64,000 nucleotides of DNA from Bacillus sp. DTU_2020_1000418_1_SI_GHA_SEK_038 (GTDB lineage: Bacteria; Bacillota; Bacilli; Bacillales; Cytobacillaceae): the NCBI RefSeq assembly GCF_032341175.1, contig NZ_CP135435.1, positions 310,001 through 374,000 of the forward strand, in the 5' to 3' direction. Position numbers and translations under genes: made by a program. The notes below the pieces were generated by a model. The model made no database searches and had not been told where the DNA came from. It saw nothing but the letters and a program-made list of their open reading frames with translations. This document shows, piece after piece, positions 1-64,000 of the stretch (within the stretch, counting starts at the first letter, position 1; each line of letters starts with the position of its first letter).

Positions 1-483
1 TGTTTGGATTGAAAGCTGTCTCCGCAAATAAGCTAAATCGCTTGAAGCATGCTGGTCAACCTGCCCATGACGGATGCAACGGTTAATTTCCTCCTCAAGC
101 TCCCGCACCTCACCAATCGATTCAGCATATAAACTTACATTCGGAGCTGCATAATACTTATCCCTCATGAATTGTTTTAGCTTCGAACAATGCTGCAGGA
201 ACGATAGAACATACGTAAATTGATTAGCACGAATATAGATCCCTTTTCGTGCCTGTGTTAAATAAAGCTCCATTTCATCCAGCGTGTGAATAGGGACACT
301 GCTGCTAATTTTGATAATTTCCTCTGCTTCAGCAATCTCCTTTAAAGATAACTCCATTCGCCTTTTATCTGGTAATGGGCGTAATGCTTGAAGGGTGTTC
401 TTCCCACGATTCGTTTTCGCAAAATTTGCGATTTCGTTTAGAATTTCTTGATACCCCAATACATCAATGGTTTGCCGATTCAT
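1..483 (-). CDS. MutS2-like protein, N-terminal part (runs off window)
   Basis: The first 161 codons of a minus-strand gene; the rest lies beyond the window edge. It begins MNRQTIDVLGYQEILNEIA, typical of the MutS2 N-terminus, and has a MutS2-like stretch near residues 135-160 (LEEEINRCI, HASSDLAYLRRQL). MutS2 proteins act in recombination control and, in Bacillus subtilis, in recognising collided ribosomes; whether this is the main MutS2 or a shorter paralogue cannot be seen because the ATPase and Smr regions are outside. The ATG follows an AGGAGG site about 8 nt upstream. It sits behind a 380-nt leader with a short upstream ORF and two terminators, so expression is probably controlled by attenuation. 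Confidence 0.72.
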   Translation of the reverse strand, partial: MNRQTIDVLGYQEILNEIANFAKTNRGKNTLQALRPLPDKRRMELSLKEIAEAEEIIKISSSVPIHTLDEMELYLTQARKGIYIRANQFTYVLSFLQHCSKLKQFMRDKYYAAPNVSLYAESIGEVRELEEEINRCIRHGQVDQHASSDLAYLRRQLSIQT

Positions 484-531
484 TTTGAATCCTCCTATTA
501 TGATCTTTTATTTGAACCATTTAAACTGCAT

Positions 532-566
532 AAAAAAACCGCCATGAACAAAATCGCTCATGACGG
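532..566 (-). terminator. Leader terminator 2, before the MutS2-like gene
   Basis: On the minus strand a 9-bp stem with one G-T pair (plus-strand arms 539-547 and 558-566) is followed by seven T. It lies only about 50 nt before the MutS2-like start codon and would stop transcription before the gene, so it looks like a regulatory attenuator. Confidence 0.7.
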
Positions 567-615
567 TAAGAAGAAATGGAAACATGCAATGGCAAACTTA
601 AATTGCGCGCAGGAC

Positions 616-648
616 AATAGGGAGGGAAATACCCTCGTTTTCCCTATT
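616..648 (-). promoter_or_regulatory. Additional hairpin in the MutS2-like leader
   Basis: Plus-strand arms AATAGGG and CCCTATT pair, with an inner stem (GAGGG and CCCTC) in the loop. It lies between the two leader terminators. No T-run follows, so it is more likely a switching or processing structure than a terminator. Function is inferred only. Confidence 0.4.
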
Positions 649-657
649 TTTGCACAC

Positions 658-686
658 AAAAAAGCTATGACAAAACATGCCATAGC
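658..686 (-). terminator. Leader terminator 1 (attenuator) of the MutS2-like gene
   Basis: Minus-strand stem GCTATG/CATAGC (plus 664-669 and 681-686), extended by two pairs after one mismatch and followed by six T. A second GCTATG copy on the plus strand at 707-712 gives upstream RNA that can pair with the 5' arm and would prevent the terminator, the arrangement of a terminator/antiterminator switch. Confidence 0.7.
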
Positions 687-717
687 GGGTTCACCAAATC
701 TTCTATGCTATGATGCG

Positions 718-821
718 TGTTCTTAACATCCCTCGAAAAAGCACATACGAAATAAACCAGTATTTTGACCGGTTTTTTGCATTTTTCAAGGCCGTATGAA
801 AATAACGGTTAGTTAAGAACA
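718..821 (-). promoter_or_regulatory. Long inverted repeat linking the uORF to the attenuator
   Basis: TGTTCTTAAC at 718-727 and GTTAAGAACA at 812-821 are perfect 10-bp inverted copies. The 812-821 arm lies inside the upstream ORF and the 718-727 arm lies next to the antiterminator segment. A ribosome stalled on the uORF would therefore disrupt this stem and change downstream folding. Between the arms are two further small hairpins. The pairing is visible; the mechanism is inferred. Confidence 0.55.
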
Positions 822-832
822 TTCACACTCAT
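809..832 (-). CDS. Leader peptide uORF (MSVNVLN)
   Basis: A 7-codon ORF, ATG to TAA, reading MSVNVLN. It has a strong ribosome binding site (CAAAGGAG, plus 841-848) 8 nt upstream of its ATG and lies about 30 nt downstream of the leader promoter. Half of its coding sequence forms one arm of a perfect 10-bp inverted repeat. Short leader peptides in this position are known from ribosome-stalling attenuators of antibiotic resistance genes (erm, ABC-F, bmrCD). No match to a named leader peptide is recognised, so the regulatory role is inferred from layout. Confidence 0.55.
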   Translation of the reverse strand: MSVNVLN

Positions 833-871
833 AAAACAAACTCCTTTGAGTTTACATTTTTATACAAATCA

Positions 872-901
872 AGTATAGCTTAGATGTGGTGGAGAGGTCA
901 A
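872..901 (-). promoter_or_regulatory. Sigma-A-type promoter of the MutS2-like leader
   Basis: Minus-strand -35 TTGACC (896-901) and -10 TATACT (872-877) are separated by 18 nt. It would start transcription near 865, just before the leader-peptide binding site, giving a leader of about 380 nt. Confidence 0.65.
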
Positions 902-1016
902 TACAAGAATGAAGAATAAAAAGAGGAGTTTAGATTTTTAAATGGAATATTTTAATAATTCTATGCAGGATTTGATTGTGTCAAAACTTAAACAATAAAA
1001 ATTAGGAGGGATCCAT

Positions 1017-1994
1017 TTGAAAGCCATTATTATAACTGAATTCGGAAATCCTGAAGTAATGAAATATGTTGATACTGATATTCCACGTATTAAGCCAACT
1101 CAAGTATTAATAGAAGTAGTAAAAACAAGTGTGAATTATGCGGATGTAAAAGCGAGATATGGAAAAAAGGGCAGCTGGAAATCACCATTTATTCCGGGGC
1201 TAGATGCGGCTGGCGTCATTGTTGAAACAGGATCAGAGGTTCAGAATTTATGGGTAGGACAGCGGGTTATTGCTTTTCCATCAGAAGGATCTTATTCGGA
1301 ATATGTAGTCTCAGAGGAAATGCTTACTTATGAAATCCCAGATAACATTGATTTTGACACGGCAGCTGCTTGTCCAATTGTTTCTTTTCTTTCACATAAG
1401 ATGCTTCATGATATAGCAAGGATCGAACAAGGAGAAACGGTACTAATTCATTCAGCAGCTGGTGGGGTAGGAACTACGGCTATTCAAATGGCAAAGCTTT
1501 TAGGTGCAAGCAAAGTAATTGGAACAGTGGGAGATGAAAAGAAGGGCACGGTTGCTATTCAAGCAGGTGCAGATCATGTTATTAGTTATGACAATGAAAA
1601 TTTTGCCGATCAGGTGAATGGGTTTACGGATGGGCAGGGGGTTAATATAGTTTTAGATTCCGTTGCTGGGGTGGTCACTGAAAAAAGTCTACTCTGCTTA
1701 GCGCCGTTTGGCCGGTTGGTTCAATTTGGTAATTCAAGCGGAACTGCAGGCATATTTAAAACAAGTGATTTGCACGCAAGTTGCAGATCAGTACTCGGGT
1801 TCAGTTTAGGTACAACGAGAAAGCTTAGACCCCAATCGCTGCAGGATACAGCCAAACAAGTTCTTCAATACATAAGCGAAGGAAAACTGAAATTTGAAAT
1901 TGCTCATCGTTTTCCTTTGAAAGAAGCAGTACAAGCTCACAAGCTTATTGAAAGCAGGAAAAGTACGGGAAAAATTTTATTGGATGTAAACTAA
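1017..1994 (+). CDS. Zinc-free NADPH:quinone oxidoreductase (MDR family)
   Basis: A 325-residue medium-chain dehydrogenase/reductase. The N-terminal GroES-like half is followed by a Rossmann half with the motif AAGGVGTTAIQ near residue 147 and VIGTVG after it. The Cys and His zinc ligands of alcohol dehydrogenases are absent, which fits the QorA/zeta-crystallin group that reduces quinones or enones with NADPH in the cytosol. The start is TTG behind AGGAGGG. It stands alone, upstream of the gntR operator region, so a link to the catabolic cluster is possible but not shown. The exact substrate is unknown. Confidence 0.8.
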   Translation: MKAIIITEFGNPEVMKYVDTDIPRIKPTQVLIEVVKTSVNYADVKARYGKKGSWKSPFIPGLDAAGVIVETGSEVQNLWVGQRVIAFPSEGSYSEYVVSEEMLTYEIPDNIDFDTAAACPIVSFLSHKMLHDIARIEQGETVLIHSAAGGVGTTAIQMAKLLGASKVIGTVGDEKKGTVAIQAGADHVISYDNENFADQVNGFTDGQGVNIVLDSVAGVVTEKSLLCLAPFGRLVQFGNSSGTAGIFKTSDLHASCRSVLGFSLGTTRKLRPQSLQDTAKQVLQYISEGKLKFEIAHRFPLKEAVQAHKLIESRKSTGKILLDVN

Positions 1995-2091
1995 CTAATG
2001 AAAAGTAAAAGTATTGGGGCCAGATTTTTCAATACTTGGTCCCTATAGAAATCCCCAGTATAAATACTCTTTAGAATTTTCTAAAAACATG

Positions 2092-2120
2092 TTGACGATT
2101 TTATTGGAAGCATTTACAAT
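2092..2120 (+). promoter_or_regulatory. Promoter of the gntR catabolic operon
   Basis: TTGACG (2092-2097) and TACAAT (2115-2120) with a 17-nt spacer. The first repeat of the putative GntR operator begins 15 nt downstream of the -10 box, in the position expected for repression. Confidence 0.65.
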
Positions 2121-2135
2121 CAAATTAGTAACTTG

Positions 2136-2236
2136 CATGGTACATGGTAAACCTAATTTATTTAAAAAACTGCCATGGTACATGGTAAATAAACAGAAGC
2201 GTATATTTTTTTAAGAAAATCTACCATGGTACATGG
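2136..2236 (+). promoter_or_regulatory. Three copies of a putative GntR operator, CATGGTACATGG
   Basis: The 12-mer CATGGTACATGG occurs exactly at 2136-2147, 2174-2185 and 2225-2236. Each copy is followed by TAAA or CAAA. The core is a partial palindrome (CCATGG and GGTACC-like). The array lies between the promoter and the gntR start codon, and a fourth exact copy lies at 9792-9803 in the same cluster. This is the classic pattern of an autoregulated GntR/FCD repressor with a local regulon. The repeats are seen directly; the binding protein is inferred. Confidence 0.7.
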
Positions 2237-2259
2237 CAAAGAAAGGGGCATTTCACATC

Positions 2260-2934
2260 ATGTCTATTCTGACTACGAGTATCACAGCTCAAGTAACGAA
2301 CGCAATTCGAGATGCGATTGTCACTGGTGAATATGAACCGGGAAAAAAGCTCTCAGAAGCTGCTTTATCTGAACAATATGCAATTAGTCGAACACCAATC
2401 AGAGAAGCGTTAAAGCAATTAGAAAGGGAAGGATTAGTTGAAATCATTCCAAGAGTGGGGACGTGTGTTTCAAAGCCGACAGAAAAGGAATTAACCGAGC
2501 TATTTACTGTCAAGGAAGTACTGGAGGGGCTTGCTGCGGGCCTGCTTGCGGAAAGCGGAAACGAGGAAATGATTAAAGAAGTCGAAAAAGCTGTTGCTGA
2601 AATGGAAAAGGCAGTTCAGACATCTGATCATAAGCTTTATGTTGAGTCGAACAACTTGTTCCATAAAGCGATCCTTGAAGGATCAGACAATTCTAAACTA
2701 GATTACTCGTTAAATTTGCTGCTCAATCAAATTCCATATAGCAGGTATGTTTATCTCAGCATTGAGGTACCAAACCGGTTGGAAAAATCACTTCAGGAGC
2801 ACCAGGCTGTATTAGCGGCTATATTAAGGGGTGACAGAGAGGAAGCAGAGAAAGCCATGCGTGAGCATGTAAGGGCAAGTGGATTGCAGTTAAAAGCAGG
2901 AATTGCTAAAAAGCTATACGAAAAAAACAAATAG
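2260..2934 (+). CDS. GntR family (FCD subfamily) transcriptional regulator
   Basis: A 224-residue regulator. Residues 1-70 form the GntR winged helix (LSEAALSEQYAISRTPIREA is the recognition region) and the remainder is an all-helical FCD ligand-binding domain that usually binds small carboxylates or related metabolites. I start it at ATG 2260, about 10 nt after GAAAGGGG; an in-frame ATG at 2233 lies inside the third operator copy and has no binding site. It is the first gene of the cluster and ends 14 nt before the monooxygenase gene. The CATGGTACATGG repeats around it are its likely operators. Confidence 0.85.
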   Translation: MSILTTSITAQVTNAIRDAIVTGEYEPGKKLSEAALSEQYAISRTPIREALKQLEREGLVEIIPRVGTCVSKPTEKELTELFTVKEVLEGLAAGLLAESGNEEMIKEVEKAVAEMEKAVQTSDHKLYVESNNLFHKAILEGSDNSKLDYSLNLLLNQIPYSRYVYLSIEVPNRLEKSLQEHQAVLAAILRGDREEAEKAMREHVRASGLQLKAGIAKKLYEKNK

Positions 2935-2948
2935 GGAGGATGCTATAT

Positions 2949-4097
2949 ATGAAATTCGGAATTTTCGCAAATTTAACAGGACCAGGACGTCATGAGGAAT
3001 ATCATAAAGTTCTTGATGAAGCAAGAGAGCAAGCTATCTATTGTGATGAAAATGGATATGATTCCATTTGGTATACAGAGCACCACTTTGGCCATGAAGG
3101 AAATGAGTTGATTTCAAATCCAATTTTAATGGGTGCAGATATTGCGGCACATACGAAGAGAATTCGCATTGGTCAAGCGGCAAACGTTATTACATTTTGG
3201 CATCCGCTTCGACTAGCCGAGGATATTGCGATGCTTGATCAGCTTAGTAAAGGGCGTGTGGAAGTCGGTCTAGCCCGCGGATTATATGGAAGAGAAGCAG
3301 CGAATTTAAATACGCTTGCTGATCCAAAGAACCAGGAGCAAAACCGGGCGTTATTCGAAGAAACGTTAGAAATTTTGAAGAAGGCATGGACGAACCGTTT
3401 CTTTTCACATGAAGGAGACATTTATCAATTTCCTCCGAAAGGGTTGAAATGGAGCCATCCAATGAGTCCGGCAACACCAGAATATATGGATATGGAAAAG
3501 GGAGAAATAGAAAAAATCTCAATTATGCCTGGCACGTACCAAAAGCCTCATCCTCCATTATGGCAAGTAATTGATTCTCCGAGATCCATTGAATGGGCCG
3601 CAGAGAATGAAATTAAAGGGATCTTCTGGATGCCAACCGTTAAAGAGCTGAAGGGGCGCTTTGAACTTTATCGTGAAAAGGCTTCGAAAGCCCGAGGGTA
3701 TGAAGTTCCGCTTGGTGAAGGCATTTCGTTAGTTCGTGATGTTTATGTAGCTGAAACGATGGAGCAAGCACGTCAAGATGCAGCAGAGGCAGTATTAAAT
3801 AATTATCGCTGGATTTGCCATTGGAGAGGGCTAGGTAATCTAATGGATCCAGGCGAACAAGTAAAGCCAGGACAGGAATTGAACTATGACTTCCTGCACC
3901 CAAGAAACTTATTGTTCGGAACTCCTGAATATGTAGCTGAGAAAATTCAAGAACTGAAAGAGGAATTAAATTTACAAGAATTATTACTGTGGGTTAATCA
4001 TAACGGATTGCAGCATGACAAGATGATGAAGAGTCTTAAATTGTTTACTGAAGAGGTCATGCCTAAATTTACAAACATAAAAGCGGGGGTTTTATAA
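2949..4097 (+). CDS. Luciferase-like (LLM) flavin-dependent monooxygenase
   Basis: A 382-residue bacterial-luciferase-family protein (TIM barrel). Typical features are YDSIWYTEHHF near residues 37-47, SNPILMGADIAAHT, and LDQLSKGRVEVGLARG near residues 98-113. Such enzymes use reduced FMN from a partner reductase and O2 to oxygenate, and often to open, organic rings. The FMN reductase gene at 7046 is the obvious partner. The ATG at 2949 is preferred over 2940 because the AGGGAGG site ends one base before 2940. The neighbours (hydrolases, aldehyde dehydrogenases, NCS1 transporter) suggest a nitrogen-containing substrate; which one is not known. Confidence 0.85.
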   Translation: MKFGIFANLTGPGRHEEYHKVLDEAREQAIYCDENGYDSIWYTEHHFGHEGNELISNPILMGADIAAHTKRIRIGQAANVITFWHPLRLAEDIAMLDQLSKGRVEVGLARGLYGREAANLNTLADPKNQEQNRALFEETLEILKKAWTNRFFSHEGDIYQFPPKGLKWSHPMSPATPEYMDMEKGEIEKISIMPGTYQKPHPPLWQVIDSPRSIEWAAENEIKGIFWMPTVKELKGRFELYREKASKARGYEVPLGEGISLVRDVYVAETMEQARQDAAEAVLNNYRWICHWRGLGNLMDPGEQVKPGQELNYDFLHPRNLLFGTPEYVAEKIQELKEELNLQELLLWVNHNGLQHDKMMKSLKLFTEEVMPKFTNIKAGVL

Positions 4098-4098
4098 A

Positions 4099-4677
4099 AT
4101 GTTGGAAATTCGAAAAGTTTATACAGCTATTGAAGAAACACGTGTTGAGGGCGGGAAGCAATTAGATAAGCCAGTTAAAATGATCGCAGCTATGCTTGTC
4201 ATGAAAAATCCTTGGGCTGGAAGAGGTTTTGTGCAAGATTTAATGCCTGAAATTAATGAATACGCACCGGAAATTGGCGAAATATTAGTCGCTGAATTGT
4301 TTAAACATATTGATTCTGCTGATGATGTTGAAGCATTTGGCAAGGCTGCTGTAGTTGGGGTAGATGGGGAAATGGAACACGCATCTGCATTTATTCACAC
4401 ATTGAAATTCGGAAACAAATTCCGTGATTCTGTACAGGGAAAAAGCATTTTAAGCTTTACGAATAAACGCGGCGGAGCAGGCTCAGCTGTATTAATTCCA
4501 ATGGTTCATAAAAACGATGAGTCGAAAAGATCTCATTTCCTTACGTTTGAAGCTTCTATTCCAGATGCACCAAGAGCCGATGAAATTGTCGTTGCCATCG
4601 GAGCCTCTACGGGAGGACGCCCGCATCCGAGAACAGGTGACCGTAATCAAGATATGGTTGAAATGGGGCTTGTCTAA
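4099..4677 (+). CDS. AA_synth (DUF1185) family protein
   Basis: A 192-residue protein matching the AA_synth/DUF1185 family (motifs MKNPWAGRGFVQDL, ASTGGRPHPRTGDRN near the C-terminus). The family was named for a supposed role in amino acid synthesis, but its biochemistry is poorly defined. It begins 1 nt after the monooxygenase stop and its TAA overlaps the next ATG (TAATG), so it is translationally coupled in the operon. Placement between a ring-oxidising enzyme and an alpha/beta hydrolase suggests that it handles the oxygenated or ring-opened intermediate; that is inference. Confidence 0.7.
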   Translation: MLEIRKVYTAIEETRVEGGKQLDKPVKMIAAMLVMKNPWAGRGFVQDLMPEINEYAPEIGEILVAELFKHIDSADDVEAFGKAAVVGVDGEMEHASAFIHTLKFGNKFRDSVQGKSILSFTNKRGGAGSAVLIPMVHKNDESKRSHFLTFEASIPDAPRADEIVVAIGASTGGRPHPRTGDRNQDMVEMGLV

Positions 4678-5504
4678 TGCCTTTAGCCATGTATGATCAA
4701 ACGACCATTCGTTATGAAGAAAAAGGAAATGGTGAGCCGCTCATTATGATTCATGGTGTTGGCTTGGATCATACAATGTGGGATCAGCAAGTGAAAGACC
4801 TGTCAAAAGAGTTCCGAGTCATTGTATACGATATGGTAGGTCATGGAGGATCTGAGCATCCTCCCGGCCCTTACTCACTTGCCCAATTTGTTGAGCAACT
4901 GGAAGCACTCATGAATCACTTGCACATTGAGAAGTCCCATCTCATCGGTTTTTCTATGGGCGGCATGGTCGCTCAGGCATTTGCACTGAAACATAAAGAA
5001 AAATTAAAGACACTCACAATCATGAATGCCGTTGCGAACCGGACGGAAGAACAGCGGAAGGCAATTTTAAAAAGGGTTGCGGAAGTAAAGAATACAGGAC
5101 CTGCTGTTACGATCGAGCCTGCAATTGGGCGGTGGTTTAATCAAGAGTATCTAATAAACCATGAAGATACAGTGAACAGAATTCGTAAACGGCTCCTGAC
5201 AAATGATCCTGCTTCCTATTTAGCGGCATATAGCCTTTTTGCAGCAGCAGATGAGGAATTATGGCTAAAGCTTCATGAAATTAATCTGCCGACTTTCATT
5301 ATGACAGGTGAAAATGATATAGGATCAAACCCTGAAATGGCTAAACAAATGCATGAGAAAATAGCACATTCAGAATTGCTTATTGTTCCAGAAGTGAAGC
5401 ATATGCTGCCGGTAGAAAAGGCGGAAATTGTGAATGAAGCGATTCGTATGTTTATTCGAAAACATACGGAATCGGGGAATGAAGGGAGAGATGAATGTGA
5501 CTGA
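4677..5504 (+). CDS. Alpha/beta hydrolase
   Basis: A 275-residue alpha/beta-fold hydrolase. The oxyanion region HGVGLDHTMW is near residues 26-35, the nucleophile Ser93 is in GFSMGG, and the likely acid and base are Asp214 (TGENDIG) and His242 (EVKHMLP). Family members cleave esters, lactones or C-C bonds in ring-degradation pathways, and the RutD protein of uracil breakdown has the same fold. The gene overlaps its upstream neighbour by 1 nt and the downstream aldehyde dehydrogenase by 14 nt. The substrate is unknown. Confidence 0.82.
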   Translation: MPLAMYDQTTIRYEEKGNGEPLIMIHGVGLDHTMWDQQVKDLSKEFRVIVYDMVGHGGSEHPPGPYSLAQFVEQLEALMNHLHIEKSHLIGFSMGGMVAQAFALKHKEKLKTLTIMNAVANRTEEQRKAILKRVAEVKNTGPAVTIEPAIGRWFNQEYLINHEDTVNRIRKRLLTNDPASYLAAYSLFAAADEELWLKLHEINLPTFIMTGENDIGSNPEMAKQMHEKIAHSELLIVPEVKHMLPVEKAEIVNEAIRMFIRKHTESGNEGRDECD

Positions 5505-6981
5505 GTTGAAAAAATATAAGATGTATATAAATGGAGAATGGACAGAATCGTCAAGCGGAGAATACTTTCCAAGCTATAATCCAGCTACTGGAGAACCATG
5601 GTGTACTGTAGCAAAAGGAACTGCGGAAGATGTAGATCGCGCTGTGAAAGCTGCTCACCATGCGTTTTTGCACTCAGAATGGGCAAGAATGACGTTTACA
5701 GAACGTGGCAGACTTGTCCGCAAGCTTGGTGAGTTGATTGCTGGAAGAGTTGAAGAGCTTGCTGAGTTTGAAACGCTTGACAATGGAAAATTAATTCGCG
5801 AAATGCGGGGACAGTTAAGTTATTTGCCAGAATTCTTCTATTATTATGCAGGGCTTGCAGATAAAATCCACGGAAAGACGCTGCCAATTGATAAGAAGGA
5901 TATGTTCGTCTTTACTTCTAGAGAGCCGCTTGGAGTTGTAGCGGCAATTACACCTTGGAATTCACCGCTCTATTTAACCACTTTGAAGCTGGCTCCTGCT
6001 CTTGTGGCTGGAAATACAATTGTGATCAAGCCTTCCGAAATGACTTCAGCTTCTCTTTTAGAGCTTATGAAGCTTGTGGAGGAAGCGGGCTTTCCACCTG
6101 GAGTTGTCAATGTTGTAACTGGATTTGGCATACCGGTTGGAGATTCACTTACTTCTCATCCACTCGTTAGACGCGTTGCATTTACAGGAGGTGAGGAATC
6201 TGCCCGACATGTTGTGAGGAATTCGGCGGACAATTTTGCACAGGTATCTCTTGAACTTGGCGGAAAATCGCCAAACATCGTTTTTGAAGATGCAAATGCT
6301 GATAATGCGGCTATGGGAATTATCGCAGGTATTTTTGGAGCATCTGGTCAAAGCTGTGTTGCGGGTTCTCGTGCGTTACTGCATGTCGATATTTATGATA
6401 AGGTGATGCAAAAGTTGGTTGACCGTGTGTCCAATATCAAAATCGGCAATCCGCTTCATAATGACACAGAAATGGGGCCGCTGGCAACGAAAGCTCAATT
6501 GGATCGTGTAGAACAATATGTTGCGCTTGGAAATGATGAGGGCGGAAAGCTTGTTTACGGCGGTAAAAAACCAGAACATCTACAGAAGGGCTGGTTTTTT
6601 GAGCCTACAATTTTTGAACATAATGATCATAATTCACGGATTACAAATGAAGAAATATTTGGACCCGTATTAAGTGTTATTCCATTTAGGGATGAAACAG
6701 AGGTTGTCCAATTAGCAAATAGCACCGACTACGGTTTAGCTGCAGGTATCTGGGTAAGTGATATCGCTAAGGCTCATCGAGTAGCAAAAGCAGTCCGAGC
6801 AGGAATTGTTTGGGTGAACACATATCGAAGTATATCGCCGATAGCTCCGATTGGCGGTTCAGGTCTAAGTGGATATGGCAGAGAGAGCGGATATGAAGCA
6901 ATTCATGAATACACACAAAGCAAAGTTGTTTGGGTCAATACTTCATCTGAACCGATTCCCGATCCATTCATTATGAGATAG
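5491..6981 (+). CDS. Aldehyde dehydrogenase (NAD(P)-dependent) 1
   Basis: A 496-residue aldehyde dehydrogenase with the general base Glu255 in LELGGKSP and the catalytic Cys289 in GQSCVAG, the normal 34-residue spacing. The dinucleotide-binding and catalytic domains are complete. I chose ATG 5491, which follows GAAGGGAG closely; GTG 5497 is also possible. The start overlaps the hydrolase gene by 14 nt, consistent with coupled translation. In the cluster it would oxidise an aldehyde released after ring opening to the acid. It resembles the betaine/semialdehyde-type class, but the substrate cannot be told. Confidence 0.85.
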   Translation: MNVTELKKYKMYINGEWTESSSGEYFPSYNPATGEPWCTVAKGTAEDVDRAVKAAHHAFLHSEWARMTFTERGRLVRKLGELIAGRVEELAEFETLDNGKLIREMRGQLSYLPEFFYYYAGLADKIHGKTLPIDKKDMFVFTSREPLGVVAAITPWNSPLYLTTLKLAPALVAGNTIVIKPSEMTSASLLELMKLVEEAGFPPGVVNVVTGFGIPVGDSLTSHPLVRRVAFTGGEESARHVVRNSADNFAQVSLELGGKSPNIVFEDANADNAAMGIIAGIFGASGQSCVAGSRALLHVDIYDKVMQKLVDRVSNIKIGNPLHNDTEMGPLATKAQLDRVEQYVALGNDEGGKLVYGGKKPEHLQKGWFFEPTIFEHNDHNSRITNEEIFGPVLSVIPFRDETEVVQLANSTDYGLAAGIWVSDIAKAHRVAKAVRAGIVWVNTYRSISPIAPIGGSGLSGYGRESGYEAIHEYTQSKVVWVNTSSEPIPDPFIMR

Positions 6982-7045
6982 GAATAACTGAAAGTAAGTT
7001 GTATGAAAACAAAAATTAGAACATCCAATTTGGGAGGGAATTATA

Positions 7046-7606
7046 ATGAAATTATTAGCCATCTCTGGAACAATTACTGGGTCGAAAACAAAAGTGGTGG
7101 TACAAAAAATAGCAGAAGAGGTAAAACAGAAACATCCGGAAGTTGAAGTGGAATTTCTAGATTTAAAAGAGTATGATGTTCAGTTTTGTGATGGCCGTGA
7201 TCCTTCAACGTATACAGGAGATACGAAAAAAGTGATCGATATCGTTTCCTCAGCAGATTTTTATGTAATAGGCACACCTATTTTTCAAGGCTCAATCACT
7301 GGCGCACTTAAGAACCTGTTTGACCTAGTTCCTCCAAAGGCTTTTCGCAATAAGGTCATGGGGTTTGCCGCCACAGGCGGAACATATCAGCATTACTTAG
7401 TAATCGAAAATCAGCTGAAGCCGATTGCCGGTTATTTCCGTGCCTTTGTTGCTCCGGGTTATGTGTATGCACATAATGACCATTTCAGCTCCACAAATGA
7501 ATTGGTTGATTCAGAGGTTTTGGAGCGTGTCTCCTCATTAAGTGAGGAAATCGTTTTTATGCAAAAAGCATTAAAAGAACCGAAGCCTAACCCCCAATAT
7601 AGTTAA
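7046..7606 (+). CDS. NAD(P)H-dependent FMN reductase
   Basis: A 186-residue flavodoxin-fold FMN reductase (SsuE/MsuE-like, PF03358-type). It begins MKLLAISGTITGSKT, the phosphate-binding loop for FMN, and contains GTPIFQGSITGALKNLFD near residues 77-94 and FAATGGTYQHY. Such proteins supply reduced FMN to luciferase-like monooxygenases, and the monooxygenase of the same operon (2949-4097) needs one. It has a strong GGGAGGG site. A 64-nt gap separates it from the aldehyde dehydrogenase gene, with no clear terminator. Confidence 0.82.
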   Translation: MKLLAISGTITGSKTKVVVQKIAEEVKQKHPEVEVEFLDLKEYDVQFCDGRDPSTYTGDTKKVIDIVSSADFYVIGTPIFQGSITGALKNLFDLVPPKAFRNKVMGFAATGGTYQHYLVIENQLKPIAGYFRAFVAPGYVYAHNDHFSSTNELVDSEVLERVSSLSEEIVFMQKALKEPKPNPQYS

Positions 7607-7714
7607 CTACTATGTTGTATTAAAGTAAATATTTTAATAGCTAAAATGATGGCAGAGTGATTCGCATTCACTAGATTTGACGAAATAGCAACGCCTTTTC
7701 CGGTTAGGAGGAGT

Positions 7715-8023
7715 ATGATGAATTCAAATCCAGAAGAGAAGATCCATCTAAATGATTTATCTTTTATACATTTTTGCAAGGAAAAGTACGGGGTTAATAG
7801 AGGGGTATACAATACGATTGATGCTTGGTTTTATGATCAAGGAGTTGTCAATATTTTAGAGCGGCGACATTATATTTTATCCTTTCTTGATTCTTTAAAT
7901 GGAATGCAAATGACAGAGGGCTCCCGACCGAAATTCGGAAATGGCGGCTTAACAATAAAATTACGTGAGTACTTCTTTAGAAGGGATGAAAAAATAATTT
8001 CCAATATGGCTTCGAACCTTTAG
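7715..8023 (+). CDS. Uncharacterised small protein in the catabolic operon
   Basis: A 102-residue soluble protein that I do not recognise. It is rich in charged and aromatic residues, has no signal peptide or membrane segment, and carries phrases such as FIHFCKEKYG and NILERRHYILSF. It has a very good AGGAGGAG site before a double ATG (7715 or 7718) and lies 34 nt before the second aldehyde dehydrogenase, so it is almost certainly translated as part of the cluster. A structural or regulatory subunit is possible; nothing in the sequence proves a function. Confidence 0.6.
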   Translation: MMNSNPEEKIHLNDLSFIHFCKEKYGVNRGVYNTIDAWFYDQGVVNILERRHYILSFLDSLNGMQMTEGSRPKFGNGGLTIKLREYFFRRDEKIISNMASNL

Positions 8024-8057
8024 ATAAATCCACTTAAAGACGGAAGGGGTTATAGAT

Positions 8058-9500
8058 ATGACATACGTAGATAAAATGATAAGAAAACACTTACTTATCA
8101 ATGGGGAATGGATTGAAGCTAAGGAATATAACCAATTGCGGTCCCCTTACTCAGGTGAGATCATAGCCGAAATTCCGATTGCAACAGAAGCTGAAACAGA
8201 TCTAGCAATTGAAGCGGCATTTAAGGCTCGGAAGGTGATCGCCCAAATGCCTGCTCATTTGCGGGCCGAGATTTTGGAAAATTTGGTCAAATTACTTGAA
8301 GAGCGAAAAGAAGCAGCAGCTAGGATTATTGCTCTAGAAGCAGCCAAACCTATGACAACAGCTAGGGGAGAAGTAGCTCGAACCATTGAAACCTATAAGT
8401 TTGCAGCTGAGGAAGCGAAACGTATTCATGGGGAGACCATTCCGTTAGATGCTGCTCGTGGCGGTGAAAACAGGCTCGCCTACACAGTACGCGAACCAAT
8501 TGGCGTTATTGGGGCGATTACCCCGTTCAATTTCCCAATGAATCTAGTAGCTCACAAAGTAGGTCCAGCGATTGCTAGCGGGAATACGATTGTCTTAAAA
8601 CCTGCTTCCCAAACGCCGTTATCTACTTACTTTATTGCAGAACTTCTTCAAGAAGCTGGCCTGCCAGCTGGTGTACTGAATGTTGTCTCGGGAAGTGGAA
8701 AAGTTGTTGGCGACAAAATTGTTTCCGATGATCGGGTAAGCATGATTACCTTTACGGGAAGCCCGGCTGTAGGAATTGGCATTCGCAATAAGGCAGGATT
8801 GAAACGTGTAACCTTAGAGCTTGGCTCCAATGCAGCGGTCATTATCGATAAAGGTGTGGATCTGGATAAAATTGTTTCGAGATGTGTAACCGGTGCCTTT
8901 GCGTTCCAAGGGCAAGTCTGTATTTCTTTACAGCGTGTATATATTCAGGAGGAGCTATACGAAGAGTTTGTCGAAAAGTTTGTTGAGGCGACAGAAAGAT
9001 TAGTAGTCGGCGATCCGCTTGATTCGAAAACAGATGTCTCCGCGTTAATTTCATCTGCTGATGTAGAGCGCAGCCTCAGCTGGATTCATGAGGCACAGAA
9101 AGCTGGTGCCAAATTGGCAGCAGGCGGTACAGCAGAGGGGAACGTTCTACTGCCTACCATTCTATTGGATGCTGATGCAGCATTGAGGGTATCTTGCCAA
9201 GAAGTGTTTGCACCGATCGTCTTAGTAAACAAAGTGAAATCTGTTCAAAAAGCGATTGAGCTAGTAAATGATTCACGGTACGGGCTTCAAGCGGGAATTT
9301 ACACAAACAATGTCCATACAGCACTGGATGCAGCCGATCATTTACATGTTGGCGGGGTTATGATCAATGACATTCCGACATTTCGTGTAGACAATATGCC
9401 ATATGGCGGCGTGAAGGAAAGCGGTTTTGGCCGTGAAGGATTAAAATACGCGGTTGAAGAAATGACGGAATTAAAGCTAGTCGTCTGGAACCGTAATTAA
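8058..9500 (+). CDS. Aldehyde dehydrogenase (NAD(P)-dependent) 2
   Basis: A 480-residue aldehyde dehydrogenase of the lactaldehyde/succinate-semialdehyde-like group. The general base is Glu254 (LELGSNAAV) and the catalytic cysteine is Cys288 (GQVCISLQR). It starts at ATG 8058 after GGAAGGGG. Two dissimilar aldehyde dehydrogenases in one operon suggest either two aldehyde intermediates or two successive oxidations in the pathway. It is followed 11 nt later by the YciI-type gene. Confidence 0.85.
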   Translation: MTYVDKMIRKHLLINGEWIEAKEYNQLRSPYSGEIIAEIPIATEAETDLAIEAAFKARKVIAQMPAHLRAEILENLVKLLEERKEAAARIIALEAAKPMTTARGEVARTIETYKFAAEEAKRIHGETIPLDAARGGENRLAYTVREPIGVIGAITPFNFPMNLVAHKVGPAIASGNTIVLKPASQTPLSTYFIAELLQEAGLPAGVLNVVSGSGKVVGDKIVSDDRVSMITFTGSPAVGIGIRNKAGLKRVTLELGSNAAVIIDKGVDLDKIVSRCVTGAFAFQGQVCISLQRVYIQEELYEEFVEKFVEATERLVVGDPLDSKTDVSALISSADVERSLSWIHEAQKAGAKLAAGGTAEGNVLLPTILLDADAALRVSCQEVFAPIVLVNKVKSVQKAIELVNDSRYGLQAGIYTNNVHTALDAADHLHVGGVMINDIPTFRVDNMPYGGVKESGFGREGLKYAVEEMTELKLVVWNRN

Positions 9501-9511
9501 GGGGGGCTAAA

Positions 9512-9769
9512 ATGGCTTATTATGCAGCATTGCTACACATGCTCGACCCAGAAAAAAACAGTGAAGTTCTCCCGCGTCATATCGCGTACTTAGAAGATCT
9601 AGATAAACAAGGAAAGATTTATGGCAGAGGGCCTTTCGCAGATGGATCAGGGGGTCTAGTTGTATATATAGCAGATTCATTTGAAGAGGCGCTTTCGTTA
9701 GCAGAAAAAGATCCCCATATTATCGAGAAGGTTCGCCGCCTTGAACTTAAAGAGTGGAAGGTCGTTTAG
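9512..9769 (+). CDS. YciI-family protein
   Basis: An 85-residue YciI-like protein (ferredoxin-like alpha-beta barrel). It shows the usual layout: HMLDP with an N-terminal His, PRHIAYLEDLDKQGKIYGRGPF near residues 21-42, and SFEEALSLAEKDP. Members of this fold act on small chlorinated or enamine compounds or serve as stand-alone catalytic modules in ring-degradation clusters. It is the last gene before the second operator copy. The exact reaction is not known. Confidence 0.75.
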   Translation: MAYYAALLHMLDPEKNSEVLPRHIAYLEDLDKQGKIYGRGPFADGSGGLVVYIADSFEEALSLAEKDPHIIEKVRRLELKEWKVV

Positions 9770-9791
9770 GATTATTTTTCTTTTAGTCTTA

Positions 9792-9803
9792 CATGGTACA
9801 TGG
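9792..9803 (+). promoter_or_regulatory. Fourth copy of the GntR-type operator CATGGTACATGG
   Basis: Exact match to the three copies before gntR, also followed by CAG. It lies in the 83-nt gap between the YciI gene and the isochorismatase-fold gene, so the hydrolase-transporter pair probably has its own GntR-controlled start. No convincing -35/-10 pair stands out here. Confidence 0.65.
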
Positions 9804-9852
9804 CAGCTTAGTAAATTTGATTTTTATAGATTAATAAAAGGGGTGGGTCACT

Positions 9853-10536
9853 TTGGATTTAACAAAAACGGCTCTCTTACTAATAGATCTTCAGAAAGAA
9901 AGCGGAACGTCCGATGTTGTTGGAATGAATGACATTGTTCAAAACGCAAGGGCCCTCATCAACGCATGTCGGATGCAGGGGATTCCGATCATTTACACTC
10001 GACATATCGGCAGAGCCGATGGTATAGGCCTTGCCAATAAAGAACCTGTGAATGAGCAGGGTGAACCAATTTATTATCATTCTGGAAAGGAAACCATTGA
10101 GATTATAGATGAGATAAAGCCGCAAGATAACGACATTATTATTGATAAATACCGATACAGCGGATTTTATGAATCAAGCCTTGATTTAATGCTCAAAAGC
10201 TTGGGTATAAAACATTTGATTATTGGCGGTGTGCTTACGGATTGTTGTGTAATGGCAACAGTGTTAGATGCCTATTATCGTGATTACCAGGTTAATCTCA
10301 TAAAAGACATTTGTGGGACTACAACAGTAGGAGCGCATATGGCTTCAATCCTCATGCTGGCAAATTGGATATATGATTTAAAAGTTTATGATACAAGTCA
10401 AATAGAAAATAAATTGCTAGGGAAAAGCCATCATGTTTGGGAGTCTGAAGTTCCTGATCAGTTACAATTTACTCCAGAGAATGTCAGAGAAGTATTTGGG
10501 AAATTATCAAGTACGTCAATGGCTGTTAAGTCCTGA
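9853..10536 (+). CDS. Isochorismatase-fold cysteine hydrolase
   Basis: A 227-residue cysteine hydrolase of the isochorismatase superfamily. The catalytic triad is visible as Asp12 (LLLIDLQ), Lys99 (IIIDKYRYSGF) and Cys132 (GVLTDCCV). Relatives hydrolyse C-N bonds of amides, ureides and carbamates, for example RutB (peroxyureidoacrylate), nicotinamidase, maleamate hydrolase and N-carbamoylsarcosine hydrolase. The length and the DKYRYSGFY motif are closest in feel to RutB-like and maleamate-type enzymes. The start is TTG behind GGGGTGGG, 50 nt after an operator copy. In the pathway it would release ammonia or carbamate from an opened ring. Confidence 0.8.
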   Translation: MDLTKTALLLIDLQKESGTSDVVGMNDIVQNARALINACRMQGIPIIYTRHIGRADGIGLANKEPVNEQGEPIYYHSGKETIEIIDEIKPQDNDIIIDKYRYSGFYESSLDLMLKSLGIKHLIIGGVLTDCCVMATVLDAYYRDYQVNLIKDICGTTTVGAHMASILMLANWIYDLKVYDTSQIENKLLGKSHHVWESEVPDQLQFTPENVREVFGKLSSTSMAVKS

Positions 10537-10594
10537 ACATAGGCGTTTCATAATATAAAAATACTACTAAATAGGAAAAGGCAGGTGTATAAGT

Positions 10595-12013
10595 TTGGAA
10601 GAATTGCGGCAAGAAGTAGAGCTTGGTACCAACGCAGCCGATCATCTAGATGAAATATCTGTGGAGTATTACGCAACAGAAGAAGTCCCAATGAGTCAAA
10701 GAAATATCGGATTTTGGGATATGGTTTTTGTTTGGATTGGAGCTAATTCAAATAACGCATCGTGGTATGTAGGGGGAACGGTCGCCGGTGCTGCATTTAC
10801 TGGGGCCATTATTGTGGCATTAGTAGCGAACCCAATTGCCTATCTCGTGCTGGCACTTGTTGGTTATATGGGCTACAAGGTTGGTACTTCTACAATGGCT
10901 TTGACTAGGCCAGCCTTCGGAATAAGGGGAAGCTTTCTCCCAACAGCATTGAATACGATTACATTTCTAGGCTGGGCGGTTGTTAATACGTTTATTGCAG
11001 TTATATCCATGAGTTTTATTTTTAAAGATTTGTTAGGCTGGCCTGCATATGGGGAACCAGGGAGTACCTGGCCAATGATTTTAGGAATAATATTCATGAG
11101 TGCCTTGAATTTGGTTGCTGTCTCCTTAGGAAGAAAGTCAATTAAAATAGTAGAAAGAATTGGTGTCGCATTAATTCTAATTCTGGGGATTTGGATTACA
11201 GCCATTGTATTTAAAGCCCATTCATTTTCCGACATTATTAGTTGGAAACCCCCTACTGAATCGAAAATGCCGTTCGGCACTGCGATCGATATAATGGCAG
11301 CCTTTAGCTTAGCGTGGGTTCTTGGTATTGCTGAATTCACAAGGTATACAAGAACTACTAAAGCAGCAACGATTGCGCCGCTTCTTGGGGCCTGCAGTTC
11401 ACTCATATGGTTTGCCTTTGTGGGTATCGTAGCAACAATTGGAGCTGCATTATCTACTGGAACCTTTGATCCGAACAATTCTGATCCAAGTACGCTTGTC
11501 ACTAATTTAGGGCTAGGCTGGGTTGCGCTGATTATGATTATTGTTGCATGTATAACTACGAATGTAGTTAATTTAATGGCAGCAGGGGTTTCCGTTACGA
11601 ATGTAACGAAGAAAGTAAAGCCGCTGCATTCGATTTGGCTTGTTACAATCATCTCAGGATTTTTAATGCTTGTTCCCCTTTATATGGCAAGCTTCTTAGA
11701 TACATTTATGATTTTCTTAGAATATATTGGAATGGTTTTAAGTGCCTTACTCGGAATTTTAGTTGCCGATTACTTCTTTATTCAGAAAAAGAAATACGAA
11801 GTAAAAGAATTGGAATTGGAAGGCGGAAAGTACTGGTACACGAATGGAGTAAATGTAAAGGCAATCGCAGTCTGGGTTATTGGTGTTGTCTTTTTCCTTG
11901 CGATTCGTGATGTAACAATCTTTACAAGTACTACTGGTGCTGTTTATCCGACAATTATTGTAACAGCAATCCTATATAGCATTGTTTCAATGTCAAGAAG
12001 GAAAGCTGTTTAA
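10595..12013 (+). CDS. NCS1-family nucleobase/hydantoin-type transporter
   Basis: A 472-residue membrane protein with about 12 hydrophobic segments. It belongs to the cytosine/purine/uracil/thiamine/allantoin permease family (NCS1); the SMSQRNIGFWDM-like entry and WIGANSNNASWYVGG in the first helix are characteristic. NCS1 carriers import nitrogen-containing rings with Na+ or H+. The start is TTG at 10595. It is the last gene of the cluster and is followed by a strong terminator at 12133. The presence of this carrier is the best clue that the pathway substrate is an N-heterocycle. Confidence 0.82.
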   Translation: MEELRQEVELGTNAADHLDEISVEYYATEEVPMSQRNIGFWDMVFVWIGANSNNASWYVGGTVAGAAFTGAIIVALVANPIAYLVLALVGYMGYKVGTSTMALTRPAFGIRGSFLPTALNTITFLGWAVVNTFIAVISMSFIFKDLLGWPAYGEPGSTWPMILGIIFMSALNLVAVSLGRKSIKIVERIGVALILILGIWITAIVFKAHSFSDIISWKPPTESKMPFGTAIDIMAAFSLAWVLGIAEFTRYTRTTKAATIAPLLGACSSLIWFAFVGIVATIGAALSTGTFDPNNSDPSTLVTNLGLGWVALIMIIVACITTNVVNLMAAGVSVTNVTKKVKPLHSIWLVTIISGFLMLVPLYMASFLDTFMIFLEYIGMVLSALLGILVADYFFIQKKKYEVKELELEGGKYWYTNGVNVKAIAVWVIGVVFFLAIRDVTIFTSTTGAVYPTIIVTAILYSIVSMSRRKAV

Positions 12014-12132
12014 TAAAACTCTATTTAACACTATTTCCATAGTTTATATAATCCGAAGTTGAATATTTTGTATGTTGGGAAATTTTGCTAGTTTAATTTT
12101 CAAAATGTATTTAAAATTTAAGAAAAGTAGAT

Positions 12133-12170
12133 AGAAAGCACTTGGGAGACAAGTGCTTTCTGCCTTTTTT
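12133..12170 (+). terminator. Terminator after the catabolic cluster
   Basis: Perfect 12-bp stem (12133-12144 with 12150-12161), 5-nt loop, then GCC and six T. It ends the gntR-to-transporter cluster. Confidence 0.85.
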
Positions 12171-12212
12171 ACTAGAGTTTAGATAATCTAGCATTCTTCG
12201 GGGGAGTGTTTT

Positions 12213-13958
12213 ATGTATCATATGAACTTAAGAAAAAAACTCATATTTGTTTCATTCATATTTTTATGTGTACCAAGTCTTCTTATTGGGTTAGTAAGCT
12301 ACCAGTTATCGCTAAATAGTCTGAATGAATCAGGAAAGTTAATGTTAAAAAACAGTGTGAAACAAACGATTGAGCTAATTAATACAATGGACCAAGAAGT
12401 GAAAATGGGTCGTATTAGCTTGGAAGAGGCTCAAGAATATGTAAAGGTCTCCATTTTAGGGGAAAAACTGGCCGATGGGACCCGTCCTATTAATAAAAAT
12501 ATTAATTTAGGGGAAAATGGCTATTTTTACATAATCGATGAAAAAGGGATGCAAGTTGCCGACCCATACTTGGAAGGGACAAATACATGGGATTATAAAG
12601 ACAGCGAAGGAGAATACTTTTTTCAAAAAATGATTAAAGCAGTTCAAACTCAAGGATCCATTTATATTGACACTATGTGGGAGCTGCCGGATAAGCCGGG
12701 GGAAATGGCACTAAACGTTAGTTACGCAGAGCTTGAGCCAACCTGGGGATGGATTGTTTGTACAAATAGTTTCTATCAGGATTTTAATCAAAGAGCGAAC
12801 GATATTGTAACCGTTCTTGCGATTACTTTAGCTGTATCATTGGCGGTCGGCGGAATTATTATCATTCTTTTCTCGCGCATGATTTCGAATCCTTTAGTGA
12901 AATTGGCGAATCAAGTAAAGCAGGTTGCAGATGGAGATCTCACTATGGATGTTCTAAATGTAAAGAATAAGGATGAGATAGGTGTACTTGTACAGGGCTT
13001 TCACCAGATGGTTCAAAACATTAAAATGTTAATCTCCCAAATCATGTTTATGTCACAACAAGTGGCAACCTCCTCCGAACAGTTAACAGCTAACGCAGAG
13101 CAGAACGCCAAAACTACAGAGCAAATTGTCAGTGCTATTCAAGAAGTTGCCAGCGGATCTGAAGCGCAGACAGCTGGGGCAGAGGATACTGTGCGGAAAA
13201 TGTCCGGTATGGATATTGGGCTTCAAAGTGTCGCTGCTAACTGTGTAGAAGTTTCACAAGAAGCGGAAAAGTCCTCAATCCAAGCTGAGGAAGGAAATGT
13301 TTCCCTACAGCATCTAGTTAGCCAGATGAAAATGATTCGTTCCACTGTCGAACAGTCAAATTCGTCCATCAAGAAATTAAATGATCGTTCATTAGAAATT
13401 GGTAACATTTTAGAAATTATTCGCAGGATTGCCGATCAAACAAATTTATTAGCATTGAACGCAGCCATTGAAGCAGCAAGAGCTGGCGAACAGGGCAGAG
13501 GATTTGCTGTCGTAGCCGGTGAAGTGAGGTTACTCGCAGAACAGTCAACCAACTCCGTACAGCATATAGCGAACATCATTCAAGAGATTCAAGCTGAGAC
13601 GGAAAAATCAGTGCACACAATGGATGTGGTGAATGCAGAAGTAGATACTGGACTAGACATCGCGAAGGAAACGGAGCAAAAGTTTCAAGAAATATTAAGC
13701 TCACTGCGCCACGTTGCCAATCAAATCCAAGACGTATCAACGACTTCGCAGCAAATGTCCGCAAGCAGTCAGGAAATAACTGCTTCTGCTGAGGAAATGA
13801 GTCGGATTGCTCAAAACTCCTCTGATTATTCTAGAAGCGTAGCAGCTGCTAGCGAAGAACAGCTGGCTTCTATGGAAGAAATCGCTGCTTCAGCTTCATC
13901 CCTATCCGATTTAGCCGAAGAAATGCAGGCTTTAGTTTCAAAGTTTCGTGTAGAGTAA
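12213..13958 (+). CDS. Methyl-accepting chemotaxis protein with extracellular Cache domain
   Basis: A 581-residue chemoreceptor. Membrane segments lie near residues 10-30 and 198-222. Between them is a single Cache domain ([18 protein letters not shown], then [11 protein letters not shown]). A HAMP linker ([19 protein letters not shown]) and a long coiled-coil signalling domain with the hairpin tip motif [20 protein letters not shown] follow. It lies just after the catabolic cluster but behind its own terminator, so it might sense the same nutrient; that is a guess. Single-Cache receptors commonly bind small carboxylates. Confidence 0.88.
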
Positions 13959-13992
13959 TGGCGGGGCCTTCAATTGGCACTAAGTTCAGCAT

Positions 13993-14030
13993 AAACACAA
14001 AAGCAGGAGTATTCTCCTGCTTTTGTGTTT
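13993..14030. terminator. Bidirectional terminator after the chemoreceptor
   Basis: A perfect 17-bp inverted repeat (13993-14009 with 14014-14030) and a 4-nt loop. The outer arms are A-rich and T-rich, so it can work in both directions. Confidence 0.8.
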
Positions 14031-14183
14031 ACTAATGATTTTAGAATTCGTACGATAATTGATGATGGTTTTTGGAAAATTCAGGTCCTTCTATATAAAA
14101 GGATTGTAAATAAACTCTTAAGACAAAGGGAAATGTAGTGGATTTCCAGAATATATAACCTAATACAAAAATGGAGTGAGAGA

Positions 14184-14726
14184 ATGTTTCCGGCATTAGA
14201 GACAGAAAGACTGCTATTAAGGGAAATTGTTGAAGATGATGTGCAAGAGATTTTTAATTGTTTTACGAATAGCGATATGCTGTGTTATTACGGGCAGGAA
14301 CCGTTAACAAGCATTGAGCAGGCAAAAGAGTTAATCAGATCATTTGAAAAAAACTATCATGAAAAACGCGGAATTAGATGGGGAATCCAAGTTAAAGACC
14401 AAAAAGAACTTATTGGTACAATTGGGTTTAATTTATGGTCCCCAAAGCATAAGAGAGCGGAGATCGGATATGAATTGCATCCTAATTATTGGCGAATGGG
14501 ATATGCGGCTGAAGCTGTTTCTGAGATCATATCATTTGGGTTCAATGAACTTAATTTTACACGAATAGGCGCAGTTGTTTTTATAGAAAACCAATCGTCT
14601 AATAAATTATTAACAAATCTTAGATTCGAAAAAGAAGGCGTATTGAGAAATTACATGTATCAGGATGGTGTTCCTTTTGATACATATGTTTATTCTTTAT
14701 TAAACCCCGATTTAATCAGTCACTAA
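14184..14726 (+). CDS. GNAT acetyltransferase (RimJ/RimL-like)
   Basis: A 180-residue GNAT-fold N-acetyltransferase. It starts ALETERLLLREIVEDD, typical of the RimJ/RimL group, and contains the acetyl-CoA-binding region near residues 93-117 (IGYELHPNYWRMGYAAEAV) and the C-terminal signature FIENQSSNKLLTNLRFEKEG. It would acetylate an amino group of a protein, peptide or small molecule; the acceptor is unknown. It has a weak GAGTGAG site, and the phosphoesterase gene follows after 16 nt. Confidence 0.82.
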   Translation: MFPALETERLLLREIVEDDVQEIFNCFTNSDMLCYYGQEPLTSIEQAKELIRSFEKNYHEKRGIRWGIQVKDQKELIGTIGFNLWSPKHKRAEIGYELHPNYWRMGYAAEAVSEIISFGFNELNFTRIGAVVFIENQSSNKLLTNLRFEKEGVLRNYMYQDGVPFDTYVYSLLNPDLISH

Positions 14727-14742
14727 ATAAGAGGAGACTCGA

Positions 14743-15843
14743 ATGTTAATTGTTAGTAAATTAAACTTAGACCCAACTAGAAGAAGTATTATAATTTCAG
14801 ATATCCATGCAAATCTATCTTTATTTAAAAGACTCTTGGAAAAGATTAAGTACAATGAAGATGACTATTTATTTATTATCGGAGACCTTTGTGAAAAAGG
14901 AGAAAACAGTTTAGAAATCGTTCGCTATGTAATGAAGATGACAGAGCAATCCCCAAATGTTTTCGTCACGAAAGGGAACTGCGATATTTTACACCGTTAT
15001 GTATTTATGGGGAATGAAAAAATTCTCAACTATATGAAGGCAAGAAAAAATTCTATCTTAAATGAAATGCTGGAGCAGGGTCAACAGTCTTTAACGCATT
15101 TCAGTCAGATTCAACAGCTTGCACAGTATTATGATACTCATTTTAAAGAAGAACTAAATTGGTTGGAATCATTGCCTGTGGCTATTGAAACAGAGAACTT
15201 CATAATGATACACGCTGGTATTGAGGACCGGGCCGATTGGGAAGAAACAGATGAAAACTTCGCTCTATCTGTCGATTCCTTTTTTGATAGAGGGCATCAG
15301 GCTAAGAAAACCGTCATAGTCGGACATTGGCCAGTTGTTAATTATCGATTTGATTCCGAGAGCTCCAATAATCCTGTGATTGATTTGGAGAAAAAAATTA
15401 TTGCCATTGATGGGGGCAATCGGATTAAAAGGGATGGGCAGCTGAATGCCCTTATTTTCGAGAATAATCAATTTTCGTTCGAGTTTGTTGATGAGCCTCA
15501 TGAGAAAAGGAAAGTTAAAAAAGACTACTTAGATCAGACAGGTCGTGTCGGAACAGTCACCTATCCCAATTATGAAATGAGTATTATTCGCAAAGAACCC
15601 TACTTTACCCTTTGCAGGAATATTAAACTTGGGATTGAGCAATGGGTAAAAAATGAGTATTTGGTTGAAGATGATGAGGGTGTGTGGTGTAAAAATGATT
15701 TAAGCACTACATTTTTATCTGTCCGACATGGTGAAATTGTAAAGGTGCTCAATGCTGAAGTATCTGGCTACACATTAGTCAAAAAAAGGAACGGTTTAGT
15801 TGGTTGGGTGCCAATGGAGGTGTTAGAAGGATTATCATCATGA
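14743..15843 (+). CDS. Metallophosphoesterase with C-terminal SH3-like domain
   Basis: A 366-residue protein. The calcineurin-like phosphoesterase part carries ISDIHAN (residues ~19-25), IGDLCEKG, TKGNCDI and VGHWP, the metal ligands of PPP-type phosphatases such as PrpE or the diadenosine tetraphosphatases. After about residue 265 comes an unrelated tail of SH3-like character (TTFLSVRHGEIVKVLNAE, KRNGLVGWVPMEVL). The phosphatase is complete, so the tail is a fusion rather than a replacement. It is preceded by AGGAG and shares a transcript with the GNAT gene. The substrate is not known. Confidence 0.75.
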   Translation: MLIVSKLNLDPTRRSIIISDIHANLSLFKRLLEKIKYNEDDYLFIIGDLCEKGENSLEIVRYVMKMTEQSPNVFVTKGNCDILHRYVFMGNEKILNYMKARKNSILNEMLEQGQQSLTHFSQIQQLAQYYDTHFKEELNWLESLPVAIETENFIMIHAGIEDRADWEETDENFALSVDSFFDRGHQAKKTVIVGHWPVVNYRFDSESSNNPVIDLEKKIIAIDGGNRIKRDGQLNALIFENNQFSFEFVDEPHEKRKVKKDYLDQTGRVGTVTYPNYEMSIIRKEPYFTLCRNIKLGIEQWVKNEYLVEDDEGVWCKNDLSTTFLSVRHGEIVKVLNAEVSGYTLVKKRNGLVGWVPMEVLEGLSS

Positions 15844-15904
15844 TTATTCATTCTAAAGGCAACCGATATAACTATCATAATAATTTAAAAAAAGGAGAAT
15901 TCTG

Positions 15905-16864
15905 ATGAGTTCAATTCAGCCAAATATACTTGTTTTTACACCTGATAAGAAAGATGCCGAAGCTTATGCTGACTGCATTCGTAATTTTGGATTTACTTCA
16001 GTGAAGGCTGCTGCAACCTTAGAAGAAGCAGAAAAAAACTTACCGCAGACTGAAATCATTTTAGGATGGAAGTTTCCAACTTATATATTAAATCAGCCAA
16101 TTTCCTCAAATATTCGTTGGTTTCAATCAATGGGTGCAGGGGTTGATGATCTTGTTGCAGATCAATCAATACCTGAAAGTATTCAATTAACCCGTATTGT
16201 TGATCAATTTGGAACCTATATATCTGAATATGTATTTACATACCTTTTGCATATTGTGAAAGATGTTTCGCGAATGAGTCAATCCCAAATGGAACGGAAC
16301 TGGGATCCTTTCATTTCGGAATCTTTAGCAGGGAAAACGATAGGCGTTGCTGGACTTGGATCTATAGGAGCTGAAATTGTGCGTAAAGCAAGAGTTTTTG
16401 ATATGAATGTGCACGGATTAAGCTTTAGCAGAAAGCAAGCTTCATTAGTGGATCGCCACTATACTTCGAATAGCTGGGCTGACTTTGTTAAAGATCTTGA
16501 CTATTTAGTCACAATTCTTCCATTAACTGAGGCTACGCATCATATAATCAACGAAAAACTTCTATTAGCGATGAAGCCGGATGCTTGTCTTGTCAATGTG
16601 GGCCGTGGGGCATTAATAGATGAAGGGGATTTGTTATCAGTTATGAAGACAGGACATCTTCGTGCAGCAGTTCTCGATGTGTTTGAGAAAGAACCGTTGC
16701 CAAATGACCATGCCTTTTGGTCAATGCCGAATGTGTATGTTACCTCCCATTTGTCAGGGCCAAGCACGATCGATGGTGTATGTAGCTTTTTTGCGGAAAA
16801 TTTAAAGCGATTCATGAATGGACAGCCTTTACACGGGCTAGTAGATCGTGAACGTAGGTATTAA
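15905..16864 (+). CDS. D-2-hydroxyacid dehydrogenase (GhrA-like)
   Basis: A 319-residue NAD(P)-dependent 2-hydroxyacid dehydrogenase. The Rossmann motif GVAGLGSIGAEIVRKA lies near residues 146-161, followed by LPLTEATHHIIN and NVGRGALIDEGDL. The catalytic Arg precedes a Glu (DVFEKEPLP), and the His is in TSHLSGPS. This layout fits glyoxylate/hydroxypyruvate reductases of the GhrA type. It is a single gene with an AAAAGGAG site and ends in a terminator at 16922. Confidence 0.83.
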   Translation: MSSIQPNILVFTPDKKDAEAYADCIRNFGFTSVKAAATLEEAEKNLPQTEIILGWKFPTYILNQPISSNIRWFQSMGAGVDDLVADQSIPESIQLTRIVDQFGTYISEYVFTYLLHIVKDVSRMSQSQMERNWDPFISESLAGKTIGVAGLGSIGAEIVRKARVFDMNVHGLSFSRKQASLVDRHYTSNSWADFVKDLDYLVTILPLTEATHHIINEKLLLAMKPDACLVNVGRGALIDEGDLLSVMKTGHLRAAVLDVFEKEPLPNDHAFWSMPNVYVTSHLSGPSTIDGVCSFFAENLKRFMNGQPLHGLVDRERRY

Positions 16865-16921
16865 AATGATTATATATTATCCAAATAAAGGTAAAGTTGT
16901 ATAGAAAAAGGACAAATCAAA

Positions 16922-16962
16922 AAAGCCGATTCCTAAATATTTTATTAGGGAATCGGCTTTAT
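16922..16962. terminator. Terminator between the dehydrogenase and the permease
   Basis: AAAGCCGATTCC pairs with GGAATCGGCTTT across an AT-rich loop. T-rich on the plus side and A-rich on the other, so it can serve both converging genes. Confidence 0.75.
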
Positions 16963-17087
16963 TTGGATGAAAATCTGCTAAGTGACGGAAATTACCGCAT
17001 AATAGCGGTACCCTAGATCAATATCAATTGAACTCTCTACAATTGTAATGATGATTGATTGAATGGATAGATTTAACATTTATAAGA

Positions 17088-18461
17088 CTATTGATTTAAG
17101 TGACTCTTCCTATAACCATACGTAAAGTAAATGACAAGACCGAGAAATAGCCAAACAGCGAAACCTTTCCATGTAAATGCTGAAAGCTGCAGCATTAAAT
17201 AGACACAGAAGATAACTGCTAAAGCTGGAATAACTGGAACCCAAGGCGTTTTAAATCCACGTTTGAGATCTGGTCGAGTTTTACGAAGTACAGCAACCCC
17301 AAGAGAAACAGCTGTGAAAGCAAATAATGTACCAATACTTGTCAGCTCAGCTAATTTATCAAGAGGAACTAGACCGGCAAGAGAGGCAACCAGTATTCCT
17401 GTTACCCATGTGCTTTTTAAAGGAATTTTAGTTTTTGGATGAACAGCGGATAAAGCCTTTGGCAGAAGCCCATCTCTGCTAATGGAATAGAACAGACGTG
17501 TTTGTCCAAACATCATGACGATTAGGACTGTTGTAATTCCAACGATGGCTCCAAGAGAAATAAAACCTGCTGCCCAATCTTGATCAATAAATTGCAAACC
17601 AAAAGCTACTGGATCTTTCACATTTAGCAAATCGTACGGTACTATCCCAGTCAGAACTAAAGAGACAGCGATATATAAAATTGTACAAACTGCTAATGAT
17701 GAAATGATTCCTATTGGGAGATTACGCTGAGGGTTTTTGACTTCTTCAGCAGCAGTAGATACCGCATCAAAGCCAAAGTAGGCAAACACGACAACCGCAG
17801 CTCCCGTAACGACTCCAGAAAATCCAAACGGCATAAACGGAGTCCAGTTAGCTGGTTCAACATACCAAACCCCAATGATAATGAATAGAAGTACCACAGC
17901 CACCTTAACAACAACCATGATGGCATTAAATTTAGCAGATTCTTTTACTCCTCTAGAAAGTAATAAGGTAACTAAAAAGACGATAATAACAGCTGGTAAA
18001 TCGATAATTGTTCCTTTTGTGGAATCAAAAGCATAGGTAAAAGCCATTGGCAAATGAATTCCGAATCCTGATAATAATCCTTGGAAATAACCTGACCACC
18101 CACTTGCTACAGCAGAAGAGGCAAGTCCATATTCGAGAACTAAATCCCAGCCTAAAATCCAAGCAAATAATTCACCGAAGGCCACATAACTATAAGTATA
18201 AGCACTGCCCGATGCTGGAATCATCGAGGCAAACTCTGAATAGCATAACGCTGCAAATGCACATGCTAAACCTGCAATGATAAAGGAGAGGATTAAGGCA
18301 GGGCCGGCATATTTTGCTGCTGCAACTCCTGTCAAAACGAATACCCCTGTTCCAATAATAGCCCCAACCCCAAGCATGGTTAAATCTACAGCGCCAAGAA
18401 CCCTTTTGAGTGAGTTATTAGAGGTTTCATTGCCTATCGATTTTTTGCGAAATAAATCCAT
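17088..18461 (-). CDS. APC-family amino acid permease (YfnA/CAT-like)
   Basis: A 457-residue membrane protein with about 12 transmembrane segments. The conserved first helix reads LTMLGVGAIIGTGVFVLTG, typical of APC permeases, and the AGPALILSFIIAGLACAFAALCYSEFA region follows. It is closest to the cationic-amino-acid-transporter-like YfnA/YhdG group, which imports amino acids with protons. It is a single minus-strand gene bounded by terminators. An AGGAGA site precedes the ATG. Substrate specificity cannot be read from sequence. Confidence 0.85.
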   Translation of the reverse strand: MDLFRKKSIGNETSNNSLKRVLGAVDLTMLGVGAIIGTGVFVLTGVAAAKYAGPALILSFIIAGLACAFAALCYSEFASMIPASGSAYTYSYVAFGELFAWILGWDLVLEYGLASSAVASGWSGYFQGLLSGFGIHLPMAFTYAFDSTKGTIIDLPAVIIVFLVTLLLSRGVKESAKFNAIMVVVKVAVVLLFIIIGVWYVEPANWTPFMPFGFSGVVTGAAVVVFAYFGFDAVSTAAEEVKNPQRNLPIGIISSLAVCTILYIAVSLVLTGIVPYDLLNVKDPVAFGLQFIDQDWAAGFISLGAIVGITTVLIVMMFGQTRLFYSISRDGLLPKALSAVHPKTKIPLKSTWVTGILVASLAGLVPLDKLAELTSIGTLFAFTAVSLGVAVLRKTRPDLKRGFKTPWVPVIPALAVIFCVYLMLQLSAFTWKGFAVWLFLGLVIYFTYGYRKSHLNQ

Positions 18462-18680
18462 GTTCTTCTCCTATTATCGATGTCGTTTTTTGCCGAAACA
18501 ATAAAATTAGATGCTAATTTATTATTTGTAAAAAAATCGTAAGACAGCCTAAAATAAAAATACTTTATTCCTATTTTTACATAGCTATTATAAGGATTTG
18601 GCACCAAAATTATACATTTCGATATGAAACCTTTATTTATTAAAATCGTCTATTCGGATAGAAGGGGGAATAAAAGTCAT

Positions 18681-19442
18681 ATGAAAAAATTATTTACCTG
18701 GTTATTATTATTCTCTTTTATTTTAGTAGGTTGTAATCAAAAGAATGATGTGAAAGGTGAATCCGATATAAAAGGAGTAATTCTTGAGGTTAATAAGGAA
18801 GTGGGTAGAATTTTAGTAGAAGATGTTGAAAAGGGCTTGGTTTGGATTACGCTAAAAGCTACAGAGGATATTAATAAATTCCAACCGTATCAAGAAGTCG
18901 CAGTCTGGGTTGAGGGTGCCATTGCTGAATCCTATCCGAGTCAAGCAAAAGCATTACATGTTGAAATCATCCCCCCAAAGGAAGCTGTAACGACAAGTGC
19001 TGAGGCAGCTGAAGGGGATTTCATCTATCGTATTGTGACTGAAAATGCAGAGTATAAGGAGAATAACCCTGTTAAACTATACGCTGAATTAGAATATGTT
19101 GGTGATCAAGAGGAAATTACCATATATCATGCATCATCTGTTTTCCATTTCCCGATGATTGAGAAAACACGTGATATTCCCATTGACTATGCAATGAACC
19201 AGCCATTAGTTAGCACCATAATGAAGAAAGGTGAGCCGCTTAGGGAGCGATACAATGGGAGTGGCGGTTATGCAGAAGAAGATGAAAAAGAACTTAAACA
19301 GTTTATGAAAAGGATCATGGAGAATCAATTTCCGGCAGGAGACTATTTAGTCAGTGGATTTGCTGACTTTTATATTAATACGGATGAGGAAGAGCAGAAG
19401 GACTTTAAGATAAGAGCGCAAATTGCTTTTAAGGTAAAATAA
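18681..19442 (+). CDS. Lipoprotein with N-terminal DUF3221-like domain
   Basis: A 253-residue predicted lipoprotein with lipobox LVGC at about residues 16-19. Residues 28-100 resemble DUF3221 (YobA-like): IKGVILEVNKEVGRILVED and the following beta-strand segments. The remaining part (KENNPVKLYAELEYVGDQEEITIYHASSVFHF) looks like a BsuPI-type beta-sandwich. It should be anchored on the outside of the membrane. I chose ATG 18681, after GAAGGGGG, because the in-frame upstream codons lack a binding site. Function is unknown. Confidence 0.7.
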   Translation: MKKLFTWLLLFSFILVGCNQKNDVKGESDIKGVILEVNKEVGRILVEDVEKGLVWITLKATEDINKFQPYQEVAVWVEGAIAESYPSQAKALHVEIIPPKEAVTTSAEAAEGDFIYRIVTENAEYKENNPVKLYAELEYVGDQEEITIYHASSVFHFPMIEKTRDIPIDYAMNQPLVSTIMKKGEPLRERYNGSGGYAEEDEKELKQFMKRIMENQFPAGDYLVSGFADFYINTDEEEQKDFKIRAQIAFKVK

Positions 19443-19483
19443 TAAACAGGATGAATAAGTCTCTTAATTAAATAAAAGATCGT

Positions 19484-19530
19484 AAATGGTTGCCAATAAT
19501 GATTATGTCATTAATGGCAGCCATTTTTTA
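19484..19530 (+). terminator. Terminator after the DUF3221 lipoprotein
   Basis: AAATGGTTGCCA pairs with TGGCAGCCATTT with one mismatch, extended by TAATGA/TCATTA, then a T-run. Confidence 0.7.
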
Positions 19531-19594
19531 TTTTCACCTTTGTTTTCTTTAAAATAAGCAGGTTAAAGAAAATTTTATATTTTCAAAAAACATG

Positions 19595-19623
19595 TTGCCA
19601 TTTTGAAAAAAGTGTAATAGAAT
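19595..19623 (+). promoter_or_regulatory. Promoter of the sulfonate-type ABC operon
   Basis: TTGCCA (19595-19600) and TAGAAT (19618-19623), 17-nt spacing, 80 nt before the ATPase gene. The region shows no recognisable S-box or T-box. Confidence 0.5.
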
Positions 19624-19703
19624 AACTTACAATCATTAAACATAGTATTTTCATAGGAATTAGATGAATTATAGATTTTGTCTTCTTAAGGAGGATAGAG
19701 GGC

Positions 19704-20489
19704 TTGGTTGAATCGGCTTTTATTAGGGTGGACAATGTGAGCAAAGCGTTTAGGAATAAGGGGCAAACTGTACGTGTATTAAATGATGTGGCCTTTGAGA
19801 TTAAAAGGGGAGAGATGATCTCCATATTGGGAGAGAGCGGATGCGGGAAGAGTACGCTGCTTAATATTATTGGGGGATTTGAAAAGCCCGATGAAGGAAA
19901 GGTTATTATCGATGGTAATCAAGTGACTCAGCCAAATAGAAAATGTATTATACTTTTTCAAAATTATGGACTTTTACCATGGAGATCTGTTTTGGAAAAT
20001 GTGGAGCTTGGGTTAGAAGGGGGGAAATTAGGAGTTAAGGAGCGGAAAGAAAGAGCCCGCACATATTTAAACTTGGTTGGATTAGGGGATAAGGGTGATC
20101 TATTTCCGCATGAGATTTCCGGGGGGATGCAGCAGAGGGTTGCGATAGCAAGAGCTCTTGCTATCCAGCCAGAATTGATTTTAATGGATGAGCCCTTTGC
20201 GGCTTTAGATACATTTAACCGCTATTATTTGCAGGATGAGCTTCTTCGTATTCAAGATCAGGAGAAGACGACCGTTATTCTTGTTACGCATGATATTGAT
20301 GAAGCCATCTATTTATCAGATAGGGTGATTATGATGAAAGCAAATCCAGGTGAAATAGACAAAGAGTTAACGATTACTCTTTCAAAGCCTAGAGATCGAA
20401 GTCATGAGGACTTCCAGCGATATCGAAAGGCAATATTTGAACAATTTCACTTTAACCGCCCTGCACCTTCGATTGAGTTTAATATTTAA
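19704..20489 (+). CDS. ABC transporter ATP-binding protein (SsuB/TauB-like)
   Basis: A 261-residue ABC ATPase. Walker A is GESGCGKST near residues 45-53, the Q-loop is in LFQNYGLLPW, the signature is ISGGMQQR and Walker B is LILMDEPFAALD. The GLLPWRSVLENVELGL stretch is typical of the nitrate/sulfonate/taurine subfamily. The start is TTG at 19704 after AAGGAGG. It opens an operon with a substrate-binding lipoprotein, a permease, a DUF4242 protein and, after a terminator, an acyl-CoA-dehydrogenase-like enzyme. The cargo is likely a sulfur- or nitrogen-containing organic molecule. Confidence 0.85.
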   Translation: MVESAFIRVDNVSKAFRNKGQTVRVLNDVAFEIKRGEMISILGESGCGKSTLLNIIGGFEKPDEGKVIIDGNQVTQPNRKCIILFQNYGLLPWRSVLENVELGLEGGKLGVKERKERARTYLNLVGLGDKGDLFPHEISGGMQQRVAIARALAIQPELILMDEPFAALDTFNRYYLQDELLRIQDQEKTTVILVTHDIDEAIYLSDRVIMMKANPGEIDKELTITLSKPRDRSHEDFQRYRKAIFEQFHFNRPAPSIEFNI

Positions 20490-20517
20490 ATATTTTTATA
20501 TAAAGAGGAGGGATACG

Positions 20518-21486
20518 ATGAAAAGTTATAAAAAGCTTTTATCCTTATTGATTATTTCAATACTTGCGGTGAGCTTAGCTGCTTGTGGGTCTAACCCATC
20601 ATCAGCAGGGAAATCCGGAAATGAGGAAAAGCGAGTAGTGAAAATTGGCTATTTGCCGATTACTCATGCGGTTCCTTTGTATTTAGAAAATGAACAGGAT
20701 TCGTTTAAAAACTTTAAATTGGAGCTTGTTAAGTTTGGTTCATGGCCGGAGTTAATGGACGCCCTTAATACAGGCCGAATAGATGGTGCTTCTGTTCTTG
20801 TGACTCTTGCTATGAAGGCAAAGGAGCAAGGGATTGATTTGAAAGCTGTGGCACTTGGCCATAGAGATGGGAATGTATTGGTTTCAGCTAATGATATTAA
20901 CAGTGTTGAGGATTTAAAGGGGAAAAACTTTGCGATCCCTCATAAGTTTTCTACTCATAATATTTTGCTCTATCAAATGCTTAAACAGGCAGGGCTGAAA
21001 TATGAGGATGTGAAGGCTATTGAGCTGCCGCCTGCTGAAATGCCTGCAGCTTTATCTGAGGGAAGAATTTCAGGGTATGTAGTTGCAGAGCCGTTTGGAG
21101 CAGTCTCGGTATCTATTAAGAAAGGAAAGGTTCTTTATCAGGATACGGATATTTGGAAGGATTCAATTGATTGCGCACTCGTTTTAAGAAATGACTTTAT
21201 TCAAAAGGAAAATGAAGTGGCTCAGGAATTTGTTAATGAGTATGTCAAAGCAGGTGAATTAGCCGAGAAAAAAGATGACCATACACTGACAGCTTCTTCT
21301 AAATATATGAAGGTTGATAAAGAGGTAATGGATCTTTCGTTTCAATGGATTTCTTACGATGATTTAAGAGTAAATAAAAGCAGCTACGATGAATTAACAA
21401 AAACTTTAGTGGAAATGGGTTTATCAGAAAATCCTCCTTCCTATGAGGAGTTTGTCGATAATTCACTATTTGATAAGGCGAAGTGA
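20518..21486 (+). CDS. ABC substrate-binding lipoprotein (SsuA/NMT1-like)
   Basis: A 322-residue lipoprotein with a signal peptide ending in LAACGS. The mature part is a periplasmic-binding protein of the SsuA/TauA/NMT1 type (KIGYLPITHAVPLYLE at the start, GRIDGASVLVTLAMKAKEQGIDLKAVALG, and VAEPFGA). It would capture the cargo for the ATPase and permease on either side. ATG 20518 follows GAGGAGGG; upstream in-frame ATGs overlap the ATPase gene and lack binding sites. The cargo is not identified. Confidence 0.83.
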   Translation: MKSYKKLLSLLIISILAVSLAACGSNPSSAGKSGNEEKRVVKIGYLPITHAVPLYLENEQDSFKNFKLELVKFGSWPELMDALNTGRIDGASVLVTLAMKAKEQGIDLKAVALGHRDGNVLVSANDINSVEDLKGKNFAIPHKFSTHNILLYQMLKQAGLKYEDVKAIELPPAEMPAALSEGRISGYVVAEPFGAVSVSIKKGKVLYQDTDIWKDSIDCALVLRNDFIQKENEVAQEFVNEYVKAGELAEKKDDHTLTASSKYMKVDKEVMDLSFQWISYDDLRVNKSSYDELTKTLVEMGLSENPPSYEEFVDNSLFDKAK

Positions 21487-21490
21487 TGAA

Positions 21491-22255
21491 ATGGGAAGTG
21501 TAAAAAAACTCTCAAATGTCATAGCTGGTTTTGTTCTTCTGATCGCTGCCTGGCAAATAACGATTGCTATCGGGAATTATGATGAAGCCCTTCTGCCTCC
21601 GCCGCTTAAAGTGTGGGATGGAATTGTTTCGCTCATAAAGGACGGTTCATTCTTTGTCCACCTGCAAGTAAGCATGATGAGGTTTTTAATTGGTTATTTG
21701 GCGGCAGTAATTATTGCTGTCATTTTGGGGCTCATCTTAGGAAGGGTTCTAGCACTTTGGAATATCTTGGATCCGGTAGTGCAGGTTTTAAGGCCTGTTT
21801 CACCAATAGCCTGGTCGCCTTTTATCGTTTTGTGGTTTGGGATTGGTGATATTCCCGCCATCGTCATTATTTTCATTGCTGCATTCTTCCCTGTCTTACT
21901 ATCAACTGTTTCAGCAGTAAGGAAAGTAGATCCAACCTATCTGAAAATTGCTCAGAATTTTGAAATAAGGAAATCGCATTTACTTGTTAAAATTATTCTT
22001 CCCGCCGCATTTCCTTTCATTGCAAATGGCTTGCATATTGCTTTAGGAACTGCCTGGATATTCCTGGTTGCTGGGGAAATGGTGGGAGCGCAGTCAGGGC
22101 TAGGCTACTTAATAGTAGATGCAAGAAATTCTATGAACTTAGATTTAGTGTTAGCGGGTATTATTTTTATTGGGGTTTGCGGGCTTTTGCTTGATAAGGC
22201 AATTGGCTTATTTGAGAAATGGGTAGATAAGCAATGGGGAAGGGCAAACCAATAG
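21491..22255 (+). CDS. ABC transporter permease (SsuC/TauC-like)
   Basis: A 254-residue inner-membrane permease with about six transmembrane helices. The conserved cytoplasmic loop that contacts the ATPase is seen as ILPAAFPFIANGLHIALGTAW. It follows the binding-protein gene by 4 nt and shares the transcript. The start ATG 21491 has only a weak binding site, suggesting coupling to the upstream stop. Together with the two upstream genes it forms a complete importer. Confidence 0.82.
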   Translation: MGSVKKLSNVIAGFVLLIAAWQITIAIGNYDEALLPPPLKVWDGIVSLIKDGSFFVHLQVSMMRFLIGYLAAVIIAVILGLILGRVLALWNILDPVVQVLRPVSPIAWSPFIVLWFGIGDIPAIVIIFIAAFFPVLLSTVSAVRKVDPTYLKIAQNFEIRKSHLLVKIILPAAFPFIANGLHIALGTAWIFLVAGEMVGAQSGLGYLIVDARNSMNLDLVLAGIIFIGVCGLLLDKAIGLFEKWVDKQWGRANQ

Positions 22256-22329
22256 CATATTAAGAAAGTTAACAGGTTAGTTTATCTAACTAAATAATAA
22301 TAACTATATCCTTGAGGAGGAAGAGAAAC

Positions 22330-22854
22330 ATGGCGCTATATCTTGTTGAATCTATTTTGAATGAGGCAGTAAGAACTAAGGAAGCATTTGAGGCTAAGGT
22401 ATCCGAGGTACAGGAATCAGTTAGTGGGAAAAATACTAGTTTAATTGAAGTTCAAGTTTCAAAAGAGTTTTCTAGAGCCTTCTTCATTTTTGAAGGTGAA
22501 GACCGAAATGCGGTTACTGAAAGTTTAAGAGAATTAGGAATTTCCGTAGCTCTAATTAAGCCAGTGCGTTTAGTCGGCCAAGATTTGGCGAAGGTTAAGG
22601 AACAGAAGGAAAAAGTAAATTATTTAGTCGAGTGGAATCTCCCGGAAAATTTGACTATGGAACAATATCTAGATAGGAAGACGACAAATTCCGTTCATTA
22701 TGCAGAGGTTCCAGAAGTTTCTTTTTCCAGAACTTACGTATGTGAAGATATGACGAAATGCCTGTGCTTTTATGATGCGCCGGACGAAGGAACAGTAAAA
22801 AAAGCACGTGAAGCGGTTAAAGCTCCAATTGACACAATAACTGAGCTTTCATAA
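22330..22854 (+). CDS. Double DUF4242-like protein
   Basis: A 174-residue protein built from two similar halves. The second half (YLVEWNLPENLTMEQYLD, later TYVCEDMTKCLCFYDAPDEG) matches DUF4242, a small ferredoxin-like fold that includes the Streptomyces nickel-binding protein SCO4226. The first half keeps the fold-like pattern but with a different ending. It lies 74 nt after the permease gene and ends at a clear terminator, so it belongs to the transporter operon. A metal- or ligand-binding accessory role is possible; no activity is proven. Confidence 0.65.
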   Translation: MALYLVESILNEAVRTKEAFEAKVSEVQESVSGKNTSLIEVQVSKEFSRAFFIFEGEDRNAVTESLRELGISVALIKPVRLVGQDLAKVKEQKEKVNYLVEWNLPENLTMEQYLDRKTTNSVHYAEVPEVSFSRTYVCEDMTKCLCFYDAPDEGTVKKAREAVKAPIDTITELS

Positions 22855-22860
22855 AAATGA

Positions 22861-22890
22861 AAGGAAAACCTCCTTTATGGAGGTTTTCTT
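22861..22890 (+). terminator. Terminator after the DUF4242 gene
   Basis: A 10-bp stem GAAAACCTCC/GGAGGTTTTC with a 5-nt loop and T-rich tail. Confidence 0.75.
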
Positions 22891-22966
22891 AATAAATAAG
22901 AAGATTAAATTGTAAAAAGGTGAAACTCCTGCTTGATTTTTCTAAAGAAAGGGGATGGCTGCTTAT

Positions 22967-24022
22967 ATGAATTTTGAAAGTTTGCTGCAGACACATCTGA
23001 AACCTCTAGTCAGAAAGATAGATTCAGAAGCCCACTACCCAGAAGATTTCCTAAAGGCTATTGGCAAAGAGGGGCTGCTTAGTTCGAAGGATTTGCCGAA
23101 GGGAGAAAGACTATCGCGAGAAGTGTATCTGGTAAAAGAAACGGCTAAGGTATGTATGACGACAGCTTTTAATATATGGTGTCATTTAGCTTCTTTAACT
23201 TATATCCGAAACACTGATAATCCATTTCTAAAACATGAAATTCTTCCTTATCTTGAAAGCGGGGAATTATTAGGCGGCACTGGCTTATCAAATCCGATGA
23301 AATATTATGCGGGTCTAGAGTCTTTACATTTAAAGGCAAAGAGGTCGCAAGATGGCTTTGTAGTTTCAGGGAATTTACCTGCTGTTTCTAACCTAGGAAA
23401 AGACCATTGGTTTGGAATTATTGCTGAGGTAGATGAACGCCAACGAATAATGGCTTTTGTCCCGTGCTCAGCTGAAGGATTAACTCTAAAGGAAAAACGA
23501 GAGTATATGGGAGTAAACGGAAGTGCCACCTATTCTTGTGCATTTAATGATGTAAGGATACAAGAAGAGTGGATAATTGCTGAACGGGCAGATGAATTTA
23601 TACTTAATATTCGCCCGGCTTTTGTGCTATATCAAATTCCTCTCGGATTAGGAGTGACAGAGGCATCGATTAAATCTATTCAAAAGGTTTGCAACAAGCA
23701 GGGTGGATGCAATCAGTATTTAGATATTCAAACAGATGAACTGCAAATTATTTTAAATGAAATGACTAAGAAAACATTCCAAATTGCTGAAAGCCCCAAT
23801 ATTTCTGAGAAATGGAATGAGTTACTGCAGCTAAGACTTGATGCTGTGAATCTAACATTAAAATCCGTACACGCATGCATGCTTCATCAAGGTGGGGCGG
23901 GATACTTGAAAAATAGCGACCCAGCAAGAAGACTGAGAGAATCCTATTTCCTTGTTAATTTAACTCCAACTGTTAAGCATCTGCAAAAGATGATTCAGAA
24001 GAACATCACTTTGCCACTTTAA
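22967..24022 (+). CDS. Acyl-CoA-dehydrogenase-fold flavoprotein
   Basis: A 351-residue protein with the acyl-CoA dehydrogenase fold. The middle beta domain is visible as GGTGLSNPMKYYAG (residues ~106-119) and GFVVSGNLPAVSNLG, and a C-terminal helical bundle ends with the HQGGAGYL motif. The catalytic Glu cannot be assigned with confidence. Enzymes of this fold near sulfonate-type transporters (SfnC/DszC-like) act as FMN-dependent monooxygenases rather than dehydrogenases. I start it at ATG 22967 because 22955 directly abuts the AAAGGGG site. Role in breaking down the imported cargo is inferred. Confidence 0.7.
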   Translation: MNFESLLQTHLKPLVRKIDSEAHYPEDFLKAIGKEGLLSSKDLPKGERLSREVYLVKETAKVCMTTAFNIWCHLASLTYIRNTDNPFLKHEILPYLESGELLGGTGLSNPMKYYAGLESLHLKAKRSQDGFVVSGNLPAVSNLGKDHWFGIIAEVDERQRIMAFVPCSAEGLTLKEKREYMGVNGSATYSCAFNDVRIQEEWIIAERADEFILNIRPAFVLYQIPLGLGVTEASIKSIQKVCNKQGGCNQYLDIQTDELQIILNEMTKKTFQIAESPNISEKWNELLQLRLDAVNLTLKSVHACMLHQGGAGYLKNSDPARRLRESYFLVNLTPTVKHLQKMIQKNITLPL

Positions 24023-24122
24023 ATTTATTTAATAGAGGAAAATTTCAGCTATTAAACCGAGTAATCACATTCGAATTCTAAAACTCGATAATATGAGCTT
24101 AGTAATCTCCTATAGGAAAGAA

Positions 24123-24199
24123 AAGGGTTCCAATAAAAGTTTTGGTAAGACAGACATAAGAACCCCTTGTGATACGAATTACTATTAAGTAATTCGTAT
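24123..24199 (+). promoter_or_regulatory. Two-stem leader before the LysM gene
   Basis: AAGGGTTC (24123-24130) pairs with GAACCCCTT (24160-24168, one bulged C). Immediately after is a perfect 12-bp hairpin, ATACGAATTACT/AGTAATTCGTAT (24172-24183 and 24188-24199). Neither is followed by a T-run. I do not recognise a known riboswitch here. It could be an operator or a structured leader. Confidence 0.4.
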
Positions 24200-24231
24200 T
24201 TAACATAGAGAGATATGGGGGAAAAGAAACA

Positions 24232-25020
24232 TTGAACACAATTTCAACTAAGCGAAAACAGAGAATTGCTGAAATGCGCAAGCAAAGAATGAAAGCTCGT
24301 AATAAAAAAGTGGCTATTACTACTGCTGCTGGAGCTATTACAGCTATTATCTTATTAAACGGCAAAGCAGAAGCATATAGCTCAGCTTATACAGTTAAAC
24401 CAAAAGATAATCTATATAACCTTTCTAAAAAGTATCAAGTAAGTGTAGAACAACTAATGGAAGTAAACGGTCTAGTGTCAGAAAAAATTATAGTAGGCCA
24501 GCGCCTTCTTTTACCTATTCAACACACTGAAGAGGGTTCTGTTTCATATACGGTCCAAAAAGGGGATACGATATACTCACTCGCTAAACAGTATGAAATA
24601 TCTATTAATGATTTGAAAAAGAAAAACAATATGAATTCCGACAAAATAATTGCGGGGGAAAAACTCTTATTGCCACTAGAAACCCATAGCGATGTGGAAA
24701 GTTACTATACGGTTGTAGCAGGAGATACGTTATGGGGAATAGCAAAGCGCTTCGGGATGACAGCTAAAGAACTAGCTGGTGCAAATGGGCTTAGTAAGGA
24801 AATGGTTCTAATTGGACAGAAACTAAATATTCCTGGATCTGTTCAAATTTCTAAAGCGGAAGTGGTTGGAGCTGCTGATAGTTTTACTGTGGAATTTACG
24901 GAGCAAGGAAAACCTCTTGTTTTACAAGTGCCCTATGGAACAGCTTCAGATTATCAGAAGAAATCTAGTCAGAAAGTGCATGTGATCCATAAAAATGGAT
25001 CAGTAATACAAATATATTAA
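24232..25020 (+). CDS. Triple LysM-domain cell-wall protein
   Basis: A 262-residue protein with a basic N-terminus, a hydrophobic segment near residues 27-47 ending AEAYS (probable secretion signal), and three LysM peptidoglycan-binding repeats at about residues 52-96, 106-149 and 160-203 (YTVKPKDNLYNLSKKY, YTVQKGDTIYSLAKQY, YTVVAGDTLWGIAKRF). The C-terminal 60 residues are an unrecognised tail without a hydrolase signature. It probably binds the cell wall. The start is TTG, with a GGGGGAAAAG region upstream, behind two RNA hairpins. A terminator follows at 25045. Confidence 0.8.
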   Translation: MNTISTKRKQRIAEMRKQRMKARNKKVAITTAAGAITAIILLNGKAEAYSSAYTVKPKDNLYNLSKKYQVSVEQLMEVNGLVSEKIIVGQRLLLPIQHTEEGSVSYTVQKGDTIYSLAKQYEISINDLKKKNNMNSDKIIAGEKLLLPLETHSDVESYYTVVAGDTLWGIAKRFGMTAKELAGANGLSKEMVLIGQKLNIPGSVQISKAEVVGAADSFTVEFTEQGKPLVLQVPYGTASDYQKKSSQKVHVIHKNGSVIQIY

Positions 25021-25044
25021 AATGTTGTGTAAAAAAGTATGTGT

Positions 25045-25070
25045 CGCTCTTTATATAAAGAGCGGCTTTT
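25045..25070 (+). terminator. Terminator after the LysM gene
   Basis: Perfect palindrome CGCTCTTTATATAAAGAGCG followed by GCTTTT. Confidence 0.75.
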
Positions 25071-25173
25071 CAATATGAACATCGAAGGAAACAATTATAA
25101 ATGGGTTGCCCGTTTCAAATTCTTATATATGATATTGTTTTTTATTCTTTATATAATAATACTAATATAGTTG

Positions 25174-25202
25174 TTGACATATAGAAAATATAATAGTAAT
25201 AT
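25174..25202 (+). promoter_or_regulatory. rrn promoter P1
   Basis: TTGACA and TAATAT separated by 17 nt. First of three promoters in tandem before the 16S gene. Confidence 0.7.
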
Positions 25203-25266
25203 AAAAATCTCGCTACGAAATACAGGCGAGGAGATGAAAAAGAATTTCTATATATCATATAAAGTG

Positions 25267-25295
25267 TTGACAATCACAACTGAAAATGATAATAT
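25267..25295 (+). promoter_or_regulatory. rrn promoter P2
   Basis: TTGACA and TAATAT, 17-nt spacer, 93 nt downstream of P1. Confidence 0.75.
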
Positions 25296-25341
25296 AAGAT
25301 TCTGTCGCAAACACGATACAAAAATTATTTCAAAAAAGTGT

Positions 25342-25370
25342 TTGACATCACAAAGATGATCTGATATAGT
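25342..25370 (+). promoter_or_regulatory. rrn promoter P3
   Basis: TTGACA and TATAGT, 17-nt spacer. Followed by a boxA-like antitermination stretch (AGTTCTTTGAAAACTGAAC) about 20 nt downstream, as usual in Bacillus rrn leaders. Confidence 0.8.
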
Positions 25371-25481
25371 ATTATCTTGTCAGCAACATTAGTTCTTTGA
25401 AAACTGAACGAACAAAAACGTCAACGTTTAACTTTTGGTCTTTTTCTAAAAAAAGATATTTATGAGCTAATCAACTCACAA

Positions 25482-27039
<1,558 letters not shown>

Positions 27040-27246
27040 AAGATTTGAAGTACTTGATACTTCAATAAAAGACGTTACTTGTTCGTTCAGTTTTGAGGGA
27101 ATTATCTCTCAAAACACTATGTAAATTAGTGTTTTTTGTTCCTTGAAAACTAGATAATGATTATGAAGAAGCAATAACCGAGTAATCGCCATTTTAGTTA
27201 TTCTCTCTATTATATATAGAGTTTAAAACCAATCACAATTCAGAAG

Positions 27247-27376
27247 AGTTGTGAGGAGGATGAGAAGCAAGCAGATCAAGGAAGCGACAGAACGAGCACC
27301 GGAGCGTACGTAGTTGGTACGCGAGGAGCACAGTGACGGAGCTGACGCAGAGATGCGCCGCTTATCATTCACCGAA
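27247..27376 (+). repeat. Structured GC-rich element in the 16S-23S spacer
   Basis: The spacer carries no tRNA. Instead, the last 130 nt before the 23S gene differ sharply in composition from the AT-rich remainder. They include a perfect 6-bp hairpin (GCGTAC at 27304-27309 with GTACGC at 27317-27322) and an imperfect outer pairing of GATGAGAAGC with GCTTATCATT. It looks like a separately acquired repeated element or a processing stem; I cannot name it. Confidence 0.4.
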
Positions 27377-27379
27377 CAA

Positions 27380-30312
<2,933 letters not shown>

Positions 30313-30346
30313 ACATTTAGTATGATTACTCGAATAACTTCTTCAG

Positions 30347-30378
<32 letters not shown>

Positions 30379-30386
30379 AAAATAGG

Positions 30387-30503
<117 letters not shown>

Positions 30504-30529
30504 TAGCCCCAAGAGGGGCTATTATTTTT
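30504..30529 (+). terminator. Hairpin after 5S rRNA
   Basis: TAGCCCC/GGGGCTA stem with AAGA loop, then ATTATTTTT. The T-run is broken, so read-through into the tRNA cluster is likely; it could be a weak terminator or a processing signal. Confidence 0.5.
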
Positions 30530-30558
30530 GATGAATGCATGATCAATTTAAATAAATT

Positions 30559-30633
30559 GGCCCGTTGGTCAAGCGGTTAAGACACCGCCCTTTCACGGCG
30601 GTAACACGGGTTCGAATCCCGTACGGGTCACCA
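30559..30633 (+). tRNA. tRNA-Glu (TTC)
   Basis: Complete cloverleaf; anticodon stem CCGCC/GGCGG with loop CTTTCAC. CCA is encoded. First of 17 tRNA genes after the rRNA operon. Confidence 0.95.
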
Positions 30634-30695
30634 TTTTACAGCATAGTAGAAGTGATATATGTTTAACTAATATGCACTTGCACTTTTTGCGCTGA

Positions 30696-30768
30696 GGAGG
30701 ATTAGCTCAGCTGGGAGAGCACCTGCCTTACAAGCAGGGGGTCGGCGGTTCGATCCCGTCATCCTCCA
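30696..30768 (+). tRNA. tRNA-Val (TAC)
   Basis: Complete cloverleaf; anticodon loop CTTACAA. After discriminator A the DNA reads TCA, so CCA is not encoded and must be added enzymatically. Confidence 0.93.
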
Positions 30769-30872
30769 TCATTTACCGGTGTAGACCTGAACAACTGACT
30801 ACAATAAATTGGTTAGATGTTAACTTCTATCCGGTATTTTTTATAAAGTACTTACCTCACCATTTTTGATGT

Positions 30873-30947
30873 GCGGAAGTAGTTCAGTGGTAGAACACCA
30901 CCTTGCCAAGGTGGGGGTCGCGGGTTCGAATCCCGTCTTCCGCTCCA
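30873..30947 (+). tRNA. tRNA-Gly (GCC)
   Basis: Complete cloverleaf; anticodon loop TTGCCAA in stem CCACC/GGTGG; CCA encoded. Confidence 0.95.
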
Positions 30948-31007
30948 AAAATATTTTTTGCAGTATAGGAATTAATTCTAATTGTGTTCCTTTATACCTT
31001 TATGTAT

Positions 31008-31083
31008 GGGGCCTTAGCTCAGCTGGGAGAGCGCCTGCCTTGCACGCAGGAGGTCAGCGGTTCGATCCCGCTAGGCTCCACCA
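31008..31083 (+). tRNA. tRNA-Ala (TGC)
   Basis: Complete cloverleaf; anticodon loop TTGCACG-type with TGC; acceptor GGGGCCT/AGGCTCC; CCA encoded. Confidence 0.95.
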
Positions 31084-31117
31084 TTATTATATCAAACTAA
31101 ATGTCTTTTCTTAATTT

Positions 31118-31194
31118 GGCGGTGTAGCTCAGCTGGCTAGAGCGTACGGTTCATACCCGTAAGGTCGGGGGTTCGATCCCCTCCGCCGCTACCA
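31118..31194 (+). tRNA. tRNA-Met (CAT), elongator
   Basis: Closely matches Bacillus elongator tRNA-Met; anticodon loop TTCATAC in stem TACGG/CCGTA; CCA encoded. Confidence 0.92.
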
Positions 31195-31212
31195 TATTTA
31201 TGATTTTAATGT

Positions 31213-31305
31213 GGAGGAATACCCAAGTCCGGCTGAAGGGATCGGTCTTGAAAACCGACAGGCGGGTCAAACCGCGCAGGGGTTCGAATCCCCTTTCCTC
31301 CTCCA
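31213..31305 (+). tRNA. tRNA-Ser (TGA)
   Basis: Class II tRNA with long variable arm; anticodon loop CTTGAAA. The acceptor GGAGGAA/TTCCTCC is followed by TCCA, so the discriminator base is T, not the G normal for bacterial tRNA-Ser. Confidence 0.9.
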
Positions 31306-31341
31306 TATTATGCTTAGTGAAAATTATATAAATACCATTAT

Positions 31342-31355
31342 CGCGGGGTGGAGCA
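31342..31355 (+). pseudogene. Truncated tRNA-fMet 5' end (14 nt)
   Basis: Repeats the first 14 bases of the intact tRNA-fMet at 31484. With 5 upstream bases it forms an exact 19-nt direct repeat (31337-31355 and 31479-31497) on either side of a 123-nt insert. It cannot form a tRNA. Confidence 0.8.
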
Positions 31356-31478
31356 ACGAGCGTTACTCCTTGAATAAACTGCGAGTTGTACCGATCGAGC
31401 TGCTGCTTGATTTAGCATTCTGAGATTGGGACAGTCCTTATGCTATATATGAGCATAGTAAAAAATCATATTAATATT
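31356..31478 (+). repeat. Insert between fMet direct repeats (family A)
   Basis: A 123-nt segment starting ACGAGCG and containing CGAGTTG about 36 nt in. The insert before tRNA-Gly (32518-32636) starts with the same ACGAGCG and has the same CGAGTTG at a similar distance. A small hairpin, ATGCTATATATGAGCAT, lies near its 3' end. No ORF or known RNA is recognised. Confidence 0.5.
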
Positions 31479-31483
31479 ATTAT

Positions 31484-31557
<74 letters not shown>

Positions 31558-31560
31558 TCT

Positions 31561-31637
31561 GGTCCGGTAGTTCAGTTGGTTAGAATGCCTGCCTGTCACG
31601 CAGGAGGTCGCGGGTTCGAGTCCCGTCCGGACCGCCA
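31561..31637 (+). tRNA. tRNA-Asp (GTC)
   Basis: Complete cloverleaf; anticodon loop CTGTCAC; CCA encoded. Only 3 nt separate it from tRNA-fMet. Confidence 0.95.
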
Positions 31638-31648
31638 TATTTATATTA

Positions 31649-31672
31649 GGCTCAGTAGCTCAGTCGGTAGAG
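31649..31672 (+). pseudogene. Truncated tRNA-Phe 5' end (24 nt)
   Basis: Repeats the acceptor 5' strand and D-arm of the intact tRNA-Phe at 31803. The exact direct repeat is 28 nt (31645-31672 and 31799-31826) and brackets a 126-nt insert. Confidence 0.82.
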
Positions 31673-31798
31673 GATTTTAAAAGATTGCAGCTGCGAAGCA
31701 TTTCTTCACCGAATGGCAAGCTATTAAAATCTGCGACAAAGACCGTAGGGCTTTGAAGCACATTCCCAAAGCCACACAAACTTTAGGAAGTTACATTA
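31673..31798 (+). repeat. Insert between Phe direct repeats (family B)
   Basis: A 126-nt insert. GATTTTAA (31673-31680) pairs with TTAAAATC (31724-31731). Then comes a 29-nt block at 31732-31760 (starting TGCGACAAAGACCGTAGG) that recurs with one mismatch at 32343-32371. The block itself folds (CAAAG with CTTTG, flanked by GC pairs and a GA/AA internal loop). Confidence 0.6.
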
Positions 31799-31802
31799 AT
31801 TA

Positions 31803-31878
31803 GGCTCAGTAGCTCAGTCGGTAGAGCAAAGGACTGAAAATCCTTGTGTCGGCGGTTCGATTCCGTCCTGAGCCACCA
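31803..31878 (+). tRNA. tRNA-Phe (GAA)
   Basis: Complete cloverleaf; anticodon loop CTGAAAA; CCA encoded. Confidence 0.95.
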
Positions 31879-31909
31879 TAAAATTTTCAAAATCCCTATT
31901 TTTCCATAT

Positions 31910-31994
31910 GGTGGGGTAGCGAAGTGGCTAAACGCGGCGGACTGTAAATCCGCTCCCTTTGGGTTCGGCGGTTCGAATCCGTCCCCCACCACCA
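31910..31994 (+). tRNA. tRNA-Tyr (GTA)
   Basis: Class II tRNA, 85 nt, long variable arm; anticodon loop CTGTAAA; CCA encoded. Confidence 0.95.
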
Positions 31995-31999
31995 TTTAT

Positions 32000-32073
32000 A
32001 GGGGTATAGTTTAATGGTAAAACGAAGGTCTCCAAAACCTTTGATGTGGGTTCGATTCCTACTACCCCTGCCA
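32000..32073 (+). tRNA. tRNA-Trp (CCA)
   Basis: Complete cloverleaf; anticodon loop CTCCAAA; acceptor AGGGGTA/TACCCCT; discriminator G and CCA encoded. Confidence 0.95.
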
Positions 32074-32095
32074 AATATAAAAATATGTGAATTAT

Positions 32096-32172
32096 GGCGG
32101 TTGTGGCGAAGTGGTTAACGCATCGGATTGTGGTTCCGACATTCGTGGGTTCGATTCCCATCAGCCGCCCCA
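32096..32172 (+). tRNA. tRNA-His (GTG)
   Basis: Complete cloverleaf with the extra 5' G typical of tRNA-His pairing with C73; anticodon loop TTGTGGT; CCA encoded. Confidence 0.94.
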
Positions 32173-32211
32173 TATTATTTTACAGAGAAGCAATTCTTGA
32201 GGTTACTTCAG

Positions 32212-32286
32212 TGGGCTATAGCCAAGCGGTAAGGCATCGCACTTTGACTGCGACATGCGTTGGTTCGAATCCAGCTAGCCCAGCCA
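32212..32286 (+). tRNA. tRNA-Gln (TTG)
   Basis: Complete cloverleaf; anticodon loop CTTTGAC; CCA encoded. A family B insert starts at its last base. Confidence 0.95.
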
Positions 32287-32400
32287 GTTTTTTTAAAAAC
32301 AGCCCCGAAGCCTTACATCGATGAATGGTTTTTAAAAAAACTTGCGACAAAGACCGTAGGACTTTGAAGCAAATTTTGACCACAATCAAAATTTAAGAAA
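32286..32400 (+). repeat. Family B element between tRNA-Gln and tRNA-Cys
   Basis: A perfect 15-bp inverted repeat (32286-32300 with 32328-32342) encloses a loop that aligns with the loop of the element at 31673 (shared CGAAGC and GAATGG). The 29-nt block at 32343-32371 is identical to that element except for one base. Unlike the others, no tRNA fragment duplication flanks it. Confidence 0.6.
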
Positions 32401-32401
32401 T

Positions 32402-32475
<74 letters not shown>

Positions 32476-32486
32476 AATTTATAAAT

Positions 32487-32517
32487 GCGGGTGTAGTTTA
32501 GTGGTAAAACCACAGCC
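32487..32517 (+). pseudogene. Truncated tRNA-Gly (TCC) 5' half (31 nt)
   Basis: Repeats the first 31 bases of the intact tRNA-Gly at 32641, reaching into the anticodon stem. The exact direct repeat is 35 nt (32483-32517 and 32637-32671). Confidence 0.85.
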
Positions 32518-32636
32518 ACGAGCGAAACATCCATGTATAATCTTCGAGTTGCCTCGACACATTCACATCCTTGAATTTGCTAGAAGAGGAAGAGGCATGA
32601 ATGAGCGTAAATTAAATTTAATTTTGTATCAATCAA
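32518..32636 (+). repeat. Insert between Gly direct repeats (family A)
   Basis: A 119-nt insert starting ACGAGCG with CGAGTTG downstream, as in the insert before tRNA-fMet (31356-31478). Other similarity between the two is patchy. No ORF or recognised RNA. Confidence 0.5.
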
Positions 32637-32640
32637 AAAT

Positions 32641-32714
32641 GCGGGTGTAGTTTAGTGGTAAAACCACAGCCTTCCAAGCTGTTGATGAGGGTTCGATTCC
32701 CTTCACCCGCTCCA
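32641..32714 (+). tRNA. tRNA-Gly (TCC)
   Basis: Complete cloverleaf; anticodon loop CTTCCAA; discriminator T and CCA encoded. Confidence 0.95.
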
Positions 32715-32726
32715 TATAATTTTAAT

Positions 32727-32800
<74 letters not shown>

Positions 32801-32812
32801 TATATTTACTAT

Positions 32813-32887
32813 TCCGCAGTAGCTCAGTGGTAGAGCATTCGGCTGTTAACCGAACGGTCGTAGGTTCGAATCCTACCTGCGGAGCCA
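32813..32887 (+). tRNA. tRNA-Asn (GTT)
   Basis: Complete cloverleaf; anticodon loop CTGTTAA; discriminator G and CCA encoded. Last tRNA of the cluster. Confidence 0.95.
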
Positions 32888-32980
32888 CTTTTTATCTGTA
32901 TTGAACAACAGCCTCCTAAGGTGTTGATTAAAGATTAATATTTCTAATTGTACATTAATTACCAATTGGTCTAACCTAAT

Positions 32981-33024
32981 AAAACCGCTATTTCCATATA
33001 TATATTGTGGATTAGCGGTTTTTT
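32981..33024. terminator. Terminator of the rRNA-tRNA cluster
   Basis: AAAACCGCTA pairs with TAGCGGTTTT and is followed by further T. It also faces the convergent IDEAL gene. Confidence 0.8.
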
Positions 33025-33054
33025 GTATGTATTTGTAAATTATTGTTTAGTAAG

Positions 33055-33468
33055 CTACGAAAATTGTTTACCTGATGGGAAATTATTAGTTATTCTATGC
33101 AACAGAAATGAAGATTCTTTCAATTTGGTTGAAAGTGATAGGAATAGCTCCTTGTTTCGATGAACTAAGGATTTGTCTAAATAAAAGGTAGAAATAGAGT
33201 GGTCCAACATTACGTCAATCCCTGTTTGCAGCTTATTTGTGTTGATTGCTTCGTCAAGCTCAGGCATGAAGACAAAATCCTTAATTGAATCCTTAATTGT
33301 GATAAGGATAAACCAGCCCGTTCCATATACAAACTTGCCTTGGTTCGTAATTGTCATAATATCCCCGTATTGCAGATGAATAAAGCCACTGACCATGTTT
33401 TCTCGCCTGGATCCGTAATATAATGACTGTAGCGTTAACCCTTCCTTAGCTCTCACAATGAATTCCAA
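33055..33468 (-). CDS. IDEAL-domain protein
   Basis: A 137-residue cytosolic protein. The N-terminal two thirds (VRAKEGLTLQSLYY, QGKFVYGTGWFILI) form a small beta-rich domain seen in Bacillus proteins of unknown role. Near residues 92-115 is an IDEAL-like motif (YLDKSLVHRNKELFLSLS), an element found at the C-terminus of Bacillus regulatory proteins and thought to mediate protein interaction. It is convergent with the tRNA cluster. No specific function is assigned. Confidence 0.6.
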   Translation of the reverse strand: MEFIVRAKEGLTLQSLYYGSRRENMVSGFIHLQYGDIMTITNQGKFVYGTGWFILITIKDSIKDFVFMPELDEAINTNKLQTGIDVMLDHSISTFYLDKSLVHRNKELFLSLSTKLKESSFLLHRITNNFPSGKQFS

Positions 33469-33677
33469 CGCAGTTACCCCTTCACCGATATGATTATCAG
33501 ATTAACGGGCTGGATAACCCCACTGATTGAAGTTCCATCTGTTTTACCCTTTAATATCAATTCATATTTCTGTTTTTTTGCTATTATTCCTAGAAAATGA
33601 TTGTCAGTTTCATGTCTTTTATTGGACAAACATCTTAAAAAGTAAGTGTCATACCAGATTGAAATACTAATTGCGAT

Positions 33678-33692
33678 TGATAATTATTTTCA
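33678..33692 (+). promoter_or_regulatory. Fur box 1
   Basis: TGATAATTATTTTCA matches the 7-1-7 Fur consensus (TGATAATNATTATCA) in 14 of 15 positions, just upstream of the -35 box of the uptake operon. Confidence 0.75.
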
Positions 33693-33700
33693 TTTATTCA

Positions 33701-33728
33701 TTGACAATCATTTCCTGACTGTTATAAT
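33701..33728 (+). promoter_or_regulatory. Promoter of the siderophore uptake operon
   Basis: TTGACA (33701-33706) and TATAAT (33723-33728) with a 16-nt spacer, lying between two Fur boxes. Confidence 0.8.
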
Positions 33729-33746
33729 AAAAATTGTGAGTTGTAG

Positions 33747-33761
33747 TGATAATGATTTTCA
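33747..33761 (+). promoter_or_regulatory. Fur box 2
   Basis: TGATAATGATTTTCA, again 14 of 15 matches to the Fur consensus, 18 nt downstream of the -10 box. Two boxes flanking a promoter imply tight iron repression. Confidence 0.78.
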
Positions 33762-33805
33762 GTATCATTAAAGCTTACGAAAATGTTTACTTATTGGAGA
33801 TAGTT

Positions 33806-34756
33806 ATGAAAAAAAGATACCTTATCGCCTCGCTCATTGTTCTATCAATCCTATCCCTTTTCGTTGGTGTGAGCCATATAACACCGAAGGATTTGCTGAA
33901 TCTGCAATCTGATGAAACTCAAATTTTTCTCATCAGCCGCTTGCCAAGATTATTGGCAATCTTATTTGCAGGAGCAGGGATGAGTATTGCAGGGCTAATC
34001 ATGCAGCAGCTCAGCCGGAATAAATTCGTTTCACCAACAACAGCGGGTACACTCGATGCTACTAGACTTGGAATTCTAGTGTCAATGCTGTTATTTGCGA
34101 ATGCGTCTCTTCTTGAAAAAATGGTCGTTGCCTTTGTATTTGCGCTCGCCGGCACGCTTTTGTTTATGCAATTGCTTGACCGAATTAAATTTAAGGACGC
34201 AATTTTTATTCCGCTTGTTGGTTTAATGTTTGGAAACATCTTATCTTCGATTACGACCTTTTTTGCCTATCGGGCAGATGTCATCCAAAATATGTCTGCA
34301 TGGCTCCAGGGTGATTTTTCAATGATAATGAAGGGACGATATGAGCTTTTATACATAACGATTCCATTGTTAGTAGTGGCCTATCTATTTGCGAATCGCT
34401 TTACAGTCGCAGGTATGGGGGAAGATTTTTCGAAAAACTTAGGTTTGTCCTATAAACGAGTTGTGAATTTTGGACTTATTCTTGTAGCACTAATAACCGT
34501 TACGGTTGTTCTAACAGTTGGAATGATTCCATTTCTTGGCTTAATTATCCCAAACATTGTTTCAATTTTTAAAGGGGATCATTTGCAAAAGACCTTACCG
34601 CATACCGCATTACTTGGCTCATCCTTTTTGCTTGTGTGTGATATATTGGGACGGGTTATTATTTACCCTTATGAGATTTCGATTAGCTTGATGGTAGGAG
34701 TCATTGGCAGCGGAATCTTCCTCTACTTACTATTTAGGAGGAAGGCGTATGCGTAA
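33806..34756 (+). CDS. yclN: Petrobactin-type siderophore ABC permease (YclN-like)
   Basis: A 316-residue FecCD-family permease with about 8-9 membrane helices. The conserved coupling region GMIPFLGLIIPNIVSIF lies near the C-terminal third. I start it at ATG 33806 (TTGGAGA 6 nt upstream); the longer in-frame version would begin inside the Fur-box region. First gene of a five-gene operon with yclO, yclP, yclQ and a heme-degrading enzyme. B. subtilis YclNOPQ imports petrobactin and its precursors; the substrate here is inferred from that similarity. Confidence 0.82.
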   Translation: MKKRYLIASLIVLSILSLFVGVSHITPKDLLNLQSDETQIFLISRLPRLLAILFAGAGMSIAGLIMQQLSRNKFVSPTTAGTLDATRLGILVSMLLFANASLLEKMVVAFVFALAGTLLFMQLLDRIKFKDAIFIPLVGLMFGNILSSITTFFAYRADVIQNMSAWLQGDFSMIMKGRYELLYITIPLLVVAYLFANRFTVAGMGEDFSKNLGLSYKRVVNFGLILVALITVTVVLTVGMIPFLGLIIPNIVSIFKGDHLQKTLPHTALLGSSFLLVCDILGRVIIYPYEISISLMVGVIGSGIFLYLLFRRKAYA

Positions 34757-35699
34757 TTCTATAAAAATGATCATTCTCGCTGTACTAGCGATTTTGTTTA
34801 TCAATATTTATTTATTTCACGGTTTAAATGGCAGCTTCGATTATGCATTGCCGCGAAGAGGAATTAAAGTCATTGCTATGGTTCTAACAGGTATATCCAT
34901 TGCGTATGCAACAGTGGTTTTCCAAACGATTGCGCATAACCGAATCTTAACACCGAGTATAATGGGGCTTGATTCCCTCTATTTACTCATCCAAACGATT
35001 ATTATTTTCTTTTTAGGATCCGGTCATGTATTGGTCGCCAATCGGCAGTATAATTTCTTTTTATCAGTTGTAGCTATGATTGTATTTGCCTTATTACTCT
35101 ATCAACTGCTTTTTAAAAATGGAAAGCGGCCGATATACTTCCTTTTGCTTGTTGGGATAATTGTAGGAACGTTTTTTTCCAGCATTTCTACTTTCCTGCA
35201 GGTGCTTATTGACCCGAATGAGTTTCAAAGAGTGCAAGATCGGATGTTTGCAAGCTTTAATAATGTGAATGGTGATTTAGTATGGCTTGCGTTAATCATT
35301 ATTATCGCCGCAATTGTAATAGGTGTAAGGTCAATGAACTATTTGGATGTTATCTCGCTTGGCCGTGATCATGCCGTAAACCTTGGTGTTCCGTACGATC
35401 TAATTGTGAAACGAATGCTCGTTTTGGTAGCTATATTAATTTCTGTTGCTACTGCATTAGTTGGCCCGATTACGTTTTTCGGTCTGATTGTAGCTAATTT
35501 ATCATATCAGTTTTTCAATACCTACAGACATACCACAATCATTAGTGGTGCAATGGTCATGAGTATCATTGCGCTTGTGGGGGGGCAGTGGGTTGTGGAG
35601 CGAATCTTTACGTTCTCGACAACTCTTAGTGTCATCATTAATTTTTTCGGTGGCGTGTATTTCATTTATTTACTGCTAAAGGAGAGTCGATCTAAATGA
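34749..35699 (+). CDS. yclO: Petrobactin-type siderophore ABC permease (YclO-like)
   Basis: A 316-residue FecCD-family permease, partner of the preceding gene, with the loop ALVGPITFFGLIVANLSYQF. ATG 34749 lies after TTAGGAGG and overlaps the upstream gene by 8 nt. Its stop overlaps the ATPase start (ATGA). Together the two permeases form a heterodimeric channel. Confidence 0.82.
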   Translation: MRNSIKMIILAVLAILFINIYLFHGLNGSFDYALPRRGIKVIAMVLTGISIAYATVVFQTIAHNRILTPSIMGLDSLYLLIQTIIIFFLGSGHVLVANRQYNFFLSVVAMIVFALLLYQLLFKNGKRPIYFLLLVGIIVGTFFSSISTFLQVLIDPNEFQRVQDRMFASFNNVNGDLVWLALIIIIAAIVIGVRSMNYLDVISLGRDHAVNLGVPYDLIVKRMLVLVAILISVATALVGPITFFGLIVANLSYQFFNTYRHTTIISGAMVMSIIALVGGQWVVERIFTFSTTLSVIINFFGGVYFIYLLLKESRSK

Positions 35700-36457
35700 T
35701 TCAAGTCCGTGCCTTATCCAAATTTTATGGGAAAAAGCCTGTCGTTGAAAATGTGACAGTCGATATTCATCCAGGAAAAATTACTTCCTTTATCGGTCCA
35801 AATGGAGCTGGGAAATCAACGCTGCTTTCGATGGTTAGCCGATTAATCGAAGCGGATACGGGTGAGGTGCTGATTGAAAACTCTCACGTAAAGAAAATGA
35901 AATCGAATGACTTTTCCAAGCGTGTGTCCATTTTAAAACAATCCAACTATATGAATGTAAGGCTGACGATTCGTGAACTCGTGTCGTTTGGGAGGTTCCC
36001 ATATTCAAAGGGGCACCTGAACGAGGAAGATGAGAAGATGGTCGATCAAGCGATTAAATATATGGGATTAACCGATATGCAGCATGACTTTCTTGATGAA
36101 CTATCTGGTGGCCAGCGCCAGCGAGCATTTATCGCCATGGTAATTGCACAGGATACGGACTATATTTTGCTCGATGAGCCGTTGAATAATTTAGATATGA
36201 AGCATTCCGTCCAAATTATGAAAATTCTCCGCCGCCTAGTGGATGAGTTAGGAAAAACGGTTGTCATTGTCCTGCACGATATCAATTTCGCCTCTGTCTA
36301 TTCAGACCGGATTGTGGCTTTGAAGGACGGGAAGGTTGTAAAAAATGGACCGACAAATGAAATCATTCAGTCGGATTCATTAAAAGAAATATATGATATG
36401 GATATTCCAATTAAAAAAATAAATGATTGCCGAATTTGCGTTTATTTTAGTTCATAG
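35696..36457 (+). CDS. yclP: Siderophore ABC transporter ATPase (YclP-like)
   Basis: A 253-residue ABC ATPase. Walker A GPNGAGKST (residues ~34-42), signature LSGGQRQRA, Walker B YILLDEPLNNLD, and the H-loop His in VIVLHDINFA. This is the usual set for iron-siderophore importers. It overlaps yclO by 4 nt. The binding-protein gene follows after 18 nt. Confidence 0.84.
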   Translation: MIQVRALSKFYGKKPVVENVTVDIHPGKITSFIGPNGAGKSTLLSMVSRLIEADTGEVLIENSHVKKMKSNDFSKRVSILKQSNYMNVRLTIRELVSFGRFPYSKGHLNEEDEKMVDQAIKYMGLTDMQHDFLDELSGGQRQRAFIAMVIAQDTDYILLDEPLNNLDMKHSVQIMKILRRLVDELGKTVVIVLHDINFASVYSDRIVALKDGKVVKNGPTNEIIQSDSLKEIYDMDIPIKKINDCRICVYFSS

Positions 36458-36475
36458 AAAAGGAGATTATCAGAT

Positions 36476-37447
36476 ATGAAAAAATGGTCATTATTTACCT
36501 TAATATTAACAGTTTTCCTTGTACTTGCCGCATGTGGATCGAAGGAAGCAACAAAGGAAGAAGAAAACTCTAATACTGGAAGCGACAAGCCAGTTGAAGA
36601 AACTGTGGAAATAAAAATTAAGCATGAACTTGATGAGCAAGAGGTTGTTTTAGACAAAACGCCAGAAAAAGTTGTTGTTTTTGACTTTGGTATTTTGGAT
36701 ACGTTAAATGAGCTAGGTGTTCCAGTTACTGGATTGCCACAGGCAACCATTCCGCCATATTTAGAAAAATATGCTGGATCTGACTACACGAATGTAGGAA
36801 GCTTGAAAGAGCCGGACTTCGAGGCGATTCATGCATTAAAACCAGATGTGATCTTCATCTCCGCTCGCCAATCTGATATGTATGAAGAGTTCAAAAAAAT
36901 TGCACCAACAATTTATGTAGGAGTCGATTACACAAATTATATGGAATCCTTCACACATAATATGGAAGTGATTGCACAAGTATTTGGCAAAGAAGAACAA
37001 ATGAAAACAGAATTGGAAGAAGTAAATAAGGCGATTGCTGCAATAAAAGAAAAAACGGAAAGCTCTGATGCAAGAACATTAATTATTATGGGCAATGAAG
37101 GTAAAGTAAGTGCTTACGGACCAAGCTCCCGCTTCGGCATCCTTCATGATGTATTTGGCTATGAGCCTGCTGATGAAAAGATTGAACAATCAACTCATGG
37201 ACAAAGCATTTCGTTTGAATACATTTCTGAAACAAATCCAGACATTATGTTCGTAATCGACCGTGATGCAGCATTTGACAGCAATGCAAGTGTAAAGGAT
37301 GCTATTGAAAACGAGCTTGTGCAAAAAACAAATGCATTTAATAATGGTAAAATATTCTACCTAAATGGCGGTCCATGGTACCTATCTGGTGGTGGACTAC
37401 AGTCTATGAAACTAATGATTGAAGATGCAAAAGTAGGTGTAGAATAA
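36476..37447 (+). CDS. yclQ: Siderophore-binding lipoprotein (YclQ-like)
   Basis: A 323-residue lipoprotein with lipobox LAACG. It matches B. subtilis YclQ along its length: VVVFDFGILDTLNELGV, VGSLKEPDFEAIHALKPD, FISARQSDMYEEFKKIAPTI and THGQSISFEYISETNPD. YclQ binds petrobactin and photoproducts of its iron complex. A complete Glu/Asp-rich linker (residues 24-45) follows the lipid anchor. The stop overlaps the next start (TAATG). Confidence 0.86.
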   Translation: MKKWSLFTLILTVFLVLAACGSKEATKEEENSNTGSDKPVEETVEIKIKHELDEQEVVLDKTPEKVVVFDFGILDTLNELGVPVTGLPQATIPPYLEKYAGSDYTNVGSLKEPDFEAIHALKPDVIFISARQSDMYEEFKKIAPTIYVGVDYTNYMESFTHNMEVIAQVFGKEEQMKTELEEVNKAIAAIKEKTESSDARTLIIMGNEGKVSAYGPSSRFGILHDVFGYEPADEKIEQSTHGQSISFEYISETNPDIMFVIDRDAAFDSNASVKDAIENELVQKTNAFNNGKIFYLNGGPWYLSGGGLQSMKLMIEDAKVGVE

Positions 37448-37755
37448 TGTTTTACCAGATTAAAAGAATGGTTGTGAAGGAAGGCTTTTCTGCTACAGTG
37501 GTGGAGCGCTTCAACGGTGAGGGACTCATTGAGAAGCAGCCGGGATTTGTTGATCTTCAAGTTCTAGTCAAAAATGTCCGCCGTGGTGACGAGGAAGTAT
37601 TAGTACTTGTCAGATGGGAAACTGAAGAGGATTGGAAGAACTGGGAGAAGAGCCCAGAGCATATTGCCGGACATAAAGCGAATGCTGGAAAACCAAAGCC
37701 TGATTATATAATCGAGTCAAGCCAAAATGTCTATACTGTGGCAGTTAGTAAGTAA
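37447..37755 (+). CDS. hmoA: Heme-degrading monooxygenase (HmoA/IsdG-like)
   Basis: A 102-residue ABM-fold protein. The motif GFVDLQVLVKNVRRGDEEVLVLVRWETEEDW, split over residues 34-62, and the SPEHIAGHK segment with the likely heme-ligand His match the IsdG/HmoA group, which cleave heme to free iron. It overlaps yclQ by 1 nt. Its place at the end of a Fur-controlled operon fits iron acquisition by two routes, siderophore uptake and heme breakdown. Confidence 0.8.
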   Translation: MFYQIKRMVVKEGFSATVVERFNGEGLIEKQPGFVDLQVLVKNVRRGDEEVLVLVRWETEEDWKNWEKSPEHIAGHKANAGKPKPDYIIESSQNVYTVAVSK

Positions 37756-37765
37756 ATAAGAGATA

Positions 37766-37801
37766 AAAATGAGGCACCTATTATTGGGTTGCCTCATTTT
37801 T
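37766..37801 (+). terminator. Terminator of the siderophore operon
   Basis: AAAATGAGGCA/TGCCTCATTTT stem with T-run. Confidence 0.8.
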
Positions 37802-37986
37802 GAGTGTTGAGCTACCCGTTTTTCGGATTCTCCGATGGAAGCCTGTGTTAATTCTTTTTCCCCATGTATCATGCAACTTTTAGGAGATTTTGCTAATGCC
37901 CCATTAGACTTAGATAGAACCACACTATCTTAATTCCAAAAAATAACATAAAATATAAATAAATGTGTTTCAAAGGAGAAGTGAAG

Positions 37987-38418
37987 ATGAATAAACTCAT
38001 TGATACCCTTCAAAAGAAAAGAGTTAAAGTAACGAAGATTCCAAAATGGGGAACGTATTTACGGAAGCAATGGGAAGATCACTTTGCGAGTCATCTTAGT
38101 GAGGAAGAGAAGAAATCTATTCATTTACATGACAGAAGTAAAAGCAGTGGCTTTTTGTGGCATGTATTCAGCTATGAAACAAAGGAATGCTTGAAAGAGG
38201 AACAGGCGAATGAAGCATTTAATCAAATACAAAAGAAGGCGTGCTATGTTTTTTATCAGCATTCTGAAGATGCGTTAATACTTGAGAACGTGTCTAGAAT
38301 GACTGCCGCTGACTTTGTAAATGAACAGGATGTCTATGTGGTAGATAAGGAATTTGCATGGACTTATGTGAGTACTCATGAAAAAGGGTTGTGCGGACCT
38401 TATTTTTCGGGGAAATAG
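37987..38418 (+). CDS. DUF4275-family protein
   Basis: A 143-residue soluble protein of the DUF4275 type (IPKWGTYLRKQWEDHFASHL, GFLWHVFSYE, and YVVDKEFAWTYVSTHE near the C-terminus). ATG 37987 follows AAGGAGAAG. It is single-gene, with an unusual heptad-repeat sequence continuing in the same frame after its TAG. No biochemical role is known. Confidence 0.7.
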   Translation: MNKLIDTLQKKRVKVTKIPKWGTYLRKQWEDHFASHLSEEEKKSIHLHDRSKSSGFLWHVFSYETKECLKEEQANEAFNQIQKKACYVFYQHSEDALILENVSRMTAADFVNEQDVYVVDKEFAWTYVSTHEKGLCGPYFSGK

Positions 38419-38421
38419 GGA

Positions 38422-38523
38422 TTGGCTGACAAACTCCTTGATTTGGCTAACAAACATTCAAATCTCGCTGATAAATTACTGAAGTTGGCTGACAAACCAT
38501 CAAATTTCGCTGACAAACTATAA
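38422..38523 (+). repeat. Five degenerate 21-nt repeats (heptad coding), after DUF4275 stop
   Basis: Units of the form TTGGCTGACAAA plus nine variable bases occur five times. Read in frame they give LADKLLD, LANKHSN, LADKLLK, LADKPSN, FADKL and then TAA. The frame is exactly that of the DUF4275 gene, continuing after its TAG. Confidence 0.75.
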
Positions 38524-38595
38524 AAAATCAGCATTCTATAGAAAACCGAATCGAAAAATGACTATAATAATAGAAAAACTATCTAAAAGGAACTC

Positions 38596-38997
38596 ATGAT
38601 GAAGAAAAAACATGTGTGGCTTACAGTAGCTATTGTGTATTGTATAGCTATTTTTATAACGACGGCTTCTCCTGCTTCGACTGGTGGAAATACACTAATG
38701 ATAATAGCAGAAATTTTCCATCTATCTGAGGAGCAGGCAAGAATGGCTAATCTTCTATTTAGAAAGCTTGTACATTTATCAGCATTTGGGGTGCTTGCTA
38801 TATTGTTTTACAATAGCTTTGAAAAGCATCGATTTATAAAAGCATGGCTATACACAACAATCTATGCAGCATCCGATGAAATTCATCAGGCTTTTCTCCC
38901 AGACCGGACAGGCTCCATTGTGGATGTTGGAATTGATTCCTTTGGTGCGTTGATTGCTTTGATCATAATAAAAATGGCTACCCTCAGAAGAAGGTAG
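38596..38997 (+). CDS. VanZ-family membrane protein
   Basis: A 133-residue protein with four predicted membrane segments. It has the VanZ-like features FRKLVHLSAFGVLAILFY (residues ~54-71) and YAASDEIHQAFLPDRTGSIVD, whose Glu-x-x-Gln and Asp-Arg motif is the family signature. ATG 38596 or 38599; AAAAGG upstream. VanZ relatives confer low-level teicoplanin resistance in some enterococci, but most chromosomal copies have unknown function. Confidence 0.78.
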   Translation: MMKKKHVWLTVAIVYCIAIFITTASPASTGGNTLMIIAEIFHLSEEQARMANLLFRKLVHLSAFGVLAILFYNSFEKHRFIKAWLYTTIYAASDEIHQAFLPDRTGSIVDVGIDSFGALIALIIIKMATLRRR

Positions 38998-38998
38998 C

Positions 38999-39802
38999 TT
39001 AAACAATTTTCTTCCGAATATAGCCTGATAAAAGATCAATGCATGTGACCATGACAATGATACCTAATAAGATGATCCCCACGCGGTCCCAGTCACGTGA
39101 GCTAAGCGCAAAAATCAACGGAGTTCCAATTCCACCTGCTCCAATAATTCCAAGAATGGCAGCAGATCTCACGTTAATTTCAAACCGGTATAAAGTATAG
39201 GACAAGAATCCGGGCATCACTTGCGGGAGGACGGCGAACCAGAGAATTTGCAGGCGGTTTGCTCCGGTAGCTGTCAAAGCTTCTGCAGGGCCTGGATCAA
39301 TATTCTCGATCTCTTCCGAGAAAAGCTTTCCTAGCATCCCGATAGAGTGCAAACCTAATGCCAGCACACCAGCGAAGGATCCTGGGCCAACCGCTTTAAT
39401 GAACATAATTGCCATAACGATTTCCGGAAATGTCCGAACAAAGCTGAGAATGAATTTTCCTGTATGGGAAAAACTTCTACCCTCGCTCATATTTGCAGCC
39501 GCCCAAAAAGCAAATGGAAGGCAGAGGAAAGCTGAAATAAATGTTCCTAAAATCGCAATGGCAAGTGTATCTAGCAGCCCTCGTAATAAATCCTCTCCCT
39601 TAGGTAAATACACATAGTCCCAATCAGGGTTAAATATTCCTGAAAAAATCGCTTTCGATACTTGAGCAGCTGTTTCTTTAACCCCTGTTAACGGCATCCC
39701 AGAAAAAGCCCAAATATAAATAAGAGCTAAAGCGAGATAGATGATCCATAGACGAATATTCTTTTTCGGTGGCTTCACGATATTTCTTGATGGTTGGCTC
39801 AT
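38999..39802 (-). CDS. phnE: Phosphonate ABC transporter permease 2 (PhnE-type)
   Basis: A 267-residue permease with about six membrane helices. The EAA-type loop is IDPGPAEALTATGANRLQILWFAVLPQVMPG, split here at about residues 167-197. It is paralogous to the next gene upstream on the minus strand (same IDPGP...GAN...VLPQV pattern). It overlaps that gene by 4 nt and ends the phnDCEE operon. Substrates of this group include phosphonates and phosphite. Confidence 0.84.
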   Translation of the reverse strand: MSQPSRNIVKPPKKNIRLWIIYLALALIYIWAFSGMPLTGVKETAAQVSKAIFSGIFNPDWDYVYLPKGEDLLRGLLDTLAIAILGTFISAFLCLPFAFWAAANMSEGRSFSHTGKFILSFVRTFPEIVMAIMFIKAVGPGSFAGVLALGLHSIGMLGKLFSEEIENIDPGPAEALTATGANRLQILWFAVLPQVMPGFLSYTLYRFEINVRSAAILGIIGAGGIGTPLIFALSSRDWDRVGIILLGIIVMVTCIDLLSGYIRKKIV

Positions 39803-40593
39803 ATTAATTTCTCCCGTAATTTAGTACTGATGTAGTCGATCAATAAGACAACGACCAATGTGAAAATAATAATGGAGCTTGTTTTATCATACTCAAAGAA
39901 TCCAAGTGTTCGGTCATAATAGAGTCCAATTCCTCCGGCACCGACAAGCCCTAAAACAGCAGCCGCCCGAACATTTACTTCAAATGTATAAAGTACATAG
40001 GAGATATAATAGGGAAGTACTTGTGGAAGGACACCAAAAAAGATCCATTGAACTTTGTTTGCGCCCACGGAAGTCATGGCTTCGAGAGGCCCCGGATCAA
40101 TGGCTTCAATCGCTTCATATGTTAATTTTGCCACTAAGCCTATCGAGAAAATCGTTAATGCTAGAATGCCAGGCAGTGGCCCTAATCCGAAAATGGATAC
40201 GAAAATAGCTGCTAATAACAAGTCAGGAATCGTACGAATTAAGTTCAATACAAAACGCACAGGATAGTAAAACCACGTATTTCGAATAATGTTGCTCGCA
40301 GAAAATAGCGCAATCGGAATCGCAATAATAGCGCCAAAGGTAGTCCCGATTAAAGCCATTCGAATCGTTTCAAGCATCGGATGGACAATTTTTCCGAAGT
40401 ACGACCAATTTGGAGGTAGCATCTGTGCCAGCAGCTCCATCATATTAGGAGCACCGATGATAAGCTCAGTTATCGTTGAATTTGTCTGTATCGCACTGCC
40501 GCTAAGCAGCAAAATAATAATAAAAACGGTAAAATAGGTTTTTAGTTTACGAGGAGGTTCAGGTAGAACCTTCTTTTGCGGCTGACTCAGCAT
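39799..40593 (-). CDS. phnE: Phosphonate ABC transporter permease 1 (PhnE-type)
   Basis: A 264-residue permease paralogous to the downstream PhnE, with the loop [20 protein letters not shown] and [15 protein letters not shown]. It overlaps the ATPase gene by 7 nt. The pair probably forms the heterodimeric channel of a phosphonate importer. Confidence 0.84.
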
Positions 40594-41360
40594 ACTTCTA
40601 CCTCTAATAGTTCATCCTTCATAATTGGGCGGCCATAAATTTCCGCGAATGCCTCATCGGTTGCTTTCTCAACAGGCCCGTCAAACACAACCTCACCTGC
40701 TCGTAATCCAATAATTCTTGTTGCATATTCCCGAGCAAGATCAATAAAGTGGAGATTCACAATAGTGGTAATCCCTAACTCCTGATTAATTCTTTTTAGG
40801 TCATCCATAACTTGTTTGGTTGTTAATGGATCGAGAGAGGCAACAGGCTCGTCTGCTAGTATGATTTTTGCTTCCTGTGCTAATGCACGGGCAATCGAAA
40901 CGCGCTGCTGCTGTCCACCGGAAAGTTCCGTTGCACGGGAGTAAGCTTTTTCAAGAATATTTACCCTTTCTAAAGCATCGAATGCTAGATTCACATCTGC
41001 TTTTGGAAAAAGTCCTAAAATGGTACGCAAAGTAGAATGATAGCCAACCCGGCCTGATAGTACATTTCTTAAGACAGAAGAACGCTTTACTAAGTTAAAG
41101 CTTTGAAAAATCATACCTATGTCACGGCGGATTCGTCGTAAATCTGATCCCGTTGCCGTCGTAATCGATTTGCCATTGATAAAAATTTCACCTTCAGATA
41201 TATCAATCAAACGATTGATTGAACGCAATAGGGTTGATTTTCCTGCACCCGACAAGCCAACGATGACGACAAACTCACCATCATGAATCTTTAAATCAAT
41301 ATTGTTTAATCCTTTTACACCATTTTGGTATGTCTTGGAGACATTCTTAAATTCAATCAC
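40587..41360 (-). CDS. phnC: Phosphonate ABC transporter ATPase (PhnC-type)
   Basis: A 257-residue ABC ATPase. Walker A is GLSGAGKST (residues ~35-43), the signature is [15 protein letters not shown] and Walker B is [12 protein letters not shown]. The [11 protein letters not shown] and [17 protein letters not shown] segments are typical of PhnC. The start is GTG behind AAAGGTGG. A terminator-like hairpin separates it from the binding-protein gene upstream, so phnD is likely expressed above the rest. Confidence 0.86.
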
Positions 41361-41384
41361 TCATATTCCACCTTTGGTTATTAA

Positions 41385-41431
41385 TAAAAAATGCCAAACC
41401 AGTTCATTACCCTTCACTGGCTGGCATTTTT
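41385..41431 (-). terminator. Hairpin between phnD and phnC
   Basis: On the minus strand AAAATGCCA and TTGGCATTTTTT pair, with an inner CCAGT/ACTGG stem and a T-run. It lies inside the operon between the binding-protein and ATPase genes, where partial termination would set their ratio. Confidence 0.65.
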
Positions 41432-41442
41432 GGCTTGCTAAA

Positions 41443-42360
41443 TTATTCGGTTTTTACTCTTTCTGCATAATCGCGAACAATATCAAACACTTTATCTTCA
41501 GATGGAGTATAGCCCTCATGGGAGTAAATATCTTTAATGATGGCATGACCTTCTTCATCCTCGCCAATTGCTATAAAGGCATCCTGAATTTTCTTCGCCC
41601 ATTCCTCACTCATATCGGAGCGGATTGAAATCGTATCGTTTGGAATTGGTTCAGTGAAATGAAGAACTTTTGTCTCCTCGAATACATTTGGATAATCGCC
41701 TTTAACAATATTTCGTGCATCTTGGAATATAACTGCTGCATCAACATCACCGTTTAGTAACGCAATCACTGCTTGGTCATGTCCTTTTACTGTAATCCCT
41801 TCAACATCCGTAAGCGGATCAATCTTTTCATCCATTAAGGCAGCTGCAGGCCAAACATAACCTGCTGAGGATGTAACGTCTTGGAAAGCAATTTTCTTAC
41901 CTTTTAAATCTTTCACACTTTTAATATCTGAATTTGCTTTCACTATAAACATAGATTTGTAGAAATCGACTAACTTATCATTGGGTGCCCCTGTTTCATC
42001 GTTTACACCGAAGCGTTGAGCTTGCAGAATAACATTTGCGGCCTCTTTTTCATGGGCTTGTACATATGCCGTTGGGGGCAAAAAGCCAACGTCCACTTTT
42101 TTCGATGCCATTGCTTCAACAATCGTGTTGTAGTTAGTTGATACGCTGACAGTTACAGGAATTCCTAGTTTGTCCTTCAGTAAACCTTCTAATGGTTTAG
42201 CCTTTGCTTCTAATGTGTCTGCGTTTTGCGATGGTACAAATTGAACAGTTAAGCTCTCAGGGGTGTAATCTCCGCCTGATGTTTTGTTCGAGCCGCATGC
42301 ACTCAAGATGCCTGTTGTTAGAGCAAGAGACAGGCCAATCGTTGCCAATTTCTTAAACAT
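41443..42360 (-). CDS. phnD: Phosphonate-binding lipoprotein (PhnD-type)
   Basis: A 305-residue lipoprotein with lipobox ILSACG. The mature protein has PhnD features: VQFVPSQNADTLEAKAKPL, VDVGFLPPTAYV, and DLKGKKIAFQDVTSSAGYVWP (split around residues 135-155). ATG 42360 follows GGAGG. A PhoP-type box and a -10 sequence lie directly upstream, suggesting induction in phosphate starvation. Confidence 0.86.
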   Translation of the reverse strand: MFKKLATIGLSLALTTGILSACGSNKTSGGDYTPESLTVQFVPSQNADTLEAKAKPLEGLLKDKLGIPVTVSVSTNYNTIVEAMASKKVDVGFLPPTAYVQAHEKEAANVILQAQRFGVNDETGAPNDKLVDFYKSMFIVKANSDIKSVKDLKGKKIAFQDVTSSAGYVWPAAALMDEKIDPLTDVEGITVKGHDQAVIALLNGDVDAAVIFQDARNIVKGDYPNVFEETKVLHFTEPIPNDTISIRSDMSEEWAKKIQDAFIAIGEDEEGHAIIKDIYSHEGYTPSEDKVFDIVRDYAERVKTE

Positions 42361-42401
42361 TTCAGTTACCTCCAAGTGGGAAAAAATATTTTACGATTTG
42401 A

Positions 42402-42407
42402 ATTATA
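42402..42407 (-). promoter_or_regulatory. -10 element of the phnD promoter
   Basis: Minus-strand TATAAT, 20 nt downstream of the nearest PhoP repeat, which is the usual spacing in Pho promoters. No good -35 box is present, as expected for an activated promoter. Confidence 0.55.
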
Positions 42408-42427
42408 GCAAACAAGATGGATAGTTC

Positions 42428-42454
42428 TGTAAAATGGATGTTAATTAATGTAAA
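42428..42454 (-). promoter_or_regulatory. PhoP box before phnD
   Basis: On the minus strand three direct repeats, TTTACA, TTAACA and TTTACA, have 10-11 nt periods (plus-strand 42428-42433, 42439-42444, 42449-42454). This matches the Bacillus PhoP consensus TT(A/C/T)ACA. Confidence 0.6.
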
Positions 42455-42535
42455 TTTTTAGTATAGTTTGTTATAAAATAACTTTACATGAAAGAACTGC
42501 CTTTATAATTGGAAAGTAATAAGAAGGGACGTGAA

Positions 42536-44125
42536 GTGAAAACAATGGAAAATGAACGCTGTGAGCTTATTATTATGGAAACAAGCGATCTGCACGGGAA
42601 TGTGTTTCCGATCAATTATAGGGATAATGAAGAAGTGAATGCAGGGCTAGCGAAGATTGCCACAATTATTAAAAGTGAGAGAGAAAAAAATCAATACTCG
42701 CTTCTAATAGACAATGGCGATGTGATTCAAGGGACTCCTCTAACATATTATTATGCAAAGTTCCTTCCAGAAAAGAAAAATCCGCTTGTAAACCTACTAA
42801 ATGATTTGAATTATGATTGTGCAGTCATTGGAAATCATGAGTTTAATTACGGATCCGAACTAATACAGGCAGCTGTGAACGAATCTCAATTCCCATGGTT
42901 ATCAGCCAATATAATAATAGGAGAAACGAAGGAAAGTGCATTTGGTCCTCCATATCTTGTTAAGGAATTTGAAAATGGGCTGCGCGTTGCGGTCTTAGGC
43001 ATTACTACACATTTTATTCCAAATTGGGAAAACCCAAATCATATTGTGGGACTCCAGTTTGAAGATGCGTTAGCTTGTGCCAAAAGATGGATCGACTATA
43101 TTCAAAAGAATGAAGATTACGATTTGCTTGTCGTTTCCTATCATGGAGGATTTGAACGGGATCTCTCGACCGGGGAGCGGGGAGAAGCCGTGACTGGCGA
43201 AAATCAGGCCTATGCTATATGCCATGAAATTGAAGGTATCGATATTTTGCTGACGGGTCACCAGCATCGAATGATTGCGGATACTTTGAACGGAGTGACA
43301 GTCGTTCAACCCGGCTACAACGGTCAGGCTTTAGGTAAAGTGAAAGCAGTTTTTGAAAAATTTGAAGGTAAATGGGCTTTAAAAAGCTGCTCCTCACAGC
43401 TTATAGAGGTTGACCATTCTGTTCAAGCTGATCCTCACATATTGAAAATGACTGAAAAGTATGAGAAGGACACTCAAATTTGGCTTGATCAGCCAATTGC
43501 CAAAATAATAGGGGATATGACGATTTCCGATGCATTAGAAGTAAGATTAGGAGATCATCCGCTTATTGAATTTTTTAATCATGTGCAAATGGATGCATCA
43601 GGCGCAAGGATTTCCTCTACTGCTTTATTTGATAATCGCTCTCGTGGTTTTCAGGAACAGGTGACAATGAGGGACATCGTTTCTAATTATATTTATCCGA
43701 ACACGTTGAAGGTCATTCGAATCACTGGGCAGGATATGAAGGATGCTTTGGAGATATGTGCATCTTATTTTATGCTCGATAAAGACGGTGAGATTCAGGT
43801 TAATCCTGCCTTTGCTGAACCGAAGCCCCAACACTATAACTACGATATGTGGGAAGGAATTGAGTATGAGTTTGATATAAGAAACCCTATTGGGGAGCGG
43901 GTCGTTAAATTAAGTATTAAGGGAGATCCTGTCCAGATGAAAGTTGAATATGATGTCGTCATGAACAACTATCGAGCCGGCGGGGGTGGCAACTACAATA
44001 TGTTCAAAGATAAGCCCGTCATTAAAGAAATTCAAACAGATATGACAGAGTTAATCGCTAACTTTATGTTGAAAAGAAAAACGATTTATGCCTCCTGTGA
44101 CCATAATTGGAAGGTTGTTCGGTGA
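42536..44125 (+). CDS. 5'-nucleotidase / 2',3'-cyclic phosphodiesterase-like metallohydrolase
   Basis: A 529-residue protein. An N-terminal calcineurin-like domain (METSDLHGNVFP, IDNGDVIQGTPL, VIGNHEFNYG, VVSYHGG, LLTGHQHR) is followed after about residue 310 by a UshA-type C-terminal substrate-binding domain (MRDIVSNYIYPNTLKVIRIT, NNYRAGGGGNYNMF). No signal peptide is visible, so it should act in the cytosol, like the YunD group. GTG 42536 has an AAGAAGGGA site 6 nt upstream; ATG 42545 is the alternative. It is divergent from the PhoP-boxed phn operon, which suggests a shared role in phosphorus supply. Confidence 0.8.
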   Translation: MKTMENERCELIIMETSDLHGNVFPINYRDNEEVNAGLAKIATIIKSEREKNQYSLLIDNGDVIQGTPLTYYYAKFLPEKKNPLVNLLNDLNYDCAVIGNHEFNYGSELIQAAVNESQFPWLSANIIIGETKESAFGPPYLVKEFENGLRVAVLGITTHFIPNWENPNHIVGLQFEDALACAKRWIDYIQKNEDYDLLVVSYHGGFERDLSTGERGEAVTGENQAYAICHEIEGIDILLTGHQHRMIADTLNGVTVVQPGYNGQALGKVKAVFEKFEGKWALKSCSSQLIEVDHSVQADPHILKMTEKYEKDTQIWLDQPIAKIIGDMTISDALEVRLGDHPLIEFFNHVQMDASGARISSTALFDNRSRGFQEQVTMRDIVSNYIYPNTLKVIRITGQDMKDALEICASYFMLDKDGEIQVNPAFAEPKPQHYNYDMWEGIEYEFDIRNPIGERVVKLSIKGDPVQMKVEYDVVMNNYRAGGGGNYNMFKDKPVIKEIQTDMTELIANFMLKRKTIYASCDHNWKVVR

Positions 44126-44212
44126 TTAATAACAGACTCGAACGTCCGCAAAAGTGCAGATCTCTTAAAATGCAATAATTAAGAAGTTGATATCAAGGTT
44201 TTAAACAATGTA

Positions 44213-44258
44213 AAGGGGTATCCAAAAGTTGAAAATATAACTTTCTGGACAGCCCCTA
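44213..44258. repeat. Palindrome with IS-like ends
   Basis: AGGGGTATCCAAAAGTT and AACTTTCTGGACAGCCCCT face each other with an 8-nt loop. GGGGCTGTCC is a common transposon-end sequence in Bacillaceae. No transposase lies nearby and no T-run follows. It may be a MITE-like remnant that now serves as a hairpin between convergent genes. Confidence 0.45.
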
Positions 44259-44304
44259 AAGCGATTAACCATATTTAATTACAATAGTGTTGAATTCTTT
44301 TCCT

Positions 44305-44817
44305 TTAGTAAACCGGTACCCAGCCTTCTTCTGTTACGAAAATACGGACAGCAACTACTTTTCGGTCGTCTGCGAGTGTGAAATAATGGCGAATATATTC
44401 TGGAACAGAGATTAAATCGCCAGGGTTTAAATGCACTTCAAAAAAGCGCTTATCTTTCCCTTGGATTACGAATACCCCGTGTCCGCTTGCGATAAAGCGA
44501 ACTTCGTCATCTGTGTGATGATGTTCTTTTTGGAAGTTTTTTAATAGCTCGTCAAGATTAGGCGTTGTATCGGATAAAGAAATAACGTCAGCTGTTTTGT
44601 AGCCGCGGCGTGCTGAAATATCATCAATTTCAGCTTGAAAAGCACTTAAAATCTCAGCTTTTTCTTCAGCACTTAAATTGAATTTTTCACGAAGGTTATC
44701 TGGAAGTTTTTCAATATCCCATTGCTCATAAATAACTTCTTGCCCCTCTAAAAATGCTGCAACCTCGCTTTGCTCTACAATTACTTCATCTGTGCCTTGA
44801 ATTGTGATTGTTGCCAT
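44305..44817 (-). CDS. mtnD: Acireductone dioxygenase
   Basis: A 170-residue cupin enzyme. Metal ligands are visible as His99, His101 and Glu105 in EHHHTDDEVRF and His144 in PEYIRHYFTL. It converts the acireductone of the methionine salvage pathway with O2 to 2-oxo-4-methylthiobutanoate and formate (Fe form) or to a dead-end product with CO (Ni form). Last gene of the S-box-controlled mtnWXBD operon. Confidence 0.9.
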   Translation of the reverse strand: MATITIQGTDEVIVEQSEVAAFLEGQEVIYEQWDIEKLPDNLREKFNLSAEEKAEILSAFQAEIDDISARRGYKTADVISLSDTTPNLDELLKNFQKEHHHTDDEVRFIASGHGVFVIQGKDKRFFEVHLNPGDLISVPEYIRHYFTLADDRKVVAVRIFVTEEGWVPVY

Positions 44818-44832
44818 TAGAATCTCCCTCTC

Positions 44833-45456
44833 CTATTTAATAGTTGATTTAGCATTAATCAATGCTAGTTGATATTGAAATAAAAATTCGCATGCTTCTA
44901 ATAGTTTCTTAGCTTCAAAGCCATCTTTTCCCCAGACGGTAATGCCATGGTTTCTAATAAGGACGGCTCCTTTATCAGCATGAATATGCTCTTGGAACTC
45001 ATCGGCTAAATTAGGGATATGCGCATGATTATGAATAATTGGGATGGTTAGCTCAGCATCCTCTTCCCAAAGATCAAAGGCCTTAATTAATTCTTGATAT
45101 TGAAAGGTTACTTTTCCTTTTTCACCGTACAGCTCTGAGATGACATTGTTTGCAACTGTATGAACATGAAGACTGCAGCCCGCTGTAGTTTTTTGAAAAA
45201 CAGCGCAGTGCAGCAAGGTTTCAGCAGATGGTTTAAGATGAGTTTCCTCAACAGCTTTGCCATCTCGGTCGACTAGCAGAAAATCTTCTAACGTTCTTTT
45301 TCTCTTATCTTTTCCGCTTGCTGTTACGAGAAACTGCAATGGTTCAGTGTGAACCTTGATGGCCAGATTACCGCTCGTTCCCATAAACCAGTCCCTTGAA
45401 GCCAATTCATCCTTAATATCAGCTAATTCATTCCATTTGGATACGAGTGTACTCAT
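44833..45456 (-). CDS. mtnB: Methylthioribulose-1-phosphate dehydratase
   Basis: A 207-residue class II aldolase-family enzyme. Zinc ligands are in HVHTVANN (near residue 98) and a later His in the [11 protein letters not shown] stretch. It dehydrates 5-methylthioribulose-1-phosphate to 2,3-diketo-5-methylthiopentyl-1-phosphate. The start overlaps the mtnX stop by 4 nt (ATGA), giving coupled translation. Confidence 0.9.
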
Positions 45457-46118
45457 ACTTTCACATCCAATCTAGATTCAATGATATGGATACAGTCTTG
45501 GAAACGTTCGAAAGGCTCGTAAGGAATATTCAATTCCTTGCACTTTTCAATGAGGAAATCTCTGGCAATCACAATATCTGCAAGCTTAGCAGCTTGAAGA
45601 TCTGTAATTGAATCCCCAATAACGATTCTAGTGTTTTCCTCCGAAGCTAACTGACGAATAATGGAGGGCTTACAGCAGCCACAGCCCTTGCTTGAACAGT
45701 TATCATCACACTCATAAGGAAAGACAATTTGAATGTTCTCACTTGAAAAATCAGCTTTATTGCAATAAATTTTTTCAAATGGTCCGAAGGGTTCAAGAAC
45801 AGGATACACGAAAAAGTCAATTCCACCGCTCACGATATAAAGCGGAATATTTGCCTCTCTAGTAAACTGAACGAATTCAGCAAAGCCTTCTCGTATCACT
45901 GCATCCTTCAGTACAAATGAGATAATTTCATCTTTTTTAGAAGAGGGAAGAAGCGAGAACAGCTTGCCGACCCCTTCCTGAATGGAAACCTTTTGACTTA
46001 ATATATCATCCTTGATGGCGTCCCATTCCGGCGGAGCGAATTCTTTCATAATGTTGATGATATTATCTTTATTCGTAATAGTCCCATCAAAGTCGCAGAA
46101 AATCACTGGATTCTTCAT
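45453..46118 (-). CDS. mtnX: 2-hydroxy-3-keto-5-methylthiopentenyl-1-phosphate phosphatase
   Basis: A 221-residue HAD-superfamily phosphatase. The nucleophile motif is CDFDGTIT near residue 8, motif II is SGG, and motif III/IV is [15 protein letters not shown] near the C-terminus. It dephosphorylates the enol intermediate made by MtnW. ATG 46118 follows GGAGGTTC; the longer frame lacks a site. It overlaps mtnW by 4 nt. A Cys cluster ([13 protein letters not shown]) near residue 130 is a notable feature of this family. Confidence 0.9.
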
Positions 46119-47338
46119 TTTGAACCTCCCCATAACTCTAGGGCTATTTTCAATTCTTGGTGTTCTTCTGCAGCGTTGGCCAAATTTTTACCTGCTAGAA
46201 CAGCGTCAACCGCCTGTCTAAAGGCCTTTCCACCGCCTGCTGCTCCGTGAGGGTGACCGTGAACGCCGCCTCCAGCGTTGATTACGCAATCTTTTCCATA
46301 GTCGTCCATTAACAGAGGCACTAGCCCAGGATGAATTCCTGCAGATGGTACTGGAAACGCCCGTTTTACTGCGGATTCTTCAGTCAGGTTCTCACCGATT
46401 GCTAATGCTGCACTCTTTTCAAGAGCAACACTGCCATACGGAGAAGGGAATAAGGAAAAGTCAGCACCCGCATATCGTGTTAGCTTGCCAAGTACAAGCT
46501 GACTTGCTACCCCGTAAAAAGCAGAAGAGGTGAAGGCTCCGCTATAAGCTGGATGTGCCATAAGCGGGAGTTGAACTTCCTGATCCTCCGCGATTTCCTG
46601 CAGAACATCCAGACCATAAGTATGAACATTAAATAAAAGGGCATCTGCACCAAGCTCACGGGCTCTTTTCGCTTTAACCCTTAATTCAGAAGTCCGGCCT
46701 GTCAAGTTTACAGCATAAAGAGTACGATGACCTGTTTCCTCATAGACCTGCCGCAAAACATCTTTACTTCTTAAAATACGTTGCTCGAAAGGTGTTAACG
46801 GATTATCAAAAAGGATTTCATCATCCTTCACAAGATCCACTCCGCCAAGAGCCTGTTCCCTCAATTGAGCGGTCAAATAATCGATGTCTCTTCCAATAAC
46901 TCCCTTGAAAATGCTCATAGTCAGTGGTCGATCATAAACATTTAAAGTTTTCCGAATGCCTTCAATTCCGAACCGTGGGCCAGGAAAGCTGCTTAATAGT
47001 TCCGAGCTAAACTCTAAATCAAGTAATTTGACCTCACCGTCTAAGGAAAGCTTCCCGAACACCGTTGTTAAAATAGCTGGTAGATCAGCTGAAAAATTCG
47101 CACTTGGATAAGCAATTTTTACTTTGCTTAAAATATCATTTTGTTTAACAGGGTGGCGCGTGTCCGAGAATTCCTCGACAGAGATGACGCGTCCTTTATG
47201 TTTCTTCAACTGCTCCTGCTCAAGCAGCGGCAAATCTGTCCATGAACCGATCGTTAAGCCAAGTGCGATCCCCTCCGCTTTTTTCTCAAAGGATCCTGGC
47301 TTGCCAAATAGCTGATAGGTAGCGATGATTTCACTCAT
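46115..47338 (-). CDS. mtnW: 2,3-diketo-5-methylthiopentyl-1-phosphate enolase (RuBisCO-like)
   Basis: A 407-residue RuBisCO-like protein of form IV. It carries IKPSVG-like region variants ([19 protein letters not shown]), [23 protein letters not shown] and [14 protein letters not shown], as in Bacillus MtnW. It enolises the diketone intermediate. First gene of the operon, behind a SAM-I riboswitch, with an AAGGAGGA site. Confidence 0.92.
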
Positions 47339-47384
47339 GTTGGTTCATCCTCCTTGTAAAATTAAAATTCTCTATAAAATAAAT

Positions 47385-47530
47385 AAAACCTCTTCAAATA
47401 AGAAGAGGTCAATAGACAAACATCTTCTTATTTCTCAGCATGAAAGCTGCAAGAATTAGCACCGTGTCAAATCATTTGATCGGTTGCCGGGTTTCATAGG
47501 GCTCGTCCCTCCACCTGCTCTTAATAAGAA
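47385..47530 (-). promoter_or_regulatory. SAM-I riboswitch (S-box) of the mtnWXBD operon
   Basis: On the minus strand the core reads AAGAGCAGGTGGAGGGAC, then a purine-rich J1/2 and the GAAACCCGGCAACC element, GACACGGTGCTAATTC and GCTGAGAAATAAGAAG. The expression platform is the hairpin at 47385-47409 (GAAGAGGT/ACCTCTTC) with a T-run. High SAM would form the terminator and shut the salvage operon off. Confidence 0.9.
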
Positions 47531-47573
47531 AAATATATTCAATTAATTTACGATTCAAAAGTAACTGCCTTTT

Positions 47574-47602
47574 ATTATTGCACCGCTTAAAAATTCTGTC
47601 AA
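47574..47602 (-). promoter_or_regulatory. Promoter of the mtnWXBD leader
   Basis: Minus-strand TTGACA (47597-47602) and AATAAT (47574-47579), 17-nt spacer, about 45 nt upstream of the S-box. Confidence 0.65.
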
Positions 47603-47670
47603 TACAGTTTGTGTGATTATTTTTTCTATTAGGAGTGTTGTAAAGTGAAAAAACAATTCAGAAAAAAGTG

Positions 47671-47699
47671 TTGACACTTTCAAAAACAGGTGCTAACAT
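47671..47699 (+). promoter_or_regulatory. Promoter of the mtnKA leader
   Basis: TTGACA (47671-47676) and TAACAT (47694-47699), 17-nt spacer, just before the second S-box. Confidence 0.7.
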
Positions 47700-47734
47700 T
47701 CATTTCAAGCAAACTAACGTGAATATGTTAAATA

Positions 47735-47938
47735 CTCTTATCATGAGCAGGCAGAGGGATTTGGCCCGATGAAGCCCAGCAACCGACCGTAATACCGTTG
47801 TGAAACGGGGCGCTATTAGCGCCGGGATTTTCCCGCAAGGCACGGTGCTAATTCCAACGGAAAGGAAACTTTCTGAGAGATGAGAGGCAGAGAATTTGTA
47901 TTCGTAAGCCTCTTTCGTGATGAGAAAGAGGCTTTTTA
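47735..47938 (+). promoter_or_regulatory. SAM-I riboswitch (S-box) of the mtnKA-transporter operon
   Basis: The core TTATCATGAGCAGGCAGAGG, then GGCCCGATGAAGCCCAGCAA, a long extra stem (GGGGCGCTATTAGCGCC), CACGGTGCTAATTCCA and a GAGAGATGAGAGG block are all SAM-I landmarks. The terminator is AAGCCTCTTTC/GAAAGAGGCTT with five T at 47907-47938. It is shared in type with the divergent mtnW leader. Confidence 0.92.
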
Positions 47939-47959
47939 TTATTTTCATAGATAGGGTGA

Positions 47960-50210
<2,251 letters not shown>

Positions 50211-50211
<1 letters not shown>

Positions 50212-51308
50212 TGAAAAAACAACTATCGATATTACTTTTAGCTATTTTATTAGTATCGGCATTTTTAGTGGGATGTCAGCCAAAAAGCAATACGGCTGCT
50301 TCCGATCAAAAAGAATCGGATGCACCAAAAAATGCAGAGAAATCAGACCATCCGCTTGCTAATAAAAAAATTGCATTAGTGATGCAGCAAAACTTAGGGA
50401 CATTTTCAGCTCAATATATTGAAGGTGTTAAAGAGCAGGCAGAAAAATTCGGCGGAACGGTAAATGTTTTTACATCTGAAGGGGACTTAGCAAAAATGGC
50501 CTCTAACCTGGATGCAGCCATTAACCAAGGCTTCGATGGGATATTAATCGATCACGGAACAAAAGAAGCTTTAAATAACGGAGTTGAAAAAGCTGTAGAA
50601 AAGGGCATTCCGGTCATTGTATTTGATGCTGATATTGAGGTTGAGGGAGTCTCTGTGTTAGAGCAAGGCGATCAGAAAATGGCCGAAATGACATTGAATA
50701 AACTAGGCGAAGATGCAAATGGTGAAGCTAATATCGTAAAAATTTGGGTAGCTGGCTTTGCACCAATGGAAAGAAGACAAGTAGCTTATGAAGCATTTTT
50801 GAAAAACAATCCTGGCATTAAAGAAATTGCTGCATTTGGAGCGGCGACAGCTAATACAGCATTAGATACACAGGCACAAATGGAAGCAATCTTGAAGCAA
50901 TATCCGAAGGAAGGACAAATCACAGCTGTTTGGGCAGCTTGGGATGAGTTTGCTAAAGGTGCTGTTCGTGCCATTGAACAAGCTGGAAGAACGGACATTA
51001 AGGTTTACAGCATCGATATGAGTGATGAAGATCTACAGATGATTCAAAAGGAAAATAGCCCTTGGGTTGCTTCTGCAGCAGTTGATCCTAAGGATATCGG
51101 TCGCATCCAAGTGCGTTATTTATACCAAAAAATTAATGGCGAAAATCCAGAGCAAAAAATTGTCCTAAATCCAGTATTTGTAGACAAAGACAAGCTTCCT
51201 GATCAACAAGTTACTACAAACGAGCTAAGCGAATACATCGAAGGCTGGGGAGCAAGTGAACAAGGCTACAATGAAGCATTAAAGGAATTAGAGGAACAGC
51301 TTAAATAA
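50211..51308 (+). CDS. Sugar-binding lipoprotein, probably for 5-methylthioribose
   Basis: A 365-residue lipoprotein with lipobox LVGC. The mature part is a periplasmic-binding protein of the ribose/galactose type (KIALVMQQNLGTFSAQYIEGV, ILIDHGTKEALNNGVEKAVE, GIPVIVFDADIE). It begins inside the mtnA stop and is driven by the same S-box. Together with the ATPase and permease genes downstream it forms an importer whose genomic place strongly suggests methylthioribose as cargo; that has not been shown here. Confidence 0.83.
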
Positions 51309-51360
51309 GGTATATAGAAAATGAAACGAAAGAAATTGAACGGGAGACCAATTGTTGAAT

Positions 51361-51524
51361 AGTTTCCCGTTTTTCCAGGGAAACACGAGAAAAGTGGAAA
51401 GAAGGTTTCGTTAAGGTCTCGTTAGTTTCCCGTTAGTTTCCCGTTTTTCTAGAAATAACGATAAAAGTGGAAACAAAGGCAAAATAGTTTCCACTTTTTA
51501 TAGAAAACACAAGAAAAGTGGAAA
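51361..51524 (+). repeat. Three 40-nt hairpin repeats between lipoprotein and ATPase genes
   Basis: Units at 51361-51400, 51435-51474 and 51485-51524 all begin AGTTTCC and end AAAAGTGGAAA(C). The last one is a near-perfect palindrome (GTTTCCACTTTT with AAAAGTGGAAAC). A fourth partial copy (AGTTTCCCGTT) precedes the second unit. They fill the 250-nt gap within the operon. Confidence 0.7.
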
Positions 51525-51558
51525 CAACGAATGTCCAGTTTAGAAAGGAGGTATTTTC

Positions 51559-53097
51559 ATGACGGATACGCTGCTTGCGATGGAAAAAATACAAAAACAA
51601 TTTGGGAAAGTATCGGCACTGAATGATGCCTCTTTTCAGCTTAAAAAGGGAGAAATCCATGCACTGCTTGGTGCGAATGGGGCAGGGAAAAGTACGCTCA
51701 TGAAAATTCTGTCTGGCGTATATGAGCATGACGGCGGGGAAATTCTCCTTGATGGAAAAGAGCTTCGGTTCAAATCACCAAAAGCAGCGAAGGAACAGGG
51801 AGTATATTGTGTTTACCAAGAGGTCGATACAGCCCTTGTACCTGAACTTTCTGTTGCTGAAAATATTATGCTTGATACATTTGCCTCTCAAAAAGCTCTC
51901 TTCATTTCTAAGAAAAAGATCAATGAAAGAGCAAAAGAGGCATTAAAACAGCTCCAGTCCGAGCATATTTCCGTACAAAAGCAAGCCTTAGAGCTAACGC
52001 TTGCTGAAAAACAGATTGTGCTAATTGCACGGGCATTAGTTCACTCGGCAAAAATTATTATTTTCGATGAACCAACTGCCCCGCTATCCTTTCAAGAATC
52101 GGGGCGGCTGTTTTCAGTCATGAAAAAATTAAAAAGTCAGAGTGTTGGCTGTATATTTATTTCACACCGGCTTCCAGAAGTATTTGAAATATGTGATCGA
52201 GTAACAGTGATGCGGGAAGGGAAGACAGTGAGTACATCAGAAACAGCCTTAACCACACAAGACCAAGTTGTTGAGGACATGCTTGGCTCAGCTTTTACTA
52301 GTGAACTTGGAAAGCAAGAGAAGCACATCGGTTCAACATTACTAGAAGTATCAGAGCTAACCGATGGCCATAAGCTTCACGATATTTCTTTCTCGGTTTC
52401 TGAAGGAGAAATTGTTGGAGTTGTTGGTTTAGTTGGTGCTGGAAAGACAGAGCTTGCGAAGACTTTATTTGGGGTGACTCCGGCTAAGCAAGGGAAAATT
52501 TCACTTAACAAGAAAGAGGAAAAAATTCACCATCCATCCGATGCCATTAAAGCGGGAATTGCCCTAGTTCCAGAAGAACGACGGAAAGAAGGCCTATTTG
52601 TTCATGAATCTCTAAGAATCAATTCCACCTTTCCAAATCTGCGAAAATTTACGCGGGGCTTTTTTATGCATAAGCCATCAGAAACTGCCTTTGCCGACCA
52701 AATCATCGCCAGTCTCCAAATAAAGACAAATAATACCGAAACTCCGCTTGTAAATTTAAGCGGCGGGAATCAGCAGAAGGTGGCGATAGGAAAGTGGACC
52801 TCGCTGGATTCAAGCATTTATTTGTTCGATGAGCCAACGAAGGGTGTCGATATTGGAGCAAAGGTTGATATTTTTAAACTCATCCGGCAAATTTCAGAAA
52901 AGCAAAAAGGGGTTATTTATTTTTCTAGTGAAATTCATGAAATCCTTGGAATATCAGATCGAATTCTTGTCATGTACGATGGCAAAATCGTGAAGGAGTT
53001 TTCCCGTAACGAAGCCACACAAGAGAAAATTTTGCTGTATGCAAGCGGCGGAAAGGAAGAGCAGCATGAAAGAGAACAGCATTCAGTTTCTATTTAA
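51559..53097 (+). CDS. Sugar ABC transporter ATPase, two domains (RbsA-type)
   Basis: A 512-residue ATPase with two ABC modules. Walker A motifs are GANGAGKST (residues ~35-43) and GLVGAGKTE (~295). The second signature is LSGGNQQKV. The first is the usual degenerate version (LTLAEKQ). Typical of ribose-type importers. It has a strong AAAGGAGG site of its own after the hairpin repeats and overlaps the permease gene. Confidence 0.87.
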   Translation: MTDTLLAMEKIQKQFGKVSALNDASFQLKKGEIHALLGANGAGKSTLMKILSGVYEHDGGEILLDGKELRFKSPKAAKEQGVYCVYQEVDTALVPELSVAENIMLDTFASQKALFISKKKINERAKEALKQLQSEHISVQKQALELTLAEKQIVLIARALVHSAKIIIFDEPTAPLSFQESGRLFSVMKKLKSQSVGCIFISHRLPEVFEICDRVTVMREGKTVSTSETALTTQDQVVEDMLGSAFTSELGKQEKHIGSTLLEVSELTDGHKLHDISFSVSEGEIVGVVGLVGAGKTELAKTLFGVTPAKQGKISLNKKEEKIHHPSDAIKAGIALVPEERRKEGLFVHESLRINSTFPNLRKFTRGFFMHKPSETAFADQIIASLQIKTNNTETPLVNLSGGNQQKVAIGKWTSLDSSIYLFDEPTKGVDIGAKVDIFKLIRQISEKQKGVIYFSSEIHEILGISDRILVMYDGKIVKEFSRNEATQEKILLYASGGKEEQHEREQHSVSI

Positions 53098-54055
53098 ATA
53101 TGGTGCTATTGCCCTAATGATATTTATTATCCTCTACTTTAGTTTGATTAGCGATGCGTTTTTCACATATGGGAATTTTGCCGACATTCTGCGCTCAATT
53201 TCCATCGTTACGGTACTGGCTTTAGGAGTAACATTCACTTTAGTCGTTAACGGTTTTGACTTGTCAGTTGGATCAACGATGTCATTGTCAACCGTTGTTA
53301 CAGCCTCATTAATGGTCTGGTATGATATGCCGCTTTGGCTTGTGCTGATTTTACCCATCCTTGTAGGTGTCCTAGTTGGGGTGTTCAATACGTTATTAAT
53401 TGTCGTCATTGGGATTCCTGATTTGCTTGCTACATTAAGCACGATGTATATTGTTGCGGGGCTTCACCGAACGTATACAGAGGGCTATTCGATTTATAAT
53501 CATATGCCCTTAACCTCAGGAGGAACGGCGATAGGTGAATTTTCAAGTGCCTTCCTCTGGATCGGACAAGGGAAAATGCTCGGACTTCCTGTTCCTGTGT
53601 GGATCATGCTTTTATTAGTGATCTTTGCATATCTAGTGTTAAATCATACGAGATGGGGCCGAGTTTTATATATGACGGGGGGCAATGCGGAGGCTGCCAC
53701 TTTATCGGGTGTAAACGTCAAGAAGGTAAAGTTTGCGTCCTATGTCGTCTCTGGCATTTTTGCATCAATCGCTGGGATTTTATTTACAGCACGTGTGGGG
53801 TCTGGACAAATTGATGCCGGAGCTCCACTCTTAATGGAGGCTGTTGCTGCCGTGTTTGTTGGATATTCCGTGCTTGGTGCTGGTAAACCAAATGCAATCG
53901 GGACATTTTTCGGGGCAGCCGTTATTGGAATTTTGCTAAACGGACTGACCATTTTAAATCTACCATATTATGCTTTTGATATTGTAAAAGGTTCTGTATT
54001 AGTGCTGGCATTGGCCGTTACTTATATGCATGCAAAAAATAAGCTATCCCATTAA
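53066..54055 (+). CDS. Sugar ABC transporter permease (RbsC-type)
   Basis: A 329-residue permease with about 8-10 membrane helices. The cytoplasmic loop reads GGNAEAATLSGVNVKKVKF, as in RbsC. ATG 53066 lies after GGAAAGGA, overlapping the ATPase end by 32 nt. Last gene of the S-box operon; a terminator follows. Confidence 0.85.
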   Translation: MKENSIQFLFKYGAIALMIFIILYFSLISDAFFTYGNFADILRSISIVTVLALGVTFTLVVNGFDLSVGSTMSLSTVVTASLMVWYDMPLWLVLILPILVGVLVGVFNTLLIVVIGIPDLLATLSTMYIVAGLHRTYTEGYSIYNHMPLTSGGTAIGEFSSAFLWIGQGKMLGLPVPVWIMLLLVIFAYLVLNHTRWGRVLYMTGGNAEAATLSGVNVKKVKFASYVVSGIFASIAGILFTARVGSGQIDAGAPLLMEAVAAVFVGYSVLGAGKPNAIGTFFGAAVIGILLNGLTILNLPYYAFDIVKGSVLVLALAVTYMHAKNKLSH

Positions 54056-54057
54056 AT

Positions 54058-54113
54058 GGTGCCTGAACTTCGAAGCGTTGGAATTTACGCATTAGGGGTC
54101 AGGCATTTTTTTT
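54058..54113 (+). terminator. Terminator of the mtnKA-transporter operon
   Basis: GTGCCTGA and TCAGGCA arms enclose a second small stem (GCGTTGGAATTTACGC), followed by a long T-run. Confidence 0.8.
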
Positions 54114-54189
54114 CCTCATAATAGGTTGTAATATTCATTGGTATCAAAGTATAATAGGATGATTCTACAGGTACAAGGATGGTACATAA

Positions 54190-55032
54190 ATGAAAAAAAG
54201 GATTGTAGATATTGTATATATTTTAATAGGATCTTTCCTATTTGCAGTAGGGGTTAATGTGTTTATTATTCCGAATGAGCTGGGAGAGGGCGGGGTAACG
54301 GGGATTACCATTATCGCCTACTACCTCTGGCAATGGTCGCCGGGTCTCGTGAACTTTGTCCTAAATTCAATCTTGTTAATTGTTGGTTATAAGTTTTTGA
54401 GTAAAATGACCACTATTTATACCATTATTGCTGTTGTCTTTAATTCTCTTTTTTTGCATTTGACAGAGGGCTGGACGATTAATTCAAACGAAATTGTCGT
54501 TTCCACGATTTTTGGAGCTGTTATTATTGGTGCAGGGATTGGAATAATCATACGTGTAGGCGGGACAACGGCTGGGTCTACAATCTTAGCAAGAATTACC
54601 CAGAAATATCTTGGCTGGAATTTAGCCTATGGGTTGTTATTTTTTGATTTAATAGTGGCGTTTTCTTCCTATTTTATCATTGGCGCTGAAAAGCTGATGC
54701 TGACGATTATGATGCTTTATATTGCAACAAAGGTAATGGAATTCGTTATTGAGGGGATTAGCACGAAAAAAGCTGTAACGATCATTTCAGCAGAGCCTGA
54801 CAAAATAGCGCAGCAGGTGAATGAGGAGATGCATAGAGGTGTAACTGTTTTTTCTGGAAGCGGCTATTACACAAAAGCGCAAAAGGATATACTCTATATC
54901 GTCATAAGCAGCCAAGAGATTGTGAAGCTGAAGAAAATCGTAAAAGAGGCAGACCCGAGTGCGTTTATTGCCATTCATGATGTGCGAGATGTGTTTGGAC
55001 TTGGCTTCGGAGAGATTTCAAAAGCAGATTAA
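54190..55032 (+). CDS. YitT-family membrane protein with DUF2179 domain
   Basis: A 280-residue protein. The first about 175 residues contain five or six membrane segments of the YitT type (PNELGEGGVTGITIIAYYL, RVGGTTAGSTILARI). The rest is a cytosolic DUF2179 domain (VTIISAEPDKIAQQVNEEMHRGVTVFSG, split around residues 195-225). The family has many paralogues in Bacillus and an undefined function, possibly transport or ligand sensing. It stands alone. The following 130 nt up to the cystine operon show nothing clear. Confidence 0.8.
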   Translation: MKKRIVDIVYILIGSFLFAVGVNVFIIPNELGEGGVTGITIIAYYLWQWSPGLVNFVLNSILLIVGYKFLSKMTTIYTIIAVVFNSLFLHLTEGWTINSNEIVVSTIFGAVIIGAGIGIIIRVGGTTAGSTILARITQKYLGWNLAYGLLFFDLIVAFSSYFIIGAEKLMLTIMMLYIATKVMEFVIEGISTKKAVTIISAEPDKIAQQVNEEMHRGVTVFSGSGYYTKAQKDILYIVISSQEIVKLKKIVKEADPSAFIAIHDVRDVFGLGFGEISKAD

Positions 55033-55162
55033 TAATAGAAGAAAGTTGAAAAGGATGATTGAAATGGAGGCTAGGCTTCCTTTTCAAACATCCTTATTTG
55101 TGGCTTACAGCCGTTTCGCTACATGACACTAGTGCAAACCTATTCGACAGCTTCACCGCTCT

Positions 55163-55888
55163 TTAAATTGATATCCCCTCATCCATTCTCGCTTCATACC
55201 GCCTCATCTTTTTCTCTAGCAGGGCGAAAAGAACTTCAAAGACAAAACAGAGAAGCCAATATATCAAGGCTGCCACTAAATACATTTCCAAATATTTATA
55301 GCCATCATTTGCAATAATTTTTGCCATCCCCATGATTTCAATCACTTTAACCGCAAAGGCAAGGGATGTCGCTTTTATAAGACCAATAAATGTATTGCCT
55401 AGATTAGGGAGAGATAGGACTAATGCTTGTGGCAAAATAATTCTTCGCAAGCTTTGAGCTGTTGTCATACCTACTGAATAGGCAGCTTCCATTTGACCGG
55501 CATGGGTGGCATTGATGGATGCACGGAAAATCTCGGACTGGTAAGCAGCTGTATTCAAGGTATAGGCAATTAAGGCGTATACAATGGGGGATATTTGATC
55601 CGCATTTAGACTCCAGCCTAGCTGTTTGTTTAGGAGATCAAACAGAGCGGGTATCCCATAGAATAATACGAATAGAAGCACAATCATGGGCACCCCTCTA
55701 ATAAAGGAGACGTACACCATGGCGATCCGATGCAAAACGGGCACTTTATAAATTCGGCATAAGGCAATCAAAAGGCCGAACATGATTCCGAGGATCATTG
55801 AAAAAACCGCGATGACCAGAGTTAAAGGAACACCCTTCAACACCTCTGGAAATTGCTTTAATGCAAAGTCTAAGTCGAAAATAGACAC
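55163..55888 (-). CDS. Amino acid ABC transporter permease (TcyM-like)
   Basis: A 241-residue permease of the His/Glu/Gln/cystine class (GVPLTLVIAVFSMILGIMFG, YVSFIRGVPMIVLLFVLFYG, and the coupling loop GMTTAQSLRRIILPQALVLS). It is the second of two related permeases and is the last gene of the operon. Confidence 0.82.
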   Translation of the reverse strand: MSIFDLDFALKQFPEVLKGVPLTLVIAVFSMILGIMFGLLIALCRIYKVPVLHRIAMVYVSFIRGVPMIVLLFVLFYGIPALFDLLNKQLGWSLNADQISPIVYALIAYTLNTAAYQSEIFRASINATHAGQMEAAYSVGMTTAQSLRRIILPQALVLSLPNLGNTFIGLIKATSLAFAVKVIEIMGMAKIIANDGYKYLEMYLVAALIYWLLCFVFEVLFALLEKKMRRYEARMDEGISI

Positions 55889-55912
55889 GAGAGATCACTA
55901 CCCTTTAAAAAA

Positions 55913-56614
55913 TTAATCTGCAATGCTGACACGGCCCTTTTTTAATACCTTTTCTAAAAGTGCAATCAAATTTTCAATAACAATACACGTGCCCCAATAT
56001 ACTAACGAAATGGTAAAGTACACTTCAAACATGCCAATTCCGTAATTATTTCCTAAAATAATCCGAACCTGCCCCATAATATCAATGATGCCAATCGTAA
56101 ATGCAAGAGAGGTATCCTTCAGCAATTCAATTATATTATTTCCTAGATCAGGTAAGGCCACTAAAAATGCTTGTGGCAGGATGATTCTCCGCAACGCCTG
56201 TGAGTAGCTCATTCCAACACTGTAGGCAGCCTCTAATTGATCCTTTCCGACTGCCATGTAGGCGGATCTAATCACTTCAGAAAGGTAGGCACCTGTATAT
56301 AATGAAAAGGCAATCACAACAAAAACAAAACGATCCCAGCCATTAATATCAATATTTACAAGCAACAGTAGCTGCGGGAGTCCAAAATAGACAAGGAATA
56401 GCTGTACTAATAACGGTGTACAGCGCATAAATGACAAATAGAACGTGGCAATAGCATATGAAATCGGTCTTTTTTGAATCCGAATAATGGCGACAATGAC
56501 ACCGATAATTAAAGAAAAGAAAAGAGAAACACCCAACATAAGTAAAGTAAGTGGGAGCTTATTTAACACTCTCATTAATAAGTCCAGCCAATCAGAGAAT
56601 CCCGAACTAATCAT
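55913..56614 (-). CDS. Amino acid ABC transporter permease (TcyL-like)
   Basis: A 233-residue permease paralogous to the downstream one (FYLSFMRCTPLLVQLFLVYFG, GMSYSQALRRIILPQAFLVA). The two together fit the cystine importers of Bacillus that use two permeases. A terminator-like hairpin separates it from the binding-protein gene upstream. Confidence 0.82.
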   Translation of the reverse strand: MISSGFSDWLDLLMRVLNKLPLTLLMLGVSLFFSLIIGVIVAIIRIQKRPISYAIATFYLSFMRCTPLLVQLFLVYFGLPQLLLLVNIDINGWDRFVFVVIAFSLYTGAYLSEVIRSAYMAVGKDQLEAAYSVGMSYSQALRRIILPQAFLVALPDLGNNIIELLKDTSLAFTIGIIDIMGQVRIILGNNYGIGMFEVYFTISLVYWGTCIVIENLIALLEKVLKKGRVSIAD

Positions 56615-56634
56615 TTTATTTCACCGCCTGCTGT

Positions 56635-56674
56635 AAAAATGACTCCGATGATTATAGAAACTGCCATCGGAGTC
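56635..56674 (-). terminator. Hairpin between binding-protein and permease genes
   Basis: Perfect 10-bp stem GACTCCGATG/CATCGGAGTC (plus-strand 56641-56650 and 56665-56674) followed on the minus strand by a T-run. It would lower permease expression relative to the binding protein. Confidence 0.7.
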
Positions 56675-56689
56675 AATCTATGAAACTAT

Positions 56690-57535
56690 TTACTCAAATT
56701 TAAAGCCTTCTTCATTGATATAATCCAAATCCTTAAAGAAGTCGACCTCGAACCATTTTTCAGATAGCTTGGAAAGGGTGCCATCTTCAATTAGCTCGGC
56801 AGTCGCTTTATCCATCTTCTGAGCAAGCTCGGTTTCCTTTTTATTGAAAACAACCCAAATTGGTTCTTTCGAAACGATTCCGCTAACTTTTAAATCAAGA
56901 TTCATTTGTTTCTGCATTTCATTAAAGGTTGTTACATTTAGGAATATAGCATCAGCCTTACCTTCCGCTACTCTTTTTAAATTATCAGCATTTGAAGCAT
57001 GCTCAATGGTATCGAGTGTTAACGGGTTATCTTTGTGCTGTTCGTTGTATGAATTAAGAATGGTACGCAATCCGCCGCTTGGGGCCATTGGCGGGAACTT
57101 TTTGCCAACCATGTCATCCAATGTTTTAATATCATTGCGATCCTTCTTGGTCACAAGTGATGTAAGTGAATATCCGAATTCTTGTTCAGGAAAAAGGAAC
57201 TTTTCTTGTCTTTCAGGATTTTTAAAGAACCAATTTATTGCGAATGTGTATTTGCCTGTATCAACACCAACTAGATTGGCTTCTTCCTCTCCAAAAAGAT
57301 ATTCGAATTTATATTCAGGAAGCTTTTTCTCGATTTCCTTCATGTAATCCATGTCGTATCCAATTGGCTCATTGTTTTCATCTGTGTATAAGAATGGAGG
57401 ATTGACTTCATCACTTAAGGCAACCTTTACAACTATTTTTCCATCGTCTTTTTCTGACCCTGTACTTTGCGAGCAGCCTGCGAGGCTAAGTATGAGCACG
57501 AATGCCAGAATCGCTATTTTAAATAAACCTTTCAT
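56690..57535 (-). CDS. Amino acid-binding lipoprotein (cystine type)
   Basis: A 281-residue lipoprotein with lipobox SLAGCS. The mature part is a family 3 solute-binding protein (VNPPFLYTDENNEPIGYDMDYM; TYKFAIN-like region as KYTFAINWFFKNPERQEKFLF; AEGKADAIFLN). ATG 57535 lies after GGAGG; the longer frame is unlikely. B. subtilis TcyJ/TcyK are the best comparison. The substrate is inferred from operon type only. Confidence 0.8.
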   Translation of the reverse strand: MKGLFKIAILAFVLILSLAGCSQSTGSEKDDGKIVVKVALSDEVNPPFLYTDENNEPIGYDMDYMKEIEKKLPEYKFEYLFGEEEANLVGVDTGKYTFAINWFFKNPERQEKFLFPEQEFGYSLTSLVTKKDRNDIKTLDDMVGKKFPPMAPSGGLRTILNSYNEQHKDNPLTLDTIEHASNADNLKRVAEGKADAIFLNVTTFNEMQKQMNLDLKVSGIVSKEPIWVVFNKKETELAQKMDKATAELIEDGTLSKLSEKWFEVDFFKDLDYINEEGFKFE

Positions 57536-57553
57536 AATAGGAACCTCCAATTT

Positions 57554-58306
57554 TTAAATTAAATATTCTGGTTCACGGACCAATCGTTTAAGAAACTGCT
57601 TCAGCCGCTCGTGCTTTGGATGAATGAGAACATCCTGGGGATGTCCTTGCTCCACAATGACGCCTTCATCCATAAAGACAACTCGATTTGCCACTTCTCG
57701 AGCGAAATCGATTTCATGTGTCACGATCACCATGGTAATGCCTTCACCTGCTATTTGCTTAATAATGGACAGCACTTCTCCAACCATTTCTGGGTCGAGA
57801 GCGGAAGTGGGCTCATCAAATAATATAACCGATGGGTTTAAAGCAAGTGCACGTGCGATGCCAACGCGCTGCTGCTGTCCGCCGGAAAGCTGTGAAGGAT
57901 AATCATTTACTTTTTCAGCCAGCCCTACCTTCTGAAGGAGAGATAGGCTAATATCCTTTGCTTCTGTTTTAGGCAGTTTTTTAGCAACTATGAGCCCTTC
58001 CATCACATTTTCCAGAACGGTTTTATTCTTGAATAAGTTATAGTGCTGAAAAACCATGGCGGTTTTCCTTCTTAATGTGAGAATATCCTGCTTAGAGGGA
58101 TGCTTGCCTTGAATGGTAAACCCATCAACGTTTATCTGGCCTTCATCTGGCCGCTCCAAGTAATTGATACATCTAAGGAGTGTGGTTTTTCCTGATCCGC
58201 TCGGGCCAATAATAGCAACAACATCCCCTTTATTCACTTCAAGGTCAATCCCTTTTAACACATGATTCTTTTTAAAATGCTTATGGATGTTCCTCAGTTC
58301 AATCAT
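57554..58306 (-). CDS. Amino acid ABC transporter ATPase (TcyN-like)
   Basis: A 250-residue ABC ATPase. Walker [10 protein letters not shown], signature [15 protein letters not shown], Walker [15 protein letters not shown] and the H-loop [11 protein letters not shown] are all present. The [21 protein letters not shown] stretch is typical of polar-amino-acid importers. First gene of the operon, starting at ATG 58306 after AGGAGGGGG. It is divergent from the acyl-CoA-dehydrogenase-like gene. Confidence 0.84.
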
Positions 58307-58491
58307 ATTCCCCCTCCTTGTATGGAAAAATAACTTAGATAACACTATTTAGAATGTTCAAATATCATAAACCATACATTAACATCATTAATCATATCTG
58401 TAAAGTAGGATTTAGAGGGTTTTAAAAATTTTATTAATAGATGGTCCAAAGGAAATATTAACAATAAGTTGATTAAACTTAATAAAAATTC

Positions 58492-58520
58492 TTGACGCTA
58501 TGATTGATTTTCGTTATTAT
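58492..58520 (+). promoter_or_regulatory. Promoter of the acyl-CoA-dehydrogenase-like gene
   Basis: TTGACG (58492-58497) and TATTAT (58515-58520) with a 17-nt spacer. Confidence 0.6.
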
Positions 58521-58524
58521 CAAA

Positions 58525-58546
58525 GCCAATAAGAATAATCGGAATT
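58525..58546 (+). promoter_or_regulatory. Possible sulfur-regulator site
   Basis: GCCAATAAGAATAATCGGAATT resembles the CymR operator halves (CCANT and ATNGGAATT), but the gap between them is 3 nt too long. It sits just downstream of the -10 box. A relaxed CymR or related site is possible, not certain. Confidence 0.3.
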
Positions 58547-58599
58547 ATAGGAATATATATATGCCCGAAAGTCATTCTGGTTAAGGAAGTGTGGAGAAA

Positions 58600-59760
58600 A
58601 TGTTAGATTTATTTATAAAAAATGATACTCAAAGAAACTGGGTGCAAAAGCTGCATGTAAAAGAAGCTGAATTTAAAAGTAAGTCTGCTAAATATGATGA
58701 ACAATCAAAATTTCCCAAAGATAACATTCAAAGATTAATAGAAATGGGATATACAACACTCACATTGCCAGCCGCTTATGGCGGAGGTGGCTTAAGTACT
58801 TATGATATGACTTTACTTCAAGAAACATTGGCTAGCTTTGATGGGGCAACAGCCCTCTCCATTGGCTGGCATATGGGAGTAGTCGGTGAAATCTATGAGA
58901 AAAAGCTTTGGGATGACGGAAAATTGGACTTCTTTGCTGATGAGGTGCTGAAAGGAGCATTGGTCAACCGGGCCGTGAGTGAGGCGCAAACAGGAAGTCC
59001 GACTAGAGGAGGACGCCCCGGCACCTATGCGATAAAAAAGGATGGCCATTGGATGATTACGGGCAGAAAAAACTTTACAACCATGTCCCCAGTTTTAACG
59101 CATTTTCTTGTTTCTGCTTGGATGGAGGAGAAGGAAGCAATCGGGTTCTTTTTGTTACACAGGGATTTAGAAGGGCTAAGCATCGAGGAAACATGGGATG
59201 TTATTTCTATGAGAGGAACAGAGAGCCATGATTTAGTCCTTGAAAATGTAACGGTAGATGAATCCAAGCTTGTTGAGATCAATCATGGGCCAAGAGGAAA
59301 TCAACTCAATGGCTGGGTCCTTCATATTCCGGCGTGCTACATCGGAATTGCACAGGCAGCAAGGGATTATGCAATCCAATTTGCTAATGAATACTCGCCT
59401 AACAGTCTAAATGGACCAATTAGCCAGCTGCCGAACGTTCAGAATTTAATTGGACAAATCGATCTCGAGCTAATGCAAGCAAGACATTTTCTCTACAGTG
59501 TAGCAGAGGCTTATGATGATGATTCTAGAAGGCCATTTATCACAAATGAACATGGTGCTGTGAAACATACGATTACCAATTCTGCGATTTCAATTGTCGA
59601 CAAGGCCATGAGAATCGTAGGGGCGAAAAGCTTACAGCGCGCAAATCCTCTTCAAAGATATTACCGGGATGTAAGAGCGGGTCTGCATAATCCGCCAATG
59701 GATGATGTGACCATTCAGAAGCTTGCATTAACTGCCTTAAACAAGAAAAAAGGAGTTTAA
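58600..59760 (+). CDS. Acyl-CoA-dehydrogenase-fold flavoenzyme
   Basis: A 386-residue protein with the full acyl-CoA dehydrogenase fold. It shows LPAAYGGGGLSTYD (N-terminal helical region), SEAQTGSPTRGG with the flavin-binding turn, WMITGRKNFTTMSP, and IVGAKSLQRANPLQRYYRDVRAG near the C-terminus. ATG 58600 is favoured by TAAGGAAG 10 nt upstream; GTG 58591 is the alternative. Next to a cystine-type importer it may be an FMN-dependent monooxygenase in sulfur scavenging rather than a fatty-acid enzyme. Substrate unknown. Confidence 0.75.
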   Translation: MLDLFIKNDTQRNWVQKLHVKEAEFKSKSAKYDEQSKFPKDNIQRLIEMGYTTLTLPAAYGGGGLSTYDMTLLQETLASFDGATALSIGWHMGVVGEIYEKKLWDDGKLDFFADEVLKGALVNRAVSEAQTGSPTRGGRPGTYAIKKDGHWMITGRKNFTTMSPVLTHFLVSAWMEEKEAIGFFLLHRDLEGLSIEETWDVISMRGTESHDLVLENVTVDESKLVEINHGPRGNQLNGWVLHIPACYIGIAQAARDYAIQFANEYSPNSLNGPISQLPNVQNLIGQIDLELMQARHFLYSVAEAYDDDSRRPFITNEHGAVKHTITNSAISIVDKAMRIVGAKSLQRANPLQRYYRDVRAGLHNPPMDDVTIQKLALTALNKKKGV

Positions 59761-59847
59761 ATTCTAAAAATTAAATCATTCCTTTTGCTTTACAGTGATA
59801 AAGGGTGTTATCATCAACCTAATTAATGTAAAGAAAGGAAGAAGTCT

Positions 59848-60372
59848 ATGTCGTTTGAGAGTGTTAAGGCTCATTTTAAAAAGTGGAATCGCGATGAGGA
59901 TATAATGGAGTTTGACGTATCAAGCGCGACTGTCGACCTAGCAGCTGAAGCTATTGGCGTTATTCCTGCACGAATTGCTAAAACCTTATCCTTTAGAGGA
60001 GAAGGGGACCATGCTATTCTAATTGTTGCAGCAGGCGATGCGAAAATTGATAATAAGAAATTTCGCCAATCCTTTGGTTTTAAAGCGCGGATGCTTTCGG
60101 CTGAAGAGGTGGTGGAGCAAACTGGCCATGTCATTGGGGGAGTATGCCCTTTTGGTTTGGCCAATGATTTAGACGTCTATTTAGATGTTTCAATGAAACG
60201 CTTTGAAACACTTTTTCCTGCATGCGGCAGTACAAACTCTGCAATCGAGTTGACCTGTGATGAAATTTTTGAATATGCAGCGGCTAAAGAATGGGTTGAT
60301 GTCTGCAAGGGATGGGAAGAGGAACAAGAGAGAGAAGCTGTTACAGCACTTACCAATCAGACTGGAAATTAA
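59848..60372 (+). CDS. YbaK/EbsC-family aminoacyl-tRNA deacylase-like protein
   Basis: A 174-residue YbaK-type protein. Typical features are the start IMEFDVSSATVDLAAEAIGV, the conserved Lys in RIAKTLSF near residue 45, GGVCPFG near residue 98, and ACGSTNSAIELT near residue 125. Relatives hydrolyse mischarged aminoacyl-tRNAs such as Cys-tRNA(Pro). A terminator follows. Confidence 0.82.
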   Translation: MSFESVKAHFKKWNRDEDIMEFDVSSATVDLAAEAIGVIPARIAKTLSFRGEGDHAILIVAAGDAKIDNKKFRQSFGFKARMLSAEEVVEQTGHVIGGVCPFGLANDLDVYLDVSMKRFETLFPACGSTNSAIELTCDEIFEYAAAKEWVDVCKGWEEEQEREAVTALTNQTGN

Positions 60373-60401
60373 ATTTAACTAGATAAGTTCGGGTATAGAA
60401 A

Positions 60402-60455
60402 CACCCTATTCCATTCACGTCGATAAAGACAAGAATGAAATAGGGTGCTTTTTTT
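60402..60455 (+). terminator. Terminator after the YbaK gene
   Basis: A 15-bp inverted repeat (60402-60416 with 60433-60447, one mismatch at most) and seven T. Confidence 0.85.
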
Positions 60456-60652
60456 GAAAAATTGACGAAATCCTTACTGAGATTTTCCCTTCTGTCATGG
60501 TTGTAACCAAACTGTAAATAACTCGGGTAAACCCTATTGGGACAAGGTTTGTAGTCTGTAATATTTCTTAATGGAAGGATTTGGAGCAAAAGCCCCTTTT
60601 AGTTCCATGTTAAAATTAGGACAAGTCAAAAAAACACATCAGGAGGTAACAC

Positions 60653-61639
60653 ATGAATAAGCGAATAGTTACAACAACACTTGCAGTAGCGCTAGGAGTT
60701 AGTTCTTTAGGTGCATTTCCATCCGTTATGCAGCCGCTGAAAGCTTCTGCAGGAACAGTAGATGCAATGAAGGCTCCGGCACCTTTCCAGCCGATAGAAG
60801 CTTCTGCAGCAACAGTTAGTTCTACGAGTAATCAGAAAGCTGTTGAAGCAAAGGCTGATGAAATCATTAAATTTGCTAAGAGTTTAATTGGGAAAGCGAC
60901 ATATGGAGGAAATTACAGCTATACTTATCCATACCAATTTAAATGTGCATCGTTTATAGACTTTGTATTTCAATCTAAAGGTGTTCATTTAGGCAGCCGT
61001 GATGAAGATTATATGATTAAGCAAGGGACGTATGTTCCTAGAAGTCAACTTCAAAAAGGCGATTTAGTTTTCTTTAGAAGTTCAGCTACAGCAACCGTTC
61101 CAAACCATGCTGGGATCTATATTGGAGATAATAAAATTATTCATATGGCAAACACAAAATTAAACATTACTATTTCCGATTTAGATAGCACTTCCTACTA
61201 TAGAAATAATTATATGACTGCACGTAGAGTACTGCCATCTTTACTGCCATCAAACCCGCCAACTAAAGCAGATAACATTGTTGAAGATGCTTATGATCTT
61301 ATGGATAATGTAACAATGGGCCGAGTTAACGATGAAAAATCTATGAAATTTACTGGCGCTGGCTACGTAAACTATATTTACAAATTAAATGGCGTTAACT
61401 TAGGAAAAACTTCTGTAACTCAGCTTTCAAAATTAGGTAAAACAGTATCACGCTCTAACTTGAAAAAAGGCGATTTAATTTTTATTAATAGTACAGTAGG
61501 TTCAACAACACCAACTAGGGTTGCTATTTATGCTGGTGAACACCGTATTATAGTGCCAAGTTCACAAGGCATTAGTTCAAGAGTTCTATTGTCCGATTAT
61601 TATAGCAAGCACTATATGTATGCAAAGCGCGTATATTAA
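60653..61639 (+). CDS. Secreted NlpC/P60 protein with second, inactive-looking domain
   Basis: A 328-residue secreted protein with a signal peptide near residues 1-32. The first NlpC/P60 domain (about residues 66-195) has all catalytic residues: Cys98 in QFKCASF, His152 in PNHAGIYIG and His164 in KIIHMA. The second (about 205-328) aligns along its length but has Gly235, Arg289 and Val301 at those positions. The first domain should cut peptidoglycan stem peptides. AGGAGG site; ends in a terminator at 61686. Confidence 0.83.
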   Translation: MNKRIVTTTLAVALGVSSLGAFPSVMQPLKASAGTVDAMKAPAPFQPIEASAATVSSTSNQKAVEAKADEIIKFAKSLIGKATYGGNYSYTYPYQFKCASFIDFVFQSKGVHLGSRDEDYMIKQGTYVPRSQLQKGDLVFFRSSATATVPNHAGIYIGDNKIIHMANTKLNITISDLDSTSYYRNNYMTARRVLPSLLPSNPPTKADNIVEDAYDLMDNVTMGRVNDEKSMKFTGAGYVNYIYKLNGVNLGKTSVTQLSKLGKTVSRSNLKKGDLIFINSTVGSTTPTRVAIYAGEHRIIVPSSQGISSRVLLSDYYSKHYMYAKRVY

Positions 61640-61685
61640 TAGAATAACTGTGTTAGGACAAGTCATGTCCATTTAGAAAAAATTC

Positions 61686-61730
61686 AAAAGAGGCATTCGT
61701 ATGCGAAAGAGCTGCGAATGCTTCTTTTTA
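61686..61730. terminator. Terminator between NlpC/P60 and YheC/D genes
   Basis: AAAAGAGGCATTCG pairs with CGAATGCTTCTTTT, with T on one side and A on the other, serving convergent genes. Confidence 0.75.
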
Positions 61731-61748
61731 TATCCTAAAAAAATCTGC

Positions 61749-62525
61749 CTAATTGCCGATTTGATCTTCGAGATGCATTTTCCGGATCGCTTTGATTCGT
61801 TTTCGCATTTCCCCATTGCCAATCTTAGAAAAATTGCCGACTCCTGGGCTTGTATTTATTTCAAATATTACTGGTTTCCTAAACTGATTAATGCCAAAGT
61901 CTATCCCATACTCTATTTGTGGTACTGCTGATGCAGCCACTTTTGCTGATATTGCAGATGCTTCCATTATGAGCTTAATCATATTATTCTTCTCTTTATT
62001 TCTCATCTTTAAATGTTCAGATAACAATGTATCAATCGTCATAACTTGAGCTCCCCGGTTTGCATTGATCACTCCATTTTCCGTTGTTTCTTCCGTTGCA
62101 ATCTTTCCATATATCCCTCCAATCAGCCATTCCCCCCTAAGAATCTGAGCATGTACTCGAATGGATAGAGGAAACCCATCGGGAGTTATGCTTTGGATAC
62201 CCTCTTGAACAATATATCCCCCAAATCTATTAATTGGATGCAGATGGGGTTCGAAATCTTTAATGTTGACGACGTCCATTTGTATTTTTTTTCCATCAAG
62301 ACTATAGCCATTAAAACAGTAAAGTCCATTTTTATTTCTATAAACTTTAAAAATGCCTTTTCCTTGCCCGCCTCTATCATTTTTTAAATAGACATATTCA
62401 TACCGATCTAGTAAATCAGTTAGGTTTTTAGTGGTATATAGCTTTGTTTCAGGAATGTATTTAGTGAGTAAGGGATGTTCACTTAACAGTGTATATTGCC
62501 TCCATTTACCAAGTCGTTCCTTCAA
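61749..62525 (-). CDS. YheC/YheD-family ATP-grasp protein
   Basis: A 258-residue protein of the YheC/YheD type, linked to the endospore coat in Bacillus. It starts KERLGKWRQYTLLSEHPLL and has the ATP-grasp parts YVYLKNDRGGQGKGIFKVY, the acid-rich stretch YGIDFGINQ and EINTSPGVGNFS, with the metal-binding Glu-Asn. TTG 62525 is favoured because GAGGTG lies 6 nt upstream; the GTG at 62534 overlaps that site. ATP-grasp enzymes join a carboxylate to an amine; the product here is unknown. Confidence 0.75.
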   Translation of the reverse strand: MKERLGKWRQYTLLSEHPLLTKYIPETKLYTTKNLTDLLDRYEYVYLKNDRGGQGKGIFKVYRNKNGLYCFNGYSLDGKKIQMDVVNIKDFEPHLHPINRFGGYIVQEGIQSITPDGFPLSIRVHAQILRGEWLIGGIYGKIATEETTENGVINANRGAQVMTIDTLLSEHLKMRNKEKNNMIKLIMEASAISAKVAASAVPQIEYGIDFGINQFRKPVIFEINTSPGVGNFSKIGNGEMRKRIKAIRKMHLEDQIGN

Positions 62526-62620
62526 TACATACACCTCATTTATGGTAATTTGGTCTTACTTTTATTGTATGGATTTAGCGGCAATTCCGTTTGGGTAAGT
62601 GTATTAGAAAAACTTAACAA

Positions 62621-63943
62621 TTAATTTGAGTCATTTTTATTCTTTCTTTGGCTCTTCATAACCTTCCTAATATTCGTGTAGATGTCTTTATCCTTTAGTC
62701 CTGAAAACATCGAAAGGTCAGGTTTATAGTTTCCTTCAATGATCCAAATGTCCCCTTTCTCGCTAATTCCGATGTCAAAGCCAATCATCTTAATATCAGG
62801 ATGGTTTACTTCAAGCTGTTCGCTTGCAAAAATACAGATGCTGTCTACTTCATATTCCAATTGGTTCAAATTTGTCACTGAAAAGTTTGAGTTATGAAGA
62901 CTTTCACCAAGACTTAATAGCTTCTGAGCGGCATTCGTTACAAAGAAACCTTTACCAGCCACTTTTACAATTTTTCCGGTTACTATCCAGGATGATTCCA
63001 CCTTCTGGACAATGACTCTAACATCTAGCGGACAGCCATCTATCTCTGCTAATGACAATCTTTCCTGAACAAGATATTGATTCTTTGAAAGATATTTAGT
63101 GTGAATAAAATCATAGGTTTCTTCCATATTGGATTTAATTTGCTTTATTCTTCCTGTATGGATTTCAAAGGTAGAAGAATCTGTCATAGTAATCTTTACA
63201 ATTCCTAATCCATGTTGGCCAACACAAGGCTTAATGATAATTTCATTATATTTATTAAGGTATTCGTTAAAGGAAACTTTTGTAAGTAAGTCCGTTTTCG
63301 GCACGAATGGAGAGATTGAATGATTTGTAGAGAGTGTCTGGAACTGGTTCCATTTACTTTTCGGAAAATGCAGAATTGAATCTTGAATCCAGAGACCTCT
63401 CATTAACTCGTATCCAATCTCTAATACAACAGTATGACAATCGGGATAAAAGTCTCCTAGCTTTTTGGCAGCCAATATAGATAAATTCTCCATTTTATCA
63501 TCAAAATTGAAATACTTACCTATGGGGGAGCCATATTTGTCTGTACTAGACATATAGTGCCACTCTGTTGCAGGCGAATTTCGGTGAAGGGTGACCAAAT
63601 AGAAGTAGAATGGACCTTGAAATAAACCTGAGTGTGGCCTTGCTGGCTGAATAATATTATTCTTATGTTTTAATTTATTTTTTCTTAAATACTGATAAAG
63701 ATCTTCTCTATCTATAAATGCATCCTCGTTCACTTCTGAGAAGATCTTAAACTTATTATTTTTAAAGGTAACAAAGACTTCGCCCCAGCCAAAAGCAGGT
63801 TTAATGACAACCGACTTATACTTCTCTAAAAATGAAAATAATGTTGCTTCAGAAAATAATTCAGTTTCTAAAAGATGCTTAGAGAAGCTTTCATCTGAAT
63901 GTAATATTTTAAATTGACTCATTCGACCTTTGCTGGGCCTCAA
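62621..63943 (-). CDS. YheC/YheD-family protein with tandem ATP-grasp modules
   Basis: About 440 residues made of two related modules. Each begins with a KGRMSQFKIL or KSKWNQFQTL entry, a PETxL-like turn and a KPxxGxxG nucleotide loop (IKPAFGWGEVFV and IKPCVGQHGLGIVKI). Only the second module has the complete late ATP-grasp section (DIGISEKGDIWIIEGNYKPD). I prefer TTG 63943, 9 nt after AGGGAG, which puts the start at the same place as the neighbour; ATG 63973 is possible. The gene reaches almost to the window edge. Spore-coat association is inferred from the family. Confidence 0.68.
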   Translation of the reverse strand: MRPSKGRMSQFKILHSDESFSKHLLETELFSEATLFSFLEKYKSVVIKPAFGWGEVFVTFKNNKFKIFSEVNEDAFIDREDLYQYLRKNKLKHKNNIIQPARPHSGLFQGPFYFYLVTLHRNSPATEWHYMSSTDKYGSPIGKYFNFDDKMENLSILAAKKLGDFYPDCHTVVLEIGYELMRGLWIQDSILHFPKSKWNQFQTLSTNHSISPFVPKTDLLTKVSFNEYLNKYNEIIIKPCVGQHGLGIVKITMTDSSTFEIHTGRIKQIKSNMEETYDFIHTKYLSKNQYLVQERLSLAEIDGCPLDVRVIVQKVESSWIVTGKIVKVAGKGFFVTNAAQKLLSLGESLHNSNFSVTNLNQLEYEVDSICIFASEQLEVNHPDIKMIGFDIGISEKGDIWIIEGNYKPDLSMFSGLKDKDIYTNIRKVMKSQRKNKNDSN

Positions 63944-64000
63944 TGTTCCCATCTCCCTAAAATGTTCATGCATTATTATATTCAGTCAAAGAGTTTTTTC

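Follow-up and report, generated by a model that had tools for sequence, protein, structure and literature searches.

The MutS2-like gene and its leader

The window analyzed here is a stretch of 64,000 nucleotides of Bacillus sp. DNA, and its numbering is used throughout. The whole arrangement of leader and gene is carried on the minus strand. In the 5' to 3' direction it consists of a promoter-like site, a Shine-Dalgarno (SD) sequence, a short upstream open reading frame (uORF), a post-stop hairpin, a middle hairpin, segment 2, the element CATAGC, the terminators T1 and T2, the gene SD and the ATG of a MutS2-like gene at position 483. The features, with the evidence for each, are as follows.

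901-872, minus strand: promoter-like site, -35 TTGACC, 18-nt spacer, -10 TATACT (consensus scan; similar sites before the uORF in close relatives, by eye)
847-841, minus strand: SD of the uORF, AAAGGAG (sequence; an AG-rich SD is retained across the leader alignment)
832-809, minus strand: uORF ATGAGTGTGAATGTTCTTAACTAA, encoding MSVNVLN, seven codons, stop TAA (sequence; length conservation in clades I and II)
821-812, minus strand: segment 1, TGTTCTTAAC, inside the uORF, putative 5' half of an anti-antiterminator (9-bp core paired across 50 leaders)
808-792, minus strand: short post-stop hairpin CCGT...ACGG directly 3' of the uORF stop (predicted fold)
775-748, minus strand: middle hairpin (775-754) followed by TTTATTT, resembling the NusG pause motif TTNTTT (recurrence of the motif in leaders)
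727-718, minus strand: segment 2, GTTAAGAACA, complementary to segment 1 (sequence; pairing over 50 leaders)
712-707, minus strand: candidate antiterminator element CATAGC, complementary to GCTATG inside T1 (pairing; folding with the uORF masked)
686-658, minus strand: terminator T1 with U-run, helix 686-664 (terminator scan; helix covariation)
567-532, minus strand: terminator T2 with U-run, helix 567-538 (terminator scan; found in 101 of 116 leaders)
483-1, minus strand: 5' portion of the MutS2-like gene, which lacks Smr (TIGR01069, 595.8 bits; full gene G000:C1:308543-310483, 646 aa)

Segments 1 and 2 are perfectly complementary over 10 bp and are separated by 84 nt. The 392-nt leader folded at -128.6 kcal/mol (z = -8.4), and none of 100 shuffled sequences folded as well. 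A first-pass annotation of this DNA had described a seven-codon ORF with a good binding site, its 10-bp pairing with a downstream segment, an antiterminator/terminator pair and a second terminator about 50 nt before the gene. All of these were found again at the positions given above, T2 lying about 50 nt ahead of the ATG. The promoter that it called strong is present as a sequence, but is weak evidence by itself, since eight such sites were observed in 1,100 nt and 4.2 were expected from shuffles. The post-stop hairpin appeared by eye in relatives as CCGT/ACGG, TCCA/TGGA or ACGT/ACGT, and it was left out of formal counts because its columns misalign between leader types. No Rfam family reached the gathering score near the leader. 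Four sub-threshold matches to unrelated families (E 0.79-3.4) were taken as chance.

Some other features of the window were also recorded. Three near-identical copies of CATGGTACATGG(T/C)AAA lie at 2136-2240, just upstream of a GntR-type regulator-like gene (by eye), and are perhaps an operator. Two divergent SAM riboswitches are located about 200 nt apart (47425-47530, minus strand, and 47735-47886, plus strand), and an rRNA operon with a long cluster of tRNA genes behind it occupies 25483-32884 on the plus strand.

A MutS2 paralogue without the Smr domain

The gene product is a 646-aa paralogue of MutS2, and a canonical MutS2 is encoded elsewhere in the same genome. Its score against TIGR01069 (curated cut-off 400 bits) agrees with the earlier label of a MutS2-like gene, but the protein is not MutS2 itself. 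The Walker A region (G330-T337) and D410 E411 showed little or no variation across 66 sequences, and the ATPase motifs are intact. The family scan found no Smr domain in the window protein or in any of the 66 relatives, while the canonical MutS2 of the same genome, used as a control, scored 90.4 bits for Smr. In the KOW/SH3 region the window protein had no Pfam MSSS match and hhalign probabilities of 12.5% and 47%; the structure model places a five-strand domain at residues 562-604. Compared with full-length MutS2, the paralogue has a shorter linker and its own C-terminal ELYPxxYD...RK tail, and it forms a separate clade. The best experimental structure match of the modelled protein was ribosome-bound MutS2, with residues 1-512 covered well and the C-terminal domain hardly covered.

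According to the available text of PMC10897456, MutS2 splits collided ribosomes through its ATPase, and in erythromycin tolerance a Walker B mutant was as sensitive as the deletion, whereas KOW and Smr mutants were only very modestly affected. The short paralogue retains the ATPase part that matters most for this tolerance and was therefore read as a stall-induced splitter. Most likely, to judge from this analogy, the Smr-less ATPase splits stalled ribosomes as the MutS2 of B. subtilis does, but on demand. No such leader precedes the canonical mutS2 found elsewhere in this genome; the frame in front of it ends about 55 nt upstream.

Conservation and linkage of the leader in clade I

The exact clade I pattern was defined as GTTCTTAACTAA-N65..95-GTTAAGAAC, and clade I proteins as those with at least 43% identity, full-length MutS2 and clade II being excluded. 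The pattern was present in 82 of 299 genomes of the order (reversed control, 0), and clade I proteins were present in 95. Both occurred together in 81 genomes, the pattern only in one, the protein only in 14, and neither in 203. The sole pattern-only genome is G046, in which the MutS2-like frame is split. Thirteen of the 14 protein-only genomes carry a variant leader with wobble changes or other spacing, and the remaining one (L142) shows none.

A uORF pattern with a built-in length of seven codons was matched by 131 of the 133 clade I loci, the misses being L142 and L108, where the leader is nonetheless present. Start-codon scans in which the length was not fixed gave seven codons in every row printed. 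The 117 distinct clade I leaders encode 25 peptide types and start with ATG (110) or GTG (7). Codons 5 to 8 are nearly constant (GTT in 111, CTT in 117, AAC in 116, TAA in 117) and codons 2 to 4 are variable; outside this set of 117, TAG or TGA can also serve as the stop.

In two genomes the MutS2-like copy is broken into two frames (G046:C5:244596-247053, L088; and G041:C3), and the leader is retained in G046. At L096 (G214:C3:474300-477600) and L199 there is a second leader copy about 5.9 kb from the first, with a TTG-start KVVVLN uORF, segment 2 and T2. It precedes a GNAT acetyltransferase-like gene (by eye), not a MutS2-like gene. A phage origin was considered and rejected. The exact pattern was detected in none of the viral contigs, and those 'phage' records with a short MutS2 that were opened are unannotated, are marked unverified and look like host DNA.

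Pairing, terminators and pause motif

For the structural tests, six of the 117 leaders without T1 by the first rule were dropped and the rest were clustered at 80% into 54 representatives. Four of these were removed by hand (L071, L081, L134 and L145), leaving 50 aligned leaders. The 9-bp core of segments 1 and 2 was paired in 99.8% of cells, and seven of its nine pairs never vary. The main T1 helix was paired in 94.3% of cells, and five of its seven pairs changed on both sides somewhere. Over the tested structure there were 58 double-change cells, 53 of them in T1, versus 26.8 in shuffles, and none of 500 shuffles reached this value. The antiterminator helix was paired in 83% of cells, compared with 11-42% when it was slid, and its covariation in the 50 leaders did not exceed that of shuffles, which may be because one of its strands also belongs to T1. 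The covariation that the first-pass annotation proposed to look for in relatives exists as compensatory changes in T1 and does not exceed shuffles in the antiterminator helix. The uORF and the stems themselves are kept across Bacilli, so that the lack of conservation which the annotation would have counted as refutation was not observed.

Folding of transcripts ending before the 3' arm of T1 gave a median antiterminator probability of 0.00 when the uORF was free and 0.55 when it was masked. The probability rose in 28 of the 50 leaders, fell in one and changed by 0.1 or less in 21; a control mask moved it in none. In the window's own leader the rise was modest (0.00 to 0.36). Once T1 is complete, it is favored in equilibrium folding despite masking of the uORF (median 0.97), therefore antitermination would have to be kinetic.

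The motif TTNTTT, counted as a motif only, was found at positions -34 to -18 of segment 2 in 76 of the 117 leaders, while 200 base shuffles gave a mean of 4.7 and a maximum of 11. A strict terminator scan of 116 leaders detected two terminators in 59, one in 55 and none in two, and none of 180 base shuffles had two. T2 was recognized in 101 of the 116 and T1 in only 72. A by-eye search for an antiterminator of T2 considered AGAAGA/TCTTCT and the post-stop hairpin with the T2 arm, and neither held over all relatives.

Clade II and more distant records

The 40 clade II loci (14 and 26 from separate searches) all have a seven-codon uORF beginning with M/V-S, with peptides including MSVVGVN, MSIAGVN, MSGVGIN, MSGVVSK, MSAVGSK and VSAVGSK. 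A scan allowing five to eight codons gave one candidate each in 37 of the 40, and those of L150, L168 and L169 were found further upstream. The paired letters of clade II differ from those of clade I. Matching of the uORF with segment 2 required S or T at residue 2 and six to seven codons, and used only the candidate nearest the gene. The matches were short (5-10 bp) and exceeded all of their own shuffles in only five of the 40 loci; most of them recur at the same ACCTAC/AGATAC place.

In 18 of the 40 loci, segment 2 is perfectly complementary over 10-15 nt to a stretch just before the gene SD, always via AGATACC. This complementarity was greater than in all 60 shuffles in 14 of the 18 (not in L150, L156, L165 and L175), and in the remaining 22 loci it was 5-8 nt, within the shuffled range. 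By eye, pairing is also possible between TCTTCA, the pre-SD stretch, and TGAGGA in the gene SD, which suggests translational attenuation in this subgroup. Once freed, segment 2 seems to bind an anti-Shine-Dalgarno stretch in part of clade II.

Among more distant records, L179 from Paenibacillus again encodes MSVNVLN with a 9-bp match (shuffled maximum 7), and L180 encodes MTTGVLN with a 10-bp match (shuffled maximum 8). A Clostridia record has the uORF MSVIVLL, and contigs of Enterococcus and Listeria have the six-codon VSVVGI and VSVAGI. The uORF/segment 2 matches of Listeria, Enterococcus and Clostridia (4, 7 and 7 bp) were not above the shuffled maxima of 7. Earlier term-seq lists exist for Listeria and Enterococcus.

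BpsA-like genes as a second target

In 398 genomes of Bacilli the exact pattern was detected at 59 places in 49 genomes (reversed control, none). By coordinates, 41 of these places are located within 600 nt upstream of a short MutS2 gene and 17 likewise upstream of a BpsA-like gene, and one is that of G046. The pattern is nearly palindromic, and for this reason four places matched solely on the strand complementary to that of the gene; all four have a leader in the gene direction with a TAG stop (L216, L240-L242). Of the 20 places fetched first, 12 precede a short MutS2 and eight a BpsA-like gene.

With L204 as query, 68 short MutS2 genes were found in the 398 genomes, and 64 of them have the leader (41 exact, 23 variant; none in L234, L237, L238 and L254). 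The leader noted before a mutS2-type gene recurs in this family and is not peculiar to it, since BpsA-like genes have it as well. The BpsA_C domain was present in all four BpsA-like proteins scanned (142-152 bits, cut-off 27), and the one protein compared with the PDB matched N4-bis(aminopropyl)spermidine synthase (5xnc, 2.7e-20). Among 26 BpsA-like genes, two of which are partial matches only, 17 have the exact pattern, two a variant (L221, L222) and four none (L220, L223-L225). The other three are located directly behind a leader-bearing short MutS2 gene on the same strand, with 8-85 nt between the matches.

These adjoining pairs behind one leader are at G355:C18, G570:C4 and G447:C48 (L226, L227 and L213), the BpsA-like match of G447 being partial. 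A short MutS2 and a BpsA-like gene occurred together in 17 genomes (association p 5e-9, uncorrected for kinship). The genome of the window has no BpsA-like gene at E 1e-30. In leaders of the BpsA type, evidence for the antiterminator was weak or mixed.

Proposed mechanism and alternatives

The anatomy of the leader, its conservation, its linkage to the genes and the relationships of the proteins are read directly from the sequences. From these we infer translation of the uORF, stalling, antitermination in the cell, the inducer and ribosome splitting. We consider it likely that a portable attenuator responding to ribosome stalling controls a paralogue that is inducible and splits ribosomes and, in other genomes, an enzyme of the polyamine type. 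When the uORF is translated at normal speed, segment 1 would pair with segment 2 about 84 nt downstream and hold the adjacent antiterminator element, so that T1, backed by T2, would stop transcription. A pause of RNA polymerase at TTNTTT just ahead of segment 2 would buy time for the ribosome. A ribosome slowed or stalled anywhere on the uORF would free segment 2; CATAGC beside it would then base-pair to the 5' arm of T1, letting transcription proceed. Some clade II leaders would work differently, with the free segment 2 binding the anti-Shine-Dalgarno stretch by the gene, which may act on translation. The product would be an Smr-less MutS2 ATPase made on demand that splits stalled ribosomes. 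In other families of Bacilli the same switch would drive an aminopropyltransferase of the BpsA family or share a gene pair with it. Recurrence of one switch before both families is as expected if stalled ribosomes turn these genes on. The peptide sequence was rejected as the determinant; as residues 2-4 vary, generic slowing is preferred.

It is unlikely that the protein under such a stall-responsive attenuator acts on DNA, in anti-recombination or repair, instead of on ribosomes. Its best experimental structure match is bound to the ribosome, Smr, the reported nuclease domain, is absent, and a stall-sensing leader suits a translation factor. In three genomes, moreover, the gene adjoins a polyamine-enzyme-like gene.

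Leader peptides sensing ornithine or polyamines exist and offer a precedent for a leader peptide that senses a metabolite, here a polyamine or a precursor, instead of general stalling. The 17 exact and two variant leaders of BpsA-like genes, and the three such genes directly behind a leader-bearing short MutS2, would fit with this. However, variable residues 2-4 and the different clade II peptides (MSAVGSK, MSGVVSK, MSVVGVN) are ill-suited to one specific ligand, and a BpsA-like gene is present in just 17 of the 68 cases with a short MutS2, which makes such sensing quite improbable.

Attenuation by amino-acid starvation could be read from the near-invariant Val, Leu and Asn codons of clade I. 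These codons, however, belong to the paired segment, where the nucleotides themselves are fixed, and clade II has G, S, K or I instead. There is no run of a single codon, the target genes have no part in making these amino acids, and starvation is accordingly a very improbable trigger. Passive terminators together with a uORF that regulates nothing are barely credible even though T2 is found more often than T1, since uORF length and downstream complement are kept in two clades with different letters and uORF masking specifically raises the antiterminator.

The stall-responsive switch may have a wider role, which we propose only tentatively. It could define a dispersed, undescribed stalled-ribosome regulon of Bacilli, in which one portable seven-codon sensor controls a dedicated Smr-less MutS2 splitter. 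In several families the sensor would also control an enzyme of the BpsA family, which would alter polyamines or modify the ribosome itself. Antibiotics, or translation stress of another kind, would then induce the splitting and the re-stabilising of ribosomes jointly. To our knowledge, the short MutS2 would be the second ribosome-splitting factor, after HflXr, duplicated under stall control and the first case on a MutS2 relative. B. subtilis likely has splitting factors besides MutS2, according to the available part of PMC11633108, and the short MutS2 family is a testable candidate for an additional one in many other Bacilli. The common leader on BpsA-like genes gives a way in to why Bacilli keep such an enzyme, and the leader itself could serve as a reporter of translation stress.

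Comparison with known attenuators

In a literature search that covered mainly papers free of subscription, no leader of a MutS2-type gene was found described, in agreement with the first-pass annotation, which knew of none. Its comparison with antibiotic-induced attenuators is supported by the layout, which agrees with those of the vmlR and hflXr leaders; the uORF with its SD, the pairing of the uORF with a downstream segment (clade I) and the pause motif are all seen in the sequence.

The full-length MutS2 proteins of relatives, of the B. subtilis type (TIGR01069), share the clamp/lever/ATPase core and are 34-41% identical to the paralogue, which differs in the missing Smr domain, the shorter linker, its own C-terminal tail and its separate clade. 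The second target family resembles BpsA, the branched-chain polyamine synthase (PF01861), in its BpsA_C and PDB 5xnc matches. BpsA is described from thermophiles in the available text of PMC12979288, whereas the genes found here are somewhat longer and belong to Bacilli, and their polyamine activity is only predicted.

As far as the accessible text of PMC6310831 goes, hflXr demonstrates that control by a uORF attenuator is possible for a ribosome splitter's second copy. The rli80-hflXr leader of Listeria monocytogenes is similar to the present one, which would likewise precede an inducible second copy of a splitting factor, with the other copy elsewhere. It differs in its 14-aa RLR uORF, its other RNA sequence and its target, an HflX GTPase rather than a MutS2 ATPase. 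The cplR, lsaA and vmlR2 leaders, in the portion of PMC10201436 consulted, have short stall-sensing uORFs like the one proposed here, and cplR combines transcriptional and translational attenuation, but they control other genes and have uORFs of 3-4 codons.

The vmlR leader of Bacillus subtilis, as described in the available sections of PMC9226507, has a uORF within an anti-antiterminator, a pause hairpin with a NusG motif, an antiterminator/terminator and an SD-sequestering element. The order of parts is the same here, with a candidate antiterminator and a TTNTTT motif of the NusG pause type, and part of clade II has a putative SD-sequestering element that, as in vmlR, would be opened by the same switch. 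The vmlR uORF has three codons (MIN), the sequences are unrelated, and the vmlR target is an ABC-F resistance factor. Compared with vmlR, the present leader adds a second terminator, and it stands before genes for MutS2 paralogues or BpsA-like enzymes.
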